NCBI RefSeq assembly: GCF_022179465.1
Contig: NZ_BPQV01000002.1
Location: 434,001-498,000, forward strand
From: Methylobacterium organophilum
GTDB lineage: Bacteria > Pseudomonadota > Alphaproteobacteria > Rhizobiales > Beijerinckiaceae
Direction: 5' to 3'
Length of the DNA stretch: 64,000 bases
Part shown: positions 1 through 64,000 of the stretch, one piece after another
Numbering within the stretch: the stretch's first letter is position 1
Layout: each line of letters begins with the position of its first letter
Notes under the pieces: generated by a model
The model's input: only the letters and a program-made list of their open reading frames with translations
The model's database searches: none
Told to the model about the DNA's origin: nothing
Position numbers and translations under genes: made by a program

Positions 1-2
1 CC

Positions 3-1148
3 AATACGGGCCTGCGCAAGCGCTCCCTCAACCAGATCGCGGTGCTCGGCACGGGCGCCGCCCGCGTCGTGCTCATCGCCATCGTCGCGCTTCTGGTGCT
101 CGCACCCTGGGGGCTCGATTCCACCGACGTGTTCTCATCAGTGCGCAGCGCCTTCTTCGGCTTCAAGGTCGGCGACGTCACGATCTCGCTCTCCTCGATC
201 GTGTTCGGCGTCGGCATCCTGGTGCTCGGCGTGGTCATCACCCGCGCGGTCCAGCGCTGGTTGGAGAACACCTACCTGCCGGCCACGGATCTCGATGCGG
301 GCCTGCGCAACTCCATCGCGACGGTCGTCGGCTATTTCGGCTTCCTCCTGGCCCTGGCCCTGGCCTTCTCCTATCTCGGCCTGAGCCTCGAGAAGCTCAC
401 CATCGTCGCCGGTGCCCTCTCGGTCGGTATCGGTTTCGGCCTCCAGTCGATCGTCAACAACTTCGTCTCCGGCCTCCTCCTGCTCTGGGAGCGGCCGATC
501 CGGGTCGGCGACCAAGTCGTCATCGGCGACAGCGAGGGCATCGTGCGGCGCATCTCGGTGCGCTCCACGGAGATCCAGACCTTCGACCGCTCGGCGGTGA
601 TCGTGCCGAACTCGAACCTGATCTCCGGCGTGGTGAAGAACCGCGTCCGCGGCGACCGCACCGGCCGGGTCATCATCTCGGTCAGCGTCCTGCGCAATCA
701 GGATCCGGTGCGGGCCGCCGAGATGATGGTGTCCTGCGCCGCCGCCCATCCCGACGTGCTGAAGGAACCGCCGCCCCGGGTGGTGTTCAAGAAGATCGGC
801 GACCCGTTCCTCGACTTCGACCTGATCGCCATGGTGACCGACGTCAATCTCGGCCAGAAGGTGCAGAGCGACCTCAACTTCTCGGTCTTCGCGACCCTGT
901 CCGAGGCGGGCTTCATCCCCGCCATGGGCCCGGCCTCGAGCTTCGTCACCGTGCAGGGCCTCGAACCCGTGCGGGACGCTCTCAGCCAGATCGCCGGCGC
1001 GGTCGTGGTTCAGAGGCCCCCGGACGGCGCGCAGGATACGACGGAGGGCGATGCCCGCGAGCTCCCGCCGGGACGCGACGAGGTACGGCGCGCTACGCCA
1101 CGCGAAGGCAGCCGCGACACCGGCGGGCGCACGCTCGGCACGAACTGA
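3..1148 (+). CDS. MscS-family mechanosensitive ion channel (5' truncated)
   Basis: The reading frame is open from base 3, so the start lies upstream of the window; the GTG at 42 is only an internal candidate. About four hydrophobic segments are visible (for example VVLIAIVALLVLAPWGL and IATVVGYFGFLLALALAF). They are followed by the MscS pore and beta-domain hallmark: a Gly/Ala-rich helix (GALSVGIGFGLQSIVNNF), then WERPIRVGDQV and IVPNSNLISG. Proteins of this family release solutes on hypo-osmotic shock or act as signalling variants in the inner membrane. The C-terminal tail of about 60 residues is hydrophilic and Arg-rich. The 3' end stops 61 bp before the lipoprotein start. Family assignment is firm; the total length and any N-terminal periplasmic domain cannot be seen. 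Confidence 0.88.
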   Translation, partial: NTGLRKRSLNQIAVLGTGAARVVLIAIVALLVLAPWGLDSTDVFSSVRSAFFGFKVGDVTISLSSIVFGVGILVLGVVITRAVQRWLENTYLPATDLDAGLRNSIATVVGYFGFLLALALAFSYLGLSLEKLTIVAGALSVGIGFGLQSIVNNFVSGLLLLWERPIRVGDQVVIGDSEGIVRRISVRSTEIQTFDRSAVIVPNSNLISGVVKNRVRGDRTGRVIISVSVLRNQDPVRAAEMMVSCAAAHPDVLKEPPPRVVFKKIGDPFLDFDLIAMVTDVNLGQKVQSDLNFSVFATLSEAGFIPAMGPASSFVTVQGLEPVRDALSQIAGAVVVQRPPDGAQDTTEGDARELPPGRDEVRRATPREGSRDTGGRTLGTN

Positions 1149-1209
1149 CCTTGAGCGGACGGGCAGGGCATCCCATTTGGGAAAGTCCTGCCTGCCCGAG
1201 ACCCGTTTC

Positions 1210-1707
1210 GTGACCGGACGCCTGCCGCTTCTCGCCGCGCTCTGCGCCGCCGCCTTCATGCTCGGCGGTTGCGCCGGAGAGGTCTCGCCGAATGCGGCGG
1301 TCCCGAGCATGTACCTGCCGCTCACCACGCAGAGCGCCGCCGTCGACACGGCGGCGGCCCGGGACATGATCTCGGCCTATCGCCGCAACAACGGCGCGGG
1401 GACACTGACGATCGACCCCGAATTGCAGAAGCTTGCCGAGACAGAGGCCGCCGCCATGGCGGTGGCGGACAAGCCCAGCAACAGCCAGACCGTACGCAAC
1501 GCGATCGGTCGGCTCGGCTATGCCGGAGCGGAGGCGAATCTCTCCGCCGGATATCACACCCTGGCGGAAGCCTTTTCCGGCTGGCGGGAGAGCAAGCCCC
1601 ACAACGCGGTCATGCTGGATCCCAACGCCACGCGGATGGGGATCGCCACAGCCTACGCGCCGGGCTCCAAGTACAAGGTCTACTGGGCCCTGCTCGTCGC
1701 CCGATGA
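1210..1707 (+). CDS. CAP/SCP-like domain lipoprotein
   Basis: Secreted lipoprotein of 165 residues. Starting at GTG 1210 gives a textbook lipoprotein signal (positively charged start, hydrophobic core LLAALCAAAFMLGGC) with the lipobox Cys at residue 21. The same frame is open upstream to 1051, but that would bury the signal peptide and overlap the channel gene. The mature part resembles the CAP (cysteine-rich secretory / PR-1) fold: a helix with short-Asn-Asn context (MISAYRRNNG), paired LQKLAETEAAAMA, and a C-terminal HNAVMLDPNATRMGIA segment like the conserved HxxxMxxP...GIG of bacterial CAP proteins. The biochemical role is unknown. An inverted repeat (GGCAGGG...CCTGCC) lies just upstream of the start and may affect translation or end the channel transcript. 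Confidence 0.75.
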   Translation: MTGRLPLLAALCAAAFMLGGCAGEVSPNAAVPSMYLPLTTQSAAVDTAAARDMISAYRRNNGAGTLTIDPELQKLAETEAAAMAVADKPSNSQTVRNAIGRLGYAGAEANLSAGYHTLAEAFSGWRESKPHNAVMLDPNATRMGIATAYAPGSKYKVYWALLVAR

Positions 1708-1773
1708 GGAACGGGCGGCCCCTCGCGGAAGCCGCCCGTCGAGACATCTCAGGGCTGGTGCAGCGCCCGGGGC

Positions 1774-2493
1774 TCAGTGCCGCGTCGCCGATTCCGTGAA
1801 GCGGTTCGCCGAACGGACGATGTCGCTGATGCAGGTCAGCGAAGCGTCGGCGACACGCTGAAGCTCGTCCACTTGAAGACGGATCACCTCGGCGGGAGAG
1901 GTCGCCTTCGACAGCGCCTGGATATGGGCCAGGGCCGCAGCCCCCTCGTTGCGGGCATAGGCAACGAGGGTCGCGTTGATCTCGTTGAGGGGCGCGAGGG
2001 ACGGCACGAAGCCGAACGTGGCGCTGGCCCGGAAGAAGGAGGTCGGCTTCGCGGCGGGAGCCTCGGGGGAGGCCGCCGCGACAGGCGCGCCCTCCGCAAC
2101 GGGCACTGGGGGCTGTTCCGGAACGGCCTCGGCAACGGCCTCCGTGGCGATCTCCGTGACAGCCTCGGCCGTATCGGAGCTCACCTCGACAGCGTCCTGA
2201 GTGGCCTGCGCTGCGATCTCCACGGCCTGCTCGGCCTGCGCGATCGTCTCCTCGACGACGGCCTCGCTCGCTTCGACCGTCGTCTCGATCGGATCCGGAT
2301 CCGCGATGCCGGCCTCGGGGATCTCAGGCACCTCGGGGGCACCGGCGTCCAAGGTCTCGGCCTCGGTCGTATCCTCGGCCTCCGTCACCGGGGTCTCGAC
2401 CGGCGATTCGGTCTCGGGAGCGGCCTGGGTTTCCAAAGACCGCCCGTTCGGCGGGACCTGGCCCCGCCTCGTTCTGCGCCTTATCGTCGACAT
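1774..2493 (-). CDS. phasin-domain protein with long acidic low-complexity region
   Basis: A 239-residue protein. The ATG at 2493 has a strong AGGAGAG ribosome site; the frame continues upstream to 2622 without one. Residues 1-20 are Arg-rich. About residues 20-150 are a Glu/Ala/Val/Thr/Pro-rich segment with repeated AVEIA/TEAV/EAVAEAV units, probably an extended amphipathic or coiled region. The C-terminal 90 residues (FFRASATFGF to the end) look like a phasin helical domain (LNEINATLVAYARNEGAAALAHIQALSKATSPAEVI). Phasins coat polyhydroxyalkanoate granules. The next gene upstream on the same strand is a second, shorter phasin, which supports a granule role. The charged alanine-rich N-terminal region is also reminiscent of histone H1-like or PhaF/PhaI-type granule proteins, but the acidic composition argues against DNA binding. 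Confidence 0.7.
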   Translation of the reverse strand: MSTIRRRTRRGQVPPNGRSLETQAAPETESPVETPVTEAEDTTEAETLDAGAPEVPEIPEAGIADPDPIETTVEASEAVVEETIAQAEQAVEIAAQATQDAVEVSSDTAEAVTEIATEAVAEAVPEQPPVPVAEGAPVAAASPEAPAAKPTSFFRASATFGFVPSLAPLNEINATLVAYARNEGAAALAHIQALSKATSPAEVIRLQVDELQRVADASLTCISDIVRSANRFTESATRH

Positions 2494-2674
2494 GAACCGC
2501 TCTCCTCCGCTTGCTGGACCATCGGCACGCCGGGCGTCCGGACGCCGAAAGCCCGAGCGGATGCACTCAGCAGACTCCGACGAGGCGGAAGCGCCGCGAG
2601 GCGTCATGCAGTCTCGCACCACCGGGGCTGCAGGACTGCGGCTGGACCCGCCATGCAGCGGGTCTCAGCGTTTC

Positions 2675-2697
2675 GGCGGGGGCGCGACTCCCCCGCC
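2675..2697 (-). terminator. possible terminator after the short phasin
   Basis: GGCGGGGG and CCCCCGCC form an 8-bp GC stem around a 7-nt loop, about 15 nt past the stop codon of the 2713-3066 gene on its strand. The following bases on that strand are not strongly T-rich, so this could instead be an mRNA-end stabilising hairpin. Confidence 0.35.
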
Positions 2698-2712
2698 ACG
2701 CACGCCCTCCGC

Positions 2713-3066
2713 TTAGCGGGCGACGCTCTGGGCGAGAGCACCGAATTCCTTCGCCTGAGCCTGGAAGGCGGCGAACTGCGTCTTCACGTACTCGGACTGA
2801 AGCTCGAAGGCCTCACGCGCGTCGCGGGTGCGGACGAGCTTCTGGGCGTAATCGAAGGCGGTGTTGGCGTTCGCCTGCGCGTTGTCCAGGCCCTTCAGAA
2901 CCGCGGCGTGGAGCGCCGACTGGATCGAGGTGGCGGACGAGCCGAGCTGCTCCGAGGTCTTCACGGCGCCGTTGATGAAGGTGCCGAAAGCATTGCGAGC
3001 CTGATCGACGCTCTTCTCGGCGAAATCGCGAAACTCGGTCGGGATCTCGAAAGTCTGGGTGCTCAA
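2713..3066 (-). CDS. phasin (PHA granule-associated protein)
   Basis: Phasin of 117 residues, all amphipathic helix, with the family pattern FRDFAEKSVDQARNAFGTFINGAVKTSEQL ... LDNAQANANTAFDYAQKLVRTRDAREAFELQSEYVKTQF...QAKEFGALAQ. Phasins coat intracellular polyhydroxyalkanoate granules. The start is chosen at TTG 3066 because AAGGAGA sits 5 nt upstream of it. The frame also reaches TTG 3090, but that start lies upstream of the ribosome site. In size it resembles the smaller of the two granule-associated proteins known from M. extorquens (Gap11), but identity cannot be settled from sequence alone. A PhaR-type palindrome (see 3132-3142) lies 66 bp upstream of the start. Confidence 0.85.
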   Translation of the reverse strand: MSTQTFEIPTEFRDFAEKSVDQARNAFGTFINGAVKTSEQLGSSATSIQSALHAAVLKGLDNAQANANTAFDYAQKLVRTRDAREAFELQSEYVKTQFAAFQAQAKEFGALAQSVAR

Positions 3067-3131
3067 GGCTGTCTCCTTCACATGTCGCAAAGCGACGCAG
3101 CCGGAACGGCATGCGTCCGCGCAGACATATG

Positions 3132-3142
3132 TTGCAACGCAA
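3132..3142. promoter_or_regulatory. PhaR-type operator candidate upstream of phasin
   Basis: The sequence TTGCAACGCAA is an inverted repeat that fits the pattern TTGCRNYGCAA expected for the polyhydroxyalkanoate regulator PhaR of Alphaproteobacteria. It is embedded in a longer palindrome ATGTTGC-AAC-GCAACAT. It lies 66 bp upstream of the phasin TTG start, a position consistent with repression of the phasin promoter. PhaR itself is not in this window. Confidence 0.5.
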
Positions 3143-3280
3143 CATGAAAGTCAAGAAGGAAGTTTCCGAGAGAACACCCCTGCGGGCTCGCAACTGCAAA
3201 ATTGCGCCGAATCTCTCGTTCGAAAACTCAGACTAACGGCCCGGGATCCAGGCAGTCAACGCATTCGGCGGCACGAAATA

Positions 3281-3291
3281 TCGCAATGCAA
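3281..3291. promoter_or_regulatory. second, imperfect PhaR-type motif
   Basis: TCGCAATGCAA differs by one base from TTGCRNYGCAA. It is 138 bp from the perfect motif and just beyond the 3' end of the glycosyltransferase gene. It may be a secondary site or chance. Confidence 0.25.
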
Positions 3292-3302
3292 TAATTCAGG
3301 AT

Positions 3303-4592
3303 TCAGAGGTGGCTCGCGGCTTCGCCTGCGCGAATGAGCTCGTTGGCCGGCTCAGATCCGGCGCGAAAGCTTTGCTGCTTCGTGTCTGCCGCGGCCGCGA
3401 TCTTGCGGTAGAGCGCCAAGAGTGCATCCGCATGGCGCGACATCGTCATCGGAGCCGACCAATAGGCGTCGTACGCCGCCCGGCCCATGGCGCCGACGCG
3501 CCCGTCATCGACGCATTGCCGGAAGACGGCGGTCAAAGCGCTCATTTCGGGCTCGGCGACGAAGCCCGTCCGCCCGTTCTCCACCTTCTCGGCCGCTCCG
3601 GACCGGCGCGAGGCGACGACGGGGACGCCCCGGGCCATCGCCTCGTAGATCGTCAACGGCCCGGTTTCGTACCAGCGCGAGGGCGCGCAGACCGCCCTGG
3701 CGCGGCGTACGAGGATCGCCTCCACCTCCTGTGGGGAGCGCCAACCGACGAGCTCGGCGCCCTGCGCCGCGAGCTCCGCCTCCAGCGGCCCCGCGCCGAT
3801 GAACAGAGCTGGGATCCCAGCCTCGCGCGCCGCCGCGGCGACGAGATCGGCGCCCTTCTCGCGGGTCAGCCGGCCGACATAGACGATGGCGTCGCCCCGG
3901 GCAGGCTCGGCCGGCACGGCCTTCTCCACGCGCACCGGGTTGTCGACCCGGTGATGGCGCAGGGTCCGGCCGGCGAGGAGAGATCCGATACGGCCGACGC
4001 TCGCGTCGCAGACATGGATCACGTCGAGGGGCGCGCGTCCGAGTGCCATGCGCAGGGCCGCGGTCCGGCCGAGACGCACGAGCTTGTGCAGGCGGCTCCT
4101 CGGATCGCAGGCGGAGGCGAGGCAGCCCGCGGAGAGGGGTCGGAGCGTGCAGGGCTCCGACCGGTCGAAGCGGTAATAGACGCCGGTCGGGCAGGCGAGG
4201 AAATAGTCGTGCAGGGTCAGCACCAGCGGCGCCTGCGCGTTCAGCAGCACGGGGAGCACGCTGGGGGAGAGGGCCCGCGTCCATTGGTGGAGATGCAGGA
4301 TATCCGGCGGCCGGGGCAGGGCGGCGAGGGCGGCCGCGAGACGGCGCGCCGCCTCCGCGCTCCAGATGCCGGAGACCGCCGCCCGCACCGCCGGCAGGTT
4401 CCAGACATCCTCGAGGCCGAGGCAGATCCGCTGCAGACGGGGATGGTCGAGGAGCGGGTCGGCCTCCCCCGGCACCGCCTGGAGATAGGTGACGTCCACC
4501 CCGGCCTCGGCCAGGCCGCGGGCGGATTCGAGCGCCACCTTCTCGGCGCCCCCGCTCGCGACGGCGAACTCGGCCAGGACGACGACATGCAT
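3303..4592 (-). CDS. GT4-family glycosyltransferase
   Basis: Retaining GT-B glycosyltransferase of 429 residues. The N-terminal Rossmann half begins MHVVVLAEFAVASGGAEKVA, with the glycine-rich loop of family 4. The C-terminal donor half has VYVGRLTREKGADL, a turn GAGPL, and the diagnostic E-x7-E of GT4 enzymes in WYETGPLTIYEAMARG. It probably transfers a nucleotide-sugar-derived sugar onto a surface polysaccharide or lipid at the inner face of the inner membrane; donor and acceptor are unknown. It is paired head-to-head with a clear paralogue (4748-6064), including a shared Cys-containing insert around ACPTGVYY...CLASACDPRS. The C-terminal 25 residues are probably disordered. Confidence 0.87.
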   Translation of the reverse strand: MHVVVLAEFAVASGGAEKVALESARGLAEAGVDVTYLQAVPGEADPLLDHPRLQRICLGLEDVWNLPAVRAAVSGIWSAEAARRLAAALAALPRPPDILHLHQWTRALSPSVLPVLLNAQAPLVLTLHDYFLACPTGVYYRFDRSEPCTLRPLSAGCLASACDPRSRLHKLVRLGRTAALRMALGRAPLDVIHVCDASVGRIGSLLAGRTLRHHRVDNPVRVEKAVPAEPARGDAIVYVGRLTREKGADLVAAAAREAGIPALFIGAGPLEAELAAQGAELVGWRSPQEVEAILVRRARAVCAPSRWYETGPLTIYEAMARGVPVVASRRSGAAEKVENGRTGFVAEPEMSALTAVFRQCVDDGRVGAMGRAAYDAYWSAPMTMSRHADALLALYRKIAAAADTKQQSFRAGSEPANELIRAGEAASHL

Positions 4593-4747
4593 GGCGGCTC
4601 CCGGCCCCGCGTCTCCGGCACAGAGGCCGGAACAGGCCCGCAGGTTTACGCGCGATCAACTGCCGTCCGGTAAACAGGAGGCTCGATCGGGCCCGTCACG
4701 CGACGCCCGGAAGCTGCAACGGCATCCGGGAGGAGGGATCCTCGGCG

Positions 4748-6064
4748 GTGCGCCCCGCGGCAGGCCGGGCCGGAACCTCCGAGGCTGCCTTGCACGTCGT
4801 CCTCGTCCTCGATCATGCCCATATCAACGGCGGCCAGGCCAAGGTCGCCCTCGATTCCGCCCTCGGCCTGCGGGCGCGCGGCCATGCGGTCACGGTCTTC
4901 GCGGCAGTCGGCCCGATCGATCCGCGCCTCACCGCGGCCGGCATCCGCGTCGTCTGCCTCGGCCAGGACGACATCGCCTCGACCACCAACAAGCTCGCCT
5001 TCGCCGCCCAGGCCATCTGGAACCGGCCGGCCGGCGCGGCGCTCGCCCGGGAGCTCGCGGCCTGCGATCCGGACGATACCCTGGTCCATGTCCATGCCTT
5101 CGCCAAGGCGCTCTCGCCCTCGATCGGCCCGGCGATCCGCGCCTCGGGGCTGCCCTGCCTCTACACGATGCACGAGTTCTTCCTGGTCTGCCCCAATGGC
5201 GGCTTCTACGCCTATCCGGCGGATGCGATCTGCCACCGCCGGCCGATGTCGGCCGATTGCCTGACCACGAATTGCGATGCGCGCTCCTATCCCCGCAAGC
5301 TCCTGCGGGTCGTGCGTCATCTCGGGCTGGAGCATGTGGCGGACCTGCCCAGGCTGTTCCGGCACGTCGTCACGATCAGCGCCCTGCAGGAGCGGGTGAT
5401 CACGCCGCTCCTGCCCGCGGGCACCGTCTTCCACCGGGTCGACAACCCCATCTCCGTGCCGCAGGCGCCGCCACGCGCCGGCCCTCCGGGCGACTTCCTG
5501 TTCGTCGGCCGCATCTCCACGGAGAAGGGCGCCCCGATCTTCGCGGAGGCCGCCCGCCAGGCGGGCGTGCGGCCGGTCTTCGTGGGCGACGGCCCGAGCG
5601 CGGCGGATCTCAAGGCGCGCTATCCCGAGAGCGTCATGCTCGGCTGGAAGAGCGCGCCGGAGGTGCAGGCCCTGATGCGCGCCGCGCGCGCCCTGGTCTT
5701 TCCGAGCATCTGGTACGAGGGCCAGCCGCTCACCGTCTACGAGGCGCTGGCCTGCGGCTGCCCGGTGATCGTCTCGGATGCCTGTGCCGGCCGCGAGGCG
5801 ATCGAGGACGGGGAGAACGGCTTCTGGTTCCGCTCGGGCGACGCCCAGGCCCTCGCCGCCCATCTGGTGCGGCTGAAGGACGATGGGCTGGCCCGGCGCC
5901 TGGGTGAGACCGCCCATGCCCGCTACTGGTCGGCCCCCTTGAGCGTCGAGGCCCATCTCGACCGGCTGGAGCAGGTCTACGGCCTCGTCACGCGCGAGGC
6001 CCGGAACGCGGCGGGACCGGTCCTGCGGCCGAGCCTGCGGCGCGCGGCGCCGTCACGGCCCTGA
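4748..6064 (+). CDS. GT4-family glycosyltransferase (paralogue of the divergent neighbour)
   Basis: Retaining GT-B glycosyltransferase of up to 438 residues. N-terminal half LHVVLVLDHAHINGGQAKVALDS; donor half LFVGRISTEKGAPIF, GDGPSAADL and the GT4 E-x7-E motif in WYEGQPLTVYEALACG. It aligns along its whole length with the divergent 3303-4592 protein: HEFFLVCPNGGFY against HDYFLACPTGVYY, and RYWSAPLSVEAHLDRL against AYWSAPMTMSRHADAL. GTG 4748 is preceded by GGGAGGAGGG with 10-nt spacing; TTG 4790, with GAGG upstream, would start exactly where the paralogue starts and is an alternative. Substrates are unknown. The 155-bp intergenic region presumably carries both promoters. Confidence 0.87.
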   Translation: MRPAAGRAGTSEAALHVVLVLDHAHINGGQAKVALDSALGLRARGHAVTVFAAVGPIDPRLTAAGIRVVCLGQDDIASTTNKLAFAAQAIWNRPAGAALARELAACDPDDTLVHVHAFAKALSPSIGPAIRASGLPCLYTMHEFFLVCPNGGFYAYPADAICHRRPMSADCLTTNCDARSYPRKLLRVVRHLGLEHVADLPRLFRHVVTISALQERVITPLLPAGTVFHRVDNPISVPQAPPRAGPPGDFLFVGRISTEKGAPIFAEAARQAGVRPVFVGDGPSAADLKARYPESVMLGWKSAPEVQALMRAARALVFPSIWYEGQPLTVYEALACGCPVIVSDACAGREAIEDGENGFWFRSGDAQALAAHLVRLKDDGLARRLGETAHARYWSAPLSVEAHLDRLEQVYGLVTREARNAAGPVLRPSLRRAAPSRP

Positions 6065-6151
6065 GCGGGTCCGAACCAGGACGGCACGCCTCGCGTTGGT
6101 CTTGAGAAGGCCGCCGGCAGCGGCCCTCCGTGGCAGACCCAGCGAGGCGCA

Positions 6152-6331
6152 ATGTCCGACAAGACGACGCAACCGAAAGACGATCCGAAAGCCGCGGGCT
6201 TCCGGCAGGACGGCAAGGGCGACAAGGACAACCCCGAGAACCGCCAGGACAAGACGGATGCGCGGCTCGACGAGGCCCTGGAGGAAACCTTTCCGTCGAG
6301 CGATCCCGTCTCGGTGAAGATAACCAAGTAG
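6152..6331 (+). CDS. small acidic conserved hypothetical protein
   Basis: ATG 6152, with GAGG about 6 nt upstream, encodes 59 residues: MSDKTTQPKDDPKAAGFRQD, then charged residues, ending LDEALEETFPSSDPVSVKITK. The Asp/Lys/Gln-rich hydrophilic body with a C-terminal ALEETFPSSDP motif matches a type of small, probably disordered protein common in Alphaproteobacteria; its function is unknown. A degenerate EcfG-like sequence, CGAAC-N17-CGTT (6072-6097), lies about 55 bp upstream, which would fit a stress protein, but the first -35 base is wrong. Confidence 0.7.
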   Translation: MSDKTTQPKDDPKAAGFRQDGKGDKDNPENRQDKTDARLDEALEETFPSSDPVSVKITK

Positions 6332-6364
6332 GCCGCGGCCTCGGGTTTCGCGCAGGCGCTGGCC

Positions 6365-8794
6365 TCAGGCGGAGGCGCGAAGGACCATCGCGGCCTCGTC
6401 AGCGATGAGCGCCCGCGCGTCCACCGCAGGCATCGGACGCCCGAACAGATAGCCCTGCACCTCGTCGCAGCCCTTGTCCCGCAATTGCTCGAACTGCGCG
6501 ACGGTCTCGACGCCCTCGGCCACCGTGGGAATGCTCAGGCTCGCACCGAGCCCGATCATCGCCCGCACGATGGCCCGGGAATGAGCGTTCTCGCCGATCT
6601 GGCTCACGAAGGAGCGGTCGATCTTGATCTTGTCGAAGGGAAAAGACCGCAGATAGCTGAGGGACGAGTAGCCCGTGCCGAAATCGTCCATCGCGATGCG
6701 CACGCCGAGGGCGCGCAGCGCGTGAAGCGTCGCCTTGTTCGCCTCGTTCGCCGTCAGCAGAACGGATTCCGTCACCTCCAGCTCGAGCCGCGCCGGCGGC
6801 AGGCCGGCGTCGCGGAGCGCCTGCCGCACCAGCGGCACCAGATTGCGATCACGGAACTGGACCGGAGACAGATTCACCGCGATCCGGAGCGGGATCTCCC
6901 AGCGGGCAGCCTCCAGGCAGGCGGCGCGCAACACGAACGCGCCGACCGATCCTATCAGCCCGGTCTCTTCGGCCAGCGGGATGAACTCTGAGGGCGGGAT
7001 CGGCCCGTCCACGGGATGGTGCCAACGGACAAGGGCTTCGAAGGCCACGATCCGGCGCGTGCGCGTCTCGACGATCGGTTGATAGGCCAGGGTCAGCTCG
7101 CCGCGGTTCAGAGCCTCACGCAGATCGTTCTCGCGCTTCCGCCTTGCCTGCGCCCAGCCGTCCATGGCCGCGTCGAAGCAACGGGCACTGTTGCCGCCTG
7201 CGGATTTGGCCCGGTAGAGGGCGAGATCCGCGTTGCGCAGGAGCGTGTCCGGGTCACTCCCATGCGCGGGCAGGCAGGCGATGCCGATGCTCGCCCCAAC
7301 ATGACTCTCCTGTCCGCCCAGGTGGAACGGCAGCGACAGGATCTCGATGATCCGGATCGCGACAGCATGGGCCATGGCGGCCGCGTCGGGACCGGCCAGG
7401 AGGACCGCGAACTCGTCGCCACCGAGCCTCGCGACGAGATCGCGGGCGCGCACGCAACCGGCGATGCGCTCCGCCGCCTCCCGCAACAGCGCATCCCCCG
7501 CCGGATGGCCGAGCGTGTCGTTGACGAACTTGAACTTATCGAGATCAAGGCAGAGCAGGGCGGCATCGACGCCCCCCTGCGCCTGGTTCGCAAGCGCCTC
7601 GGCAAGCCGGGTGGCGAAGAGCACGCGGTTGGGCAACCCTGTCAGAGCGTCGTGATGGGCCATGTGGATGATGCGGGCCTCGGCCCGCCGCCGCTCGGTC
7701 ACGTCGATGGCGCCCCCCAGAAGCACGGGCCGTCCCTCGAAGGGCAGTGCCCGCTCGAACAACGTCACTTCGATCGTGGAGCCGTCGGCCCGGCGCTGGC
7801 GGCGGGTATTCCCGTCACCGGAGGGCTGTTCTCCATGCGGCTCGTCGAGATCGGGCAGGCGCCGGGCGAGCAGCTCTTCTCGACTGTAGCCGTAATGGGC
7901 GACGGCCGCTTCGTTGACGGCGACGAAGCGCGCGGAAGCCGGTTCCAGCAGCCACATCGGCAGGGGATGGTTGTCGAACAGGAGCCGGAAGGATTCCTCA
8001 CGGGCCTTGATGTCGCCGACATCCGTCATGGTCACCGCGATGAGGTCGCCGATCGCCCGCGCCTCGACCTTCAGGGAAAGGGTCGTGCCGTCGGAGCGCG
8101 GATAGGCAAGTTCGAGCAGCGCACGGTCCGTGCGTCCCACCACGGCGGCGAGCATCCGTGTCACACCGAGGGAGGCCGGCACGAAATCTCCGAGGCGCTG
8201 CCATTGCAGGGCATCGATCGAGCGCCCGAAGATCTCGGCGGCGCCCTGGTTCAGGGTGACGATCTTGAAGTCGTCGATCGCGCCTCCGGCGTTCCGGATC
8301 GTGCTGAGCGCCATCAGACCCTGCCCGGTGGCGCCGAAAAGGGCCTGGACGAGCTCCGTGCGCACGCAGGTCTCGTCAACGTGGACGAGGATCAGCGGCG
8401 TGCCGCCCGCACGGGCCAGGGGGACGCCGACCAGCTCCCAGCTCGACACCACACCGTCGGTGATGCGGTCGCAGCGTGCGCTCGCAGGCTCCTCCGTCCG
8501 AAGGGCGGCCTCGGCGATCTCCTCGATCGGCCATCGGACCTCCTCGGCCACGCCGGCGAGGGGAAGATCCTGCACCGCGCCCTCGAACCAGTCCTGGAAG
8601 CCGGGGCCGCCCCACATCAGCGTGTGGGCGCGACCGTCACGCGTGGCGACGAGGACACAACGATCGGCCAGGCGCCCGAGGCGCCCGAGGACGACGGCCT
8701 CGTAGGTCGGCATGGCTCCCGGCCGGGCGCGGCAACGGGTCCAGTGCTGAGCCAGCGTCCCGTTCTGTCGGGCCAAAGTCGGATGGGGCGACAC
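6365..8794 (-). CDS. PAS-GGDEF-EAL cyclic-di-GMP turnover protein
   Basis: A dual-domain c-di-GMP protein of up to 809 residues with no membrane segment. Layout: an unassigned N-terminal sensor-like region (about 30-150), PAS (about 165-262), PAS (about 265-372, ending ITERRRAEA-type linker DVTERRRAEARI), GGDEF (about 375-545) and EAL (about 555-800). The GGDEF signature is intact at 458-462, with an intact RxxD inhibitory site RARD (449-452) exactly five residues before it. The EAL signature is FEALVRWHHP (EAL at 586-588), with DDFGTGYSSLSYL and the final GYLFGRPMP also present. Both synthesis and hydrolysis of c-di-GMP are therefore possible. The GTG at 8794 has GGAG 10 nt upstream; ATG 8713 is an alternative start (782 residues). 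Confidence 0.9.
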   Translation of the reverse strand: MSPHPTLARQNGTLAQHWTRCRARPGAMPTYEAVVLGRLGRLADRCVLVATRDGRAHTLMWGGPGFQDWFEGAVQDLPLAGVAEEVRWPIEEIAEAALRTEEPASARCDRITDGVVSSWELVGVPLARAGGTPLILVHVDETCVRTELVQALFGATGQGLMALSTIRNAGGAIDDFKIVTLNQGAAEIFGRSIDALQWQRLGDFVPASLGVTRMLAAVVGRTDRALLELAYPRSDGTTLSLKVEARAIGDLIAVTMTDVGDIKAREESFRLLFDNHPLPMWLLEPASARFVAVNEAAVAHYGYSREELLARRLPDLDEPHGEQPSGDGNTRRQRRADGSTIEVTLFERALPFEGRPVLLGGAIDVTERRRAEARIIHMAHHDALTGLPNRVLFATRLAEALANQAQGGVDAALLCLDLDKFKFVNDTLGHPAGDALLREAAERIAGCVRARDLVARLGGDEFAVLLAGPDAAAMAHAVAIRIIEILSLPFHLGGQESHVGASIGIACLPAHGSDPDTLLRNADLALYRAKSAGGNSARCFDAAMDGWAQARRKRENDLREALNRGELTLAYQPIVETRTRRIVAFEALVRWHHPVDGPIPPSEFIPLAEETGLIGSVGAFVLRAACLEAARWEIPLRIAVNLSPVQFRDRNLVPLVRQALRDAGLPPARLELEVTESVLLTANEANKATLHALRALGVRIAMDDFGTGYSSLSYLRSFPFDKIKIDRSFVSQIGENAHSRAIVRAMIGLGASLSIPTVAEGVETVAQFEQLRDKGCDEVQGYLFGRPMPAVDARALIADEAAMVLRASA

Positions 8795-9136
8795 GAACGT
8801 CGTGCTCCGGAAACACCGGACCGCAGGCTAAGCAAGCCTTCGTTGAGGGAAAGTATACGAGCCGGCTAGACTATCGGCTTATCCATCGACGCAGCGATGC
8901 TCGGCGACAGGAAACGAAGAGGCTCACGCAATCTTGTGCCGCCTCCGATTGATTGCTTCGGTTGACCGGGTCTCGCTTATCCCACCCGAAGTCGGACGCG
9001 CCCGACTTCGGGTCTTCTTGCCGAGGCCCGGCAGGCTCGGGTCACCCGAGAGGAAGCGAACCCCGGATGACCCGATCGGATCGGCCGGAGCGTGGCCCCG
9101 GCCGCCTCCGGCCGCTCGTGTCGAGCCGAACCCGGA
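8795..9136. other. 342-bp intergenic region with three hairpins
   Basis: No convincing gene. It separates the GGDEF-EAL start from the mcd stop. It holds an 11-bp perfect hairpin (CCCGAAGTCGG/CCGACTTCGGG, 8985-9012) followed on the + strand by TCTTCTTG. A 6-bp hairpin lies at 9036-9050 and a 9-bp hairpin CGGCCGGAG/CTCCGGCCG at 9082-9114. The last is the closest to the mcd stop and the likeliest mcd transcript end. A TATACT -10-like hexamer on the minus strand (8852-8857) could belong to the GGDEF-EAL gene. Confidence 0.5.
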
Positions 9137-10816
9137 TCACTGCTCCAGCAGACGCCGGGCGATGACCTGGGCCTGGATCTCGGCCGCACCCTCGAAGATC
9201 GAGAGGATGCGGGCATCGCAAAGAACACGGCTAATCGTGTACTCGAGCGCGAAGCCGTTGCCGCCATGGATCTGCAAGGCGTTGTCCGCCGCCGCCCAGG
9301 CGACGCGGGCACCCAGCAGCTTGGCCATGCCGGCCTCCAGATCGCAGCGCTTGCCCTCGTCCTTCTCGCGGGCGGAGAAGTAGGTGAGCTGGCGGGCGAT
9401 GTTGATCTCCACCGCCATCATCGCGAGCTTGTCGGCGACGCGGGGGAAATTCACCAGGGCCTTGCCGAACTGGATCCGCTCCTCGGCGTAGCGCAATCCG
9501 ATATCGAGGGCCGACTGGGCGACGCCGATGGCGCGGGCCGCGGTCTGGATGCGGGCGGATTCGAAGGTCTGCATGAGCTGGGCGAAGCCCTTGCCCTCGA
9601 CCTCGCCGAGCAGGTTCGATGCCGGCACCACGAAGTTCTCGAAGGCGAGTTCGAACTCCTTCATGCCCCGATAGCCGAGCACCTCGATCTCGCCGCCGGA
9701 CAGGCCCTCGACGGGGAAAGGATTCGCGTCGTCGCCGCGGGGCTTCTCGGCGATCAGCATGGAGAGGCCCTTATGGCCCTTCTCCTCCGGCTTGGTGCGC
9801 ACGAGCACCGTCATGATGTCGGCGCGCACGGGATGGGTGATCCAGGTCTTGTTGCCCGAGATCTTCCAGACGTCACCGTCCTTGACCGCCTTGGTGCGTA
9901 GGCTGGCGAGGTCGGAGCCCGTGTTCGGCTCGGTGAACACGGCGGTCGGCAGGATCTCACCCGAGGCGATGCGGGGCAGGAAGCGCTGCTTCTGCTCCTC
10001 GGTGCCGCCGCACAGGATCAGCTCGGCGGCGATCTCGGAGCGGGTGCCCAGAGAGCCGACGCCGATATAGGCGCGGGACAGCTCCTCGGAGACCACGCAC
10101 ATCGAGATCTTCGGCAGGCCCATGCCGCCGTATTCCTCGGGGATGGTCAGCCCGAACACGCCGAGTTCGGCCATCTTCTCGATGATTTCCATCGGGATGT
10201 AGGCGTTCTCGCGGTGCCATTCCTGCGCCTTCTCGACGACCTCGGCCTTGCCGAAGCGGCGCATTTCGGTGCGGATCGCCTCCATGTCCTCGTCGAGGCC
10301 GGAATCGCCGATCGTGGCGGAGCCGGAGCCCTCGCGGATCTTGGCGACGAGGGCGGCGCGGTTCTCCGGGGTGTTGCCGGTGGCGATCGCCGCCTCGACC
10401 GCATCGGTGCGGAACTGGAGGAGCTCCTTGGCGGAGAGGCCGAGGGAGCCCACCGGGCGCACCATCTCGCCCTGGCTCATCGGGATGCCGCCGAACATCT
10501 GGTCGAGATACTCGCCGATGCCGATCTTCACGAGCAGGCTCTCGGTCTCGCCGAGCTTGCCCGCCTCCTGCAGGCGAGCGGCATAGCCGGCGAGCTCTTT
10601 CACCGCCTCACCGTAGACGGCGAGCCAGGCGAGGCCGTGGGCGGCGTGCTGCTCGGCCTCGAACTTGGCGGCGTCGACCTTGCCCTCGGGCGACAGCACC
10701 TTGGTGCGCACGCGCCGGGTGGCCTCCGCGACGAGCTTCTTGGCGGCCTCGGCGGCGTCGCGGCTCAGCGCGACGAGATCCAACGGCTCGTGCGCGACGG
10801 CAGGGGAAGCGGACAT
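9137..10816 (-). CDS. mcd: (2S)-methylsuccinyl-CoA dehydrogenase
   Basis: FAD acyl-CoA dehydrogenase of 559 residues, much longer than the usual 380. An extra N-terminal region of about 170 residues (EPLDLVALSRDAAEAAKKLVAE...) precedes the three-domain acyl-CoA dehydrogenase core (IPEEYGGMGLPKISMCVVSEELSRAYIG, FTEPNTGSDLASLRTKA, ERIQFGKALVNFPRV, QIHGGNGFALEY, ILSIFEGAAEIQ). This extended architecture and length are characteristic of Mcd, which oxidises (2S)-methylsuccinyl-CoA to mesaconyl-CoA in the ethylmalonyl-CoA pathway used by Methylobacterium for C1/C2 growth. The Glu in IFEGAAEIQ occupies the catalytic-base position. ATG 10816 is chosen with GAGAGA 9 nt upstream; the frame extends to 10873. 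PccB, which serves the same pathway's propionyl-CoA branch, is in this window at 28 kb. Confidence 0.87.
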   Translation of the reverse strand: MSASPAVAHEPLDLVALSRDAAEAAKKLVAEATRRVRTKVLSPEGKVDAAKFEAEQHAAHGLAWLAVYGEAVKELAGYAARLQEAGKLGETESLLVKIGIGEYLDQMFGGIPMSQGEMVRPVGSLGLSAKELLQFRTDAVEAAIATGNTPENRAALVAKIREGSGSATIGDSGLDEDMEAIRTEMRRFGKAEVVEKAQEWHRENAYIPMEIIEKMAELGVFGLTIPEEYGGMGLPKISMCVVSEELSRAYIGVGSLGTRSEIAAELILCGGTEEQKQRFLPRIASGEILPTAVFTEPNTGSDLASLRTKAVKDGDVWKISGNKTWITHPVRADIMTVLVRTKPEEKGHKGLSMLIAEKPRGDDANPFPVEGLSGGEIEVLGYRGMKEFELAFENFVVPASNLLGEVEGKGFAQLMQTFESARIQTAARAIGVAQSALDIGLRYAEERIQFGKALVNFPRVADKLAMMAVEINIARQLTYFSAREKDEGKRCDLEAGMAKLLGARVAWAAADNALQIHGGNGFALEYTISRVLCDARILSIFEGAAEIQAQVIARRLLEQ

Positions 10817-10932
10817 GGCGTACTCTCTCGAAACGTTTCCAGTTGGGCTCTTTATAGGGTTGATGCGCCGCACTGTAGAGGTTTCTTGCCGTTGTCAGGC
10901 AGCGATCGACCTTGAATTCATGATACTTTTGG

Positions 10933-11808
10933 TCACCCGCGACTGGCTACCGCAACCCCCAGGGCCGCTACCGCCATCCCCCCGATCTGCACCGGCGTCA
11001 ACGCCTCGCCGAACAGGGCGTAGGCCATCGCGGCAGAGACGGGGGGCACCAGGAAGAACAGCGAGGCGACGCCCGCCACTGCGCCGCGCCGGATCAGCGC
11101 CAGCAGGAGCAGGATGCCGGCCACGGAATTGACGAGAACCGACCAGGCCATCCCGGCGGCGAGGGGCAGGCTGAGGGAAAGCCGCGTCTCGCCGGCGGCC
11201 AAGGCCAGGGGGATCGCTATGGCGGAAGCGCCGAGGAACTGTACCGTCGCATTGGCGACGAGGTCGCTGCCGCCCCCCGTTCGTTTTTGCCAGAGGGTGC
11301 CGGCGGTCATCGCCCCCATGGCGCCGAGGCAGGCGGCGAGGGCCGTCGGCGGGATACCCGAGGCGTCGACGGCGCCGAGCTTCGGCGCCAGCACCAGGGC
11401 GGCTCCAGAGAAGCCCAGCGCGATGCCGAGCCAGCGGCGCGGACTTACCCGCTCACCGAGCACCGGGCCAGCCACCGCCGCGGTCAGCAGCGGCTGCAGG
11501 CTGCCGACCAGGGCGGCGATGCCCGAGGGCAGGCCGCGATGGACCGACCAGAACACACCGGCGACATAGAGCCCCTGCATCAGCACCCCGGCGACGATCC
11601 CGTCGCGCCAGCCCTTCGCGTCCCGCGGCCAGGCGGCACGGAGGGCGAAGCCGATGCCGGCAAGCACCAGCGCGACCAGCACGAGGCGCACGGCAACGAA
11701 AGCGAGGGGCTCGGCATAGGGCGCGACGAACCGGGCGGCGACGAAGCCCGTCGCCCAGATCACCACGAAGAGAGCCGGAATCACGAAGCGGCTGGTGAAG
11801 TCGGGCAT
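10933..11808 (-). CDS. EamA/DMT-superfamily transporter
   Basis: An integral membrane protein of 291 residues with about ten hydrophobic helices and the two-fold EamA repeat: PALFVVIWATGFVAARFVAPYAEPLAFVAVR in the first half and an equivalent unit after residue 145. The family exports amino acids, nucleobases or other metabolites; the substrate here cannot be told. ATG 11808 has AGGTG 7 nt upstream. A GTG three codons earlier is less likely. Confidence 0.85.
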   Translation of the reverse strand: MPDFTSRFVIPALFVVIWATGFVAARFVAPYAEPLAFVAVRLVLVALVLAGIGFALRAAWPRDAKGWRDGIVAGVLMQGLYVAGVFWSVHRGLPSGIAALVGSLQPLLTAAVAGPVLGERVSPRRWLGIALGFSGAALVLAPKLGAVDASGIPPTALAACLGAMGAMTAGTLWQKRTGGGSDLVANATVQFLGASAIAIPLALAAGETRLSLSLPLAAGMAWSVLVNSVAGILLLLALIRRGAVAGVASLFFLVPPVSAAMAYALFGEALTPVQIGGMAVAALGVAVASRG

Positions 11809-12040
11809 GGCCGGCACCTAGCAACACGGGTTCCCCCGGCCCGCAATGGCCACGCGGGAGGATCGGCCATGCGCGCTCCTGTATGCACCGGCACGATCCT
11901 GAGCTGTGGCACCCGCGTCACCGGACCAAGCGATCTCCGCTTCGGGAGGCGCCGCTCCGTTGACGCGAGGCGGGCCCTGGCCCGTATGTCGACCGAGCCG
12001 TCCTCTCCACGGCCGGTGCTCTCCAGGTCCTCGCCAGCCC

Positions 12041-12925
12041 TTGCGCGTCCTCCGAACAAGCCTCGACATCGCAAGCCTCGCGGCCCAGCGCTTCGTCGCC
12101 CATGACGGATGGGCGATCGCGAGTCATATCGCGCTCTCGATCCTGACCTCGCTGTTCCCGTTTCTGATCCTGCTTGCGGCGTTGGCCGGTCTTCTCGGCA
12201 CGAAATCGCTGGCCGACGAGGCCGGCATCCTGATCTTCGAAGCCTGGCCACGGGAAATCGCGGAGCCGATCGCGGGGGAGGTCCATCGGGTGCTCACGGA
12301 GCAGCGCGGCGGCGTGCTCACCCTCGGCGCCCTGCTCGCGCTCTACTTCTCCTCCTCGGGCGTCGAGAGCCTGCGCGTCGGCCTCAACCGCGCCTACGGC
12401 CTGCGGGAGATGCGGCCCTGGTGGCTGACCCGGCTGGAATCCATCGGCTATGTCGTGTGCGGGGCCTTCGCCATGCTGGCCTTCGCCCTGCTCGTGGTGC
12501 TCGGCCCCCTGATCTGGCGGCAGGCGGTCTTCGTCGCGCCGGGCCTCGAGCCCCTCGGCCTCACCGTCGCGATCGGCCGCATCGCGCTCACCGCCGTGCT
12601 GATCGCCCTGGTGCTGGTCATCGCCCACAAGTTCGTCGCGGCGGGCCGGCGCCCCGTCGCCGCGGTTCTGCCCGGCATCGCCGTGACGCTGGTGCTCTGG
12701 TTCCTGGCAGGCCTCGGCTTCGGCTTCTATCTCGACCGCTTCTCGAACGCCTACGCCTCGACCTATGGGGGCCTCGCCACGGCGATGGTGTTCCTGGTCT
12801 TCCTCTACTGGCTGGCGGCGATGTTCCTGTTCGGCGGCGAGATCAACGGCACCGTGATCGCGGCGCGGCGCCAGCAATTGCAGGCGCGGATGCGGGCGCG
12901 ACAGGCCGGCGTCGCGCCGCCCTGA
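12041..12925 (+). CDS. YihY/BrkB-family membrane protein
   Basis: Inner-membrane protein with six hydrophobic segments and the family features FVAHDGWAIASHIALSILTSLFPFLILLAALAG, YFSSSGVESLRVGLNRAYG and YLDRFSNAYASTYGGLATAMVFLVFLYWLAAMFLFGGEINGTV. Despite the historical ribonuclease BN and BrkB labels, the function of the family is unsettled. TTG 12041 gives 294 residues, the usual family length. The frame is open to GTG 11906, but the added 45 residues (Pro/Arg/Gly-rich) look non-coding and neither start has a good ribosome site. Confidence 0.83.
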   Translation: MRVLRTSLDIASLAAQRFVAHDGWAIASHIALSILTSLFPFLILLAALAGLLGTKSLADEAGILIFEAWPREIAEPIAGEVHRVLTEQRGGVLTLGALLALYFSSSGVESLRVGLNRAYGLREMRPWWLTRLESIGYVVCGAFAMLAFALLVVLGPLIWRQAVFVAPGLEPLGLTVAIGRIALTAVLIALVLVIAHKFVAAGRRPVAAVLPGIAVTLVLWFLAGLGFGFYLDRFSNAYASTYGGLATAMVFLVFLYWLAAMFLFGGEINGTVIAARRQQLQARMRARQAGVAPP

Positions 12926-13238
12926 CCCGGCCGCAAGAACCGTGCGGTAGAATACAGTCGAGACGCCCGCCGATCACACACCACAACCATTGGTTTGCAT
13001 CCAGCGCCCACGAAATCTCGACGAGGACATGGGCCGGGCCACATTTCAGACATTTCTAAGAGCGGAACCGCGGGAACTGTTCGCGGCTGGCGGCTTTTAT
13101 TCCATGCTCTACTGCGACAGACCCACCTGACGGCCCCATTCTCGCAAGACAATGGGCCGTTTTTTGTTGGCTCGACGGTATCATGGAGCCAATCGTCTTG
13201 GACGCAATAGAATAGGTGCCGGCAGGTGGAGGCTCCCG
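12926..13238. other. 313-bp gene-free region ending in a strong + strand terminator
   Basis: No open reading frame with coding character. It contains an internal hairpin CCGCG...CGCGG (about 13069-13089) followed by a T-rich run, and then a strong + strand terminator at 13130-13165. It may be the 3' untranslated region of the yihY transcript or an independent small RNA. No promoter is convincing. Confidence 0.45.
13130..13165 (+). terminator. Rho-independent terminator
   Basis: A stem of ACGGCCC(C)ATT with AATGGGCCGT, with one bulged C and a 10-nt loop, is followed by six T on the + strand. It is 205 bp downstream of the yihY stop and 73 bp before the convergent ndvA stop. Confidence 0.8.
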
Positions 13239-15014
13239 TCAGGCGGCCAGCGGCAGGGACTCGGCGCCAACCCCGGCGGCCATGAACTGCGCCCGCGCCA
13301 ACTCGGCGAAGCGGCCGCCCTGCGCCACCAGCTCCTCGAAATGGCCCGCCTCGACGATCCGCCCCTCATGGAAGACGAGGATGCGGTCCGCGTTGCGGAT
13401 CGTGGCCAGCCGGTGGGCGATCACGAAGGTGGTACGCCCCTCCATCACCGCTTCCAGGGCGCCCTGGAGCTTGCGCTCGGTGGCCGCGTCGAGGGCGCTC
13501 GTCGCTTCGTCGAGGATCAGCACCGGCGGATTCTTGAGAAGCGCCCGGGCGATGGACAGGCGCTGGCGCTCGCCCCCGGAGAGGGAGCGGCCGCGCTCGC
13601 CGATGACGGTGTCGAGGCCGTCGGGCTGGCGGGCCATGAACTCCATGGCCTGGGCCCGTTCCAGGGCCTCCATCATCTCGGCGTCGGTCGCGTCGGGCCG
13701 GCCGACCTGCAGGTTCTCGCGGATCGAGCGGGCGAACAGCATCGGCTCCTGGAAGACCACGCCGATGTTGTGACGCAGCGAAGCGAGCCCGATGTCGCGG
13801 ATATCCGTGCCGTCGATGCGGATCGCGCCGGTATCGGGATCGAAGGTCCGGTGCAGCAGGCCCAGCGTGGTCGACTTGCCCGAGCCGGTGGTGCCGACGA
13901 GGGCGATGGTCTGCCCGGCCTCCGCCGTGAAGGACACGCCGTCCAGCGCCCTGCGGCGGCCGTCATAGGAGAAGCCCACGTTCTCGAAGGCGACCTCGCC
14001 CGAGAAGCGCGCGACCTGCTTGGCGCCCGGGCGGTCGCGCACCGCCGGCACCGTGTCGAGGATCGCGAAGAACTCCCGCATCTTCGGCGCCTGCTGGAAC
14101 ACGCCGTTCACGAAGCTGACCACGTGGTCGAGCTTGCCCACCAGCATGGTGGCGAAGCTCATGAAGGCGACGATCTCGCCGATGCTCGCCGAGCCGTTCT
14201 GGTGCAGCAGGATGCCGGTGATGAAGATGGCGGTCATCGTGAGCGTGGCCGAGGCCTTGGTCGCCACCGCGGCGAGCGCCCACCAGGACAGGACCGGGAT
14301 CTGCGCCTTCAGGAGGTCGCGGATGATGCCGTGCATGGCCTCCTTCTCCGCCTTGGCGCGGGTGAAGGACTGGATCACGGCGACATTGCCCAGGGCGTCG
14401 GAAGCGTGGGCGGCAAGCCCCGAATGATAGTGCTCGACCTCGCCCTGCAACGCCTCGGTGCGGCGCATGACGAAGGTGGTGAGGCCGGTGAAGACGAGCA
14501 CCAGCACCACGAGGATCGCGCCGAGCTGCCAGTTGATGAACAGCGTCATCGGCAGCAACACGCCCAGGGAGACGAGGGCGGCGAGATGGTCGCGGAAAAA
14601 GCCGAGCCAGAGCCAGGACATGCCGTTCGTACCCTCCAGCATCGCCTTGAGCACACGGCCGGAATGGTTGGCCGAGTGGAAGGCCAGCGGCAGGTCGAGC
14701 ACGTGCTCGAAATAGTTCGCCATGGTGGTCAGGCGGTTGCGGTGCGCGAGCCGGTCCGCATGCAGGGCGATGGCGACGCCCGCAGCGATGGTGAAGAAGC
14801 CGAAGGCGACCCAGGCGCCGATCCAGGGCACCAGCGACGTGGTCTCCGAGCCGGCCCCGAGCCGGGTCAGCCCGTCGATGATCCGGCCCATGATGAGGGG
14901 TTCGGCGAAGGCCGCGACCGCGAGCAGGACATTGGCGAGCACGAGGCCGATGGCGAGGCGGCGATCCGCCCGCAGAAGCCCCATCACCCGCGCATAGAGC
15001 CGAATCATCGACAT
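13239..15014 (-). CDS. ndvA: NdvA/ChvA-type beta-glucan ABC exporter
   Basis: Fused permease-ATPase half-transporter of 591 residues. Six hydrophobic helices in residues 15-300 (first [28 protein letters not shown]) are followed by an ABC domain with Walker [10 protein letters not shown], signature LSGGERQRL and Walker [13 protein letters not shown]. Length and the N-terminal [25 protein letters not shown]...[11 protein letters not shown] resemble the cyclic beta-1,2-glucan exporter NdvA/ChvA of Rhizobiales, which works as a homodimer in the inner membrane. No glucan synthase (ndvB) is nearby, so the substrate rests on family similarity; a general lipid or peptide exporter remains possible. 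Confidence 0.78.
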
Positions 15015-15260
15015 CGAACCGCTCTCCGAGCACCCGCGGCTGTCCGGCTTGCCGGGACAAGCTGCCGCGCGCAGCCCCGCCCGAGGATGTCACGACGGTC
15101 CTCAGCCCGATACAGCGGACCGGTTTATGACGGATCCCGCCTGAACGGGCGCTGACGGGATGCATCCGGCGCGCCTTCGTCTTTACGGTTCCTTCAGCCT
15201 GTTTGTTTACGTCTGCGCCCAGTGCCCGCCCTCCCGGCGGGGCGCGTTCGGACGGCGTCC

Positions 15261-16034
15261 ATGGATCTCGCGACGGCTCTCGGTCTCATTTCCGGTCTCG
15301 GCGTGGTGGTCGGCCTGATCATGCTCGACGGCGGCCATTTCGGCGCCTACGCGTCGGAGCATGCGGTGGTCGTGGTGTTCGGCGGCGCCACCGCCGCGAC
15401 CATGATCCGCTTCCCCTTCTCCGTCATCGTCCACGGCCTGCCGATGGGCCTGCGCTACGCCTTCACCACCCGCTCGGTGAAGCCGCGGGAGCTGATCGAA
15501 GAGATCACCAAGATCGCCGACGTGGTGCGCAAGTCCGGCCCCATCGCCCTGGAGAACATGGAGATCTCGGATCCCTTCCTCGCCCAGGGCGCACGCTACA
15601 TTGCCGACGGCTACGACCGCGACTTCATCCGCGACACGATGGAGCGCGACCGCGACAACTTCCTGATGCATCTCGACGAGGGCTCGAAGGTGTATCGGGC
15701 CTACGGCGACTGCGCCCCGGCCTGGGGCATGGTGGGCACCATCCTCGGCATGGTGGCCATGTTCGCCAACATGTCCGACCCGTCCAAGCTCGGCCCCGCC
15801 ATGGCGACCGCGCTGCTCGCCACGCTCTACGGCGCGGTGATCGCCAACCTCATCACCCTGCCGCTCGCCGACAAGCTGCACGTGAAGCTCGAGGAGGAGG
15901 ACGTGTCCCGCTCCCTGATCATCGACGGCATCCTGCTGATCCGCGACCAGAAGAGCGCGTCGCTGGTTCGCGAGATGCTGATCGCCTACCTCCCGCACAA
16001 CCACCGCGAAGAGCTGACCGCGGAAGCCGCCTGA
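15261..16034 (+). CDS. motA: MotA/PomA-like flagellar motor stator subunit
   Basis: A membrane protein of 257 residues with the MotA fold: MDLATALGLISGLGVVVGLIMLDGGHFGAY, a second helix VVVVFGGATAATMIRFPF, then after a cytoplasmic loop APAWGMVGTILGMVAMFANM and GPAMATALLATLYGAVIANLITLPLADKL. It forms, with MotB, the proton-conducting stator. ATG 15261 is chosen by alignment with PomA-type proteins; the frame is open back to 15222. motB starts 34 bp downstream, so the two are an operon. Confidence 0.88.
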   Translation: MDLATALGLISGLGVVVGLIMLDGGHFGAYASEHAVVVVFGGATAATMIRFPFSVIVHGLPMGLRYAFTTRSVKPRELIEEITKIADVVRKSGPIALENMEISDPFLAQGARYIADGYDRDFIRDTMERDRDNFLMHLDEGSKVYRAYGDCAPAWGMVGTILGMVAMFANMSDPSKLGPAMATALLATLYGAVIANLITLPLADKLHVKLEEEDVSRSLIIDGILLIRDQKSASLVREMLIAYLPHNHREELTAEAA

Positions 16035-16068
16035 GGCGGGCGCAGTCTGAGCCGGGGAGCACGGTGCG

Positions 16069-16902
16069 GTGGCCAAGAAGAAGCGCGGCGGAGCCCATGG
16101 CGGTCACGGCTGGTTCGTGACCTTCGCCGACCTCATGGCGCTGCTGATGAGCTTCTTCGTCATGGTCGCGGCCTACTCGACCCAGGACCAGAAGAAGCTG
16201 CAGGTCGTCGCCGGCTCGATGCGCGACGCGTTCGGCACCAACAAGGAATCGAAGTTCGCCGGCATCATCGAGTCGCAGGGGCTGCCCGCCGCCGACCACG
16301 TGAAATACCTCCGCGACATCCCGCCCGAGCGTGCTTCCGACCGCACCACCCCGCCGACCACGGATAGCGGCCTCGACGACGGCATCCCCGATCGCGGCTA
16401 TCCGGATGCTTTCGGCCAGGCAGCCGCCTCCCTGCGCCAGGCGATGCAGGACATGCCGGAGATCGCGGAGCTCTCGAAGAACATCATCGTCGCCCCGAGC
16501 CAGCGCGGCCTCGACGTCTCGATCGTCGACCAGGACGGCCGCTCGATGTTCCCAGACGGCTCGACCCGGCCGAACGACCGCACGCGCCGCCTCCTGGAAA
16601 AGATCGCCCCGACGCTCGCCAAGCTGCCGAACCGGATCGCGGTCACGGGCTTCACCGCGAGCGACCGGCCCGGCATCCGCCCGCCCGCGCCGCCCTGGGA
16701 GCTCTCGGCGGGCCGCGCCGTGAGCGTGCGCGAGATCCTCGCCAATGCCGGCGTGCCGGGCGACCGCTTCGCCTCCGTGGCCGGCAAGGCGGATACCGAG
16801 CCGATGTTTCCCGACAACCCCTATCTCGCGGCCAATCGCCGGGTCACCGTCACGCTGCTCTCGGAAGCCGCGCCGACGCCGTCCGGCAAGCGGGTGCCGT
16901 AG
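16069..16902 (+). CDS. motB: MotB-type flagellar motor stator subunit
   Basis: A protein of 277 residues starting at GTG. A short basic N-terminus (MAKKKRGGAHGGHGW) precedes one transmembrane helix, FVTFADLMALLMSFFVMVAAYS. D21 is in the position of the proton-carrying aspartate of MotB. The C-terminal OmpA-like peptidoglycan-binding domain (about 145-265) contains ITGFTAS-type strand VTGFTASDRPG, SAGRAVSVREILANAGVP and NRRVTVTLL. It anchors the stator to the cell wall. It directly follows motA; no other flagellar genes are in the window. Confidence 0.88.
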   Translation: MAKKKRGGAHGGHGWFVTFADLMALLMSFFVMVAAYSTQDQKKLQVVAGSMRDAFGTNKESKFAGIIESQGLPAADHVKYLRDIPPERASDRTTPPTTDSGLDDGIPDRGYPDAFGQAAASLRQAMQDMPEIAELSKNIIVAPSQRGLDVSIVDQDGRSMFPDGSTRPNDRTRRLLEKIAPTLAKLPNRIAVTGFTASDRPGIRPPAPPWELSAGRAVSVREILANAGVPGDRFASVAGKADTEPMFPDNPYLAANRRVTVTLLSEAAPTPSGKRVP

Positions 16903-17054
16903 GGCGCCACGCGCCGGAATCCATGCCGCGATGGATGCCGGCCCGGCATGGCAGCGCGCGGGCCGGACGCGGTCGCGCCGCGCTCCGACGGATTCCGCCC
17001 GGGCCAAAACGGCACTAGATAGCCGCTCGTCCGATTGCCTCCGGGGAGCCCCGC

Positions 17055-18497
17055 ATGTCCGCCTCGCCGCGCCCGCCCGTCCGTCTTCTCGCCGCCCTTC
17101 TCCTCGCAGCGAGCCCGCTCGCCGCCCCATCCGCCCGGGCGCAGATGGCCAACACGTCGGAGAAGGCGATCCCCCTGTCGAAGGGCGAGATCCAGCTTTC
17201 CCTGGCGCCGGTGGTGAAACAGGCCGCCCCCTCCGTGGTGAACGTCTACGCCTCGCATGTGGAGAAGCGGAACGCCCGCCAGGACGCCATGGCGGAGTTC
17301 ATGCGCCGCTTCTTCGGAGAGGACGGACCAGGGGGCATGCCCCGGGAGCGCGCCCAGCGCTCCCTCGGCTCCGGCGTCATCGTCGACGCCTCGGGGCTGA
17401 TCATCACGAACAACCACGTGATCGATAACATGAACGAGGTGAAGGTCGCTCTCGCCGACAAGCGGGAATTCGAGGCGACTATCGTGCTGCGCGATCCCCG
17501 CACCGACCTCGCCGTGCTCAAGATCAAGAGCCCGGACGACATCCGGGCGATGCCGATCGGCGATTCCGACCATCTCGAGGTCGGCGACTTCGTGATGGCG
17601 ATCGGCAATCCCTTCGGCGTCGGCCAGACGGTGACCCAGGGCATCGTCTCGGCGCTGGCCCGGACGCAGGTCGGTTCCTCCGACTACCAGTTCTTCATCC
17701 AGACCGACGCGGCGATCAATCCGGGCAATTCCGGCGGCGCGCTCGTCGATTTGCGCGGGCATCTCGTCGGCATCAACACCGCGATCTACTCGCAATCCGG
17801 CGGCAGCCACGGCATCGGCTTCGCCATCCCCGCCAGCATGGTGCGCACGGTGGTCGAGACCGCCAAGAACGGCGCCAGCATGGTGCGCCGGCCCTGGCTC
17901 GGCGCCCGGGTCCAGACCGTGACGCCGGACATCGCCGAGAGCGTGGGCCTCGACCGCCCGAGCGGCGTGCTGGTGGCGAGCCTGCAGGCTAAGAGCCCGG
18001 CGGAGGAGGCCGGCCTGAAGCGCGGCGACGTGATCCTGACCATCGACGGCCAGCAGGTCGACGACCCGGAGGCCTTCGGCTACCGCTTCGCCCTCAAGGG
18101 CATCTCCGGCTCAACGCATTTCGGGATCCTGCGCGGCTCGAAGCGGCAGACGCTCGCCGTGAAGCTCGGCCCCGCCCCGGAGACGCGCCCGCGCGACCCG
18201 ATCAAGGTGAAGACCCGCTCGCCCTTCGTCGGCGCCACCCTCGTCAACACTTCCCCGGCGGTGGCCGAGGAGATCCAGGTCGATCTGCCCGCCGAGGGCG
18301 TCGCCGTGACCGCCGTCGATGACGGCTCGATCGCCAACCGGGCGGGGTTCCGCAAGGGCGACGTGATCGTCGCCATCAACGGCACGCCGATCACCTCGAC
18401 CAAGGACGTCGAGAAGATCTCCCGCAACAGCCTCGGCATGTGGGAGGTCTCGATCAACCGCGGCGGCGAGGTGCTGACCTCGTTGTTCGGGGGCTGA
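17055..18497 (+). CDS. DegP/HtrA-type periplasmic serine protease
   Basis: Do-family protease of 480 residues. A cleavable signal peptide (LLAALLLAASPLAAPSARA) is followed by a trypsin-like domain with catalytic triad H121 (TNNHVID), D151 (DPRTDLAVLK) and S226 (GNSGGAL). Two PDZ domains follow (about 280-370 and 385-475), each with a GDVI repeat (GLKRGDVILTIDGQQV, GFRKGDVIVAINGTPI). It degrades or refolds damaged proteins in the periplasm. It stands alone between motB and rarA; no two-component genes adjoin it as they do at some degP loci. Confidence 0.9.
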   Translation: MSASPRPPVRLLAALLLAASPLAAPSARAQMANTSEKAIPLSKGEIQLSLAPVVKQAAPSVVNVYASHVEKRNARQDAMAEFMRRFFGEDGPGGMPRERAQRSLGSGVIVDASGLIITNNHVIDNMNEVKVALADKREFEATIVLRDPRTDLAVLKIKSPDDIRAMPIGDSDHLEVGDFVMAIGNPFGVGQTVTQGIVSALARTQVGSSDYQFFIQTDAAINPGNSGGALVDLRGHLVGINTAIYSQSGGSHGIGFAIPASMVRTVVETAKNGASMVRRPWLGARVQTVTPDIAESVGLDRPSGVLVASLQAKSPAEEAGLKRGDVILTIDGQQVDDPEAFGYRFALKGISGSTHFGILRGSKRQTLAVKLGPAPETRPRDPIKVKTRSPFVGATLVNTSPAVAEEIQVDLPAEGVAVTAVDDGSIANRAGFRKGDVIVAINGTPITSTKDVEKISRNSLGMWEVSINRGGEVLTSLFGG

Positions 18498-18653
18498 GAC
18501 CGCGTCCGCGGTATCGGCAAGCCAGCGCGGCGCCTGAGCGAAGGCGGAATCCGCATCGCGAAGCGATCGGCCGGATTTCGTATGACGTCAGCCCTGTGGG
18601 CGCGGCCACCGGGGGCCTTGCTTGATCGGCCACAGCGGAGTGTTGATGCGGCC

Positions 18654-19967
18654 ATGTCCGATCTCTTCGCCTCGGCCGGCCTCGACCGGGCCGCGCCCCG
18701 GCCGCTGGCCGACACCCTGCGCCCGCAATCCCTCGCCGAGGTGGTCGGCCAGGAGCACCTGACCGGCCCGGACGGGGCGCTGACCCGGCTGCTGGCCTCC
18801 GGCACCCTCGGCTCCCTGGTGTTCTGGGGGCCGCCGGGCACGGGCAAGACCACGGTGGCCCGGCTGCTCGCCCGCGAGACCGACCTGCATTTCGAGCAGG
18901 TCTCGGCGATCTTTTCCGGCGTGGCGGACCTGCGGAAGGTCTTCGACGCCGCGCGCAAGCGCCGTTCGACGGGGCAGGGGACCCTGCTCTTCGTCGACGA
19001 GATCCACCGCTTCAACCGGGCCCAGCTCGACGCCTTCCTGCCGGTGATGGAGGACGGCACGGTGACCCTCGTCGGCGCCACCACGGAGAACCCCTCCTTC
19101 GAGCTCAACGCGGCGTTGCTCTCCCGCGCCCGCGTGCTCCTGTTCCGGGCGCTCGACGAGGCGGCCATCGCCAAGCTGCTCGCCCGGGCCGAGGACCTGA
19201 CGAAGAAGCCCCTGCCGCTCACCGAGGAGGCCCGCTCCGTCCTCGTGCGCATGGCCGACGGCGACGGGCGCGCGGCCCTCACCCTGGCCGAGGAGATCTG
19301 GCGCTCCGGACGGCCCGGCGAGACCCTCGACGCGGAGATGCTCCAGACCCTCGTGCAGCGCCGGGCGCCTATCTACGACAAGTCGCAGGAGGGCCATTAC
19401 AACCTGATCTCGGCCCTGCATAAGACCGTGCGCGGCTCGGACCCCGACGCAGCGCTCTACTATCTCTGCCGCATGCTCGACGGAGGCGAGGATCGGCTCT
19501 TCATCGCCCGGCGGCTCGTGCGCATGGCGGTGGAGGATATCGGGCTCGCCGACCCGCAGGCCCTGGTGGTCGCTACCGCCGCCAAGGACGCCTTCGATTT
19601 CCTGGGCAGCCCGGAAGGTGAGCTCGCCCTCGCGCAGGTCACGGTCTATCTCGCCTGCGCGCCCAAATCGAACGCGGTCTACACCGCCTACAAGGCGGCC
19701 ACCCGCGTCGCCAAGGAGCACGGTTCCCTGCCGCCGCCCCGCACCATCCTCAACGCGCCGACCAAGCTGATGAAGCGCATCGGCTACGGCGAGGGCTACC
19801 GCTACGACCACGACGAGCCGGACGCCTTCTCGGGCCAAGATTACTGGCCGGAAAAGCTCGGCCGCCAGCAATTCTACGCGCCGACCGACCGGGGCATGGA
19901 GACCCGCTACGCCGAGCGCCTCGCATGGTGGGAGCGCCTGCGCCGGGAGCGGCGGGAGACCGAATAG
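18654..19967 (+). CDS. rarA: replication-associated recombination protein A (RarA/MgsA)
   Basis: AAA+ ATPase of 437 residues of the RarA/Mgs1/WRNIP1 family. N-terminal LADTLRPQSLAEVVGQEHLTGPDGAL, Walker A GPPGTGKTT, Walker B LLFVDEIHRFNRAQ, sensor GATTENPSFELNAALLSRARV, and the family-specific C-terminal tetramerisation domain (YDKSQEGHYNLISALHKTVRGSDPDAALYYLCRM). It acts at stalled replication forks. ATG 18654 is preferred over 18582 because homologues begin just before the LADTLRP block. Confidence 0.93.
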   Translation: MSDLFASAGLDRAAPRPLADTLRPQSLAEVVGQEHLTGPDGALTRLLASGTLGSLVFWGPPGTGKTTVARLLARETDLHFEQVSAIFSGVADLRKVFDAARKRRSTGQGTLLFVDEIHRFNRAQLDAFLPVMEDGTVTLVGATTENPSFELNAALLSRARVLLFRALDEAAIAKLLARAEDLTKKPLPLTEEARSVLVRMADGDGRAALTLAEEIWRSGRPGETLDAEMLQTLVQRRAPIYDKSQEGHYNLISALHKTVRGSDPDAALYYLCRMLDGGEDRLFIARRLVRMAVEDIGLADPQALVVATAAKDAFDFLGSPEGELALAQVTVYLACAPKSNAVYTAYKAATRVAKEHGSLPPPRTILNAPTKLMKRIGYGEGYRYDHDEPDAFSGQDYWPEKLGRQQFYAPTDRGMETRYAERLAWWERLRRERRETE

Positions 19968-19971
19968 GGGG

Positions 19972-20532
19972 CTATCCCGCCAGCAGCCGTTCCTCCAGCC
20001 GCGCCAGCAGCCGCGTGAACAGGGCTGGGTCGCGCAGGGCCCGGGCGGCGACGAGGCCGCCCTGAATCGCGGCGACCGCGTCCTCGGCCCGGGCCCGCGC
20101 CTCCGCCGCGTCGAGACCGTAGCGCCGGAGGGCCTCGGCGAGGGCATCCCGCCAAGCGGCGAAGTAGCTGTCGATCCGCTCGGCGAAGCGGTCGCGGACC
20201 TCCCCGAGCGCCAGCACCCCGACGAGGCAGACCCGCCGGCCCGAGCGGAAATACGTGTCCGTCGCCCCGAGCATGTTCCGCACGGCCCGCGCCGGATCCT
20301 CCGCCTCCCGCAGGGGCCGGAACATCTCCGCCTCGAACCACGCTTCGATCGAGGCGAGCACGGCCTCGGCCATCTCCTCCTTCCCCCCGGGGAAGAAGTG
20401 GTAGAGGCTGCCCTTGCCGAGGCCGGTGCGCGTCCCGATCAGGGTCAGGCTCGCCCCCTCGAAACCGTGCTCGCGAAACACCTCCGCGAGCACGGGCAAC
20501 AGCTCCTCCCGCCCGGACGCCACCCGCGCCAT
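19972..20532 (-). CDS. TetR-family transcriptional regulator
   Basis: A protein of 186 residues with the TetR helix-turn-helix at 10-55 (LPVLAEVFREHGFEGASLTLIGTRTGLGKGSLYHFFPGGKEEM) and an all-helical C-terminal ligand domain of the TetR_C type (TDTYFRSGRRVCLVGVLALGEVRDRF). It lies 10 bp behind the DUF1348 gene on the same strand. The only perfect long palindrome nearby (21038-21063) is just upstream of that operon, so it probably represses itself and DUF1348 in response to an unknown small molecule. Confidence 0.88.
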   Translation of the reverse strand: MARVASGREELLPVLAEVFREHGFEGASLTLIGTRTGLGKGSLYHFFPGGKEEMAEAVLASIEAWFEAEMFRPLREAEDPARAVRNMLGATDTYFRSGRRVCLVGVLALGEVRDRFAERIDSYFAAWRDALAEALRRYGLDAAEARARAEDAVAAIQGGLVAARALRDPALFTRLLARLEERLLAG

Positions 20533-20542
20533 CGGCGGCCCG

Positions 20543-21016
20543 TCAGAGCCCGAGTTCGGTCAGGCCCGGATGGTCGGCCGGGCGCGGACCGGAGCGGTCC
20601 CAGTGGAACAGACGCTCGCTCTCCCGGATCGGGATGTCGTTGATGCTGGCATGCCGCACCCGCATCAGACCGTTGGCGTCGAACTCCCAGTTCTCGTTGC
20701 CATAGGCGCGGAACCAGTTCCCGGACGCGTCGTGGAACTCGTAGGCGAAGCGCACGGCGATACGGTCGTCGGTGAAGGCCCACAGCTCCTTGATCAGCCG
20801 GTACTCGTCCTCCTGCCCCCATTTGCGGGTCAGGAACGCCACGATGGCCGGGCGGCCCTGGAAGATCTCCGAGCGGTTCCGCCAGCGGCTGTCGACCGTA
20901 TAGGCCAGGGACACCTTCTCCGGGTTGCGCCCGTTCCAGCCATCCTCCGCCGCGCGAATCTTCTGAATCGCCGTCTCTCGGCTGAAGGGCGGGAAGGGCG
21001 GACGGGACTCGGCCAT
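20543..21016 (-). CDS. DUF1348 (SnoaL/NTF2-like) protein
   Basis: A 157-residue protein starting at ATG 21016 with AGGAG 8 nt upstream. The sequence [71 protein letters not shown]...[24 protein letters not shown] is the DUF1348 pattern, an NTF2-like alpha+beta barrel with a Trp-rich pocket. No enzymatic activity is established for the family. The tight linkage with a TetR regulator suggests a response to a small, possibly toxic compound. Confidence 0.88.
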
Positions 21017-21037
21017 GGCTGCGCTCCTGGCTCCTGG

Positions 21038-21063
21038 GTTTCTGTACCGATCGGTACAGAAAC
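21038..21063. promoter_or_regulatory. 26-bp perfect palindrome, probable TetR operator
   Basis: The half-site GTTTCTGTACCGA is followed immediately by its exact reverse complement, with no spacer. It lies 22 bp upstream of the DUF1348 ATG and in front of the DUF1348-tetR operon. Size, symmetry and place are typical of a TetR dimer operator. Confidence 0.8.
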
Positions 21064-21203
21064 GAGGGGTAGGCCGCGATGCCGGGCGTGTCAACGCGGC
21101 CGGCGCCGCAAACCCAGTTCCGCCGCAGCGCCGCGCTGACAGCTACCCCTCGCCCCCGTCACCCCCTAAACAGGCTCAACCCTCATCCCAAGGACGCCGC
21201 ACG

Positions 21204-22700
21204 ATGCAGGCCTACGACGCCCTCGCCGCCACCTTCACCCGCATCGGCGCCATCCAGGACGCGGCGGGCATCCTGGGCTGGGACATGCAGACCCTGATGC
21301 CGGACGGGGCGGCGGAGGGGCGGGCCGAGCAGCTGGCGCAGTTGAGCGTGGTCGCCCACGAGATCCTGGTGGCACCGCGCACCGGCGACCTCTTGGGGCA
21401 GGCGCAGGACGAGACGAAAGACCTCGGCGAATGGGAGCGAGCGAATCTGCGCGAGATGCGCCGGGCCTATCTCCACGCCTCCGCCGTCCCGGCCGACCTC
21501 GTGGCGGCCAGCTCCAAGGCAGCCTCGCGCTCAGAGATGGTCTGGCGCGAGGCGCGGCAGAATGCCGACTTCGCCCTGCTCGCCCCGCATCTGGCCGAGA
21601 CCCTGCGGCTGCAGCGTGAGGTCGGGCAGGCCAAGGGGGCCGCCCTCGGGCTCGATCCCTACGATGCGCTGCTCGACGGCTACGATCCCGGCATGCGTCG
21701 GGCTGCCATCGATCCGCTCTTCGCGGCCCTGCGGGCGGAGCTGCCGGGCCTGATCGCGACGGTGCAGGAAAAGCAGGCGGCGGAGGCCGCGCCGCTGCCG
21801 CTGCCCGGCCCCTTCCCGGTGGAGGCGCAGAAGGCGCTGGGCCTCACCCTGATGAAGGCGGTCGGCTTCGATTTCGCCCGCGGCCGGCTCGACGTCAGCC
21901 TGCACCCGTTCTGCGGCGGGGCCACGGACGACGTGCGCATCACCACCCGCTACGACGCGGCGAGCGCCACCGGCGCGCTGATGGGCGTGCTGCACGAGAC
22001 CGGCCACGCCCTCTACGAGCAGGGCCGCCCGGCCCGCTGGCACCACCAGCCGGTCGGCAGCGCGCGGGGCATGAGCCTGCACGAGAGCCAGTCGCTGCTG
22101 GTGGAGATGCAGGCCTGCCGCAGCCCGGAATTCTGCGCCTATCTCGCCCCGCAGCTCGCCGCCACCTTCGGCGGGGAGGGGGCAGCCTGGACGGCGGAGA
22201 ACCTGCACCGGCTCTACACGCGGGTGGCACCGGGCTTCATCCGGGTCGATGCAGACGAGGTCACCTACCCGGCCCATATCCTGCTGCGCTACGCCCTCGA
22301 ATCCGCGATGGTCGCCGGCGACCTCGCCGTGGCCGACCTGCCCGGCGCCTTCAATGAGGGGATGCGCGACCTGCTCGGGCTCAGCGTGCCGAACGACCGC
22401 CTCGGCTGCCTGCAGGACATCCACTGGCCCGGCGGCAGCTTCGGCTATTTCCCGACCTACACACTGGGCGCCATGGCCGCCGCGCAGCTCTTCCGCGCCG
22501 CCTGCGCCGCGGAGCCCGGCATCTTGCCGGGCCTCGCGCAGGGCGATTTTACCCAGCTGCGGACCTGGCTGCGCGACCACGTGCACGCGAAGGCGAGCTT
22601 GCTCGAGACCGACGAGATTCTGCTCGCCGCCACCGGCAAGCCGCTGGGCGCGGAGGATTTTGGCCGGCACCTGCGTCGGCGCTATCTCGGAGAGGCTTGA
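21204..22700 (+). CDS. M32-family thermostable carboxypeptidase
   Basis: Zinc metallocarboxypeptidase of 498 residues. The active-site motif is HETGH (264-268), with the downstream family motifs HESQSLLVEMQ (third ligand Glu) and ADEVTYPAHILLRY. The N-terminal helical domain starts AYDALAATFTRIGAIQDAAGILGWDMQTLMP. It removes C-terminal residues from cytoplasmic peptides. ATG 21204 is chosen by family length and the upstream AAGGA; the frame is open to 21015. It is divergent from the DUF1348-tetR operon. Confidence 0.93.
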   Translation: MQAYDALAATFTRIGAIQDAAGILGWDMQTLMPDGAAEGRAEQLAQLSVVAHEILVAPRTGDLLGQAQDETKDLGEWERANLREMRRAYLHASAVPADLVAASSKAASRSEMVWREARQNADFALLAPHLAETLRLQREVGQAKGAALGLDPYDALLDGYDPGMRRAAIDPLFAALRAELPGLIATVQEKQAAEAAPLPLPGPFPVEAQKALGLTLMKAVGFDFARGRLDVSLHPFCGGATDDVRITTRYDAASATGALMGVLHETGHALYEQGRPARWHHQPVGSARGMSLHESQSLLVEMQACRSPEFCAYLAPQLAATFGGEGAAWTAENLHRLYTRVAPGFIRVDADEVTYPAHILLRYALESAMVAGDLAVADLPGAFNEGMRDLLGLSVPNDRLGCLQDIHWPGGSFGYFPTYTLGAMAAAQLFRAACAAEPGILPGLAQGDFTQLRTWLRDHVHAKASLLETDEILLAATGKPLGAEDFGRHLRRRYLGEA

Positions 22701-22783
22701 TCCTTTCTCCGGAAGCCGGGATTGCGCGGCGCAGCAAGGCGCCTTAACGGAGCCGCCCCCCTTCCTGAGCAAGACCGGTTCCC

Positions 22784-24031
22784 ATGGCGGCCTGCGGCCT
22801 CGATTTCGGCACGTCCAACACCACCCTCGGCCTCGTGAAGGCCGGGCTGCCCACTCTGCTGCCCCTGGAAGGACGCCACCGCACCATCCCGAGCGCGATC
22901 TTCTTCCCGCCGGGCCGGGAGCCGGCGATCGGTCGCGCGGCAATCGAAGCCTATGTCGAGGGCGTGCCCGGCCGGCTGATGCGGGCGCTGAAATCCGTGC
23001 TCGGTTCGCCGCTGATCGAGGAGACCACCCCGGTCGGGCGTGAGCGCATCCGCTTCCGCGACGTCATCGCCCGCTACCTCACCGCGGTGAAGGCGCGGGC
23101 GGAGGCGGAGGCCAACGTCTCCTTCGACACGGTGGTGCATGGCCGCCCGGTGCACTTCGTCGACGGCGATCCGGAAGGCGACCGCAAGGCGGAGGAGACC
23201 CTGCGGGAAATCGCGCAGAGCATCGGCTTCCGCCATGTCCGCTTCCAGTACGAGCCCATCGCCGCGGCGCTCGACTACGAGCAGCGGGTGACGGGGGAGG
23301 AGATTGCCCTCATCGCCGATATCGGCGGCGGCACCTCGGATTTCTCGATCGTGCGACTCTCCCCGGAGCGGCATCGCCGGGACGACCGCGTCGAAGACAT
23401 CCTGGCCAATGACGGCGTGCGCATCGGCGGCACGGATTTCGACCGCGGCCTCAGCCTCGGCGCGGTCATGCCGCTGCTCGGCCTCGGCAGCCCGATGAAG
23501 CGCGGCGACCTCGCCGTGCCCAATGCGTATTTCCACGACCTCGCGACGTGGTCGAGCATCAACCGGCTCTACAATCCCAAGACCCTGCGCGAGATCGACG
23601 AGGTGATTCGCGACGGCGCCCGGCCGGATCTCGTCACCCGGCTGCGCAGCGTGGTGGAGGCCGAGCGCGGCCACAGCCTCGCCATGCAGGTGGAAGGAGC
23701 CAAGATCGCCGCCTCGGAGACCGGGCACGGTAGCGTCGATCTCGGCTTCGTGGAGCGGGAGCTCGAAGTCGGGATCGACCGCGACCGCCTCGTCGGGCAC
23801 ACCGAGGACCTGTCGCGCCGCGTCGCCGCCCGGATCGGCCGCTGCCTGGAGCAGGCCGGCCTGCCGGCGGAACGGATCGACGCCCTGTTCCTCACCGGCG
23901 GCTCCACCGGCCTGCCGCATGTGCGCGCCGCCCTGACCGCGAGCCTGCCCCGCGCCAAGGTGGTGGAGGGCGACACCTTCGGCTCGGTCGGCCTCGGCCT
24001 CACCATCGAGGCGGGACGCCTGCCGGGATAA
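22784..24031 (+). CDS. YegD-like Hsp70-family protein
   Basis: A 415-residue actin/Hsp70-fold ATPase without a substrate-binding domain. Phosphate-1 loop CGLDFGTSNTTLGLV, phosphate-2 IADIGGGTSDFSIVRL, adenosine motif LFLTGGSTGLPHVRAAL. It resembles E. coli YegD rather than DnaK: about 410 residues, FGTSN in place of LGTTN, and no C-terminal domain. The cellular role is unclear. It follows the carboxypeptidase by 83 bp on the same strand and may be co-transcribed. Confidence 0.85.
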   Translation: MAACGLDFGTSNTTLGLVKAGLPTLLPLEGRHRTIPSAIFFPPGREPAIGRAAIEAYVEGVPGRLMRALKSVLGSPLIEETTPVGRERIRFRDVIARYLTAVKARAEAEANVSFDTVVHGRPVHFVDGDPEGDRKAEETLREIAQSIGFRHVRFQYEPIAAALDYEQRVTGEEIALIADIGGGTSDFSIVRLSPERHRRDDRVEDILANDGVRIGGTDFDRGLSLGAVMPLLGLGSPMKRGDLAVPNAYFHDLATWSSINRLYNPKTLREIDEVIRDGARPDLVTRLRSVVEAERGHSLAMQVEGAKIAASETGHGSVDLGFVERELEVGIDRDRLVGHTEDLSRRVAARIGRCLEQAGLPAERIDALFLTGGSTGLPHVRAALTASLPRAKVVEGDTFGSVGLGLTIEAGRLPG

Positions 24032-24101
24032 GCGTCAGGCATTGCCCGCATGTGCGCTCTGGGCGGCGGCTTGCAACCTCGGACTGGGCGAAGACGGAGC
24101 G

Positions 24102-24209
24102 TCAGAAGGCGACCGCCGCCTCGGCTTCCGAATCGAACCAGATCAGGGGGTGATCCTGGGCATCGGGGACATTTCCACGCTCGTGGCGGCCCCGTTCTTT
24201 CCGGGCCAC
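24102..24209 (-). CDS. possible 35-residue protein
   Basis: From GTG 24209 the minus strand reads MARKERGRHERGNVPDAQDH followed by PLIWFDSEAEAAVAF and a stop. The composition is protein-like, but there is no clear ribosome site and the start could be TTG 24218. It lies in the gap between the Hsp70-like gene and the pseudouridine synthase, opposite in direction to both. Speculative. Confidence 0.25.
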   Translation of the reverse strand: MARKERGRHERGNVPDAQDHPLIWFDSEAEAAVAF

Positions 24210-24325
24210 CCGCGGCAAGGATGTGGTTTTTCCCCCGTGTCCGACAGGCCGCGGAAGACTTTTCGCAGCCGTCGCCCGCGCGGAGGCCGCTTTGCGGCGC
24301 CGGGGCACGGTGTTAGCAGCGAGCC

Positions 24326-25660
24326 ATGAAGGGAAGACCACCACATCGCGGCGGCAAGGGCTCCGGAGGCGACGGGGCCGGAGGCAAGGGCTTCGGCGGC
24401 CCGCGCAGCCGTCCGCCCCGGGCCGGCAACGGACCGCGCACCTCCGCCCTCGAAGCCGCGCGCCGCGCTGCCAAGAACCGCGGCGAGGACGTCGCCGACC
24501 GGTCCCCCTGGGCGACCGAGGACGCTGCGCCCGCTCCGGAGAAGGCACTGCGCAAGCCGCGATCTGCGCCGCCCAAGGCCGCGGCCCGGGCGCCGAAGGC
24601 CACCGTCGCAGCGGAGGCGCCCACCCGCCGGGAGCAGCGTGCCGCGGCTTCGGAGACGCTGGCCACCGGCGTGCAGACCCTGACGGTCGAGGCGGACGAA
24701 GCCGGGATGCGCATCGACCGCTTCCTCACCGCCCGCTTCCCGCAGCTGCCCTTCGCCCGGGTGCAGAGCATCGTCCGCAAGGGCGAGCTGCGGGTCGACG
24801 GCAAGCGCGCCAAGCCCAACGACCGGCTGGAGCCCGGGATGTCGGTGCGGGTGCCGCCGCTGAAGCTCGATCAGCCGTCCGACCGCCCGCGCAGCCCGAG
24901 CAAGGTGGCCGGGGATGCCGAATTCCTCCGTTCGCTGATCCTCTACGAGGATGCGGACATGATGATCCTCAACAAGCCGTTCGGGCTGGCCGTCCAGGGC
25001 GGCTCCGGCACCGTGCGGCATGTCGACGGGCTACTCGACGCGCTCACCGAGCCGGGCGGCCAGCGCCCGCGCCTCGTTCACCGCCTCGACAAGGACACGG
25101 CGGGCTGCCTGATCATCGCCAAGACGCGGCTCGCCGCGGCGACACTCGCCAAGAGCTTTCGCTCGCGGGCGGCGCGCAAGATCTACTGGGCGCTCACCGC
25201 CGGCGTGCCGCGGACCCGCCAGGGCCGCGTCTCGACCTATCTCGCCAAGGAAGAGCCGACGGATGCGGATGCCCGCATGCGCATCGCCAAGCATGGCGAC
25301 GAGGGCGCGAGCCATGCGCTCACCTACTACGCCGTGGTCGATCAGGCGGCGCAGAAGCTGTCCTGGCTGTCGCTCAAGCCGGTGACCGGGCGCACCCACC
25401 AGCTCAGGGCGCATGCGGCCCATATCGGCCATCCGATCGTGGGGGATCCCAAATATTTCGACGTGGAGAACTGGGAGCTGCCCGGCGGCATCCAGAACCG
25501 GCTGCACCTGCTGGCTCGCCGGATCGTGATTCCGCATCCGCGCACCGGCAAGCCGGTCGATGTCAGCGCGCCGCTGCCACCGCACATGGCCCAGAGCTGG
25601 AACCTGCTCGGCTTCGACGCGGCCCGCTACGACCCGATCGTCGAGGCACCCGAGGCCTGA
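24326..25660 (+). CDS. RluC/RluD-type 23S rRNA pseudouridine synthase
   Basis: A protein of 444 residues. Residues 1-110 are a basic, Gly/Pro/Ala-rich, probably disordered extension (GRPPHRGGKGSGGDGAGGKG...). Then come an S4 RNA-binding domain (about 117-180, MRIDRFLTARFPQLPFARVQSIVRKGELRVDGKR) and the RluA-family catalytic domain, with HRLDKDTAGCL carrying the catalytic Asp and the later KPVTGRTHQLRAHAAHIGHPIVGDPKY. It probably isomerises uridines of 23S rRNA in the RluC/D class; the exact site cannot be read from sequence. The N-terminal tail is longer than usual. Confidence 0.9.
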   Translation: MKGRPPHRGGKGSGGDGAGGKGFGGPRSRPPRAGNGPRTSALEAARRAAKNRGEDVADRSPWATEDAAPAPEKALRKPRSAPPKAAARAPKATVAAEAPTRREQRAAASETLATGVQTLTVEADEAGMRIDRFLTARFPQLPFARVQSIVRKGELRVDGKRAKPNDRLEPGMSVRVPPLKLDQPSDRPRSPSKVAGDAEFLRSLILYEDADMMILNKPFGLAVQGGSGTVRHVDGLLDALTEPGGQRPRLVHRLDKDTAGCLIIAKTRLAAATLAKSFRSRAARKIYWALTAGVPRTRQGRVSTYLAKEEPTDADARMRIAKHGDEGASHALTYYAVVDQAAQKLSWLSLKPVTGRTHQLRAHAAHIGHPIVGDPKYFDVENWELPGGIQNRLHLLARRIVIPHPRTGKPVDVSAPLPPHMAQSWNLLGFDAARYDPIVEAPEA

Positions 25661-25829
25661 CAGGAACCACCCCGACAAGGCCCGATCCGGCTGCTGAGAC
25701 GATCGGCCGGGTTGGCAAATGCCAAGCGAGCGATATCCTTGCCCCATGGCTGCGCTCCGGGCCAGCGGCACGGCGCCTTCGCCGGTCGCGAGGCACCGGT
25801 CCCCGCACCGACGTGTCTCGCCGGGAACC

Positions 25830-26225
25830 ATGAAGCCAGCGACCTTCCTCCTCCTCGCCCTTGCCGGGCTTGCCATGGCCGGACCGGTGCAAGCGGCCGC
25901 CGTAAAGCGGACGACGTCCCCCCCGACGTCCGCACCACAGACAGAGCAGGACCTCGAGACGGCGGACAAGGCCGCCCCTCAAGCGCCGCCGCCGATCAAG
26001 GCAGCCGCTCAGGCACAGACGAAGCCACCGAACGCGCCCGCAGGGACGCCACGAAGCGCGGGTCGCCGGCGCGTGTCTTATGCGAGCTGCAACCGGGAAT
26101 CGCATCGGCGCAATCTTCGCGGGGGTGCCCGGCGTCGCTTCCTGATCCGCTGCCGCCTTGGCTACGAACGGCGCGCACAGCCGCTGGGCCAGGGCCAGCC
26201 GCCCGCATCCGGCCGCCGGCCGTGA
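25830..26225 (+). CDS. small secreted basic protein of unknown function
   Basis: A protein of 131 residues. ATG 25830 opens a clear signal peptide (MKPATFLLLALAGLAMAGPVQA). The frame is open upstream to 25719, but that would put the signal inside. The mature part starts Thr/Pro/Gln/Ala-rich (about 25-80). It ends in a very basic segment with three Cys-Arg clusters (RRRVSYASCNRESHRRNLRGGARRRFLIRC). Not recognised. Confidence 0.65.
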   Translation: MKPATFLLLALAGLAMAGPVQAAAVKRTTSPPTSAPQTEQDLETADKAAPQAPPPIKAAAQAQTKPPNAPAGTPRSAGRRRVSYASCNRESHRRNLRGGARRRFLIRCRLGYERRAQPLGQGQPPASGRRP

Positions 26226-26247
26226 GGACAGTGCGCGAGGCAAACCC

Positions 26248-26949
26248 GTGGTGAGGCTCGTCGTCTTCGACGTGGACGGGACCCTCGTCGACAGCCAGCA
26301 CCTGATCGTCGAAGCCCAGGCGCGAGCCTTCGCGGCCCATGGCATGACCGCACCCGCCCGTCGGGAGGCCCTGTCCGTCGTCGGTCTTTCCTTAGGCGAG
26401 GCCTTTCGTCGACTCGTGGGCGATGCCGGCCCCATCGATTCGCTCTCGGACAGCTACCGCAACGCCTTCCAGGCGCTGCGCATCGATCCGAACTACGAAG
26501 AGCCTCTGTTTCCCGGCATGGGCGAACTGATCGAGCGGCTTCATGCCCGCGGGGACGTCCGGCTGGGGATCGCAACCGGCAAATCCCGCCGCGGCGTCGC
26601 CCACCTGGTCGAGAAATACGGCTGGGAGCGCTGGTTCACGACCATCCAGACCGCGGACGATGCGCCTTCGAAGCCCGACCCGACCATGCTTCGCCAAGCG
26701 ATGGTGGAGGCCGGCGCCGAGGCCCCCATGACCGTCATGATCGGCGATACCACCTACGATATGATGATGGCCCGGGATGCGGGCGTGGCCGCCATCGGTG
26801 TCGGCTGGGGCTATCATACGCCGGGCGCCCTCTACGGAGCCGGCGCGGTTACCGTCGTGGACTCGGCCCAGAACCTGAACGATCTCTTCTCCGGTTCGCT
26901 CGACGACGCGCAGCAAAATTCCCTCGCCGATGCCCTGAACGCGCGCTGA
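26248..26949 (+). CDS. HAD-family hydrolase (phosphoglycolate phosphatase-like)
   Basis: A 233-residue HAD subfamily IA phosphatase. Motif I is VVFDVDGTLVDSQH with the nucleophile Asp, motif II lies in GIATGKSRRG, motif III is the Lys in APSKPDPTML, and motif IV is IGDTTYDMMMARDAG. A helical cap (about 18-85) precedes the core. It may remove phosphate from phosphoglycolate or a sugar phosphate; substrate unknown. GTG 26248 has GAGG 7 nt upstream and starts right at the first beta strand. Confidence 0.88.
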   Translation: MVRLVVFDVDGTLVDSQHLIVEAQARAFAAHGMTAPARREALSVVGLSLGEAFRRLVGDAGPIDSLSDSYRNAFQALRIDPNYEEPLFPGMGELIERLHARGDVRLGIATGKSRRGVAHLVEKYGWERWFTTIQTADDAPSKPDPTMLRQAMVEAGAEAPMTVMIGDTTYDMMMARDAGVAAIGVGWGYHTPGALYGAGAVTVVDSAQNLNDLFSGSLDDAQQNSLADALNAR

Positions 26950-26993
26950 CGGCACCTCGCCCGAGGCCCCTCGATTGGTGTAAGGCGCCCAGA

Positions 26994-27788
26994 ATGAGCG
27001 ACGATGTTACCCGCGACTGGCTCGGCGATCCGGGCGATTCACCGCGTACCGACCCGCTGCAGGCGGCGCGGGCTCAGACCAAGCCGCCCCTGCCCAAGCG
27101 CTTCTACAAGCAGGCCGCTGCCGAGGCGGGGGAGGGCGGCTTTCGTCTGACGCTCGATGGCCGCAACGCCAACACTCCGGCCCGCAATCGGCTCTCCGTG
27201 CCGGATCGGGCTATCGCGGAAGCGCTCGCCGCCGAATGGGAGGCGCAGCGCGCGTTCATCGATCCCGCGACGATGCCCCTGACTCGGCTCGTCAACTCCG
27301 CCATCGATGGCGTCGCGTCCCGCATGGAGGCTGTGGCCGAGGATCTGTGCGCCTATGCCGGCACTGACCTCGTCACCTATCGCGCCGCAGAGCCCGAGCG
27401 GCTCGTTGCCGCCCAGGCGGAAGCCTGGGACCCGGTGATCGACTGGGCGCATGAGGCTTTCGGCGCACGCCTGATCCTCAGCGAGGGCGTCATGCATGTT
27501 GCCCAGCCGGACACCGCGGTCGCAGCTCTCCGTCAGGCTGTGCTGACCGAGCGGAATCCTTTCCGCCTCGCGGCTCTCCACGCCATGACCACGCTGACCG
27601 GTTCGCTGCTGATCGCACTCGCCGTGCTGCATCGCCGGCTCGATGCCGAGACCGCCTGGGCCGCGGCGCATGTCGACGAGACCTATCAGGCGAGCATCTG
27701 GGGGCCGGACGCGGAAGCCGAGGCCCGGCTCGCCTACCGCAGGGCGGAGTTCGATGCCGCCGCGAAACTGGCTGCGATCTCTCCGTAG
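26994..27788 (+). CDS. ATP12-family F1-ATPase assembly chaperone
   Basis: A protein of 264 residues with the ATP12 pattern: KRFYKQAAAEAGEGGFRLTLDGRNANTPARNRLSVPDRAIAEALAAEWEAQ, then MPLTRLVNSAIDGV and a C-terminal helical domain with YAGTDLVTYRAAEPERLVAAQAEAWDPVIDWA. In mitochondria the homologue helps assemble the alpha subunit of F1-ATPase; bacterial copies are confined mainly to Alphaproteobacteria. It follows the HAD gene by 44 bp on the same strand. Confidence 0.9.
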   Translation: MSDDVTRDWLGDPGDSPRTDPLQAARAQTKPPLPKRFYKQAAAEAGEGGFRLTLDGRNANTPARNRLSVPDRAIAEALAAEWEAQRAFIDPATMPLTRLVNSAIDGVASRMEAVAEDLCAYAGTDLVTYRAAEPERLVAAQAEAWDPVIDWAHEAFGARLILSEGVMHVAQPDTAVAALRQAVLTERNPFRLAALHAMTTLTGSLLIALAVLHRRLDAETAWAAAHVDETYQASIWGPDAEAEARLAYRRAEFDAAAKLAAISP

Positions 27789-27846
27789 CCCCTGACGGCT
27801 GACCGGGGCTCGTCCTCTCCACCATGAAGGGCCAGGCTGAGCCCGC

Positions 27847-27880
27847 AAGGCCGCAAGGCACGCCGGCAACAGGCCTTTTT
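27847..27880 (+). terminator. possible terminator after the ATP12 gene
   Basis: AAGGCC (27847-27852) can pair with GGCCTT (27872-27877), with smaller GCC/GGC pairs inside the loop, followed by TTTTT on the + strand. It lies 59 bp after the ATP12-type stop. Confidence 0.4.
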
Positions 27881-28022
27881 GCATACAATTCGCCCCGTTT
27901 CCGGAGGCGGCAACGCATGCTAGAGGCGGTCAGCCTGCCATGGCCAAGCCGGGCCAACGACTCGGACGGACGATTCTGGCCAGGGCAAAAATGATCACGA
28001 AGGGTGGGGCCGCCGGAAGACC

Positions 28023-29555
28023 ATGAAGGACATCCTCGAGAAGCTGGAAGAGCGGCGCGCGCAGGCCCGCCTCGGCGGCGGCGAGAAGCGCCTCGACGCC
28101 CAGCACAAGCGCGGCAAGCTCACGGCCCGCGAGCGCATCGAACTCCTCCTCGACCATGGGTCGTTCGAGGAGTTCGACATGTTCGTGCAGCACCGCTCGA
28201 ACGATTTCGGGATGGAGAAGCAGAAGATCCCCGGCGATGGCGTGGTCACCGGCTGGGGCACGGTGAACGGCCGCAAGGTCTTCCTGTTCTCCAAGGACTT
28301 CACCGTCTTCGGTGGCTCCCTCTCCGAGGCGCATGCCCAGAAGATCGTCAAAGTCCAGGACATGGCGCTGAAGATGCGCGCGCCGATCATCGGCATCTTT
28401 GATGCCGGCGGCGCGCGCATCCAAGAGGGTGTCGCGGCCCTCGGCGGCTACGGCGAGGTCTTCCGCCGCAACGTCATGGCTTCGGGCGTCATCCCCCAGA
28501 TCTCGGTCATCATGGGCCCTTGTGCGGGCGGCGACGTCTACTCGCCGGCCATGACCGATTTCATCTTCATGGTCCGCGACACGAGCTACATGTTCGTGAC
28601 CGGCCCGGACGTGGTGAAGACCGTAACCAACGAGGTCGTGACCGCCGAGGAGCTCGGCGGCGCCAAGGTCCACACCACGAAGTCCTCCATCGCCGACGGC
28701 TCCTTCGAGAACGACGTCGAAGCGATCCTGCAGATCCGCCGCCTGCTCGACTTCCTGCCCGCCAACAACATCGAGGGCGTGCCGGAGATCGAGAGCTTCG
28801 ACGACGTCAACCGCCTCGACAAGTCGCTCGACACGCTGATCCCGGACAATCCGAACAAGCCCTACGACATGGGCGAGCTGATCCGCCGCGTGGTCGACGA
28901 GGGCGACTTCTTCGAGATCCAGGCGACCTACGCCCGCAACATCATCACCGGCTTCGGCCGGGTCGAGGGCCGCACCGTCGGCTTCGTGGCCAACCAACCC
29001 CTGGTGCTCGCCGGCGTGCTCGACTCGGACGCCTCGCGCAAGGCGGCGCGGTTCGTGCGCTTCTGCGACAGCTTCGGCATTCCGATCGTCACCTTCGTGG
29101 ACGTGCCGGGCTTCCTGCCGGGCACGGCGCAGGAATATGGCGGCCTGATCAAGCACGGCGCCAAGCTGCTCTTCGCCTATTCCCAGGCAACGGTGCCGCT
29201 CGTGACGATCATCACCCGCAAGGCCTTCGGGGGTGCCTACGACGTCATGGCCTCGAAGCATGTCGGGGCGGATCTCAACTACGCCTGGCCGACGGCGCAG
29301 ATCGCGGTGATGGGCGCCAAGGGCGCCGTCGAGATCATCTTCCGCGCCGAGATCGGCGACGAAGCGAAGATCGCGGAGCGCACCAAGGAGTACGAGGATC
29401 GCTTCCTCTCGCCCTTCGTCGCGGCCGAGCGCGGCTATATCGACGAGGTGATCATGCCGCACTCGACCCGTAAGCGCATTGCGCGGGCGCTGGGCATGCT
29501 CCGTTCCAAGGCCATGGAGCAGCCCTGGAAAAAGCACGACAACATCCCGCTCTGA
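28023..29555 (+). CDS. pccB: propionyl-CoA carboxylase beta subunit
   Basis: Carboxyltransferase subunit of 510 residues. N-terminal [37 protein letters not shown], the acyl-CoA oxyanion region [38 protein letters not shown] and the biotin-carboxyl region [28 protein letters not shown]. Together with a biotin carboxylase subunit elsewhere it makes methylmalonyl-CoA from propionyl-CoA. In Methylobacterium it serves the ethylmalonyl-CoA pathway, like mcd above. ATG 28023 follows CCGGAAGACC. Confidence 0.93.
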
Positions 29556-29567
29556 GAGAGCGGAACC

Positions 29568-29593
29568 GGCGGCAGGGCCGAAGCCCTGCCGCC
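29568..29593. terminator. bidirectional terminator between convergent genes
   Basis: A perfect 11-bp stem GGCGGCAGGGC/GCCCTGCCGCC closes a CGAA tetraloop. It lies 13 bp after the pccB stop and 28 bp after the chemoreceptor stop on the other strand. TCTTCCCCC follows on the + strand, so the U-tract is weak. Confidence 0.65.
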
Positions 29594-29620
29594 TCTTCCC
29601 CCTTACGATCCTGCTGGGCC

Positions 29621-31300
29621 TCAGGCCGCATGCACGCGCGACAGGAACGTCGCCACTGACGCCTGCAGGCTCGCACTGCTTTCTCCGACACGCAGGGCCC
29701 CCGTTCGCACCTGGGCCGCCTGCGTCTCGTTCGACGAGGCGGCAGCCCGTACCCCGGCCACGTTCTCCGAGACCGTGCGGACCTCCATCGCCGCCTGACC
29801 GATCGCCTGGGCGATCTCCTGGCTGGCCTGCCCCTGCTGACCGGCGGCCGCGGCGACCTCCGTGGCGATGTCCGTCATCTGCGCAACCGTCCTGCGGATC
29901 GAGCTGATCGCCTCGGCCGTCCCCATCGAAGCGGCCTGGATCGCGCCGACCTGACCCACGATCTGGTCGGTGGCCAGCGCCGTCTGACCGGCGAGCGCTT
30001 TTACTTCGGCCGCGACCACCGCGAAGCCACGGCCGGCGGCGCCGGCGCGGGCGGCCTCGATCGTGGCGTTGAGGGCGAGCAGGTTGGTCTGATCCGCAAC
30101 GCTGCGGATGAGGGCGACCACACTTCCGATCTCGGTGGCCGCCTTGGAGAGGCTCTCCACCGTCTCGCCGAGGACGGTGGTGTCGGTGAGAGCGACGCCC
30201 GCGATTTCCCGGGCATACCGGACCTGATCCGCGATCGACCCGGCCGAGCTGGAGAGTTGCTCCGCTGCGCCGGCGATGCTGTTCACGACACCGGCCGAGC
30301 TGCTGGAGGAATCCGCGACGACGGAGGCCCGGCCGGTGGTCTCGGAGGCGGTCTCGGAGAGGGTGTCGGCGGCCGCCTGCATCGCCTCGGCGGAGCGGGC
30401 GAGTTCGGCGACCGCCATCCCGCTCTCCGCCTCGAACAGGCGCGTCGCCTCCGCGAGCTGCGAGGCCCGGCGCACATCCTCCGCCTGGCGATGCTGGGCG
30501 TTGAGATCGAGTTCGCGCCGCTCGATGAGCGCCTGCTGAAAGGCCGCGATCGCCTGCGCCATCTCGCCCATCTCGTCGCGACGCTGCGTGAAGGGGATGG
30601 TCTCATCGAGACAGCCCGCCGCAAGGCCGAGCATCGTCTGCTTCAGGCGGTGGAGAGGACGCTGGATCTGCGAGATGGCAATCCAGAAGGCTGCCGCGAG
30701 CCCCAGGGTGAGGCCGACCGCGGGAATGGCCAGCAGGGCGATCGTAGCCCGGTGCTGCGACTGTGCCTCTGCCTCGCGCTGTGCGTCGAGCTTGGCGAGC
30801 ACCTCGGCGCCGAGGGCGTTGATCTGTGCCACCATGCGCTCGCGGTTCTTCACCGTGGCTTCATCGGTCGCCTGGATCAAAGCGGCCTTCGGTGACACGG
30901 AGAGGCCGAGTTCGGCGGTATCTCTCTGGTAGGCGACGAACTCCTTCACGGCGAGGTCGAGCCTCCGGCTCTGCTCGGGCGTAAGCTGCCCCTCCATGGC
31001 CGAAAGAAATGGCTCGCGGGTCCGCTCCACCTGGGCCAGGGCGGTCTGCAGGGCGGCGAGGCGCGGGCGGGCTTCGTCGGCATCGGCCGCCGTGTAGAGC
31101 GCAGTCGCCTCGACCACCGCGTGCTCGATCGCATGGGCGAGGCTGCGCGCCTGCAATCCCGCATTCCAGACGGCCTCGGTCCGCTCGGACCAAGCCTGCC
31201 GCTCCGATGCCTGACCGATGGCGAAGGCCGCGATCCCGAGGGCAACGAGGCCGAGAAGGCCGACGACGGCGAACAATTTGACGCCCAGAGAGATACGCAT
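29621..31300 (-). CDS. methyl-accepting chemotaxis protein
   Basis: A chemoreceptor of 559 residues. TM1 is [21 protein letters not shown] and TM2 is [23 protein letters not shown] (about 190-212), enclosing a periplasmic helical sensor of about 150 residues. A HAMP-like linker ([25 protein letters not shown]) and a methyl-accepting signalling domain follow, with the hairpin tip [41 protein letters not shown] 31300 is preferred; the frame reaches 31360, but those residues ([16 protein letters not shown]) are not signal-like. It is an orphan receptor; no che genes are near. The ligand is unknown. Confidence 0.92.
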
Positions 31301-31739
31301 AGGACTGCCGACAGCTATGGTGTGGGGGTTATCGCACCTATAGCCATGCATCCCTTGCATCGATCTTAAAAAGAGCCGACTAACATTGTGACACTACTAT
31401 TACAGATCGTTACAATTGCTTGAATTAATTCGCTGCCAGCTGAACTGCTGCACGAACATGCATCTGAGCTTTTACAGCCGTGCGCGACCACGCCGGGTTC
31501 AGCGGATCCCAGCCTCTCTTTTGACGCCCTGGATTCTGTCGAGCCGTCGCAGCGCTCTGGAACTCGGATACCGGGCAATGCGCCAGGCTTCGGCTCCGCG
31601 GCACCTTGCTTAGAAAGACAACAGCCGGCCTTCCGACAGCGCCCGAAGATCGGATCCGACCCGATGGCATTCGGCCGGCTGCTCTCGTGACATCGCGCCG
31701 TCTTTCGACGAAACGGTCTCCGCTTCGTCGGAAGGCGCC
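31301..31739. other. 439-bp gene-free region
   Basis: The right part has scattered small frames without coding character. The AT-rich stretch 31367-31440 next to the chemoreceptor gene contains an imperfect inverted repeat TTGTGAC (31386-31392) and GTTACAA (31409-31415), a possible operator for that gene. A 7-bp hairpin CGACGAA/TTCGTCG lies near 31704-31732, about 10 bp past the stop of the secreted-protein gene. Confidence 0.4.
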
Positions 31740-32186
31740 CTAGCTGCGATCCGCCTGCTCGATCACGGCACAGAGGGTGAGCGGCCCCTTCTCCGATTTC
31801 ATCAGCGAACAGGTGACGAGCGCGCCGCCCGCCGAAACGTTGCTGTGACGGGTCCGGGTCGCCGCATCGCGGGCACTCCGCGCCGCCGCCTCGAGAATAT
31901 CGGGAGCGATGCCGGTGACCGCGTGCCCGGCTCGCGCGAACAGCGCGTAATAGGGATCCGGCGGCGTCTCGCCTCGGTGCTGCGCCCCGACAGAAGAGGG
32001 ATGGATGCCCCCGCAGGACAGGGTCAGCGTCATGTCGGGGCCGGCCTGGAAATTGGCGAAATCCGCCGTGCGGTTGCCGACCTCGGCCTTGGCTTCGGCT
32101 GCGACCTTGTCGATCAGGTCCCCGCATTCGTCGGCCATGGCCGGTGCGGCGAAAAGGAAGACCGGGAGGAGGAAGACGGCGCGCAT
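31740..32186 (-). CDS. secreted protein of unknown function
   Basis: A protein of 148 residues with a clear signal peptide (MRAVFLLPVFLFAAPAMA). The mature part begins DECGDLIDKVAAEAKAEVGN and contains four Cys residues in total (CGDL, SCGG, TCSL, LCAV), enough for two disulfides in the periplasm. Not recognised. The frame is open upstream to 32840 through antisense-like sequence, but the signal peptide fixes the start. Confidence 0.7.
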   Translation of the reverse strand: MRAVFLLPVFLFAAPAMADECGDLIDKVAAEAKAEVGNRTADFANFQAGPDMTLTLSCGGIHPSSVGAQHRGETPPDPYYALFARAGHAVTGIAPDILEAAARSARDAATRTRHSNVSAGGALVTCSLMKSEKGPLTLCAVIEQADRS

Positions 32187-32260
32187 ACCAGGAACTATAG
32201 CGCCGTCGCCCGGCGCCGTCCCCTCGAACGCTGAGGCGTTTCGACGCCGGCCGTTGCTCG

Positions 32261-32815
32261 TCAGGCGAAGTCGCCCGACCGGCTCGCCGCGAGGGCGGGG
32301 CGGTCCGCCAGAAGCCGCCGCTTGAGCCGTGCGACAGCCTCGCGCTGCAACTCGCTCGGGCTCGAATGGGCACCCGCGACCTTGGTCAACATCGCGACGA
32401 GCTCCAGCCGCTCTTCCGGCGTCAGAGCGTCCCTCAGCAGCGGCAGCAGTTCGTCCGCGACGAGGGAGAACGGGCGACGCTCCTGCGTGTAGGTCCAGGC
32501 CCGTTCGAACAGGGCCGGGGCGTTCTCCACCTGCAGCGGAGTCTCCAGGAAGGCGAAGATCTGCGTCTTCTCGGCGGCCGTGACCGGGCTGCCGGTGCGC
32601 ACGATCTGGATCATCAGAATGGTCGCGGCGAGGCGCACGTCGCGGACGCGAGCGAGCGGCGTCCCGATCAGGTCCTGCAAGGCGGATCGGGCACGGCGCT
32701 GCAGGCCCTTGGTGTCCCGGTCGACCTCCTGCAGCCCCTTCACCGTGCCATGGACCCGAAGGACCCAGAACAGCACGCCGCCCAGCACCGCGATCACCAA
32801 CAGCAGAAAGGGCAT
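32261..32815 (-). CDS. membrane-anchored protein, possibly TerB-like
   Basis: A protein of 184 residues. ATG 32815 has GGAGG 10 nt upstream. One N-terminal membrane helix (MPFLLLVIAVLGGVLFWVLRV) is followed by a cytoplasmic helical domain with VRDVRLAATILMIQIVRTGSPVTAAEKTQI and LTPEERLELVAMLTKVAGAHSSPSE, a pattern like the TerB-type helical bundle. The function of such proteins is unknown. It lies between the metallophosphoesterase and a small secreted protein on the same strand. Confidence 0.65.
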   Translation of the reverse strand: MPFLLLVIAVLGGVLFWVLRVHGTVKGLQEVDRDTKGLQRRARSALQDLIGTPLARVRDVRLAATILMIQIVRTGSPVTAAEKTQIFAFLETPLQVENAPALFERAWTYTQERRPFSLVADELLPLLRDALTPEERLELVAMLTKVAGAHSSPSELQREAVARLKRRLLADRPALAASRSGDFA

Positions 32816-32886
32816 CCGACCTGCCTCCCAAAAGCTCCATCGCACGCGAATCCCGGCGGCGACCGAACCATGGCCGGCAGGACGGG

Positions 32887-33798
32887 TCAAACCGTGGCGG
32901 GCGTCCCCAGTTCGACCAGCACGATTTCCGGCGGCACGCCGAAACGGACGGCGACCTTGCTCACGCCGAGGCCGCCCGAAACGATCAGATGGCGTCGACC
33001 TTCGACGACATGGCCATAGGCATAGCGCTCGCGCGGCGTCCCGATCAGCATCGGCGAGGTCCCGAAGATCCGGATCTGTCCGCCATGGGTATGGCCCGCC
33101 AGGGTGAGGGCGACCCGCTCGGGCATATGCAGGAAGATGTCGGGCTCGTGCGCCATCAGGATCACCGGCGCCGCATCGCTCACCTTAGCCAGAGTGCCGG
33201 GAAGATCGGCGAGGCTGCGGCGGCTCCCGACCGGCAGGAACGGCTCCTGGTCGGCGAGCCCGGCGAGCCAGAAAGCATGGCCGTCCTTCACGAGGCGGAT
33301 GGCGTCGTTCTCCATCACCGGGATGCCCTGGGCCTCCAGCAACCGGCGTGATTCGACGGGTCCCTTGCGGGCGCGCATCGCCGCTTCGTCGTCCCACCAA
33401 TCGTGGTTGCCCAGAATGGCATGTACGCCTAACGGCGCCCGCAAGCCGGCGGCGAGCTTCGCAAAATCGGTGAGCGGCACGCGCCGCCACGTCACCGTGC
33501 GGCTTGCGGGATAATCGCCGAGGAGCAGGATCAGGTCCGGGGACAGCGCGTTCGCCGCCGCCACGATCTCCTCGACGCGGGCGAGCGGCATCCAGGGTTC
33601 GCAGACATGAATGTCCGCGATCACGGCGATCCGCAGATGGAGGCCCGGTGTCCAGCCGGGCGGGGTCAAGGCATAGGCCGTGGTGACGAGCCGGAAGCGC
33701 GGCTCGACACAGAAGGCGTAGCACGCTGTCGATCCTCCGGCGAGCAGGCTCGCCGAGAGGCCGCCGAGAACCTGTCGGCGGCTCGGGAGAAGCAGCAC
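32887..33798 (-). CDS. Tat-exported metallophosphoesterase (YkuE-like)
   Basis: A protein of 303 residues starting at GTG. The N-terminus has a twin-arginine signal (SRRQVLGGLSASLLAGG). All metallophosphoesterase motifs are present: DIHV, LLGDYP, GNHDWWDD, HEPD and GHTHGGQIRI. Like YkuE-type enzymes it should hydrolyse a phosphate ester, possibly a phospholipid headgroup, on the periplasmic side with a two-metal centre. It starts 11 bp after the 33810-34019 gene and is probably co-transcribed with it. Confidence 0.87.
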   Translation of the reverse strand: MLLLPSRRQVLGGLSASLLAGGSTACYAFCVEPRFRLVTTAYALTPPGWTPGLHLRIAVIADIHVCEPWMPLARVEEIVAAANALSPDLILLLGDYPASRTVTWRRVPLTDFAKLAAGLRAPLGVHAILGNHDWWDDEAAMRARKGPVESRRLLEAQGIPVMENDAIRLVKDGHAFWLAGLADQEPFLPVGSRRSLADLPGTLAKVSDAAPVILMAHEPDIFLHMPERVALTLAGHTHGGQIRIFGTSPMLIGTPRERYAYGHVVEGRRHLIVSGGLGVSKVAVRFGVPPEIVLVELGTPATV

Positions 33799-33809
33799 CT
33801 GAGGGTGGC

Positions 33810-34019
33810 TCAGAGAGCCGGCTCGTCCTCGTGCACCATCCGCTTCGCGAAGCGGGCCGCAGCCTTGGCACGAGCGGCCTCGGCTGTCTGCGCCACGCTG
33901 CGCATCGCGGCGGCGAGCGCCGGGAGCGCTACCGGCCGGAAACGCTCATGGCCGTTCGTGGCCGCACCCTGCGGCTGCGTCTTCAGCGACGCTTCCGGGT
34001 TCCGGCTGGAGGAGTCCAT
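33810..34019 (-). CDS. small hypothetical protein
   Basis: A protein of 69 residues from ATG 34019 with a purine-rich GGACGAAGA upstream. The sequence is hydrophilic then helical and Ala/Arg-rich (LPALAAAMRSVAQTAEAARAKAAARFAKRMVHEDEPAL). No recognised domain. The frame extends to 34202, but that part lacks coding character. It sits immediately upstream of the metallophosphoesterase. Confidence 0.5.
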   Translation of the reverse strand: MDSSSRNPEASLKTQPQGAATNGHERFRPVALPALAAAMRSVAQTAEAARAKAAARFAKRMVHEDEPAL

Positions 34020-34259
34020 GGTCTTCGTCCTGTCCGTTCTTGGAGCGGCCGTGTTCGGCCTTGGCTCTCGATCCTGGTCCGTGATCGCGACGGCGTTCGG
34101 GCGCCATTGCGGCCCGATCCGGGCAAACGCCGGATCTGCAGCCTGCTCATTGGCCGGCAAATGAGATGAACGGAAGCTTAAAGCCACACCTCTGCCTGAC
34201 ATTCACGCAAGCCTGTCGCGTAGGCAGTACGCTCGATTGAATAGACTGCATTCAAGATT

Positions 34260-35651
34260 TCAGGCAGCCTGCATCTTCTCGACGCCCGTCTCCACAATCC
34301 ATGCTGCAGTGCGATCAAGCGCCCGCAGCAGGCGCTCGAACAGAGCATCGATCTCTTCCCGGGTGATGATCAGCGGCGGGCAGACCGCCAGCCGATCGCC
34401 GGGGAAGGCGCGCAGGATCAGACCCTCGTCCTGGGCGAAAGCGACGCAGCGCGCGGCGACGGTGGCACTCGGCAAGTACTGCGCACGGCTCGTCTTGTCG
34501 GCGACAAGCTCGATGCCGCCGATCAGGCCGAGCCCCTTCGCCTCGCCAACGAGAGGATGCTCGCGCAGCGATTCGAGGCGCGCCTGGAAATGCGGCGCCT
34601 TTTCCGCCGCGCCCTCGACAATGCTGTCGCGCCGGTAGATCGCCAGGGCGCGGTTGGCCACCGCGCAAGCGACGGGATGGCCGGAATAGGTAAAGCCGTG
34701 CCCGAAGCCGCCGAGCTTGCGGCTCTCGTCCAGCATGGCCTCGTAGAGCGGAGCATCGATGGAGAGACCGCCCAGAGGCAGGTAGCCCGAGGTGACGGCC
34801 TTGGCGAAGGAGAGCGTGTGCGGGCGCATGCCCAGCGCCTCGGAGCCGAACCAGGTGCCGAGCCGCCCGAAGCCGCAGATCACCTCATCGGCGATCAGCC
34901 GCACGTCGTAGCGGTCGAGCACCGCCTGGATCTTCTCGAAATAGGTCGCGGGCGGCAGGATCACGCCCCCGGCGCCCATCACCGGCTCCGCGATGAAGGC
35001 GGCGACCGTCTCCGGTCCCTCCCGGAGGATCAGGGTTTCGAGTTCCTCCGCAAGACGGTCCGCGAAGGCCGCCTCGTCCTCATCGGGTCGCGCGCCGCGA
35101 TAGGGATGCGGGCAGGCCGTGTGCAGGAAGCCCGGCAACGGCAGGTCGAAATCGGCATGGTTGCCAGGCAAGCCGGTCAGGGACGCCGTGGCGACGGTGA
35201 CGCCGTGATAGCCCTTCAGCCGGGCGATGATCTTCTTCTTGGCCGGACGCCCGAGGGCGTTGTTCATGTACCAGGCGAGCTTGATCTGGGTGTCGTTCGC
35301 CTCCGAGCCCGACGAAGTGAACAGGATCTTCGAGGTCGGGACCGGCATCAGGCCCTTCAGGGTCTCGGCAAGCTCGATCGCCGGGTCGTGACTGCGGCCG
35401 GAGAAAAGATGCGCGAAGGGCAGGCGGGCCATCTGCTCGCGAGCCGCCTCCACCAATTCGGCATTCGAGAAGCCGAGGGCCGCGCACCAGAGCCCCGACA
35501 TTCCTTCGAGATAGGGACGGCCCTGGACGTCATAGACCCAAACACCTTCGCCCCGCTCCAGAACCAGCGGACCCGCTTCCCGGAAGGCCGCGAGATTCGT
35601 GTAGGGATGGATCAGGGTTTCGACGTCGCGGGTGGCGAGGTTCGACAGCAT
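34260..35651 (-). CDS. class III (omega-type) aminotransferase
   Basis: PLP-dependent aminotransferase of 463 residues. Family motifs: FTSSGSEANDTQIKLAWYMNNALGRPAKKKIIARLKGYHGVTVATASLTG, the cofactor Asp in RLIADEVICGFGRLG (D255) and the Schiff-base lysine K284 in LSFAKAVTSGYLPLGG. This subgroup transfers amino groups from omega-amino acids, diamines or beta-alanine to pyruvate; the true donor is unknown. ATG 35651 is preferred to GTG 35687. It is divergent from the Cys-cluster gene at 35748. Confidence 0.9.
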   Translation of the reverse strand: MLSNLATRDVETLIHPYTNLAAFREAGPLVLERGEGVWVYDVQGRPYLEGMSGLWCAALGFSNAELVEAAREQMARLPFAHLFSGRSHDPAIELAETLKGLMPVPTSKILFTSSGSEANDTQIKLAWYMNNALGRPAKKKIIARLKGYHGVTVATASLTGLPGNHADFDLPLPGFLHTACPHPYRGARPDEDEAAFADRLAEELETLILREGPETVAAFIAEPVMGAGGVILPPATYFEKIQAVLDRYDVRLIADEVICGFGRLGTWFGSEALGMRPHTLSFAKAVTSGYLPLGGLSIDAPLYEAMLDESRKLGGFGHGFTYSGHPVACAVANRALAIYRRDSIVEGAAEKAPHFQARLESLREHPLVGEAKGLGLIGGIELVADKTSRAQYLPSATVAARCVAFAQDEGLILRAFPGDRLAVCPPLIITREEIDALFERLLRALDRTAAWIVETGVEKMQAA

Positions 35652-35747
35652 GGCGCTCGGCGGATCGTTCTGAGGGTGCGGCCACACTAACGACCTGAAG
35701 CGGCGTCAGGAACCCGGTCGACGAAGGCAGCCCCCACCCCGAACGCG

Positions 35748-36287
35748 ATGCTCGACCCCGCCACCATCGTCGCCACGCCGGCCCCCGGCCGGGCCTGCGG
35801 CGCCTGCACGCTCTGCTGCAAGGTCTACGACGTGCCCGACGTGCAGAGCCTCGCCGGGCAATGGTGCCGCCACACCCGGCCCGGAAAGGGCTGTGGCATC
35901 CACGAGGCCCGACCGGGCCATTGTCGCGCCTTTCACTGCCTCTGGATGACCGAGAGCTGGCTTGGGCCGGAATGGAAGCCGGATCGGGCCAAGATGGTTC
36001 TCAGCCTCGATCCGGTAACACGATTCCTGAACGTGCAGGTCGATCCGGGGCAGGCCAATGCTTGGCGACGCGAGCCCTATTATGGGCAGTTGCGCAAATG
36101 GGCCGCGGCCTCGCTCCCCCTGCAGCGCTACGTGCTGGTGCACCTGAACAAGACGACGACCGTCGTGCTGCCCGATCGCGACGTTCCCCTGGGCACCTTC
36201 TCCCCCGGCGATCGCCTGGTGGCTCGGGAGCGGATGTCGCCTGCGGGCCTCACCGCGGATGTCGAAAAAATCGACGGCAGCGTGTGA
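35748..36287 (+). CDS. YkgJ-type cysteine-cluster protein
   Basis: A cytoplasmic protein of 179 residues. Cys-rich N-terminal half: CGACTLCCKVY, GQWCRH, GKGCGIHEARPGHCRAFHCLW. The spacing CxxCxxCC followed by a distal C...C...C is that of the YkgJ/UPF0153 family, thought to bind zinc or an iron-sulfur cluster. The C-terminal half (YYGQLRKWAAASLPLQRYVLVHLNKTTTVVLPDRDVPLGTF) is alpha+beta. Function unknown. Confidence 0.83.
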   Translation: MLDPATIVATPAPGRACGACTLCCKVYDVPDVQSLAGQWCRHTRPGKGCGIHEARPGHCRAFHCLWMTESWLGPEWKPDRAKMVLSLDPVTRFLNVQVDPGQANAWRREPYYGQLRKWAAASLPLQRYVLVHLNKTTTVVLPDRDVPLGTFSPGDRLVARERMSPAGLTADVEKIDGSV

Positions 36288-36293
36288 GCGCCG

Positions 36294-36662
36294 TCAGGCC
36301 ATGCAGCGGCCAGGCACCATGCGTCGAGCCTCGGGACCGGCAAGGGAGCTTATGGCCGTCTCGCAACCCTCGCGGGTCATGCGCTTCGGACGGGCGGGGG
36401 TCTCCTGCACCAGTTCCGGACGGCTCGGGGCGGGCGCCACCTTCGGCTCTGGCCGCGGGGCGTTGGCCAGATGCAACGGGCTTGTCGGCAGGAGAGCCGG
36501 GCGCTGGCCCGGAAGATCCTGCACCACGCTCCGGTTCACAGCCGCCGGACGAACATCCTGCGCCATGGCCGCGTCCGCGCTGGCGCGGACGGAGGGAAGA
36601 ACGAGGAGGGTGAGGATCGCAGCAGGCCCGCCAACACCGAGGATGAACCCTGACCGAAGCAT
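36294..36662 (-). CDS. secreted protein of unknown function, EcfG-type promoter
   Basis: A protein of 122 residues from ATG 36662, with GGAGA 8 nt upstream. N-terminal signal-like helix GFILGVGGPAAILTLLVLPSVRASA, then a Pro-rich linker. A C-terminal Cys-containing segment follows (MTREGCETAISSLAGPEARRMVPGRCMA), whose two Cys could form one disulfide. Not recognised; it resembles small exported proteins with a duplicated-Cys tail seen in Methylobacteria. A perfect EcfG promoter (36701-36725) lies 38 bp upstream, so it is probably made in the general stress response controlled by PhyR next door. Confidence 0.7.
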   Translation of the reverse strand: MLRSGFILGVGGPAAILTLLVLPSVRASADAAMAQDVRPAAVNRSVVQDLPGQRPALLPTSPLHLANAPRPEPKVAPAPSRPELVQETPARPKRMTREGCETAISSLAGPEARRMVPGRCMA

Positions 36663-36700
36663 CTTCGCGATCTCCGACGAGCTTGACCGATTGACTTGAC

Positions 36701-36725
36701 AACGCCTCCTGAACGCTACGGTTCC
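36701..36725 (-). promoter_or_regulatory. EcfG-type promoter of the secreted-protein gene
   Basis: On the minus strand the sequence reads GGAAC, 16 bases, CGTT. This matches the general stress sigma factor consensus GGAAC-N16/17-cGTT exactly. It is 38 bp upstream of ATG 36662. Confidence 0.75.
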
Positions 36726-36765
36726 GCACCTGTCCCGGTTTGGAGCACGACGCTATAAGCCCTTA

Positions 36766-36785
36766 TCGATCAAAAACTTGATCGA
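36766..36785. repeat. inverted repeat TCGATCAA-AAAC-TTGATCGA
   Basis: A perfect 8-bp inverted repeat with a 4-nt spacer, in an AT-rich stretch between the secreted-protein promoter and the predicted small RNA. It could be an operator or a weak hairpin; no assigned role. Confidence 0.5.
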
Positions 36786-36868
36786 AAATTCACCCGTTCT
36801 CACATTGCGGGGTCTCGTGATGAAAATGCACCACGCCACGAAAAAATAAGTGGTTCTGTGGAAAAAGT

Positions 36869-36893
36869 GGAACTGGGGAGGCGCCTCCTCGTT
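36869..36893 (+). promoter_or_regulatory. EcfG-type promoter of the predicted small RNA
   Basis: GGAAC (36869-36873), 16 bases, CGTT (36890-36893): exact fit to the EcfG consensus on the + strand. No protein gene follows; a strong terminator ends the transcript 95 bp further on. Confidence 0.75.
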
Positions 36894-36899
36894 GAGGAA

Positions 36900-36988
36900 A
36901 CACCCGGCCACCTGGTCCTCCCCGCATTCCCCTTGTGCATTGGCCGGAACCTCTGAACACGGGTCGGACATCGTCCGACCCGTTTTTT
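36900..36988 (+). ncRNA. predicted EcfG-dependent small RNA with C-rich loop
   Basis: Predicted transcript of about 89 nt, from roughly 7 nt after the -10 element of a perfect EcfG promoter to the T-tract of a perfect terminator. The 5' domain pairs CCGGCC (36904-36909) with GGCCGG (36942-36947). This leaves a loop rich in unpaired C, with TCCTCCCC (36916-36923) and TTCCCC (36927-36932), both complementary to Shine-Dalgarno sequences. The 3' end is a 10-bp terminator hairpin. A stress-sigma-dependent small RNA with a C-rich target-binding loop recalls GsrN of Caulobacter; homology is not shown. No open frame of coding quality lies in it. It converges on phyR. Confidence 0.65.
36960..36988 (+). 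terminator. strong Rho-independent terminator of the small RNA
   Basis: A perfect 10-bp stem CGGGTCGGAC/GTCCGACCCG with a 3-nt ATC loop and six T. It is immediately followed by the oppositely oriented phyR terminator. Confidence 0.92.
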
Positions 36989-37013
36989 GTGCGCGTTCCT
37001 GGGCTCGCCCATT

Positions 37014-37040
37014 AAAAAAGCCCCGGACGAGCCGGGGCTT
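37014..37040 (-). terminator. Rho-independent terminator of phyR
   Basis: On the minus strand AAGCCCCGG and CCGGGGCTT form a 9-bp stem around a 5-nt loop, followed by a run of T (AAAAAA at 37014-37019 on +). It is 26 bp beyond the phyR stop. Confidence 0.9.
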
Positions 37041-37065
37041 CTGTCGCCGAATTGAGGGCGAAGCG

Positions 37066-37869
37066 TCAGGCGCTCTTGGCTTCTCTGCGACGAGCCGTCT
37101 GCTGGAAGAACAGCGCTTGGCTGATCACCGCAGAGACGTTGGCCGGCTGGAACGGCTTGGCGATGAGGAAGGCCGGCTCCGGACGCTCGCCGGTGAGGAA
37201 GCGTTCGGGATAGGCGGTGATGAAGATTACCGGGACCTCGAAGGTCTTCAGAAGATCGTTCACCGCATCGAGGCCGGACGAACCGTCGGCGAGCTGGATG
37301 TCCGCGAGGATCAGGCCCGGGCGGGTGCCCTCCGAGGCGATTTTCACCGCCTCCGTGCGCGTACGGGCGACGCCGATGACATTGTGCCCGAGGCCTTCCA
37401 CCAAGGCTTCGAGATCCATGGCGATCAGCGGCTCGTCCTCGATGATCAGGATCTGCGTCGCCATGTCGGCCGCGAGTTCGCGGCCGGCCTCGTCGACGAG
37501 CTCACGCACCTGCGCGACATCCACCTCGAGGATGATCGCGGCGTCCTCCTCCGAGAATCCCTCAAGGCAGGAAAGCAGGAAGGCCTGACGTGGCAGCGGC
37601 GTGATCTGCCCGAGCCGGACCTCGGCCGGAAGATCATGCTGCACCTGCTCGCTATGGCCGTTCACGGAGAGCGAGTTCCAGATCCGCGTGAAGACGCGGA
37701 ACAGGTCCGCCTTGACGTTGCTGCTGCGGCCCAGCGTCTCCGGCTCGTTCACCAGCGTCTCGAGCGTGGCGGCCACGTAGGCGTCGCCCGCGACCTGACT
37801 GCCGGTGAGCGCGCGCGCGTAGCGGCGCAGATACGGCAGGTGCTGCACGACGAGTTGCGCTGTGGACAT
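37066..37869 (-). CDS. phyR: PhyR, general stress response anti-anti-sigma regulator
   Basis: A protein of 267 residues. The N-terminal half (1-130) mimics an ECF sigma factor: a sigma-2-like region (LPYLRRYARALTGSQVAGDAYVAATLETL) and a sigma-4-like region (LPRQAFLLSCLEGFSEEDAAIILEVDVAQVRELVDEAGREL). The C-terminal half (137-260) is a response-regulator receiver with acidic pocket IIEDEP, phosphoacceptor D190 (GLILADIQLADGSSG), T/A switch (VIFITAYPE) and conserved Lys (FLIAKPF). When phosphorylated it binds the anti-sigma factor NepR and frees EcfG. Length and D190 match M. extorquens PhyR. It is divergent from nepR and has its own EcfG promoter, giving positive feedback. Confidence 0.97.
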   Translation of the reverse strand: MSTAQLVVQHLPYLRRYARALTGSQVAGDAYVAATLETLVNEPETLGRSSNVKADLFRVFTRIWNSLSVNGHSEQVQHDLPAEVRLGQITPLPRQAFLLSCLEGFSEEDAAIILEVDVAQVRELVDEAGRELAADMATQILIIEDEPLIAMDLEALVEGLGHNVIGVARTRTEAVKIASEGTRPGLILADIQLADGSSGLDAVNDLLKTFEVPVIFITAYPERFLTGERPEPAFLIAKPFQPANVSAVISQALFFQQTARRREAKSA

Positions 37870-37911
37870 GTCTTCCCCTGACCTTTGCCGGTCTTGCGTT
37901 GCTTCCGCCCT

Positions 37912-37936
37912 AACGCAGCCGGAACGACTCCGTTCC
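37912..37936 (-). promoter_or_regulatory. EcfG-type promoter of phyR
   Basis: On the minus strand GGAAC (37936-37932), 16 bases, CGTT (37915-37912): exact consensus, 43 bp upstream of the phyR start. Its -35 element faces that of the nepR promoter 8 bp away. Confidence 0.85.
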
Positions 37937-37944
37937 GGTCAAAC

Positions 37945-37969
37945 GGAACCCTTCCCAGGCAGGGGCGTT
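37945..37969 (+). promoter_or_regulatory. EcfG-type promoter of nepR
   Basis: GGAAC (37945-37949), 16 bases, CGTT (37966-37969): exact consensus on the + strand. The gene start is 68-80 bp downstream. Confidence 0.85.
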
Positions 37970-38049
37970 TGCGCGAAAGCCATGGCTCATATGGAGCTGC
38001 AAGACAATCGCGGTACACCGCGGGCGCAGCGCAAGGGATGTTCGGGCGG

Positions 38050-38274
38050 ATGAGTAGCGAAGAGGATGCCGGGGCGCCGCAGGGCGGCCACCGACAGTGG
38101 GGGCCGCGCACGCGCAGCCGGGGGATGGAGGAGCAGACGCAGAAGCGGATCGGTATCCATCTGCGCGCTCTCTACGATTCCGTCGTCGAGCAACCGATTC
38201 CCGATAGGTTCAAGGATTTGATCGCTCGCCTCGACGACTCCGAAAGCGCCCCGCCAGCGTCGACCGAGAGCTGA
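38050..38274 (+). CDS. nepR: NepR-family anti-sigma factor
   Basis: A protein of 74 residues with the NepR core of two helices: EEQTQKRIGIHLRALYDSVVEQPIPDRFKDLIARLDD. It binds EcfG and holds it inactive until phosphorylated PhyR binds NepR instead. ATG 38050 is preferred; ATG 38038 with AAGGG directly in front is possible and would add MFGR. It is divergent from phyR. The ecfG gene, which follows nepR in many Alphaproteobacteria, is not here; the next gene is on the other strand. Confidence 0.9.
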   Translation: MSSEEDAGAPQGGHRQWGPRTRSRGMEEQTQKRIGIHLRALYDSVVEQPIPDRFKDLIARLDDSESAPPASTES

Positions 38275-38284
38275 GCAGGGCTGA

Positions 38285-38313
38285 CCGCGCTGCAGAAGCA
38301 GCGCGGCCCTTTT
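38285..38313 (+). terminator. Rho-independent terminator of nepR
   Basis: A 9-bp stem CCGCGCTGC/GCAGCGCGG with an AGAA loop, then CCCTTTT. It is 10 bp after the nepR stop and just before the convergent DUF1328 stop, so it may serve both. Confidence 0.8.
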
Positions 38314-38325
38314 CCTGCGGACGCG

Positions 38326-38502
38326 TCAAAGTGTCGACGAGCGACCGCGGATGAGGCCGATGACGGCCGAGATCGCGAACAGGACGATCGCTACGAAGAA
38401 GACGAGCTTCGCAGCCTCCATCGCCGTGCCGGCGATGCCGCCGAAACCAAGCAGGGCGGCAACGAGGGCGACAACGAGAAATGTGACGGCCCAACCGAGC
38501 AT
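38326..38502 (-). CDS. DUF1328 small membrane protein
   Basis: A protein of 58 residues: [56 protein letters not shown]. Two membrane helices around a GGIAG turn are the DUF1328/YtjA signature, widespread in proteobacteria and often stress-induced, with unknown function. ATG 38502 has AAGGAA 7 nt upstream. A consensus EcfG promoter lies 57 bp upstream of the start. Confidence 0.9.
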
Positions 38503-38558
38503 TTGCCGATTCCTTTCGAAGACGTGGCGCGACCCGTGCCGCGGCCTTTGACCCAAAT

Positions 38559-38584
38559 AACGTCAAGGTTTGAGCGCCGGTTCC
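38559..38584 (-). promoter_or_regulatory. EcfG-type promoter of the DUF1328 gene
   Basis: On the minus strand GGAAC, 17 bases, CGTT: exact consensus with the longer allowed spacer, 57 bp upstream of ATG 38502. Confidence 0.8.
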
Positions 38585-38732
38585 GCTCCTTTCGGCGCTA
38601 TCCACGACTTCCTCAGCCTTGATCCGGCTGCGCATTGGTCCGACGTTAAGGATCGATGCCGAAGATTTGCGACGGCAGGCGGTCCGAAAGGCCCAAATCC
38701 TGCCGTAACCACCGGGATGCTGACGCATCACC

Positions 38733-38758
38733 GGAACCGACTAGCGGGACGCAGGGTT
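38733..38758 (+). promoter_or_regulatory. EcfG-type promoter of the 52-residue basic protein
   Basis: GGAAC (38733-38737), 17 bases, GGTT (38755-38758). The -10 has G in place of the weakly conserved first C. It is 40 bp upstream of ATG 38799. Confidence 0.6.
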
Positions 38759-38798
38759 CGTCACCATCTGTTCGATCGTACCGAAGCAGGGAGCAGCG

Positions 38799-38957
38799 AT
38801 GACCACACGTCCGAGAACAGCTGCGAAGAGCCGCTTCGGCGGCGCCATTCGGGCGGTCGTCGAGAAGATCGGTCGCGCCCTCGAATCGCTGCAGCCGGTC
38901 CCCCGCTATCAGCCCGTCCCCGTACGCGTTCGCCGCTCTCCCGAGATGCGTCGCTGA
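38799..38957 (+). CDS. small basic protein of unknown function
   Basis: A protein of 52 residues from ATG 38799, with AGGGAG 6 nt upstream: MTTRPRTAAKSRFGGAIRAV followed by VEKIGRALESLQPVPRYQPVPVRVRRSPEMRR. The sequence has one amphipathic helix, then a Pro/Arg/Val tail. Not recognised. The gene is a complete single-gene transcription unit: EcfG-type promoter, ribosome site, frame and perfect terminator. Confidence 0.7.
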   Translation: MTTRPRTAAKSRFGGAIRAVVEKIGRALESLQPVPRYQPVPVRVRRSPEMRR

Positions 38958-38990
38958 CGCCTTCGGACGGTCTGATCCGTGACGTCGGTT

Positions 38991-39022
38991 GGCGCCGTCC
39001 TCCCCCGGGCGGCGCCTTTTTT
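38991..39022 (+). terminator. Rho-independent terminator
   Basis: A 7-bp stem GGCGCCG/CGGCGCC with a 12-nt loop and six T, 33 bp after the stop of the 52-residue protein gene. Confidence 0.88.
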
Positions 39023-39228
39023 CTGACACCTCAAAGGGTCTGGCGTCCCGCCCTTGCTCGAAGACGAAGAGATCGGTCTGCTTCTCAAGGGCTACCCCGA
39101 ACTTCGGAACTTGCCGGAGTCCTCGAAAGTCCCTCGCCCGGGTTTGAGGATCTGATGGGCCTGTCGTAGGGCAGGAAAGAGGCGCGGCGCCACCGGTCGG
39201 GCCGCCGACAATGGCCTCCGGAGCCACG

Positions 39229-40158
39229 ATGACGCTTTCCTCCGCGAGCGGCCAGGACAACCCCGCCCTCGATCCCTCCCTGCCGGCCAATGGCCGGCTT
39301 GAACAACTGACGCCGCTCGTGCGGCGACGAATCTGCACGAATGCCGGCCCGTTCACCGCGAGCGGCACATGCAGCTACATCGTAGGCCAGGGGCGCGTCG
39401 CCGTGATCGATCCGGGACCGGAGGATCCGATGCATGTGGACGCGTTGCTGGAAGTCCTAGCCGGCGAAACGGTGGACGCGATCGTCGTCACCCACACCCA
39501 TCGTGACCATTCCCCCGGTGCACGGCTGCTGCAGGCCCGCACCGGCGCCCCGATCGTCGGATGCGGCCCCCATCGCGCTGCCCGTGGTCTCGCCGAAGGG
39601 GAACTTCCGGCGCTGGACGCCAGCGCGGATCGCCAGCACCAGCCCGACCGCGCCCTCAGGGAGGGCGAGGCGGTGTCAGGGCCGGGCTGGACGCTCATCG
39701 CCCTGGAAACGCCGGGGCACACCATGAACCATCTCGCCTTCGCCTTCCCGGAGGAGAACGCCTTGTTCTCGGGCGATCATGTCATGGCCTGGTCGACCAC
39801 CGTCGTGGCGCCTCCGGACGGCTCCATGCGCGCCTACATGGCCTCCCTCGAACGCCTCCGGGACAGGACCGAGACGGTGTTCTGGCCCGGCCATGGCGGC
39901 CCGGTGCGCGACCCGCGCCGCTTCGTGAGAGGGCTTGCCGCCCATCGCCGCCAGCGCGAGGCCGCGATCCGTGCGCGGCTCGCGGCCGGCGACCGGGAGA
40001 TCGGTGCGATCGTCGCGGCCGTCTATCAGGGCTTGAGGCCGGCCCTGCGGGGGGCAGCGGCCCTCTCGGTCTTCGCCCATTTGGAGGACATGGTGGAACG
40101 CGGCCTCGTCCAGGCGGACGGGCCGCCGACCCTGCACGCTCGCTTCGCGCCGGCCTGA
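39229..40158 (+). CDS. MBL-fold metallo-hydrolase (LACTB2-like)
   Basis: A protein of 309 residues with the metallo-beta-lactamase fold: GTCSYIVGQGRVAVIDPGPEDPMHVDALL, the zinc motif VVTHTHRDHSPGA, GHTMNHLAF, FSGDHVM and the late HGG ligand (FWPGHGGPV). A C-terminal winged-helix-like segment (about 250-305, RRQREAAIRARLAAGDREIGAIVAAVYQGL) is typical of the LACTB2/GloB-II group, whose members hydrolyse thioesters or RNA. The substrate is unknown. ATG 39229 has GGAG 6 nt upstream; ATG 39211 is the alternative. Confidence 0.87.
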   Translation: MTLSSASGQDNPALDPSLPANGRLEQLTPLVRRRICTNAGPFTASGTCSYIVGQGRVAVIDPGPEDPMHVDALLEVLAGETVDAIVVTHTHRDHSPGARLLQARTGAPIVGCGPHRAARGLAEGELPALDASADRQHQPDRALREGEAVSGPGWTLIALETPGHTMNHLAFAFPEENALFSGDHVMAWSTTVVAPPDGSMRAYMASLERLRDRTETVFWPGHGGPVRDPRRFVRGLAAHRRQREAAIRARLAAGDREIGAIVAAVYQGLRPALRGAAALSVFAHLEDMVERGLVQADGPPTLHARFAPA

Positions 40159-40161
40159 AGA

Positions 40162-40941
40162 CTATTTCAGCGCGATCGCGAGATTGGCGATCTCATCGAG
40201 ATAAGTGCGGATCCGGTCGGCATTGTCGCCGAGGTCGCGGCTTCCGAACCGGGAGGCCGAGCGCACGTCGATGCGCGCCCCATCCGCCCGCGGATGGATG
40301 CGGATCGTGACGTCCGCGGGCAGGTTCAGGACGCGGCTATAGGCGATAGCATCGATGCGCCCGTTGCCGACCCGGCCGCCCGGGCGCAGGGCCTCGACGA
40401 TCCGCCACTTGCGATTGACCGCCGCGGTGCGAGCCAGGGTGAAGGCCTCGTCGGGATCCACGTCGAGGGTGAGCGGCGCGATCTGCGGATACGCGGCCTT
40501 TTGGGCCTGACGCGCCTCAGGGCCCGGATCCAACGGAAACCGGCCGCCACGGGCGGCGAAGGCGGCACGGGAACGGGAGAAGGCCGGAGCGTTGTCCGTA
40601 TCGGTGCTGACATCCGCGATCGCCGGCAGACGCAGACCACGCAGGGCGGCATAGGCCGGATAGGCCAGCACCACGCAGGCGATCGCCACCCCGACCAGAG
40701 CCGCACCGAGACCGCGCGCGCCCTCGCGCCAGACCCTCAGAAAAGCGAAACCTGCCAGGACGAGGGCGAGCACCGCGACGAGGAGACCGCCCGCGAGCGT
40801 GGCGAGGGCGGGCCCCGTCTCCGTCCCCGGCGCACGCACGACGAGCACGGCGATGACGCAGACCAGCAGGGCAAACACGGACAGATTGCGCGCGTAATGG
40901 CCGGCGCGGGTAACGGGCTCCTCGATCAGCAGGCGGCGCAT
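40162..40941 (-). CDS. DUF1499 membrane protein
   Basis: A protein of 259 residues. Three membrane helices lie in the first 110 residues (LSVFALLVCVIAVLVV, ATLAGGLLVAVLALVLAGFAFL, GAALVGVAIACVVLAYPAYAAL). A DUF1499 domain follows (about 115-258): ADVSTDTDNAPAFSRSRAAF, DEAFTLARTAAVNRKWRIVEA and MIRIHP-type strands ending DVRSASRFGSRDLGDNADRIRTYLDEI. The fold is unassigned to any activity. It is convergent with the MBL hydrolase (3 bp apart) and divergent from marR. Confidence 0.83.
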   Translation of the reverse strand: MRRLLIEEPVTRAGHYARNLSVFALLVCVIAVLVVRAPGTETGPALATLAGGLLVAVLALVLAGFAFLRVWREGARGLGAALVGVAIACVVLAYPAYAALRGLRLPAIADVSTDTDNAPAFSRSRAAFAARGGRFPLDPGPEARQAQKAAYPQIAPLTLDVDPDEAFTLARTAAVNRKWRIVEALRPGGRVGNGRIDAIAYSRVLNLPADVTIRIHPRADGARIDVRSASRFGSRDLGDNADRIRTYLDEIANLAIALK

Positions 40942-41096
40942 GACAGGACAGGCATGTGAGGAGACCACTTTCAAACGCGCGCCCGAGGCCAAGGCAACCG
41001 GAAACGACGGCTCAAGCCTTACAGGGCAGGAGCGTCCAGCGCCAAGCGAATGAGCAAGGGATCAAAAACCTGCGGTCTGCTATATCCTGGCGCGTG

Positions 41097-41573
41097 ATGC
41101 CGATTTCTCCTTCGCGCCAGAACCCTGCACCCGACGCGCAACTGATGCGGGTCTGGTTCCGCTTCCTCCGTCTCAACCGACGCGTCACCGTCGCGGTCGC
41201 AGGGGAGTTGCGCGAAGTGGGATTATCGATCCCCCAGTTCGACGTGCTCTCGACTCTCACCGAGCAGCAGGGCCTCACCCAACAGGATCTCGCCGCGCGT
41301 CTCTACGTCACGAAGGGGAACGTCTCAGGTCTGATCGACAGGCTCGTCGATGCAGGGCTGGTGGAGCGGCATCCAATCCCGGGCGACCGGCGCTCCCATG
41401 CCCTCCATCTCACCGCCCATGGCGCCGATCTCGCCCGGCGCGGCATGGCCGTGCAAGAGGGTTACGTGCGCCGCACCTTCGGACGCCTTCCGCCCGAAGC
41501 CATCGCCGAGTTCGAGCGGCTGATCCTCCTCTGGCGCGGCTATGCGCGGGAGGATGCCGAGACCCAGGCATAA
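41097..41573 (+). CDS. MarR-family transcriptional regulator
   Basis: A protein of 158 residues with a winged helix at about 45-115: LREVGLSIPQFDVLSTLTEQQGLTQQDLAARLYVTKGNVSGLIDRLVDAGLVERHPIPGDRRSHALHLTAHG. The wing DRRSHALHLT is the MarR hallmark. It is a dimeric repressor responding to an unknown ligand. ATG 41097 is used; GTG 41094 immediately before is also possible. It may control itself and the divergent DUF1499 gene. Confidence 0.88.
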   Translation: MPISPSRQNPAPDAQLMRVWFRFLRLNRRVTVAVAGELREVGLSIPQFDVLSTLTEQQGLTQQDLAARLYVTKGNVSGLIDRLVDAGLVERHPIPGDRRSHALHLTAHGADLARRGMAVQEGYVRRTFGRLPPEAIAEFERLILLWRGYAREDAETQA

Positions 41574-41659
41574 CGGAGCAGGCGCCCCCGCCCTGGGAGC
41601 GCCCGCCCGGAACCGTCAAGGTCAAAACCTTTCCGGCGACGAGCCCCGGAACGGGAGGC

Positions 41660-41848
41660 TCAGGCGTCGCCGGCACGGCCGGTCGACTGGCCACCCTTGC
41701 GCCCGGCCGTCGAGGCGAGTTCGCGATCCTGCGAGAAAGAGCGCTTCTCGGCCGGCACGGAGCGACCGCCCTTGCTCGCGATTTCGCGTTGCCTTTCAAT
41801 ATTCATCGAGGCGAAACCTCGCTTGGAGGTTGAATTCCCAGTTGCCAT
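41660..41848 (-). CDS. KGG-motif stress protein
   Basis: A protein of 62 residues from ATG 41848 with a perfect AGGAGG 5 nt upstream. It carries the repeated KGG motif: MNIERQREIASKGGRSVPAEKRSFSQDRELASTAGRKGGQ. KGG repeats are found in GsiB-type, hydrophilic, desiccation- and general-stress proteins. An EcfG-type promoter is 34 bp upstream, in keeping with stress induction. Confidence 0.88.
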   Translation of the reverse strand: MATGNSTSKRGFASMNIERQREIASKGGRSVPAEKRSFSQDRELASTAGRKGGQSTGRAGDA

Positions 41849-41882
41849 CTGCGCCTCCTCGGCTTTTTCTCACACCGGTGAC

Positions 41883-41907
41883 AACCTTCAGCAATATCGA
41901 TGGTTCC
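41883..41907 (-). promoter_or_regulatory. EcfG-type promoter of the KGG gene
   Basis: On the minus strand GGAAC, 16 bases, GGTT. The -35 is perfect; the -10 has G for the weakly conserved first C. It is 34 bp upstream of ATG 41848. Confidence 0.65.
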
Positions 41908-42011
41908 TTGGCCGTAACGGGCGGCCTCCCGAACTCCCGGCAGCGGCGGAGCGTTGACGGGTCTGGATAGGGGCGCTTGCGCGGCCAAAATCGCCAACCC
42001 GGGATGCTCAC

Positions 42012-42194
42012 ATGACCAACCGCTCGATGGTGAAGCCGTCGGCCACCGTAAAGGCCAACACGACGCCATTGCCCCCGATGCCTGCGCCGGAGGACAGCAC
42101 CACGCCGACGACGACCCACGAACCGACCGATTCTCCGCAGCCGAATGCCAGCGCGGCGCACACGCCGGGCGATAAGCCACGACCGAAGGTCTGA
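42012..42194 (+). CDS. possible small Thr/Pro-rich protein
   Basis: A frame of 60 residues: MTNRSMVKPSATVKANTTPL followed by a Pro/Thr/Ser-rich low-complexity tail. No good ribosome site. A degenerate EcfG-like sequence CGAAC-N17-CGTT (41930-41955) precedes it. If real, it would be a hydrophilic stress protein divergent from the KGG gene; it may be chance. If not real, 41849-42230 holds only the KGG promoter. Confidence 0.35.
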   Translation: MTNRSMVKPSATVKANTTPLPPMPAPEDSTTPTTTHEPTDSPQPNASAAHTPGDKPRPKV

Positions 42195-42230
42195 TGTCCT
42201 GTCCGGTGGAACGCTCCGCCGCCTCCTACC

Positions 42231-43298
42231 TCAGATCCAGCCCTGCAGCTCCTTGCGCACGATGTGTTCGATCACACGCATGCCGAGGTCCGTGTCATTG
42301 AGACAGGGGATATAGGCGAAGCGTTCGCCGCCATTCTCCTCGAAATAGTGGCGGTTCTCGCCGTCGAGCTCTTCGAGGGTCTCGAGGCAATCGGCGGAGA
42401 ACCCCGGCGCGACGATCGCCATGCGCTTCACGCCGGATTTGGCGAGCGCCTGCACCGTCTCATCCGTATAGGGTTTCAGCCATTCCTCGTTGCCAAAACG
42501 GGACTGGAAGGTGACCTGCATCTTCTCCGGGCTGAAGCCGAGCGCTTCCCGGATCAGGCGCCCGGTCTTGCGGCACTGGCAGTGATAGGGATCACCCTTG
42601 AGCAGGTAGCTCTTCGGCACGCCGTGGAACGAGGTGAGGATCACCTCCGGCTCGAAATCGAGCTTGGCCAAACCGTCGCGAATCGAGTCGGCCATGGCCC
42701 GGATGTAGACGGGATCGTCGTGATAGGGGGGCGAGACGCGGACGGTGGGCTGCCAGCGCATCTGCATCAGCGCCTTGAAGGCCTGATCGCAGGCAGTCGC
42801 CGACGTCGCCGCGGCATATTGCGGATAGAGCGGCACCAGCAGGATGCGGTCACAGCCCTGGTCGAGCAGGGCCTGGATACGGAGCGAAACCTCGGGCTTG
42901 CCGTAGCGCATCGCCCAGTCGACCACGACCGCATCGCCCATCGCCGCCTGCAGCTTGTCGCGCTGACCGCGAGTGATGGTCTTGAGCGGGCCCTCGTCGA
43001 GCTCGTTGTTCCAGATGCTGGCATAATCGCGGCCCTTCGGCCCCGGGCGCTTGCTGAGAATGACGAGGTTGAGGAGCGGCCACCAGATCAGCCGCGGCAC
43101 CTCGATGACCCGGCGGTCGGACAGGAACTCCTTGAGATAGCGCCGCATCGGCCAGTAGGTCGTGCCCTCGGGCGTACCGAGATTCATCAGCAGCACCCCG
43201 ACGCGGCCGCTGCGCACGACCGGATGGTCGGAGGGGAGGGGGCTAGCCGCCACCGGACGGGCGGTTTTCAGCACGTCGAGTTCCACACGTTCGTTCAT
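42231..43298 (-). CDS. hemH: ferrochelatase
   Basis: A protein of 355 residues that inserts Fe2+ into protoporphyrin IX, the last step of haem synthesis. Motifs: VGVLLMNLGTPEGTTYWPMRRYLKEFLSDRRVIEVP, metal/porphyrin-binding His in ILTSFHGVPKSYLLKGDPYHCQC, and Glu in PGFSADCLETLEEL. Cys residues (HCQCRKTG, DCLETLEE) are present as in other bacterial ferrochelatases. ATG 43298 has GGAAG 5 nt upstream; ATG 43352 would add 18 residues without a ribosome site. It stands away from hemE and rho, its frequent partners in other Alphaproteobacteria. Confidence 0.94.
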   Translation of the reverse strand: MNERVELDVLKTARPVAASPLPSDHPVVRSGRVGVLLMNLGTPEGTTYWPMRRYLKEFLSDRRVIEVPRLIWWPLLNLVILSKRPGPKGRDYASIWNNELDEGPLKTITRGQRDKLQAAMGDAVVVDWAMRYGKPEVSLRIQALLDQGCDRILLVPLYPQYAAATSATACDQAFKALMQMRWQPTVRVSPPYHDDPVYIRAMADSIRDGLAKLDFEPEVILTSFHGVPKSYLLKGDPYHCQCRKTGRLIREALGFSPEKMQVTFQSRFGNEEWLKPYTDETVQALAKSGVKRMAIVAPGFSADCLETLEELDGENRHYFEENGGERFAYIPCLNDTDLGMRVIEHIVRKELQGWI

Positions 43299-43435
43299 CG
43301 GGCTTCCGGTCGGGGCTTCGGCACCCGCGCCAGGATCGGTCGCAGCGCTCATGGGGCAGCGGTCCGGTTGTGCGCGGGCTGAGTTCGATCTAGAGGACGC
43401 GGCTTGCCAGCGAAGATCCCGAAGGTCAGCGCGAC

Positions 43436-44389
43436 ATGCCGTCTCCCCGGTATTTCCTGAAGCACTTCGTGCCATTCACGGGGTACCCCTACACGGGCTC
43501 GCCCACGGCCTGCAATCTATGCGGCTCGCCGCATTCGGTCACCGTCGCCGAGACCGATCGCCGGCTGAAAGTGCTCAAATCGGTCGCCTGCACCGATTGC
43601 GGACTGATCCGCACCGATCCGATGCCGACCCCGGACGAGCTGTCGGAGTATTATGCGACCGCCTACCGGGCCGATTACCAGCTCGCCTTCGCCGGCGGCC
43701 CGCCGCGCCATCACCTCAACCGCTCGGCCCGGGAGGCAGCGTTCCGCGCGGACCTGCTGGCGCCCAAGCTCGTGCCGGGGGCTCGCCTGCTCGATTTCGG
43801 CTCGGGCTCCGGCGAATTCCTGGCTGCGGCCCGCAGTCGCGGGGTCGAGGCGATCGGCGTCGAACCGGGTCGCGACTACGCGAATTTCGCGCGCGCGCAG
43901 CACGGCGTCGAGGTGCTGGACGATGCGGGGGAAGGCCGCTTCCCCGATGGGCATTTCGACGTGATCTCCTCGCATCACGTCTTCGAGCACCTGCGCAACC
44001 CGGCGGACGTGATGGAACGCCTCGCCCGCTGGCTGAAGCCCGACGGCATCATCTATGCGGCGGTGCCCAACATGGCCGCCACCGGCAAACCGCCGCATGA
44101 GCGGTTCCATTTCGCCCATGTGCACGGTTTCGTGCGCGAGACCTTCGACCTGATGGCGCGCCGCGCCGGTCTGGTGCCGCATACGGACTATCAGCGGGAG
44201 GACACCACGGTCGTCTACCGCAAGACCGATGCGCCGCCGGTGCGCCTGACCAATCCGGGTCTCGCGGACAGGCTCGTTTCCGAGCTTCGCCCGATGAATC
44301 CCGGCATCTATCTCGCCTCCGGTGCCTGGATCTGGCCAGCCCTGCGGCGGAACGCCAAGGCCGTGCGCGACGGTCTGGCACGGCGCTAG
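43436..44389 (+). CDS. class I SAM-dependent methyltransferase with N-terminal zinc ribbon
   Basis: A protein of 317 residues. An N-terminal Cys-pair module (CNLCGS ... CTDCGLIRTDP, about 26-62) looks like a treble-clef or rubredoxin-type zinc site. It is followed by a Rossmann methyltransferase with motif I LLDFGSGSGEFLAAARSRG and motif IV-like SSHHVFEHLRNPADVMERLARWLKPDG. This arrangement is common in methyltransferases of surface-sugar or natural-product pathways. Substrate unknown. It is 51 bp upstream of the 5'-nucleotidase, on the same strand. Confidence 0.85.
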   Translation: MPSPRYFLKHFVPFTGYPYTGSPTACNLCGSPHSVTVAETDRRLKVLKSVACTDCGLIRTDPMPTPDELSEYYATAYRADYQLAFAGGPPRHHLNRSAREAAFRADLLAPKLVPGARLLDFGSGSGEFLAAARSRGVEAIGVEPGRDYANFARAQHGVEVLDDAGEGRFPDGHFDVISSHHVFEHLRNPADVMERLARWLKPDGIIYAAVPNMAATGKPPHERFHFAHVHGFVRETFDLMARRAGLVPHTDYQREDTTVVYRKTDAPPVRLTNPGLADRLVSELRPMNPGIYLASGAWIWPALRRNAKAVRDGLARR

Positions 44390-44440
44390 GCAGGGCGCCT
44401 GCGTCGTCAGCCCGTCACGGAAGGCGGCGAGAGCACCAGC

Positions 44441-45952
44441 ATGGCCTCGTCCCTCAACCGCCGCGACCTCATCGGTGCCGGTCTCGCCTCGGGCCTCGCC
44501 GTGCAGAGCGGCCCGGCCCAGGCTCAGGAGAGTGCGCGGCCAACCTTCAGCCTGCTCCTCGTCAACGACATCTACCTGATGAGCGCGGTCGAGGGCCGTG
44601 GCGGCTTCGCTCGGCTCAACGCCGTGGTGAAGGCTGAACGGGCCCGCGGCGTGCCCATACTCTACTGCCACGCGGGCGATTGCCTTTCGCCCTCGTTGAT
44701 GTCGGGCTTCGACAAGGGCGCGCACATCGTCGCTCTCCACAACCTCGCGCCGCCGGACGTGTTCGTGCCGGGCAATCATGAATTCGATTTCGGGCCGAAG
44801 AACTTTTCCGAGCGCATGGCGCAGGCGCGGTTCCCCTGGTTCGCCGCGAACCTGCGCGATGCGGAGGGCCAGAAGCTCCCCGGCGGCCGCGACCGAACCC
44901 TGTTCGAACTCGGCGGCGTGAAGGTCGGCCTCGTCGGCATTGCCCTGCAATCGACACCGCAGAAGTCGCAATCGGGCGACCTGCGCTTCGGCCCCGAAAT
45001 CGAGACGCTGGCGCGGGAGGCGGCGGCCGTCCGCGCCGAGGGTGCCGAGATCGTGGTCGGCGTCTGCCATACGGCGCGACCGGTGGACGATGCGATCCTG
45101 CGCGGGCGCGTGGTCGACATCCTGCTCTCGGGCCACGACCACGATCTTTACCTGCACGATGACGGGCAGGGGATCGTGGTCGAATCGAGCCACGATGCCC
45201 TCTTTGTCACCGCGGTCGATGTCACGGTGACGCGTGACGGCAAGGGCAAGCTGTCCTGGCGCGCGGGCTTCCGCATCCACGACACCGCGCAGACCGTCCC
45301 CGACCCAGAGACGGAAGCACTGGTACGCCGCTACGAGGGCGAGCTCTCGAAGGAGCTCGACGTGCCGATTGCGATGACGGCGGTCCCCCTCGACAGCCGG
45401 GTGGCGACGGTGCGCGCCAGGGAATCGAGTTTTGCTGACCTCGTCGCCGACGCGGTGCGCGCTCGGACCGGGGCCGAGATCGGCCTGATGAACGGCGGCG
45501 GTATCCGCGGTGATCGGCTCTATCCGTCCGGCACGGTGCTGACCCGCCGGGATGTGCTGACCGAACTGCCCTTCGGCAACACCACGGTGCTGGTCGAGAT
45601 CACCGGCAACGTGCTGCGGGCCGCGATCGAGCACGGCTATGCCGATCTCGGTCGAACCTCGGGCCGCTTCCTCCAGATCTCCGGCCTCCAGGTCACTCTC
45701 GACCCGACCTCGCCACCGGGCAATCGACTCGTCTCGGCCCTCGTCGGCGGCGTGCCGCTGCAGGACGAGAAGCGCTACCGGGTCGCCGCCAATAACTTCA
45801 TGCTGGATGGCGGCAACGGCTACGGCATGCTGGCCGAGGGTCGGGTGCTGATCGGCCCCACCGACGGCACGCTTCTCGCCGATGCGGTGATGACCTATCT
45901 GCGCGAGCGCTCGCCCGTCACGGTCGAGGAAGGACGGATTCTTCTACGCTGA
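44441..45952 (+). CDS. periplasmic 5'-nucleotidase / UshA-type metallophosphatase
   Basis: A protein of 503 residues with a twin-arginine-like signal (NRRDLIGAGLASGLAVQSGPAQAQ). The N-terminal calcineurin-type domain has LLVNDIYLMSA, CHAGDCLSPS, VPGNHEFDFG and SGHDHDLYLHDDG. The first motif has NDIY in place of the usual NDxH, which removes one expected metal-ligand His and is worth noting. The C-terminal 5'-nucleotidase domain (about 310-480) has LNGGGIRGD and FGNTTVLVEITGN. It should hydrolyse nucleotides outside the cytoplasm. Its TGA overlaps the ATG of ung. Confidence 0.87.
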   Translation: MASSLNRRDLIGAGLASGLAVQSGPAQAQESARPTFSLLLVNDIYLMSAVEGRGGFARLNAVVKAERARGVPILYCHAGDCLSPSLMSGFDKGAHIVALHNLAPPDVFVPGNHEFDFGPKNFSERMAQARFPWFAANLRDAEGQKLPGGRDRTLFELGGVKVGLVGIALQSTPQKSQSGDLRFGPEIETLAREAAAVRAEGAEIVVGVCHTARPVDDAILRGRVVDILLSGHDHDLYLHDDGQGIVVESSHDALFVTAVDVTVTRDGKGKLSWRAGFRIHDTAQTVPDPETEALVRRYEGELSKELDVPIAMTAVPLDSRVATVRARESSFADLVADAVRARTGAEIGLMNGGGIRGDRLYPSGTVLTRRDVLTELPFGNTTVLVEITGNVLRAAIEHGYADLGRTSGRFLQISGLQVTLDPTSPPGNRLVSALVGGVPLQDEKRYRVAANNFMLDGGNGYGMLAEGRVLIGPTDGTLLADAVMTYLRERSPVTVEEGRILLR

Positions 45953-46665
45953 TGCCTGCTCCGGTCGCCGCTGCCCTTTCCGCCTTCCGGGCTACCGGCT
46001 CACCCTGGCTGGCGCTCCCCTTCTTCCGCGACGGCTCAGCGGAAGCGGTGGCGCGGAAGGTCGACGACCGGGTCGCGACGGGGGCGCAGGTTCTACCGGC
46101 CCCTGAGAACATCTTCCGCGCGCTCACCCTCACGCCCCTCGACCAGGTGAAGGTGGTGATCCTGGGCCAGGATCCTTATCCGACGCCAGGAGATGCCAAC
46201 GGGCTCGCCTTCTCCTATGTCGGCCCCCGCCGCCTGCCGGCTTCCCTCAAGGTCATCCTAGCCGAGGTCGATCCGTCCCCGGAGGGCGTGAAGCCTGTTT
46301 TCCGCACCGGTGATCTGACGCCCTGGGCAAAGCAGGGCGTGCTGCTCCTCAACTCCGCGCTCACTGTCGAGAAGGGGGCTGCCGGGGCGCATCTGCGCTA
46401 CGGCTGGGCGCGGCTCGCCGACGAGGCCGTGGCCGCTGTCTCGGCCCGCCCGGGACGAACGGCCTTCCTGCTCTGGGGGGCGCAGGCGCGGGCTCGCAAG
46501 GTGCTGATCGACACCGGCCGCCACCTCGTGATCGAGAGCGGCCACCCCTCACCCCTCAACCGGGCCCGGGACTTCCCCGGATCGCGTCCTTTCACCAAGG
46601 CCAATGCCTGGCTCGACAAGCAGGGCCTCGACCCGATCGACTGGTCCCTCGAGAAGACCGCCTGA
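45952..46665 (+). CDS. ung: uracil-DNA glycosylase, family 1
   Basis: A protein of 237 residues removing uracil from DNA. The water-activating motif VVILGQDPYPTPGDANGLAFS, NSALTVEKGAAGAH and the Leu-loop HPSPLNR are intact. The ATG at 45952 overlaps the preceding stop codon (TGATG), which indicates translational coupling with the nucleotidase gene. Confidence 0.95.
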   Translation: MPAPVAAALSAFRATGSPWLALPFFRDGSAEAVARKVDDRVATGAQVLPAPENIFRALTLTPLDQVKVVILGQDPYPTPGDANGLAFSYVGPRRLPASLKVILAEVDPSPEGVKPVFRTGDLTPWAKQGVLLLNSALTVEKGAAGAHLRYGWARLADEAVAAVSARPGRTAFLLWGAQARARKVLIDTGRHLVIESGHPSPLNRARDFPGSRPFTKANAWLDKQGLDPIDWSLEKTA

Positions 46666-46757
46666 GGCGAGCTGCCCCCTTGCGGGTTGAGGCCCCTCCT
46701 GTATCCGGAACCGGCTTAAGCGGCTCGTAAGATGCCGCGGCCACGAGGAACCGCCCG

Positions 46758-47207
46758 ATGACCACCCGCCCGCTGCTCGCCACGTTGCTCTGCGCCGGTC
46801 TGTCCCTACCCGCCTTCGCGGAGGAGGCGGCCAAGCCCGACGCGCCGCAGACCCCGGCCCCTTCGGAGCCGCGCCCGATCCGCAACGCGCCGTCGCCCCG
46901 GGCGCTGGAATTCGCCGCCTACATCTTCTCCGCCGCCAATGTGTGCGGCTACCGGATCGGCGTGAAGGACTTCGAGGCGCTGCTCGCCAAGCAGAATGTC
47001 CGGCCCGAGGACGTGAGCCCGCGCGGGCCCTTCGGCGCCCGCGTCCAGGGCATCTTCGCCCTGATGTCGAACCAGATGCGGCTCAACCGCGAGCAGGCCT
47101 GTTTGGCAGTAGCCGGCGAGTATGGCCCCGAGGGCAACATCGCCAAGAACGTTCTGCTGCCCCCCGGCAGCGGCGAGCCGGCGCCCGAAACCAAGCCCGC
47201 ACAGTAA
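46758..47207 (+). CDS. periplasmic hypothetical protein
   Basis: A protein of 149 residues with a clear signal peptide (MTTRPLLATLLCAGLSLPAFA). A Pro-rich linker follows, then a compact domain, SPRALEFAAYIFSAANVCGYRIGVKDFEALLAKQNVRPEDVSPRGPF...RLNREQACLAVAGEYGPEG, with two Cys that could form a disulfide. Not recognised. It is 16 bp upstream of the deacetylase gene, which suggests co-transcription. Confidence 0.68.
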   Translation: MTTRPLLATLLCAGLSLPAFAEEAAKPDAPQTPAPSEPRPIRNAPSPRALEFAAYIFSAANVCGYRIGVKDFEALLAKQNVRPEDVSPRGPFGARVQGIFALMSNQMRLNREQACLAVAGEYGPEGNIAKNVLLPPGSGEPAPETKPAQ

Positions 47208-47223
47208 GCACGAAAGGCCCGCG

Positions 47224-48132
47224 ATGCGTCGCAAGCCGGATCACGGCCGCTATGAGTACAGTGGCCTGCCCGACAGGCCGGTCTATGACTGGCCCGGCGG
47301 CAAGCGCCTCGCCGTCTACATCGCCCTCAACCTCGAGACCTTCGCCTTCGGCGAGGGCCTCGGCGCCGAGCTCGCCCCCGGCGGCCCGCAGCCGGACGTG
47401 CTGAACTATGCGTGGCGCGATTGGGGCAACCGAGTCGGCGCTTATCGCCTACTCGACCTGTTCGACAGCCTGTCCCTGCCCGTCGCCATCCTCGCCAACA
47501 GCGATCTCTACGCGGATTGCCCGGGCCTGATGGAAGCGGTGCGGGTGCGCGGCGCCGCACTCGGCCACGAGATCGTCGGGCACGGCCGCACCAATGCCGA
47601 GCGCCAGGGGGACCGCGACGAGGCGGCCGAGCAGGCGCTGATCACGGAGGCAACCGCGACGATCGCGACGCAGGAGGGCAGGGCGCCCGCGGGCTGGCTC
47701 GGTCCCTGGATCTCCCAGTCCCGGGTCACGCCCGACCTCCTGAAGGAGGCCGGCTACACCTACCTGCTCGACTGGGCCCATGACGACCAGCCAGTCTGGT
47801 TCGCAACGCGCGATGGTGGCCGGATCCTGTCGGTGCCCTATCCCCAGGAATTGAACGACATTCCGGCCATCGTCGCGCGCAAGGAGACGGGCCGCGCCTT
47901 CGCCGAGGCGATCGAAGAGGCCTTCGCGGAGATGCTCATCGCCGCCAAGGCGGCACCTCTCGTCATGGGCATCGCGCTCCATCCCTACATCGTGGGGCAG
48001 CCCCACAGGCTCGGCCCGCTGCGGCGGGCTCTGACGCGAATCGCCGCCCATCGGGACGCGATCTGGATCACGACCCCGGGCGCCATCGCCCACCACGTGG
48101 CAGGACTGCCGGAAGGCACGATTCCGGCGTGA
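47224..48132 (+). CDS. polysaccharide deacetylase / PuuE-type hydrolase
   Basis: A cytoplasmic protein of 302 residues, without signal peptide, with the NodB-homology fold: LAVYIALNLETFAFGEGLG, VAILANSDLYADCPGLMEAV, GHEIVGHGRTNAERQGD and GWLGPWISQSRVTPDLLKEAGYTYLLDW. The sequence style is that of PuuE allantoinases and related amide hydrolases rather than of wall deacetylases. The metal-site pattern (N/S for the usual D, then HGRTN) is altered, so activity is uncertain. ATG 47224 has AAAGG 8 nt upstream. Confidence 0.8.
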   Translation: MRRKPDHGRYEYSGLPDRPVYDWPGGKRLAVYIALNLETFAFGEGLGAELAPGGPQPDVLNYAWRDWGNRVGAYRLLDLFDSLSLPVAILANSDLYADCPGLMEAVRVRGAALGHEIVGHGRTNAERQGDRDEAAEQALITEATATIATQEGRAPAGWLGPWISQSRVTPDLLKEAGYTYLLDWAHDDQPVWFATRDGGRILSVPYPQELNDIPAIVARKETGRAFAEAIEEAFAEMLIAAKAAPLVMGIALHPYIVGQPHRLGPLRRALTRIAAHRDAIWITTPGAIAHHVAGLPEGTIPA

Positions 48133-48220
48133 GGCGCGGCGCTTGCGAGAGAGGCGGGATCCGTCGAAAAGCAGAAGCGTGCCACCTGCCGGCCGGAAGC
48201 GGAACTGACGAAAGATCCGG

Positions 48221-49054
48221 ATGACGACACGCAGCTATTTCCACCTGCATCTCGTCTCGGATTCGACCGGCGAGACGCTGATCAATGTCGGCCGGGCCGC
48301 CGCCGCGCAGTACGAGGGCGTCTCGGCGATCGAGCACGTCTACCCACTGGTGCGCACGGGCACGCAGCTCGCCCGCGTCATCTCGGAGATCCGCGCGGCC
48401 CCGGGCCTCGTACTCTACACCCTGATCGGCCACGAGCTGAGCGAGCAGCTCGAATCCGCCTGCCGGGAGGCGAACTCGCCGACGCTCAACGTGCTGGAGC
48501 CGGTACATTCCCTGCTGCGCTCCTATCTCGGCGCCAGCTCCACGGAGCGGCCGGGCGCCCAGCACATGCTGAACGCGGAGTACTTCAAGCGCATCGACGC
48601 GATGAATTTCACCCTCGCCCATGACGACGGAAACCTGCCCATCGACATCGACGAGGCGGATGTGGTCCTGATCGGCGTCAGCCGCACCTCGAAGACGCCG
48701 ACGTCGATCTACTTGGCGAATCGCGGGCTCAAGACCGCCAACATTCCGCTGGTGCCCTCCATGCCGATCCCGCCGGCCCTGGAGAACGCGCGCAAGCCCC
48801 TCATCGTCGGGCTGATCGCCTCGCCGGAGCGCATCGTACAGATCCGCCAGAACCGGCTCCTCAGCCTCAAGGCGGATGACAGCTCGATGTATGTCGACCG
48901 CGATTCCGTGGCGAGCGAAGTCGCCGCCTCCCGCCGGCTCTGTGCCAAGTACAATTGGCCGACGATCGATGTGACCCGGCGCTCCATCGAGGAAACGGCG
49001 GCGGCGATCCTCGACCTTTATCGCGAGCATCGCCTCAAGTTCATCTCGACCTGA
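48221..49054 (+). CDS. ppsR: pyruvate phosphate dikinase / PEP synthetase regulatory protein
   Basis: A DUF299 bifunctional kinase-phosphorylase of 277 residues: [24 protein letters not shown], the unusual P-loop [20 protein letters not shown] and the C-terminal [19 protein letters not shown]. It switches pyruvate,phosphate dikinase or PEP synthetase by ADP-dependent phosphorylation. It heads the run ppsR-maf-aroE-coaE-dnaQ, which in Caulobacter and Rickettsia is next to the replication origin. Confidence 0.92.
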
Positions 49055-49067
49055 CCGGAAGCCCATC

Positions 49068-49685
49068 GTGACCGAGCAACCGACCGGCATCGCCCGGGAG
49101 CCGATCATCCTCGCTTCGACGAGTCGCACGCGCCGCGATCTCCTCCTCGGCGCCGGGATCGAAGCCGAGGCGGTCGCGCCGCAGGTCGATGAGCGCGCGA
49201 TCGAACGGGAGGCCGAGGGCCTCCCCCCCGCCGATCTCGCTCTTCGTCTCGCCGAGGCGAAGGCCCGCGCCGGGGCGACCCTGCGGCCCGGCCGCCTCGT
49301 GATCGGGGCCGACCAGGTGCTGGAGGAAGGCGGCCGCGTCTTCCACAAGCCCGCGGATGCGGAGGCCGCTTGCGCCCAGATCGCGGTCCTGCAAGGGCGG
49401 ACCCATCGCCTGCTCTCGGCGGTCGCCGTCGCTCGCGACGGCGCGGTGGAGTCCTTCGTCGAGGAGGCGCGCCTGACCATGCGGTCGCTCCCCGGGGAAG
49501 CCATCGCGCGCTACGTCAGCCTCGCCGGCGAGCGTGCGGTGACGGGAAGCGTCGGCGGCTACCAGCTCGAAGGGCTCGGCGTGCATCTGTTCGCGCGCAT
49601 CGAGGGCGACCACAGCACCATCCTCGGCCTGCCCCTCCTCCCGCTGCTCGCACGCCTGCGGGCCCTGGGCGCACTGGCCTTCTGA
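49068..49685 (+). CDS. maf: Maf-type nucleotide pyrophosphatase
   Basis: A protein of 205 residues starting at GTG. Maf motifs: ILASTSRTRRDLLLGAGI (the SxSxRR motif), VDERAIEREA, VIGADQVLEEGG and GSVGGYQLEGLGVHLFARIEGDHSTILGLPLLPLL. It hydrolyses non-canonical or excess nucleoside triphosphates to monophosphates. It lies 13 bp after ppsR and 17 bp before aroE. Confidence 0.92.
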   Translation: MTEQPTGIAREPIILASTSRTRRDLLLGAGIEAEAVAPQVDERAIEREAEGLPPADLALRLAEAKARAGATLRPGRLVIGADQVLEEGGRVFHKPADAEAACAQIAVLQGRTHRLLSAVAVARDGAVESFVEEARLTMRSLPGEAIARYVSLAGERAVTGSVGGYQLEGLGVHLFARIEGDHSTILGLPLLPLLARLRALGALAF

Positions 49686-49702
49686 ATCTCGAGGACACAG
49701 AC

Positions 49703-50545
49703 GTGACGCGCAGAGCCTTCGTGGTCGGCCATCCGATCGCCCATTCCCGCTCGCCGCTGATTCACGGCCACTGGCTCGCCGAGCTGGGTATCGACGGCAC
49801 CTACGAACGCATCGACGTGGCACCGGCCGACTTCCCGGACTTCGTGCGAAGCCTCGCCGCGAAAGGCTTCGCCGGCGGCAACGTCACCATCCCGCACAAA
49901 GAGGCCGCCTTCGCGCTCTGCGATACCCTCACCGAACGGGCGGACAAGATCGGCGCGGTCAATACCCTGATCGTCGACGCGGACGGGCGAATCAGGGGTG
50001 ACAACACGGATGCCGAGGGATTCGTGCGCCACGTCGAACAGAGCGTCGGCGCGGAACGGCTCGACGCCGTCGACCGGGCTCTGGTTCTCGGAGCGGGGGG
50101 CGCGGCTCGGGCGATCGTGGTCGGTCTGCGCGAGCGCGGCATACCCTGCGTTCTTGTCGCCAACCGCACCCTGGAGCGGGCGCAGAGCCTCGCGGCGATT
50201 GAGAAGGGGATCGAGGCTATCGCCTGGGACGATCTGCCCAAAGCGCTCGCGGCGACCCGGCTTCTCGTCAACACGACCTCGCTGGGAATGACCGGACATC
50301 CGCCCCTCGCCCTCGACCTGTCGACTCTCCCACCCGACGCCATCGTGTCGGATATCGTCTATGCGCCCCTCGACACCGATCTGCTGCTCGCCGGCCGTGC
50401 CCGCGGCCTCGCGACGGTCGACGGGCTCGGCATGCTGCTGCATCAGGCGGTGCCGGGTTTCGCGGCCTGGTTCGGCGTGAGACCCACCGTCACCGCGGCC
50501 CTGCGCGAGACGATCGTGGCCGATCTCACGGCGACACGTCGATGA
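49703..50545 (+). CDS. aroE: shikimate dehydrogenase
   Basis: A protein of 280 residues. Substrate domain GHPIAHSRSPLIHGHWL, GGNVTIPHKEAAF with the catalytic Lys, and NTLIVDADGRIRGDNTDAEGF. NADP domain ALVLGAGGAARAIVVGL and VANRTLERA. It reduces 3-dehydroshikimate in the aromatic amino acid pathway. GTG 49703 has GAGGACA 6 nt upstream. Its stop overlaps the coaE start by 4 bp. Confidence 0.94.
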   Translation: MTRRAFVVGHPIAHSRSPLIHGHWLAELGIDGTYERIDVAPADFPDFVRSLAAKGFAGGNVTIPHKEAAFALCDTLTERADKIGAVNTLIVDADGRIRGDNTDAEGFVRHVEQSVGAERLDAVDRALVLGAGGAARAIVVGLRERGIPCVLVANRTLERAQSLAAIEKGIEAIAWDDLPKALAATRLLVNTTSLGMTGHPPLALDLSTLPPDAIVSDIVYAPLDTDLLLAGRARGLATVDGLGMLLHQAVPGFAAWFGVRPTVTAALRETIVADLTATRR

Positions 50546-51177
50546 GCGCGGCCGGGCGCCCGACGATCCTCGGCCTGACCGGCTCGATCGGCATGGGCAA
50601 GTCGGCCACCGCCGCGATGTTCGCCGAGCACGGCGTGCCAGTACATGATGCCGATGCCGCCGTACACGCCCTCTACGCTCCCGGCGGCGCGGCCGTCGAC
50701 AAGATCGGCGCTCGCTTTCCCGGCACCCTCAATGCCGCAGGCGGCGTCGACCGCGCCAAGTTGCGCGCCCTCGTCCTCGACGATCCGGAGGCGATGCGCG
50801 ATCTCGAACAGCTGGTTCATCCCCTCGTGGCCGAACAGGAACGGGCCTTCCTTGCCCGCCACGCACAGGCGCCTCTGGTCGTTCTCGACATCCCCCTCCT
50901 GTTCGAGGGCGGGGCGGCGGCACGCTGCGACGCCGTCCTCGTGGTCACAGCGCCACCGGAAATCCAGCGCGAGCGGGTGCTCGCACGGCCCGGCATGACG
51001 GAGGAGGCTTTCACGCGTATCCTCGCCAAGCAGATGCCCGATGGGGAGAAGCGCGCCCGGGCCGATTACCTGCTCGACACGAGCCTTGGCTTCGCGGAGG
51101 CTGGAGCTCGGGTGGCCGAGATCATTGTGGATCTCACCCGAGGCCGGGCTGCCCAGCGGCCTGTTTCGGAGGGATGA
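50542..51177 (+). CDS. coaE: dephospho-CoA kinase
   Basis: A protein of 211 residues catalysing the last step of coenzyme A synthesis. P-loop LGLTGSIGMGKSATAAMF, then HDADAAVHALYAPGG and VVLDIPLLFEGGAAARCDAVLVVTAP. Overlapping ATGA with aroE indicates translational coupling. Confidence 0.94.
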   Translation: MSAAGRPTILGLTGSIGMGKSATAAMFAEHGVPVHDADAAVHALYAPGGAAVDKIGARFPGTLNAAGGVDRAKLRALVLDDPEAMRDLEQLVHPLVAEQERAFLARHAQAPLVVLDIPLLFEGGAAARCDAVLVVTAPPEIQRERVLARPGMTEEAFTRILAKQMPDGEKRARADYLLDTSLGFAEAGARVAEIIVDLTRGRAAQRPVSEG

Positions 51178-51206
51178 TCGGGCTAGACCCGCGAAACGGA
51201 AGACAG

Positions 51207-51935
51207 ATGCTGCGCGAGATCGTTCTGGACACCGAGACCACGGGCACCGACGCCCGCGGCGGCGACCGCATCATCGAGATCGGCGGCGTCGAGCTGATCA
51301 ACCACATCCAAACGGGACTCACCTTCCACGAGTACATCAACCCGCAGCGGCCGGTCTCTGAAGGCGCCTTCGCCGTGCACGGCCTGTCCGATGCCTTCCT
51401 CTCCGACAAGCCGGTCTTCGCAGATGTCGCCGAGAAGTTCGCCGCCTTCTGCGGCGATGCCCGCCTTGTGATCCACAACGCGGCCTTCGACGTCGGCTTC
51501 CTCAATGCCGAGTACCAGCGGCTCGGCCCTGCCGCTCCGCCACAGATCGTGCTCGAAGAGGTCGTCGACACGCTGATCATGGCCCGGCGCAAGCATCCGG
51601 GCGCCGCCAACAACCTCGACGCGCTCTGCAACCGCTACGGCATCGACACGACCCGCCGCACCAAGCACGGGGCGCTCCTCGACGCGCAGATCCTGGCGGA
51701 AGTCTATATCGAGCTGCTCGGTGGCAAGCAGACCCATCTCAGCCTGACGGTCGAGGAGGCGCCGCCGCCGATCGCCGAGATCGCGACCACGGCGGAGATT
51801 GTCGCGCTGCCTCAGATCGTCGCCCGCAGCCGCCTGACGGCGGAGGAACGCGAGCGCCATGCCGGCCTGCGCCGCAGTCTCGGCGCTCATGCGCTCTGGC
51901 TCGACTACATTGCGGACGAGGCGGCGGGCGCCTGA
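51207..51935 (+). CDS. dnaQ: DNA polymerase III epsilon subunit (3'-5' exonuclease)
   Basis: A protein of 242 residues. DEDDh exonuclease motifs are intact: Exo I VLDTETTGTDARGGDRIIEIG, Exo II VIHNAAFDVGFLNAE, Exo III KHGALLDAQILAEVYIELLGG. It proofreads replication errors in the polymerase III core. ATG 51207 has GGAAG 6 nt upstream and begins right at the first strand; ATG 51174, overlapping the coaE stop, is the alternative. Confidence 0.94.
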   Translation: MLREIVLDTETTGTDARGGDRIIEIGGVELINHIQTGLTFHEYINPQRPVSEGAFAVHGLSDAFLSDKPVFADVAEKFAAFCGDARLVIHNAAFDVGFLNAEYQRLGPAAPPQIVLEEVVDTLIMARRKHPGAANNLDALCNRYGIDTTRRTKHGALLDAQILAEVYIELLGGKQTHLSLTVEEAPPPIAEIATTAEIVALPQIVARSRLTAEERERHAGLRRSLGAHALWLDYIADEAAGA

Positions 51936-51960
51936 CCGGTACCGTCACCGCGTGACGCCC

Positions 51961-52818
51961 TCATACGGGCGTCACCGGCAGGTTATCGATGAGGCGGGTG
52001 TTCCCGAGATAGGCCGCCGCCAGAAGCCGCGCCGGCCGTGACGCCGTCGTGACGGACGCCAGCGTCTCGGCATCGCGCAGTTCAAGATATTGGGGCCGGA
52101 AACCCGCCGTCTCCAGCGCAGACAGGCCCTCGCACAGGAGTGGGCCGGCGGCGGCGGCCGCACCGAGGCGGCCGGCAAGATCGGCCATCACCCGGTGCAG
52201 TTCCGGCGCCTTGGCGCGCTCCTCCGGGCTCAGGTAGCGGTTGCGGGAGGACAGGGCGAGCCCATCCGGCTCACGCAGGGTCGGTACGCCACGGATGTCG
52301 AAGGGCATGTCGAGGTCGTGCACCATGCGCTGGATGACCTTGAGCTGCTGGAAATCCTTCTCTCCGAACAGCGCGATATCGGGCTGGACCTGATGGAGGA
52401 GCTTCGTCACCACGGTGGCGACGCCGGAAAAGTGGCCGGGGCGCAGGTCGCCGCAGAGTCCCCCGCTCGGACCGCCGACTTCGATGCGGGTCGCGAAGCC
52501 CTCCGGATACATGATCTCGACGCCGGGCAGCCAAGCGAGATCGGCCTGCGCCTCCCGAAGCAGGGCGAGATCGGCCTCGAGCACCCGCGGATAGCGCGAG
52601 AAATCCTCGTTCGGCCCAAACTGGGTCGGGTTCACGAAGATGCTCACGACGACGCGCTGCCCGACCCGTTTCGCCTCCTCGACGAGGCTCAGATGGCCGG
52701 CATGCAGGGCCCCCATGGTCGGCACCAGCACGATTGTCTCGCCGGCCGCCCGCCAGCGGCCGGTGGCCTCCCGCAGGGCCTCGATGCTCCCGACCCGGAG
52801 GAGGGATTGATCCGACAT
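51961..52818 (-). CDS. panC: pantothenate synthetase
   Basis: A protein of 285 residues joining pantoate and beta-alanine with ATP. Motifs: LVPTMGALHAGHLSLVEEAK, VVVSIFVNPTQFGPNEDFSRYPR, LCGDLRPGHFSGVATVVTKLLHQVQPDIALFGEKDFQQL and the KMSK-like SSRNRYLSPEER. ATG 52818 is set by family alignment; the frame continues to 53253. It converges on dnaQ; panB is not adjacent. Confidence 0.94.
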   Translation of the reverse strand: MSDQSLLRVGSIEALREATGRWRAAGETIVLVPTMGALHAGHLSLVEEAKRVGQRVVVSIFVNPTQFGPNEDFSRYPRVLEADLALLREAQADLAWLPGVEIMYPEGFATRIEVGGPSGGLCGDLRPGHFSGVATVVTKLLHQVQPDIALFGEKDFQQLKVIQRMVHDLDMPFDIRGVPTLREPDGLALSSRNRYLSPEERAKAPELHRVMADLAGRLGAAAAAGPLLCEGLSALETAGFRPQYLELRDAETLASVTTASRPARLLAAAYLGNTRLIDNLPVTPV

Positions 52819-52925
52819 CGCAACACGACCTTCGCCAGCACGCCTCTCGGCCGCCTCATAGCGGATCCCGCCGATAGCGCCACGGGAGAAGCCGCATGTC
52901 GGGATCCCGCGCCAGAGCGGAAAGG

Positions 52926-53261
52926 TCAGGGGCAGTAGCGTAGCGGCCGGCCGAAGGGATCGTCGCGGCCAAGGGGCGGCCTGAAGCCGTAATAGCTCGG
53001 CTTGCCGAGGCCGTAGGGCGAGCCGACGTAGCTCGGATCGTCCGGCGCGTCGGTGGGCACGGGCGCACGCCGCGGCGCGCAGCCGACCACCCTCTGCGGC
53101 CCTGCCGGCACACCCGTCACCACCCCGTCCCCGTCGCTGCGGGGGAAGAAACGCGCCGAAGGGGGAGGGGCGGGATAAGGCTCGTACAGATCCGCGGCCG
53201 AGGCCGGGAGACCGGCCGCGCCGAGACAGAGGAAGGCCGCGAGGCCACGCCACCGAGCCAT
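52926..53261 (-). CDS. secreted Pro/Tyr-rich protein of unknown function
   Basis: A protein of 111 residues. ATG 53261 has GGAGAGG 3 nt upstream and begins a signal peptide (MARWRGLAAFLCLGAAGLPASAA). The mature part is Pro/Tyr/Gly-rich (DLYEPYPAPPPSARFFP, YVGSPYGLGKPSYYGFRPPLG) with two Cys. It is like small cell-envelope proteins common in Rhizobiales. No function assigned. Confidence 0.65.
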   Translation of the reverse strand: MARWRGLAAFLCLGAAGLPASAADLYEPYPAPPPSARFFPRSDGDGVVTGVPAGPQRVVGCAPRRAPVPTDAPDDPSYVGSPYGLGKPSYYGFRPPLGRDDPFGRPLRYCP

Positions 53262-53326
53262 CGCCCTCTCCGCAGACAGAGCCGGACGATGGCGCAGCAT
53301 GGTAAACGGCCGGTTAGCGCCGCGGC

Positions 53327-54838
53327 TCAGCCGAAATGCAGCCCGAGCACTTCGCGGACGCGATCGACCATCTCGGCCACTGGCACGGAGAACTGCGCCG
53401 GCCGGGCAGCCTTCCACTCGGCGTTGCTGGCGATGGACTCGGCCGCCTTGGCGCCCTCGATCAGGTCCTTGATCTGGACCTCGCCGGCCTCGCGCTCGTT
53501 CGAGCCCTGGATGATCGCCACTGGCGCCCCGCGACGGTCGGCATATTTCATCTGTGCTTTCATGCCCGAGGCGCCGAGATAGAGCTCCGAGCGGATGCCG
53601 GCCGCACGCAAAGCCGCGACCAGGGCCTGATACTCGGCGATATTCTCCCGATCCAGGACCAGCACGACCACAGGGCCGGCCTTGGCAGCGCCAGCGAGCA
53701 ACGGGCTCTTCACGAGCTGCAGCGCCGAGAACAGGCGGGAGACGCCGATGGAGAAGCCGGTTGCTGGCACGGGCTCGGACCGGAAGCGGCCGACGAGGCC
53801 ATCGTAACGGCCGCCGCCTGCTACGGAGCCGAAGCGTACCACCTGTCCCTCCTCGTTGGTCACGGGGAAGGTCAACTCCGCCTCGTAGACGGGACCGGTA
53901 TAGTATTCGAGGCCGCGCACCACGCTCGGATCGGCACGGACCCGGTCGGGCCCGTAGCCGGCAGCCGCGCAGAGGCGCAGGATCGCATGCAGCTCGGCGA
54001 TGCCCTCGCGACCGGTCTCGGAGCTGCCGACCACGTCGTGCCAGGCGCCGAAGAAGCTCTCCCAGAAAGCCATGCGGTCGCCGTCCTGGGTGGGCGAGGC
54101 CTGGAAGGCGACATAGGCGAGGATGCGCTCGATCGCGTCCTCGGCCAAGCCGGCGCCCTTGGTGAAGTCGCCGCTCTCGTCCTTGCGGCCGGCGCCAAGG
54201 AGAAGCCTCACGCCATCCGGGCCGAGACGGTCGAGCTTGTCGATGGCGCGTAACACCGTAAGCCGTTGACCCGCCTTGTCGGCTCCGGAGAGGCCACAGG
54301 CCTCCATCACCCCATCCAAAACCTTCCGATTATTAACCCGCACCACGTACTGGCCGGCGAGGCCGAGACGGTCGAGGGTATCGGCCATCAACATGCAGAC
54401 TTCCGCATCCGCAGCCACGGAACCGGCACCCACGATGTCCGCGTCGAACTGCATGAACTGACGGAAGCGGCCCGGCCCCGGCTTCTCGTTGCGGAACACG
54501 TAGCCCGCGCGGAAGCTGCGATAGGGCTTCGGGATCACATCGAAATGCTCCGCGACATGCCGGGCGAGTGGCGCCGTAAGGTCGTACCGCAGCGATAACC
54601 AGGATTCGTCGTCGTCCTGGAACGAGAAGACTCCCTCGTTTGGACGGTCGAGGTCGGGCAGGAATTTTCCGAGCGACTCCGTGTACTCGATGAAGGGCGT
54701 CTCCAGCGCCTCGAACCCGTAGAGCTCGAAGGTCGCGCGGATCGTCTCCAGCATGCGGCCCTGGGCGGCGATCTCCGCCGCACCGCGGTCGACAAAACCA
54801 CGCGGGAGGCGGGCTTTCAGGGTCTCGGCCTTGGCCAT
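53327..54838 (-). CDS. hisS: histidyl-tRNA synthetase
   Basis: A class II synthetase of 503 residues. Motif 1 region [30 protein letters not shown], motif 2 [32 protein letters not shown], the His-specific block [16 protein letters not shown] and motif 3 [12 protein letters not shown], then an anticodon-binding domain (about 405-500). It is longer than the E. coli enzyme (424), as in the form used by many Rhizobiales. Confidence 0.94.
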
Positions 54839-54933
54839 TTCAGGCTTTCAGAACAGGGGGCAACGTCGTTCGGCTCTATCGCAGGCGCGCGGCGGGCGGC
54901 AAGCGCCCTCGGGATTCACCGGGTTCGCACAGG

Positions 54934-56169
54934 TCACGCCCGCTGCTCCGCACCTGCCCGACGCCGTGCCCGGCGACGCTCCCGCGCACTCTCTTCCGTC
55001 GTCGCGCTGAGCCAGAACACCAGCACCAAAGCTGCGACACCCGCCACCCCGAGGGCGAGGAAGGCGGCTTCCCAACCGAACCACGCCTGAACCAGGCCGC
55101 CGAACCCCGCAGAGACAGCGCCACCGACACCCTGCACGGCGTTGATCGAACCGAAAGCGGTCTGCGTACGTCCCGACCCCCAGGTCAGGTCGGCCACCAC
55201 GACCGGTACCGCCACGCCGATGATGCCGGAGGCGACGCCGTCCAGCACCTCGGCGGCGATGAGCCAAGCCGGATCGTCGATGAAGGCGGAGAGAGCCGCC
55301 CGCAGGGGCAAGGCGAAGCAGGCGGCGATCAGGAGCTGACGCCGCCCACGCCGATCCGCGAGCGAGCCCGCGAAATAAGCGACCGGGATCATCACCCCCT
55401 GAGCAATCATCACATAAGCTGCCGTCCAGCCCGTGGCACTGAAGCCCGTCGCCACGAGCTTCTGCCCGAGGAGGGACAGCATACCCCCATTGCCGAGCTG
55501 GAACAGAGCAAGGGCGATCGCCAGCACGAGCAGGCGGCGGTTCGCCAAGACACTGAGGATCGAGGAGCGCTCGGGATCCTGCTGGTCCTCCTCCTTCCAA
55601 CCCACTGCCCTACGCTTGTTCCAGCAGCGAGCCGGCGTCGCGATCGTGGCAAGGATCGCCGCGACGGCCATCGCGCCGAGCACCCAGAATGCGATGGAAG
55701 GTCCGAGGCGAACGGTCCCGAGCCCGACGGCCGCGGCCGCAGCAAGGATGCCGAGATGGTTGAAAGCCTGATTGCGACCCTGCTGCCGGGGAAAGGCGTC
55801 CTTGCCGACCATGCCGAGGGTGAGCGCCGTGACGGCCGGCAAAAGCAGCGTGCCTCCCGCCGCCGCGATCATCTGCGCGGCGAACACGGCCGCAAAGCCC
55901 CGGGCGGGGAGAAGCAACAACGTTCCCGCAAGAATCGCGACGCAGGCGACGATGATGAGGAGGCGCGGCCGCCCGAGCCTGTCGACCAGCGCTCCGAACG
56001 GGCCGCTGAGGAGCAGCGCCCCGATGCCGGAGAGCATGGTGACCAATCCGACCCGAGAAGGGCTCCAATCGCCGAGCTGCGCGAGCCAAGTCCCGAGAAA
56101 GGGCCCCAATCCACCCTGGATGTCGCCGATGAAGACGTTGATCAGGGCGAGATGAGTCGCGGGCGCCAT
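54934..56169 (-). CDS. MFS transporter
   Basis: A protein of 411 residues with twelve predicted membrane helices and the MFS loop GPFGALVDRLGRPRLL between helices 2 and 3, repeated as AGSLADRRGRRQLLIAA in the second half. Substrate unknown, probably drug or metabolite efflux. It is 95 bp upstream of hisS on the same strand. Confidence 0.85.
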   Translation of the reverse strand: MAPATHLALINVFIGDIQGGLGPFLGTWLAQLGDWSPSRVGLVTMLSGIGALLLSGPFGALVDRLGRPRLLIIVACVAILAGTLLLLPARGFAAVFAAQMIAAAGGTLLLPAVTALTLGMVGKDAFPRQQGRNQAFNHLGILAAAAAVGLGTVRLGPSIAFWVLGAMAVAAILATIATPARCWNKRRAVGWKEEDQQDPERSSILSVLANRRLLVLAIALALFQLGNGGMLSLLGQKLVATGFSATGWTAAYVMIAQGVMIPVAYFAGSLADRRGRRQLLIAACFALPLRAALSAFIDDPAWLIAAEVLDGVASGIIGVAVPVVVADLTWGSGRTQTAFGSINAVQGVGGAVSAGFGGLVQAWFGWEAAFLALGVAGVAALVLVFWLSATTEESARERRRARRRAGAEQRA

Positions 56170-56294
56170 GCGTTTCCGTCATTGCCGCGCGCATGCCGGG
56201 CCAAGCCGGCCGGCTGCAAAGGCAGCTCTGACCGTTCGGCCAAGAGGATAGGCGGGCGGGAAGTTCCGGAGCGGTTGTCCGGACGGGAAAGACG

Positions 56295-56327
56295 GAGACC
56301 CTCCGCGGGCGCGCCGCGGAGGGTCTC
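56295..56327 (-). terminator. terminator hairpin after secB
   Basis: A perfect 14-bp stem GAGACCCTCCGCGG/CCGCGGAGGGTCTC with a 5-nt loop, 29 bp past the secB stop on its strand, then a modest T-rich run (GTCTTTCCC). Confidence 0.65.
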
Positions 56328-56355
56328 GACGATAAAAGCGAACCTACGAACTGGA

Positions 56356-56868
56356 TCAGGAAGCCAGCGGCGCGCCGGGCTGACCACCGGCCTGCTGAGC
56401 TTCCATCATCTTCTGGCGGTACAGGCTCACGAAATCGATCGGGTCGATGTACAGGGGCGGGAAGCCACCGTTGCGCACGGCCTCGGCCACGATCTGGCGA
56501 GCGAAGGGGAAGAGCAGACGCGGGCACTCGATCATCACCGCCGGATGGATCTGGTCCTGCGGGATGTTCCGCATGCGGAAGATGCCGGCATACTTCAGCT
56601 CGAAGGCGAAGAGCACATCGTTGTTGATCTTCGCGTTGCCCTCAAGGGTCAGCTCGACCTCGAAGTCGGCCTCGGCGATCTGCTGCGCGTTGACGTTGAC
56701 CTGAATGTTGATCTGCGGGCTCGCCTCCTGCGGCTGCAGGGAGCGCGGCGCGTTCGGGTTCTCGAACGAGAGGTCCTTCGCGTACTGAGCCAACGCGTTG
56801 ATCGCGGGGGCGAGATCCCCGCCCTGCGCCGCCGCGCCGTTGCCGTTCGGAGCCGGGTTGTCGGCCAT
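56356..56868 (-). CDS. secB: SecB export chaperone
   Basis: A protein of 170 residues that binds unfolded preproteins and passes them to SecA. Characteristic segments: [88 protein letters not shown] 56868 is chosen; the frame runs to 57051. It is divergent from the tim44-like gene. Confidence 0.95.
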
Positions 56869-57262
56869 GGCGTTTGTCCTCTCTATCGAAAACACGTCTT
56901 GCGCAGGTCCGACCGTCCGGCCCACACTCGTCCGATGATGGGTTGGGAACGGGTCTCGACGGACAACCGCCCTCGACGGCCGTGCCGCTATCACGCCCGT
57001 TTGCGACGAACAAGCGCAGCGCCCCGCGGAGAAGGGCTCACGTTTCCTCACAAAGCTGTCCCGGCAAGCGCGAACCCGCCTGGATCCCGCTCGCGGAGCA
57101 CACCATATCGATTCCGGTCTCGTGCCGAGGACGTCGGACTGCTATGCGGCTCGTTCTTTGCGCCCGGAGCCCCTGCCGGATAACGGGCGGCCGAGGGGGT
57201 TTTCGTCGAGGCGCCCCGGAGACCGCCGCGTTGGCCAACGCGCGACACGATTTGGATCGGTG

Positions 57263-57979
57263 ATGCAGGATTCCTTCGACGTTACGACCCTGATCTTCCT
57301 GGCCCTGGCCGTCTTCGTCATCTGGCGGCTGCGTTCGGTGCTGGGGCAGAAGACCGGCGCCGAGCGCTCGCCGTTCCGCCCGATCGAGCGCAATCGCACG
57401 GAGCCGCAAGCGGGCCGGAACGAGGGCGACAATGTCGTGCGTCTGCCTGGGGCCGACCGTGTGCAGCCGGCAGCCGCCCCGGCGACAGAGACGCGCGATT
57501 GGCGCGGGATCGCCGAGCCGGGCTCGGCGGTCGCGCGCGGACTCGAACTCGCCGTGCAGGCCGAGCCCGGCTTCGATCCCCGCGCCTTCCTCGAGGGGGC
57601 GAAGAGCGCCTACGAGACCATCGTGATCGCCTTCGCGAAGGGTGACCGGAAGACCCTGCGCTCGCTTCTCTCCCGAGAGGTCGGAGAGGGCTTCGAGAGG
57701 GCCATCGCCGAGCGCGAGAAGCGGCGCGAGACCGTCGAGACCACCTTCGTCTCGATCGACAAGGCCGAGATCGTGGCCGTGGACGTGCGCAACCGTGTCG
57801 CACAGATCACGGTCCGCTTCCTGTCGAACCTCATCACCGCGACCCGCGATGCGGACGGCAAGGTCGTGGATGGCAGCCCGGAGACCGTGGTCGAAGTCCC
57901 CGACGTTTGGACCTTCGCCCGTACTCTCGGCAGCCGGGATCCGAACTGGCAGCTCGTGGCGACCGAGGCCGGCAACTGA
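57263..57979 (+). CDS. Tim44-domain membrane protein
   Basis: A protein of 238 residues. One N-terminal membrane helix (TTLIFLALAVFVIWRLRSVLG), a charged linker, and a C-terminal Tim44/MRPL45 domain (about 100-235: FDPRAFLEGAKSAYETIVIAFAKGDRKTLRSLLSREV...WTFARTLGSRDPNWQLVATE). It is the bacterial relative of the mitochondrial import motor subunit; in Alphaproteobacteria it is an inner-membrane protein of unclear role. ATG 57263 or the GTG just before. It starts the tim44-mltA-smr operon. Confidence 0.9.
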   Translation: MQDSFDVTTLIFLALAVFVIWRLRSVLGQKTGAERSPFRPIERNRTEPQAGRNEGDNVVRLPGADRVQPAAAPATETRDWRGIAEPGSAVARGLELAVQAEPGFDPRAFLEGAKSAYETIVIAFAKGDRKTLRSLLSREVGEGFERAIAEREKRRETVETTFVSIDKAEIVAVDVRNRVAQITVRFLSNLITATRDADGKVVDGSPETVVEVPDVWTFARTLGSRDPNWQLVATEAGN

Positions 57980-57991
57980 CCTGCCCGGGCG

Positions 57992-59188
57992 ATGGCGCGC
58001 CTTGCACGATATAGGTTCGCTTTCGCCGCGGCCGTCTGCGCCCAGGCCGGGTTGGCCGTGGCCGACGACACGGTCAAGGTCGGCGGTGCGCTTCTCGAAC
58101 CGGTGCGTCTCGGGAGCCTTCCCGGCTTCCACAACGATGATCTCAGGGCCGCTCTCGACACCTTTCGGCGGGGCTGCGCAACCCGCCAGGCGGTTCCGGC
58201 CCAACCGGATGCTGCGGGGGATACGGACGATCTCGAAGCCGCCTGCGCGGCCTCGAACGGGATCACCTTCGAGAAGGCCAGCGACTTCTTCGAGCAGAAC
58301 TTCAACGCCTATCGCATCCTGCGCCCTGACCGTTCGGGAAACGAGATCCGCCGGGGCTTCCTGACCGGTTACTTCGAGCCCGAACTGATCGGCTCCCTTG
58401 TCGAGGCACCCGGCTTCACGACCCCAGCCCTGGCACGCCCCGACGATCTTGTCAGCTTTGAACCGGGGCAGAGTGCGCCCGGCCTGGATCCCGAACTGCG
58501 CGCGGCACGTCGGATCGGTGAGGGTTTCGTGCCGTTCCCCACGCGCGCCGAGATCGAGGATGGGGTTCTGGGAAACGGCACCCGGCCCGTCCTATGGCTA
58601 CGCGATGCGGTCGACCTTTTCGTCCTGCAGGTGCAGGGCTCGGGACGGGTTCGCCTGCCTGATGGCCGCATCGTGCGCCTGACCTATGACGGCAAGAACG
58701 GACGCCCCTATACCTCGATCGGGAAGCTGATCGTGCAGGAGGGCCACCTTCCTCTTGAGGGACTGACGCTCCCGCGTTGGACAGGCTGGCTGCGGGCGCA
58801 TCCGCAAGAGGCGCGGCGTCTGATGCGTGCCAATGCGTCCTATGTCTTCTTCCGCCTGGAAGACATCGCAGATCCGCGGCTCGGGCCGCCGGGCGCGGCC
58901 AAGGCGCCGCTCACACCGGGTCGCAGCCTTGCGGTGGATGGGGGGATTTGGCGGTATGGGTTGCCGTTCTGGCTGGAGGGGCGTCTGCCGGGGGGCACGG
59001 CGGACGGCCGGATGGTGATCGCGCAGGATACCGGAAGCGCGATTATTGGCCCGGCACGGGGCGATCTCTTCGTCGGCACCGGCGAGGCGGCGGGAATCGC
59101 CGCCGGAAACTTGCGCGATGCTGTGGGCTTCGTCGTTCTGCTTCCCAAGCACATCGGCAAGACTGGGACGGCGGACGCCGCGCGATGA
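57992..59188 (+). CDS. mltA: membrane-bound lytic murein transglycosylase A
   Basis: A protein of 398 residues with an N-terminal signal (FAFAAAVCAQAGLAVA). It has the MltA double-psi barrel and 3D domains: LTGYFEPELIGS, FVLQVQGSGRVRLPDGRIVRLTYDGKNGRPYTSIG and, at the end, AQDTGSAIIGPARGDLFVGTGEAAGIAAGNL with the catalytic Asp of the DTG segment. It cleaves peptidoglycan glycan strands, leaving 1,6-anhydro ends. It is 12 bp after the Tim44-type gene and overlaps smr by 4 bp. Confidence 0.93.
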   Translation: MARLARYRFAFAAAVCAQAGLAVADDTVKVGGALLEPVRLGSLPGFHNDDLRAALDTFRRGCATRQAVPAQPDAAGDTDDLEAACAASNGITFEKASDFFEQNFNAYRILRPDRSGNEIRRGFLTGYFEPELIGSLVEAPGFTTPALARPDDLVSFEPGQSAPGLDPELRAARRIGEGFVPFPTRAEIEDGVLGNGTRPVLWLRDAVDLFVLQVQGSGRVRLPDGRIVRLTYDGKNGRPYTSIGKLIVQEGHLPLEGLTLPRWTGWLRAHPQEARRLMRANASYVFFRLEDIADPRLGPPGAAKAPLTPGRSLAVDGGIWRYGLPFWLEGRLPGGTADGRMVIAQDTGSAIIGPARGDLFVGTGEAAGIAAGNLRDAVGFVVLLPKHIGKTGTADAAR

Positions 59189-59877
59189 GGAAGCCCCGCC
59201 GGCCCCGGACGCTCACGGAGGGTGAGGCGCGTCTCTGGGGGGAGATCGCCAAGCTGATCACCCCGCTGCGCGGGCGCGCGAAACGCGGCCCGACGACGGC
59301 TGCGCCTGAAAAAGCCTCACAGCAAACCATTGAAAAAGAAAAGGTTTCCCGGCCATCCGAGCACCCGGCTCCCCCGCGGCCGAAGCCGGTCGCAGCGGCC
59401 CCGAAGCCCGCGCCCGTGCTGCCCGCGGCGCGCCCGGGGCAGCGCCCGCTCAAGCTCGGCGACCTCCATCCCAGCGTCGCGGTGCCGAAGCCGAGCCCCC
59501 CTGCGGTGGCGGCAGCGAAGCCGACGCGGACCGCCCCCTCCGGCCTGGAGCGGCGGGAGCATCGCGGCCTGAAGCGCGGCCTGCTGCCGATCGAGGCGCG
59601 CATCGACCTGCACGGCCTCTACCAGGCGGAGGCGCATGCGGCCCTGGTCGGCTTCCTGATGCGCGCGCGCGCGGCCGGCCATGCCCGCGTCCTCGTCGTC
59701 ACGGGCAAGGGCGGGGAGGGCGCCCGCGATCCCTTCTCCGAGCGGGGCGTGCTGCGCCGGAGCGTGCCGCACTGGTTGCGCGGGCCGGACCTGCAGAGCG
59801 TCGTCGTCGGCTTCGAGGAGGCGGCCCGGCATCACGGCGGTGCGGGAGCCCTCTACGTGAGACTGCGACGCCGCTGA
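59185..59877 (+). CDS. Smr-domain protein
   Basis: A protein of 230 residues. N-terminal helix with DUF-like LTEGEARLWGEIAKLITPLRG, a Pro/Ala/Lys-rich linker (about 30-115), and a C-terminal Smr domain (about 140-228) with DLHGLYQAEAHAALVGFL, VLVVTGKGG and GALYVRLRR. Smr domains cleave or nick nucleic acids, in some species collided mRNAs. Its ATG overlaps the mltA stop (ATGA), so the two are coupled. Confidence 0.9.
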   Translation: MRKPRRPRTLTEGEARLWGEIAKLITPLRGRAKRGPTTAAPEKASQQTIEKEKVSRPSEHPAPPRPKPVAAAPKPAPVLPAARPGQRPLKLGDLHPSVAVPKPSPPAVAAAKPTRTAPSGLERREHRGLKRGLLPIEARIDLHGLYQAEAHAALVGFLMRARAAGHARVLVVTGKGGEGARDPFSERGVLRRSVPHWLRGPDLQSVVVGFEEAARHHGGAGALYVRLRRR

Positions 59878-59956
59878 CCGCGCCTCCGAAAAAGATCAAT
59901 TAAATCAATAGTTTGAGACATCCACAGCCCATATCGGCCGCGCCGCGCCGGGGGAC

Positions 59957-59985
59957 TTGAGCCAGATCACGAAAAGCGGTATTGA
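59957..59985 (+). promoter_or_regulatory. possible rho promoter
   Basis: TTGAGC and TATTGA are separated by 17 bp, about 190 bp upstream of the rho ATG, in the AT-richest part of the smr-rho gap. A transcript from here would have a leader of about 180 nt, which would fit Rho autoregulation at its own leader. The hexamers are only moderate matches. Confidence 0.35.
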
Positions 59986-60175
59986 CAATTGCTCTCCTTG
60001 TTGAGCCGTGCCGCATCCCCAGGGCCTCCCGGCTCCGACGAGACGATGTGCGGGCTCCCTCGCTTCCTGCGATGACGAACCGGATCGTGGTGCCCTCGGC
60101 ACCCGGTGCAAGGCTCCCCAACCGACCCGCGCCACCCCGCCTTTCTCGCCTTCTCCTGAAGTCATCAATCACCAC

Positions 60176-61519
60176 ATGACGTCATCGAACGACGCTCTCG
60201 CTCCCGCAGACATTCCCGCCGAGCCGACCCTGGCGGCGACGGATCTCGACACGGTTCGTGAAGTAAAACTTCAAGACCTGAAGTCGAAGACGCCGACCGA
60301 GCTCATCGCCTTCGCCGAAGAGGTCGAGGTCGAGAACGCCTCGACCATGCGCAAGCAGGAATTGATGTTCGCGATCCTGAAGCAGCTCGCTGCCAAGGAG
60401 GTCGAGATCATCGGCTCGGGCACCGTCGAGGTCCTGCAGGACGGTTTCGGCTTCCTGCGCTCGTCGGATTCCAACTATCTGCCGGGCCCGGACGACATCT
60501 ACATTTCCCCGACACAGATCCGCCGCTTCGGCCTGCGCACGGGTGATACCGTCGAAGGTCCCATCCGGGGGCCGAAAGATGGCGAGCGGTATTTCGCGCT
60601 GATCAAGGTCAACACGATCAATTTCGAGAACCCCGAGAAGATTAAGCACAAGGTTCACTTCGACAACCTGACGCCGCTCTTCCCGACGAAGCGCTTCAAG
60701 CTCGAGCTGGACAATCCGACCAAGAAGGATTTCTCGCCGCGCATCATCGACATCGTCTCGCCGATCGGGAAAGGCCAGCGCGCCCTGATCGTGGCGCCGC
60801 CCCGGACGGGTAAGACGGTGCTGATGCAGAACATCGCCCAGTCGATCACCCTGAATCACCCCGAGTGCTACCTGATCGTGCTGCTCATCGACGAGCGGCC
60901 GGAGGAAGTCACCGACATGCAGCGCTCGGTGAAGGGCGAGGTCATCGCCTCCACCTTCGACGAGCCGGCCACCCGCCACGTCCAGGTCGCCGAGATGGTG
61001 ATCGAGAAGGCCAAACGTCTGGTCGAGCACGGCCGAGATGTCGTGATCCTTCTCGACTCGATCACCCGTCTGGGCCGCGCCTACAACACGGTCGTGCCGT
61101 CCTCCGGCAAGGTTCTGACCGGCGGCGTCGACGCCAATGCTCTGCAGCGGCCGAAGCGTTTCTTCGGCGCGGCGCGCAACATCGAAGAAGGCGGCTCTCT
61201 GTCGATCATCGCCACGGCGCTGATCGATACCGGCTCGCGCATGGACGAAGTGATCTTCGAAGAGTTCAAGGGCACCGGCAACTCCGAGATCATCCTCGAC
61301 CGGAAAGTCTCCGACAAGCGCATCTTCCCGGCGATCGACATCACCCGCTCGGGCACGCGCAAGGAAGAGCTTCTGGTTCCGCCGGATTCTCTCAAGAAGA
61401 CCTATGTCCTGCGCCGGATCCTCAACCCGATGGGCGTCACCGACGCGATCGAGTTCCTGCTGGACAAGCTGCGCCAGACCAAGAGCAACGCCGATTTCTT
61501 CGACTCGATGAACACCTGA
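60176..61519 (+). CDS. rho: transcription termination factor Rho
   Basis: An RNA-dependent ATPase/helicase of 447 residues. N-terminal Rho domain ([38 protein letters not shown]), cold-shock RNA-binding domain ([45 protein letters not shown]), then the RecA-like motor with Walker [13 protein letters not shown], Walker [18 protein letters not shown], and RNA-contact Q- and R-loops. ATG 60176 fits the family; the frame extends to 60008. Confidence 0.97.
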
Positions 61520-61594
61520 GCCGAAGAAGCACAGCCCAAGTCTTCACAAGTAACGCGAAAAACGCAGCCCCGCTGCCGGCCTCGGCACGGCTCC

Positions 61595-61639
61595 GAAGCC
61601 GGGCGCCCGGGGCTTCGAAGCCCTGGCCTCGGGGCTTCG
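61595..61639 (+). terminator. paired hairpins downstream of rho
   Basis: Two successive stems: GAAGCCGGGC with GCCCGGGGCTTC (2-nt bulge), and CGAAGCCC with GGGCTTCG. Both share the direct repeat GGGGCTTCGA (61609-61618, 61631-61640). There is no T-tract, so they may be mRNA-end hairpins or a remnant repeat. Confidence 0.35.
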
Positions 61640-61766
61640 AGGCGGCTGAGCAGAACCCCGCTCCGCCGGGATTGTGTCGCCGCCCCGCAGCCAGACGTCG
61701 CATCCGCCACCCGGTCACACCAGGACCGGGTGCGGATTCCGGGAAGGACGGGAGCCGGGAGCACCC

Positions 61767-63080
61767 TTGCCCGACGAGGCCACCATCTTCGCCCCCGCGA
61801 GCGGCTTCGGCCGCGCCGCGATCTGCCTGATCCGCATCAGCGGCCCGGCCTCGGCGCCCCTGCTCGAATCGCTGTCCGGCGCCCTGCCGCCGCCCCGCCG
61901 CCAATCGCTGCGAACCCTGCGCGCCGCCGACGGCACGCTGCTCGACCGGGCGGTCGTGGTGTTCATGCCCGGCCCGGCCACCTTCACCGGGCAGGACATG
62001 GCCGAGCTGCATCTGCATGGCGGGCTCGCCGTGCGCGCGGCGGTGCTGCGGGCGCTGCACGCCTTTCCCGGCTGCCGGGCGGCGGAGCCGGGTGAGTTCG
62101 CCCGACGGGCCTTTCTGGCCGGGCGCATCGACCTGACCGAGGCGGAGGCCACCGCCGACCTGATCGACGCCGAGACCGAGGCCCAGCGCCGGCAGGCCCT
62201 GCGCCAGCTCGAGGGCGCCCTGGGCCGCCAAGTCGCGGAATGGCGCGAGACCGCGATCGGGCTCCTCGCCCAGGCCGAGGCCGCCCTCGATTTCGCCGAC
62301 GAGGGCGATGTCGCGGACGAGGCGCTGGACGCGGCCCTCGGCCGAGCTGCTTCCGCCCTGCGCGACGCGATCCGCGCCGCGCTTCGCGACGGGCGCCGGG
62401 GCGAGCGCCTGCGCGAGGGCTTCTGCGTGGTGCTGGCCGGCCCGCCCAATGCCGGCAAATCGACCCTGCTCAACACCCTGGCCGGCCGCGACGCGGCCAT
62501 CGTCTCCCACATCCCCGGCACCACCCGGGACGTGATCGAGGTGCGCTGCGATCTCGGCGGGCTGCCCGTGGTGCTCGTCGACACGGCGGGCCTGCGCGAG
62601 ACCACCGACCCGATCGAGGCCGAGGGCGTCGCCCGCACCCGCCGCCGCATCGCCTCCGCCGACCTCGTCCTGCATCTCGTCCCACCGGAGGGAGCGGAGG
62701 AGCAGGCACAGGGCGGGGTGCCCTGCCTCGTCGTGCGCACCAAGGCGGATCTCGGGGAGGGGGGAGCGGGGGAGGCCGACGCCCTCGCCCTCTCCGCCAA
62801 GACCGGGGAGGGGATCGAGGCCCTGCTCGCGGCGATCCAGCGGAGCGCCGAATCCGCCCTCGGCGGCGGCGAGGCCCTGGTCACCCGCGAGCGTCACCGC
62901 GACGCCCTCACCCGCGCCGCCGCGCATCTCGACCGCGTCGCCGCGCCCGCGACCGACCTGCCGGAGCTGATCGCCGAGGACCTGCGCCTCGCCGTGCGCG
63001 CCCTGGGCGAGGTCGGCGGCCATGTCGGTGTCGAGGAAATGCTCGACCGGCTGTTTTCGGGGTTCTGTATCGGGAAGTAG
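61767..63080 (+). CDS. mnmE: tRNA modification GTPase MnmE
   Basis: A protein of 437 residues. N-terminal folate-binding domain (TIFAPASGFGRAAICLIRISGPAS; FTGQDMAELHLHGG; PGEFARRAFLAGRIDLTEAEA), a helical domain, an inserted G domain with GPPNAGKSTLLN, DTAGLRE and RTKAD, and the invariant C-terminal FCIGK with its catalytic Cys. With MnmG it modifies the wobble uridine of several tRNAs. The start is TTG 61767, with GGGAG 5-6 nt upstream; no ATG or GTG fits. mnmG, its usual follower, is not next; a repeat array intervenes. Confidence 0.95.
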   Translation: MPDEATIFAPASGFGRAAICLIRISGPASAPLLESLSGALPPPRRQSLRTLRAADGTLLDRAVVVFMPGPATFTGQDMAELHLHGGLAVRAAVLRALHAFPGCRAAEPGEFARRAFLAGRIDLTEAEATADLIDAETEAQRRQALRQLEGALGRQVAEWRETAIGLLAQAEAALDFADEGDVADEALDAALGRAASALRDAIRAALRDGRRGERLREGFCVVLAGPPNAGKSTLLNTLAGRDAAIVSHIPGTTRDVIEVRCDLGGLPVVLVDTAGLRETTDPIEAEGVARTRRRIASADLVLHLVPPEGAEEQAQGGVPCLVVRTKADLGEGGAGEADALALSAKTGEGIEALLAAIQRSAESALGGGEALVTRERHRDALTRAAAHLDRVAAPATDLPELIAEDLRLAVRALGEVGGHVGVEEMLDRLFSGFCIGK

Positions 63081-63120
63081 CGGAGGCGCCTCCGCGGTGT
63101 CCGGCTGGGCACGCCGGCCG

Positions 63121-63690
63121 CGCGCAGTCCCTCTCTCCGCGTGCGGGGAGAGGAGGGCGCCTCTGCGGTTTTCGGCTCGCGCGTCGGTCATGTGCATCCC
63201 CTCTCTCCGCTTGCGGGGAGAGGGCCGGGACGACCTCGTCGTCAGCGCGGCGAGGCGGCAGCCGAGGGTGAGGGGGCTCAGCCGGATGAGACTCCTCCGG
63301 AATCGCCCCCTCACCGCCGCTCCGGCTGCGCCTCCGCTCCCCGCATGGACGACGGGTCCATGCGGGCCTCTCCCCGCGTGCGGGGAGAGGGGGGCGCCTC
63401 CGCGGTTTTCGGCTCCCGCGTTGGTGGTGTGCGCAGCCCCTCGCCCCGCTTGCGGGGAGAGGGCCGCGACGACCTCGTTGTCGGCGCGGCGAGGCGGCAG
63501 CCGAGGGTGAGGGGGCTCAGCCGGATGAGACTCTTCCGGAATCGCCCCCTCACCCCCGCTCCGGCTACGCCTCCGCTCCCCACATGGACGACAAGGTCCA
63601 TGCGGGCCTCTCCCCGCGTGCGGGGAGAGGGGGGGTGCTTCTGCGGTGTCCGGCTGGGCGTGTCGGTCGCGTGCAGCCCCTCGCCCCGCT
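63121..63690. repeat. tandem repeat of about 240 bp (two full units and a partial third)
   Basis: The block beginning CTCTCCCCGCGTGCGGGGAG recurs at about 63131, 63370 and 63610, spaced 237 and 240 bp. Each full unit contains an inverted repeat of CTCTCCCCGC/GCGGGGAGAG type, then GCGACCTCGT-GTC-GCGCGGCGAGGCGGCAGCCGAGG. A second long hairpin with arms GTGAGGGGGC and GCCCCCTCAC follows. Units differ by scattered substitutions. No credible gene lies in 63081-63775. It resembles a GC-rich dispersed repeat that has duplicated in place. Confidence 0.85.
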
Positions 63691-63731
63691 TCCCACGCTC
63701 CGATCCGGCCGAAAGCCGTCCCGAACGAGAA

Positions 63732-63751
63732 CGGGCCCCAAAAGGGGCCCG
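63732..63751 (-). terminator. terminator hairpin of the last gene
   Basis: A perfect 8-bp stem CGGGCCCC/GGGGCCCG with an AAAA loop, 25 bp beyond the stop of the minus-strand gene at the window edge. The U-tract on that strand is weak (TTCTCG). Confidence 0.6.
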
Positions 63752-63775
63752 CTTCGTGTCCGTGGCCGCGGCGGC

Positions 63776-64000
63776 TTACCGGTAGGGGTTCAGGCCGGTG
63801 CGGGAGACGTAGGAGGTCGGGTCGATCGCGTCGACCGCCGAGAAGTCGACGTTGCGGATCGCGGTCGAGCGGGCGCCGATGAACGGGCCGTTGGTGATCG
63901 GGTCGGGCAGGTTCGAGCCGCCATAGAGGTCGTTGCGGCCGTAGACCGGGCTCAGGGCGTTCGAGGCGGCGATGAAGGCCGGGTTGGTGGCCGGGTTCAT
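63776..64000 (-). CDS. 3' end of an unidentified gene
   Basis: The C-terminal 74 residues of a frame open to the window edge. The ATG at 64000 may be internal. The sequence is rich in Asn, Pro, Gly and Ser, with NPATNPAFIAASNALSPVYG, NDLYGGSNLPDP and a final SRTGLNPYR. This composition suggests a secreted or surface protein; no family recognised. Confidence 0.55.
   Translation of the reverse strand: MNPATNPAFIAASNALSPVYGRNDLYGGSNLPDPITNGPFIGARSTAIRNVDFSAVDAIDPTSYVSRTGLNPYR

Follow-up and report, generated by a model that had tools for sequence, protein, structure and literature searches.

A predicted EcfG-dependent small RNA gene convergent with phyR in Methylobacterium and related genera

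Described stress-dependent small RNAs and the locus beside phyR

The closest described system is GsrN of Caulobacter. In the parts of PMC5869019 that were available, GsrN is a sigma-T-dependent small RNA (sRNA) whose loop pairs with katG mRNA, which is processed to a stable 5' isoform with stabilisation by Hfq, and which showed no feedback on stress transcription in a stress-promoter reporter. On the basis of promoter, position and loop, the same parts propose RNAs like GsrN in Rhizobium, Sinorhizobium, Brucella, Rhodopseudomonas, Bradyrhizobium and others; the kind is already known, EcfG-dependent sRNAs with a C-rich loop having been reported or predicted at general-stress loci in other alphaproteobacteria. 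The word Methylobacterium is absent from the text of that paper. According to the available sections of PMC3927594, SmelA075/SmelA099 consist of three or four hairpins whose loops all contain CCUCCUCCC, and relatives of the SmelC671 family are claimed in Methylobacteriaceae. PMC6180224, likewise available in part, describes seven RpoE2-dependent sRNAs of Sinorhizobium meliloti, which are comparable by description as members of an equivalent stress regulon, and the RpoE2 promoters printed there agree with an EcfG-type consensus. For M. extorquens DM4, transcription start sites have been mapped and orphan start sites are mentioned (PMC9320726, in part), and the accessible text of PMC6520949 places sRNA transcripts outside the scope of that study.

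We identified a putative sRNA gene at 36900..36988 on the plus strand of the window, i.e., the whole stretch of 64,000 nucleotides that was analysed. The RNA would be about 88 nt long; its start is approximate and is taken from the onset of conservation in relatives. It is preceded by a box of the GGAAC-N16/17-CGTT type, which we take to be the EcfG consensus, at 36869..36893 (+), with GGAAC at 36869-36873, a spacer of 16 nt and CGTT at 36890-36893. The intrinsic terminator (36959..36988, +) has a perfect stem (36959-36983) of 11 pairs including the last A-T pair, a 3-nt loop and six T. The perfect general-stress promoter and the perfect terminator of the original prediction are thereby confirmed. 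In between, RNAalifold predicts a 5' stem-loop (36904..36947, +) in which CCGGCCA (36904-36910) pairs with TGGCCGG (36941-36947) and encloses a 30-nt loop carrying two C-rich motifs, UCCUCCCC (36916..36923, +) and UUCCCC (36927..36932, +). The predicted RNA has a minimum free energy of -37.6 kcal/mol (z -4.27), which none of 200 shuffles equalled; the energy of the 5' domain by itself is less striking (z -1.87; 10 of 200 shuffles equally good). The sRNA gene is the single convincing match in its own genome. A mechanical list of open reading frames contains frames across the sRNA gene, including one of 343 aa antisense to phyR. A coding gene was rejected because the predicted transcript contains no ATG and relatives differ by one-base indels, which bears out the initial reading that no coding frame follows the promoter.

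The convergent neighbour is phyR (37066..37869, -; Pfam PhyR_sigma2, PhyR_sigma-like and Response_reg), for which a separate terminator-like stem was identified (37033-37019, -), so that the two terminators stand back to back as had been proposed; nepR (38044..38274, +; Pfam NepR) is also present. An EcfG-type promoter, a phyR/nepR/ecfG locus and an exposed C-rich loop in the 5' half, features by which GsrN-like RNAs are recognised, are thus found in the sequence. With GsrN and the GsrN-like RNAs, as far as the available text of PMC5869019 describes them, the Methylobacterium RNA shares an EcfG/sigma-T-type promoter, a general-stress locus, a 5' stem with a C-rich loop, an intrinsic terminator and a length of about 90-100 nt. 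Unlike GsrN, it forms a sequence family of its own, has two C motifs in its loop and converges on phyR; it also has a possible target in the phyR Shine-Dalgarno sequence, whereas GsrN is described there as having no feedback in the reporter. The anti-Shine-Dalgarno-like loop sequence is shared with SmelA075/SmelA099, but the Methylobacterium RNA has one loop with UCCUCCCC and UUCCCC instead of repeated hairpins (PMC3927594, in part). Identity with an RNA of the CCUCCUCCC-loop kind, as known from that text, was rejected, since one hairpin and a terminator are found and CCUCCUCCC is absent from the transcript.

No description of this RNA in Methylobacterium or Microvirga was found in the open-licence PMC literature, and within that literature the conserved EcfG-boxed sRNA gene of the Methylobacterium clade is apparently undescribed. 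The earlier suggestion of an undescribed GsrN counterpart therefore holds for Methylobacterium and Microvirga, as judged by open-licence PMC papers, and does not extend to other alphaproteobacteria, for which the accessible text of PMC5869019 already reports or predicts such RNAs.

Conservation of the element and its relation to phyR and GsrN

By BLASTN, 111 of the 112 genomes of the genus (own genome included) have a match to the element, and the majority of these matches begin no more than a few bases from 36901, close to the expected +1. In the sole genome without a match (G074) the contig ends 79 nt past phyR. In a family-wide sample, 53 of the 298 genomes carried the element; they fall into 4 of the 43 genera (g1, g20, g32 and g36), so that beyond the genus it occurs in Microvirga and two others. 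When named genomes were scanned for TCCCCGCATTCCCCTTG, at least 118 stretches were recovered. Among the matches listed, 88 of 118 carry the full element, and the other 30 are paralogs or, where inspected, chance matches; the full-element holders listed are Methylobacterium, Methylorubrum, Microvirga, 'Rhizobiales bacterium YIM 77505' and MAGs, two of which are labelled Rhizobiaceae (L132) and Beijerinckiaceae (L169). Promoter, loop and terminator, on whose presence in related genomes the original prediction depended, are all three kept. The comparison with Rfam that had been proposed was run on the window with Rfam 15 and gave no family at the gathering score; the best match, SorY (RF02651), was rejected at 20.4 bits against a gathering score of 111.

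The promoter was analysed in 167 loci (L002-L050 and L126-L243), 137 of which had the motif and 118 of which gave distinct upstream stretches; L087 lies outside this set. An EcfG-type box (GGAAC + NGTT) was present in 118 of these 118 stretches, with CGTT (109), TGTT (5) or GGTT (4) as the -10 element and a spacing of 16 (66), 17 (49) or 19 (3). The stem starts 9-10 nt past the box in 114 of them. In an earlier, overlapping set, which excluded L001, L077-L080 and L091-L125, the box was found in 84 of 85 loci, the exception being L087, a Microvirga-type copy. The majority base in the columns of the N16 spacer (n=66) reaches a frequency of 0.29-0.61 (0.82 in the first column). Retention of the box while the spacer drifts points to a working promoter. 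The box alone is little proof, since GGAAC-N16/17-CGTT occurs 58 times in the own genome versus 46 times for the reversed control, and the weight therefore rests on conservation. The window holds five such boxes, compared to a mean of 0.6 in simulated sequence, all within 1.9 kb and preceding the sRNA, phyR, nepR, a DUF1328 gene and a small ORF to which no Pfam family was assigned. The four boxes other than that of the sRNA, at 36701-36725(-), 37912-37936(-), 37945-37969(+) and 38559-38584(-), make the neighbourhood look like a tight local stress regulon.

RNAalifold on 28 sequences recovered stem and terminator unaided. Two-sided changes occur in 5 of 13 pairs, one in the stem (in g20 only) and four in the terminator.

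The conserved stretch could alternatively serve phyR as its terminator or another 3' element, in which case the box would be coincidental and there would be no separate RNA gene. The position of the element is consistent with this: the sRNA is convergent with phyR in 84 of the 88 named full-element loci among the matches listed, and in 83 of 83 loci scored among them 132-584 nt separate the loop from the 3' end of phyR (L149 being the 84th convergent locus). Consensus boxes, moreover, are common by chance in a GC-rich genome. However, box and loop are conserved over a drifting spacer, phyR has its own terminator-like stem, and paralogs bearing the loop occur elsewhere. Three of the remaining four loci listed end before the expected start of phyR. 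The fourth, L189 of Methylobacterium frigidaeris, has no phyR in 4.7 kb on the usual side and has box, stem, loop and terminator intact, so that the sRNA gene persists there without adjacent phyR (INDEPENDENCE from phyR). A mere phyR terminator was rejected on the conserved box with its drifting spacer and on L189, and an element of phyR is a highly improbable explanation. An EcfG-dependent sRNA gene is, as judged from these comparisons, very probably present.

Under strict filters, a covariance model of the element (R1), run on 397 genomes of the order, gave no convincing match outside the family (f1). Weak matches in 11 genomes (29.6-34 bits) were rejected, an EcfG box being found at none of the 11 of 12 places inspected. 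Two loci, L258 and L262, have the C-rich stem and no box. A search with the PhyR N-terminus for EcfG paralogs returned only phyR and three weak matches. On the 3' side of phyR in five loci of other families no counterpart was found. Among 20 phyR loci of other families, two candidate RNAs were judged convincing, one converging on phyR (L365:2591(+)) and one behind phyR in the same direction (L361:4197(+)). Both combine an EcfG box and a terminator with a stem whose loop is very rich in C, and both are unalignable with the Methylobacterium RNA; candidates at L368:6633 and L372:4161 were judged unconvincing. Similar RNAs seem to recur at phyR across families.

Microvirga and g36 have a second EcfG-boxed RNA, with a stem ACCGG..., a loop with TGCCCCC and a terminator, which lies on the strand of the first, at a distance of about 1.7-3.7 kb, and whose loop is more GsrN-like. 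It was located at L164:7044-7118(-), L154:3977-4053(+), L148:4299-4370(-) and L143:5410-5480(+), and also at L130, L152, L156, L165, L170, L179 and L200, and did not show up in the own genome. There, 53 EcfG consensus sites lie outside the locus, and inspection by eye of the sequence downstream of them revealed no sRNA2-type RNA. Only one of these sites (L285, on C4 near 370024, minus strand) has a close terminator and is possibly another short EcfG transcript.

These observations bear on the question whether the Methylobacterium RNA is a sequence-diverged orthologue of GsrN that still acts on its targets, katG among them. The two share promoter type, place and 5' C-rich loop, and the available text of PMC5869019 names Rhizobiaceae candidates GsrN homologues though BLASTn matches stop at Caulobacteraceae. 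Against orthology stand the lack of a convincing R1 match outside f1 in the 397 genomes under strict filters, the unrelated phyR-linked candidates in other families and the second EcfG-boxed RNA at the same locus in Microvirga and g36. Orthology is unlikely on this evidence. By sequence the Methylobacterium RNA is a family of its own, with GsrN entering the comparison by description only; compared with that published description, it likely works in the way GsrN does.

A constant loop and its candidate targets

The loop is the least variable part of the element, its C-rich sequence hardly changing across genera and about 26 bases being nearly invariant across relatives. In alignment A1, UCCUC is invariant, and the C run after it differs in length or is replaced by AAC (L036 and L039). 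The claim that the stem exposes both C motifs was upheld for CCCCU, with a mean unpaired probability of 0.97 (27 of 28 sequences), and only partly for UCCUC plus three bases (0.76). Paralogs elsewhere in the genome were found in Microvirga (L077, L078, L145, L159 and L192) and at L079 and L140; the Microvirga and g36 paralogs have an identical loop CCCCGCATTCCCCT, which retains the second C motif, on different but complementary stems. A canonical EcfG box precedes only L079 and L140 among them, whereas L077, L078, L145, L159 and L192 have GGAAC and lack a canonical -10 element. Stem pairing in the paralogs was assigned by script (longest run), with the alignment off by one in the stem and the pairing of L082 differing from A1. 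Since the loop is unchanged while the stems differ and remain complementary, the stem appears to serve as the holder of a constant loop.

A loop of this constancy could bind a protein, the stress-induced RNA acting as a sponge and not on mRNAs. About 26 nearly invariant bases do exceed what one seed needs, but the C runs of the loop resemble an anti-Shine-Dalgarno sequence, and inspection revealed no protein-binding motif in it; a sponge is improbable. Pairing in trans through the loop is the probable mode of action. Our preferred reading is an EcfG-dependent, trans-acting base-pairing sRNA, to which we assign a probability of roughly 0.8. Under stress, PhyR would free EcfG from NepR, and EcfG would transcribe the ~88-nt RNA from the box at 36869-36893 to its own terminator. 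The 5' stem would then display the C-rich loop. Through it the RNA most likely base-pairs in trans with several mRNAs at their G-rich ribosome-binding sites and probably lowers, or at least changes, their translation.

One candidate target is the Shine-Dalgarno sequence of phyR, AGGGGAA (37873..37879, -), which could pair with UUCCCCU; the RNA would then be a brake on the stress core. In 77 phyR leaders from loci with the RNA (75 nt upstream, ≥75% identity), AGGGGA is the Shine-Dalgarno sequence in 75, versus 2 of 31 genomes of other families (6 of 31 for GGGGA, the same motif shortened by its first A). When each genome's loop was compared with its own phyR leader, uninterrupted Watson-Crick pairing over 7 nt or more was found in 52 of 77 cases, 50 of them covering the Shine-Dalgarno sequence. 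Two neighbouring genes gave 0 of 66 and 0 of 51, and shuffled phyR leaders 11%; the genomes behind these counts are related and not independent. The Shine-Dalgarno sequence of the DUF1328 neighbour varies by lineage, the commonest purine hexamer being present in 27 of 66 (the count registers purine-only hexamers). In the own genome AGGGGAA-N3-9-ATG occurs 32 times versus 6 in the control, and AGGGGAA is a real minority Shine-Dalgarno sequence there; other genes with AGGGGAA before ATG include those with MinD/ParA-type ATPase, YjgF/RidA-type and Hint domains. An RNAduplex ranking of 30 of these 32 sites was uninformative and placed phyR near the bottom. A search of the own genome for a long complement of the loop returned the sRNA gene's own antisense and one site with 3 mismatches. 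From these sequence comparisons phyR mRNA may be a target, a suggestion that we regard as tentative.

Meaning for the general stress response

If phyR is a target, translational feedback would act inside the stress core itself. A fuller circuit can be imagined, in which EcfG makes the RNA, UUCCCCU blocks the phyR Shine-Dalgarno sequence and the same RNA is the post-transcriptional factor that sets stress-dependent EcfG3 levels; we consider it unlikely. Were it true, loop and phyR Shine-Dalgarno sequence would have stayed matched to each other throughout Methylobacterium, Microvirga and their relatives, and the paralogous copies in Microvirga would widen the circuit.

In M. extorquens, as reported in 2016 in the available part of PMC4814048, EcfG3 protein rises under stress in a PhyR/EcfG-dependent manner with unchanged transcription, an effect on whose cause its authors wrote 'possibly by a small RNA'. 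That study used a tagging vector into which every ecfG ORF had been cloned, and the assay may for that reason not report an effect exerted via the native ecfG3 leader. The sRNA beside phyR is a concrete candidate for this small RNA, and its gene is of interest because it gives the EcfG3 question, as stated in that text, a direct test.
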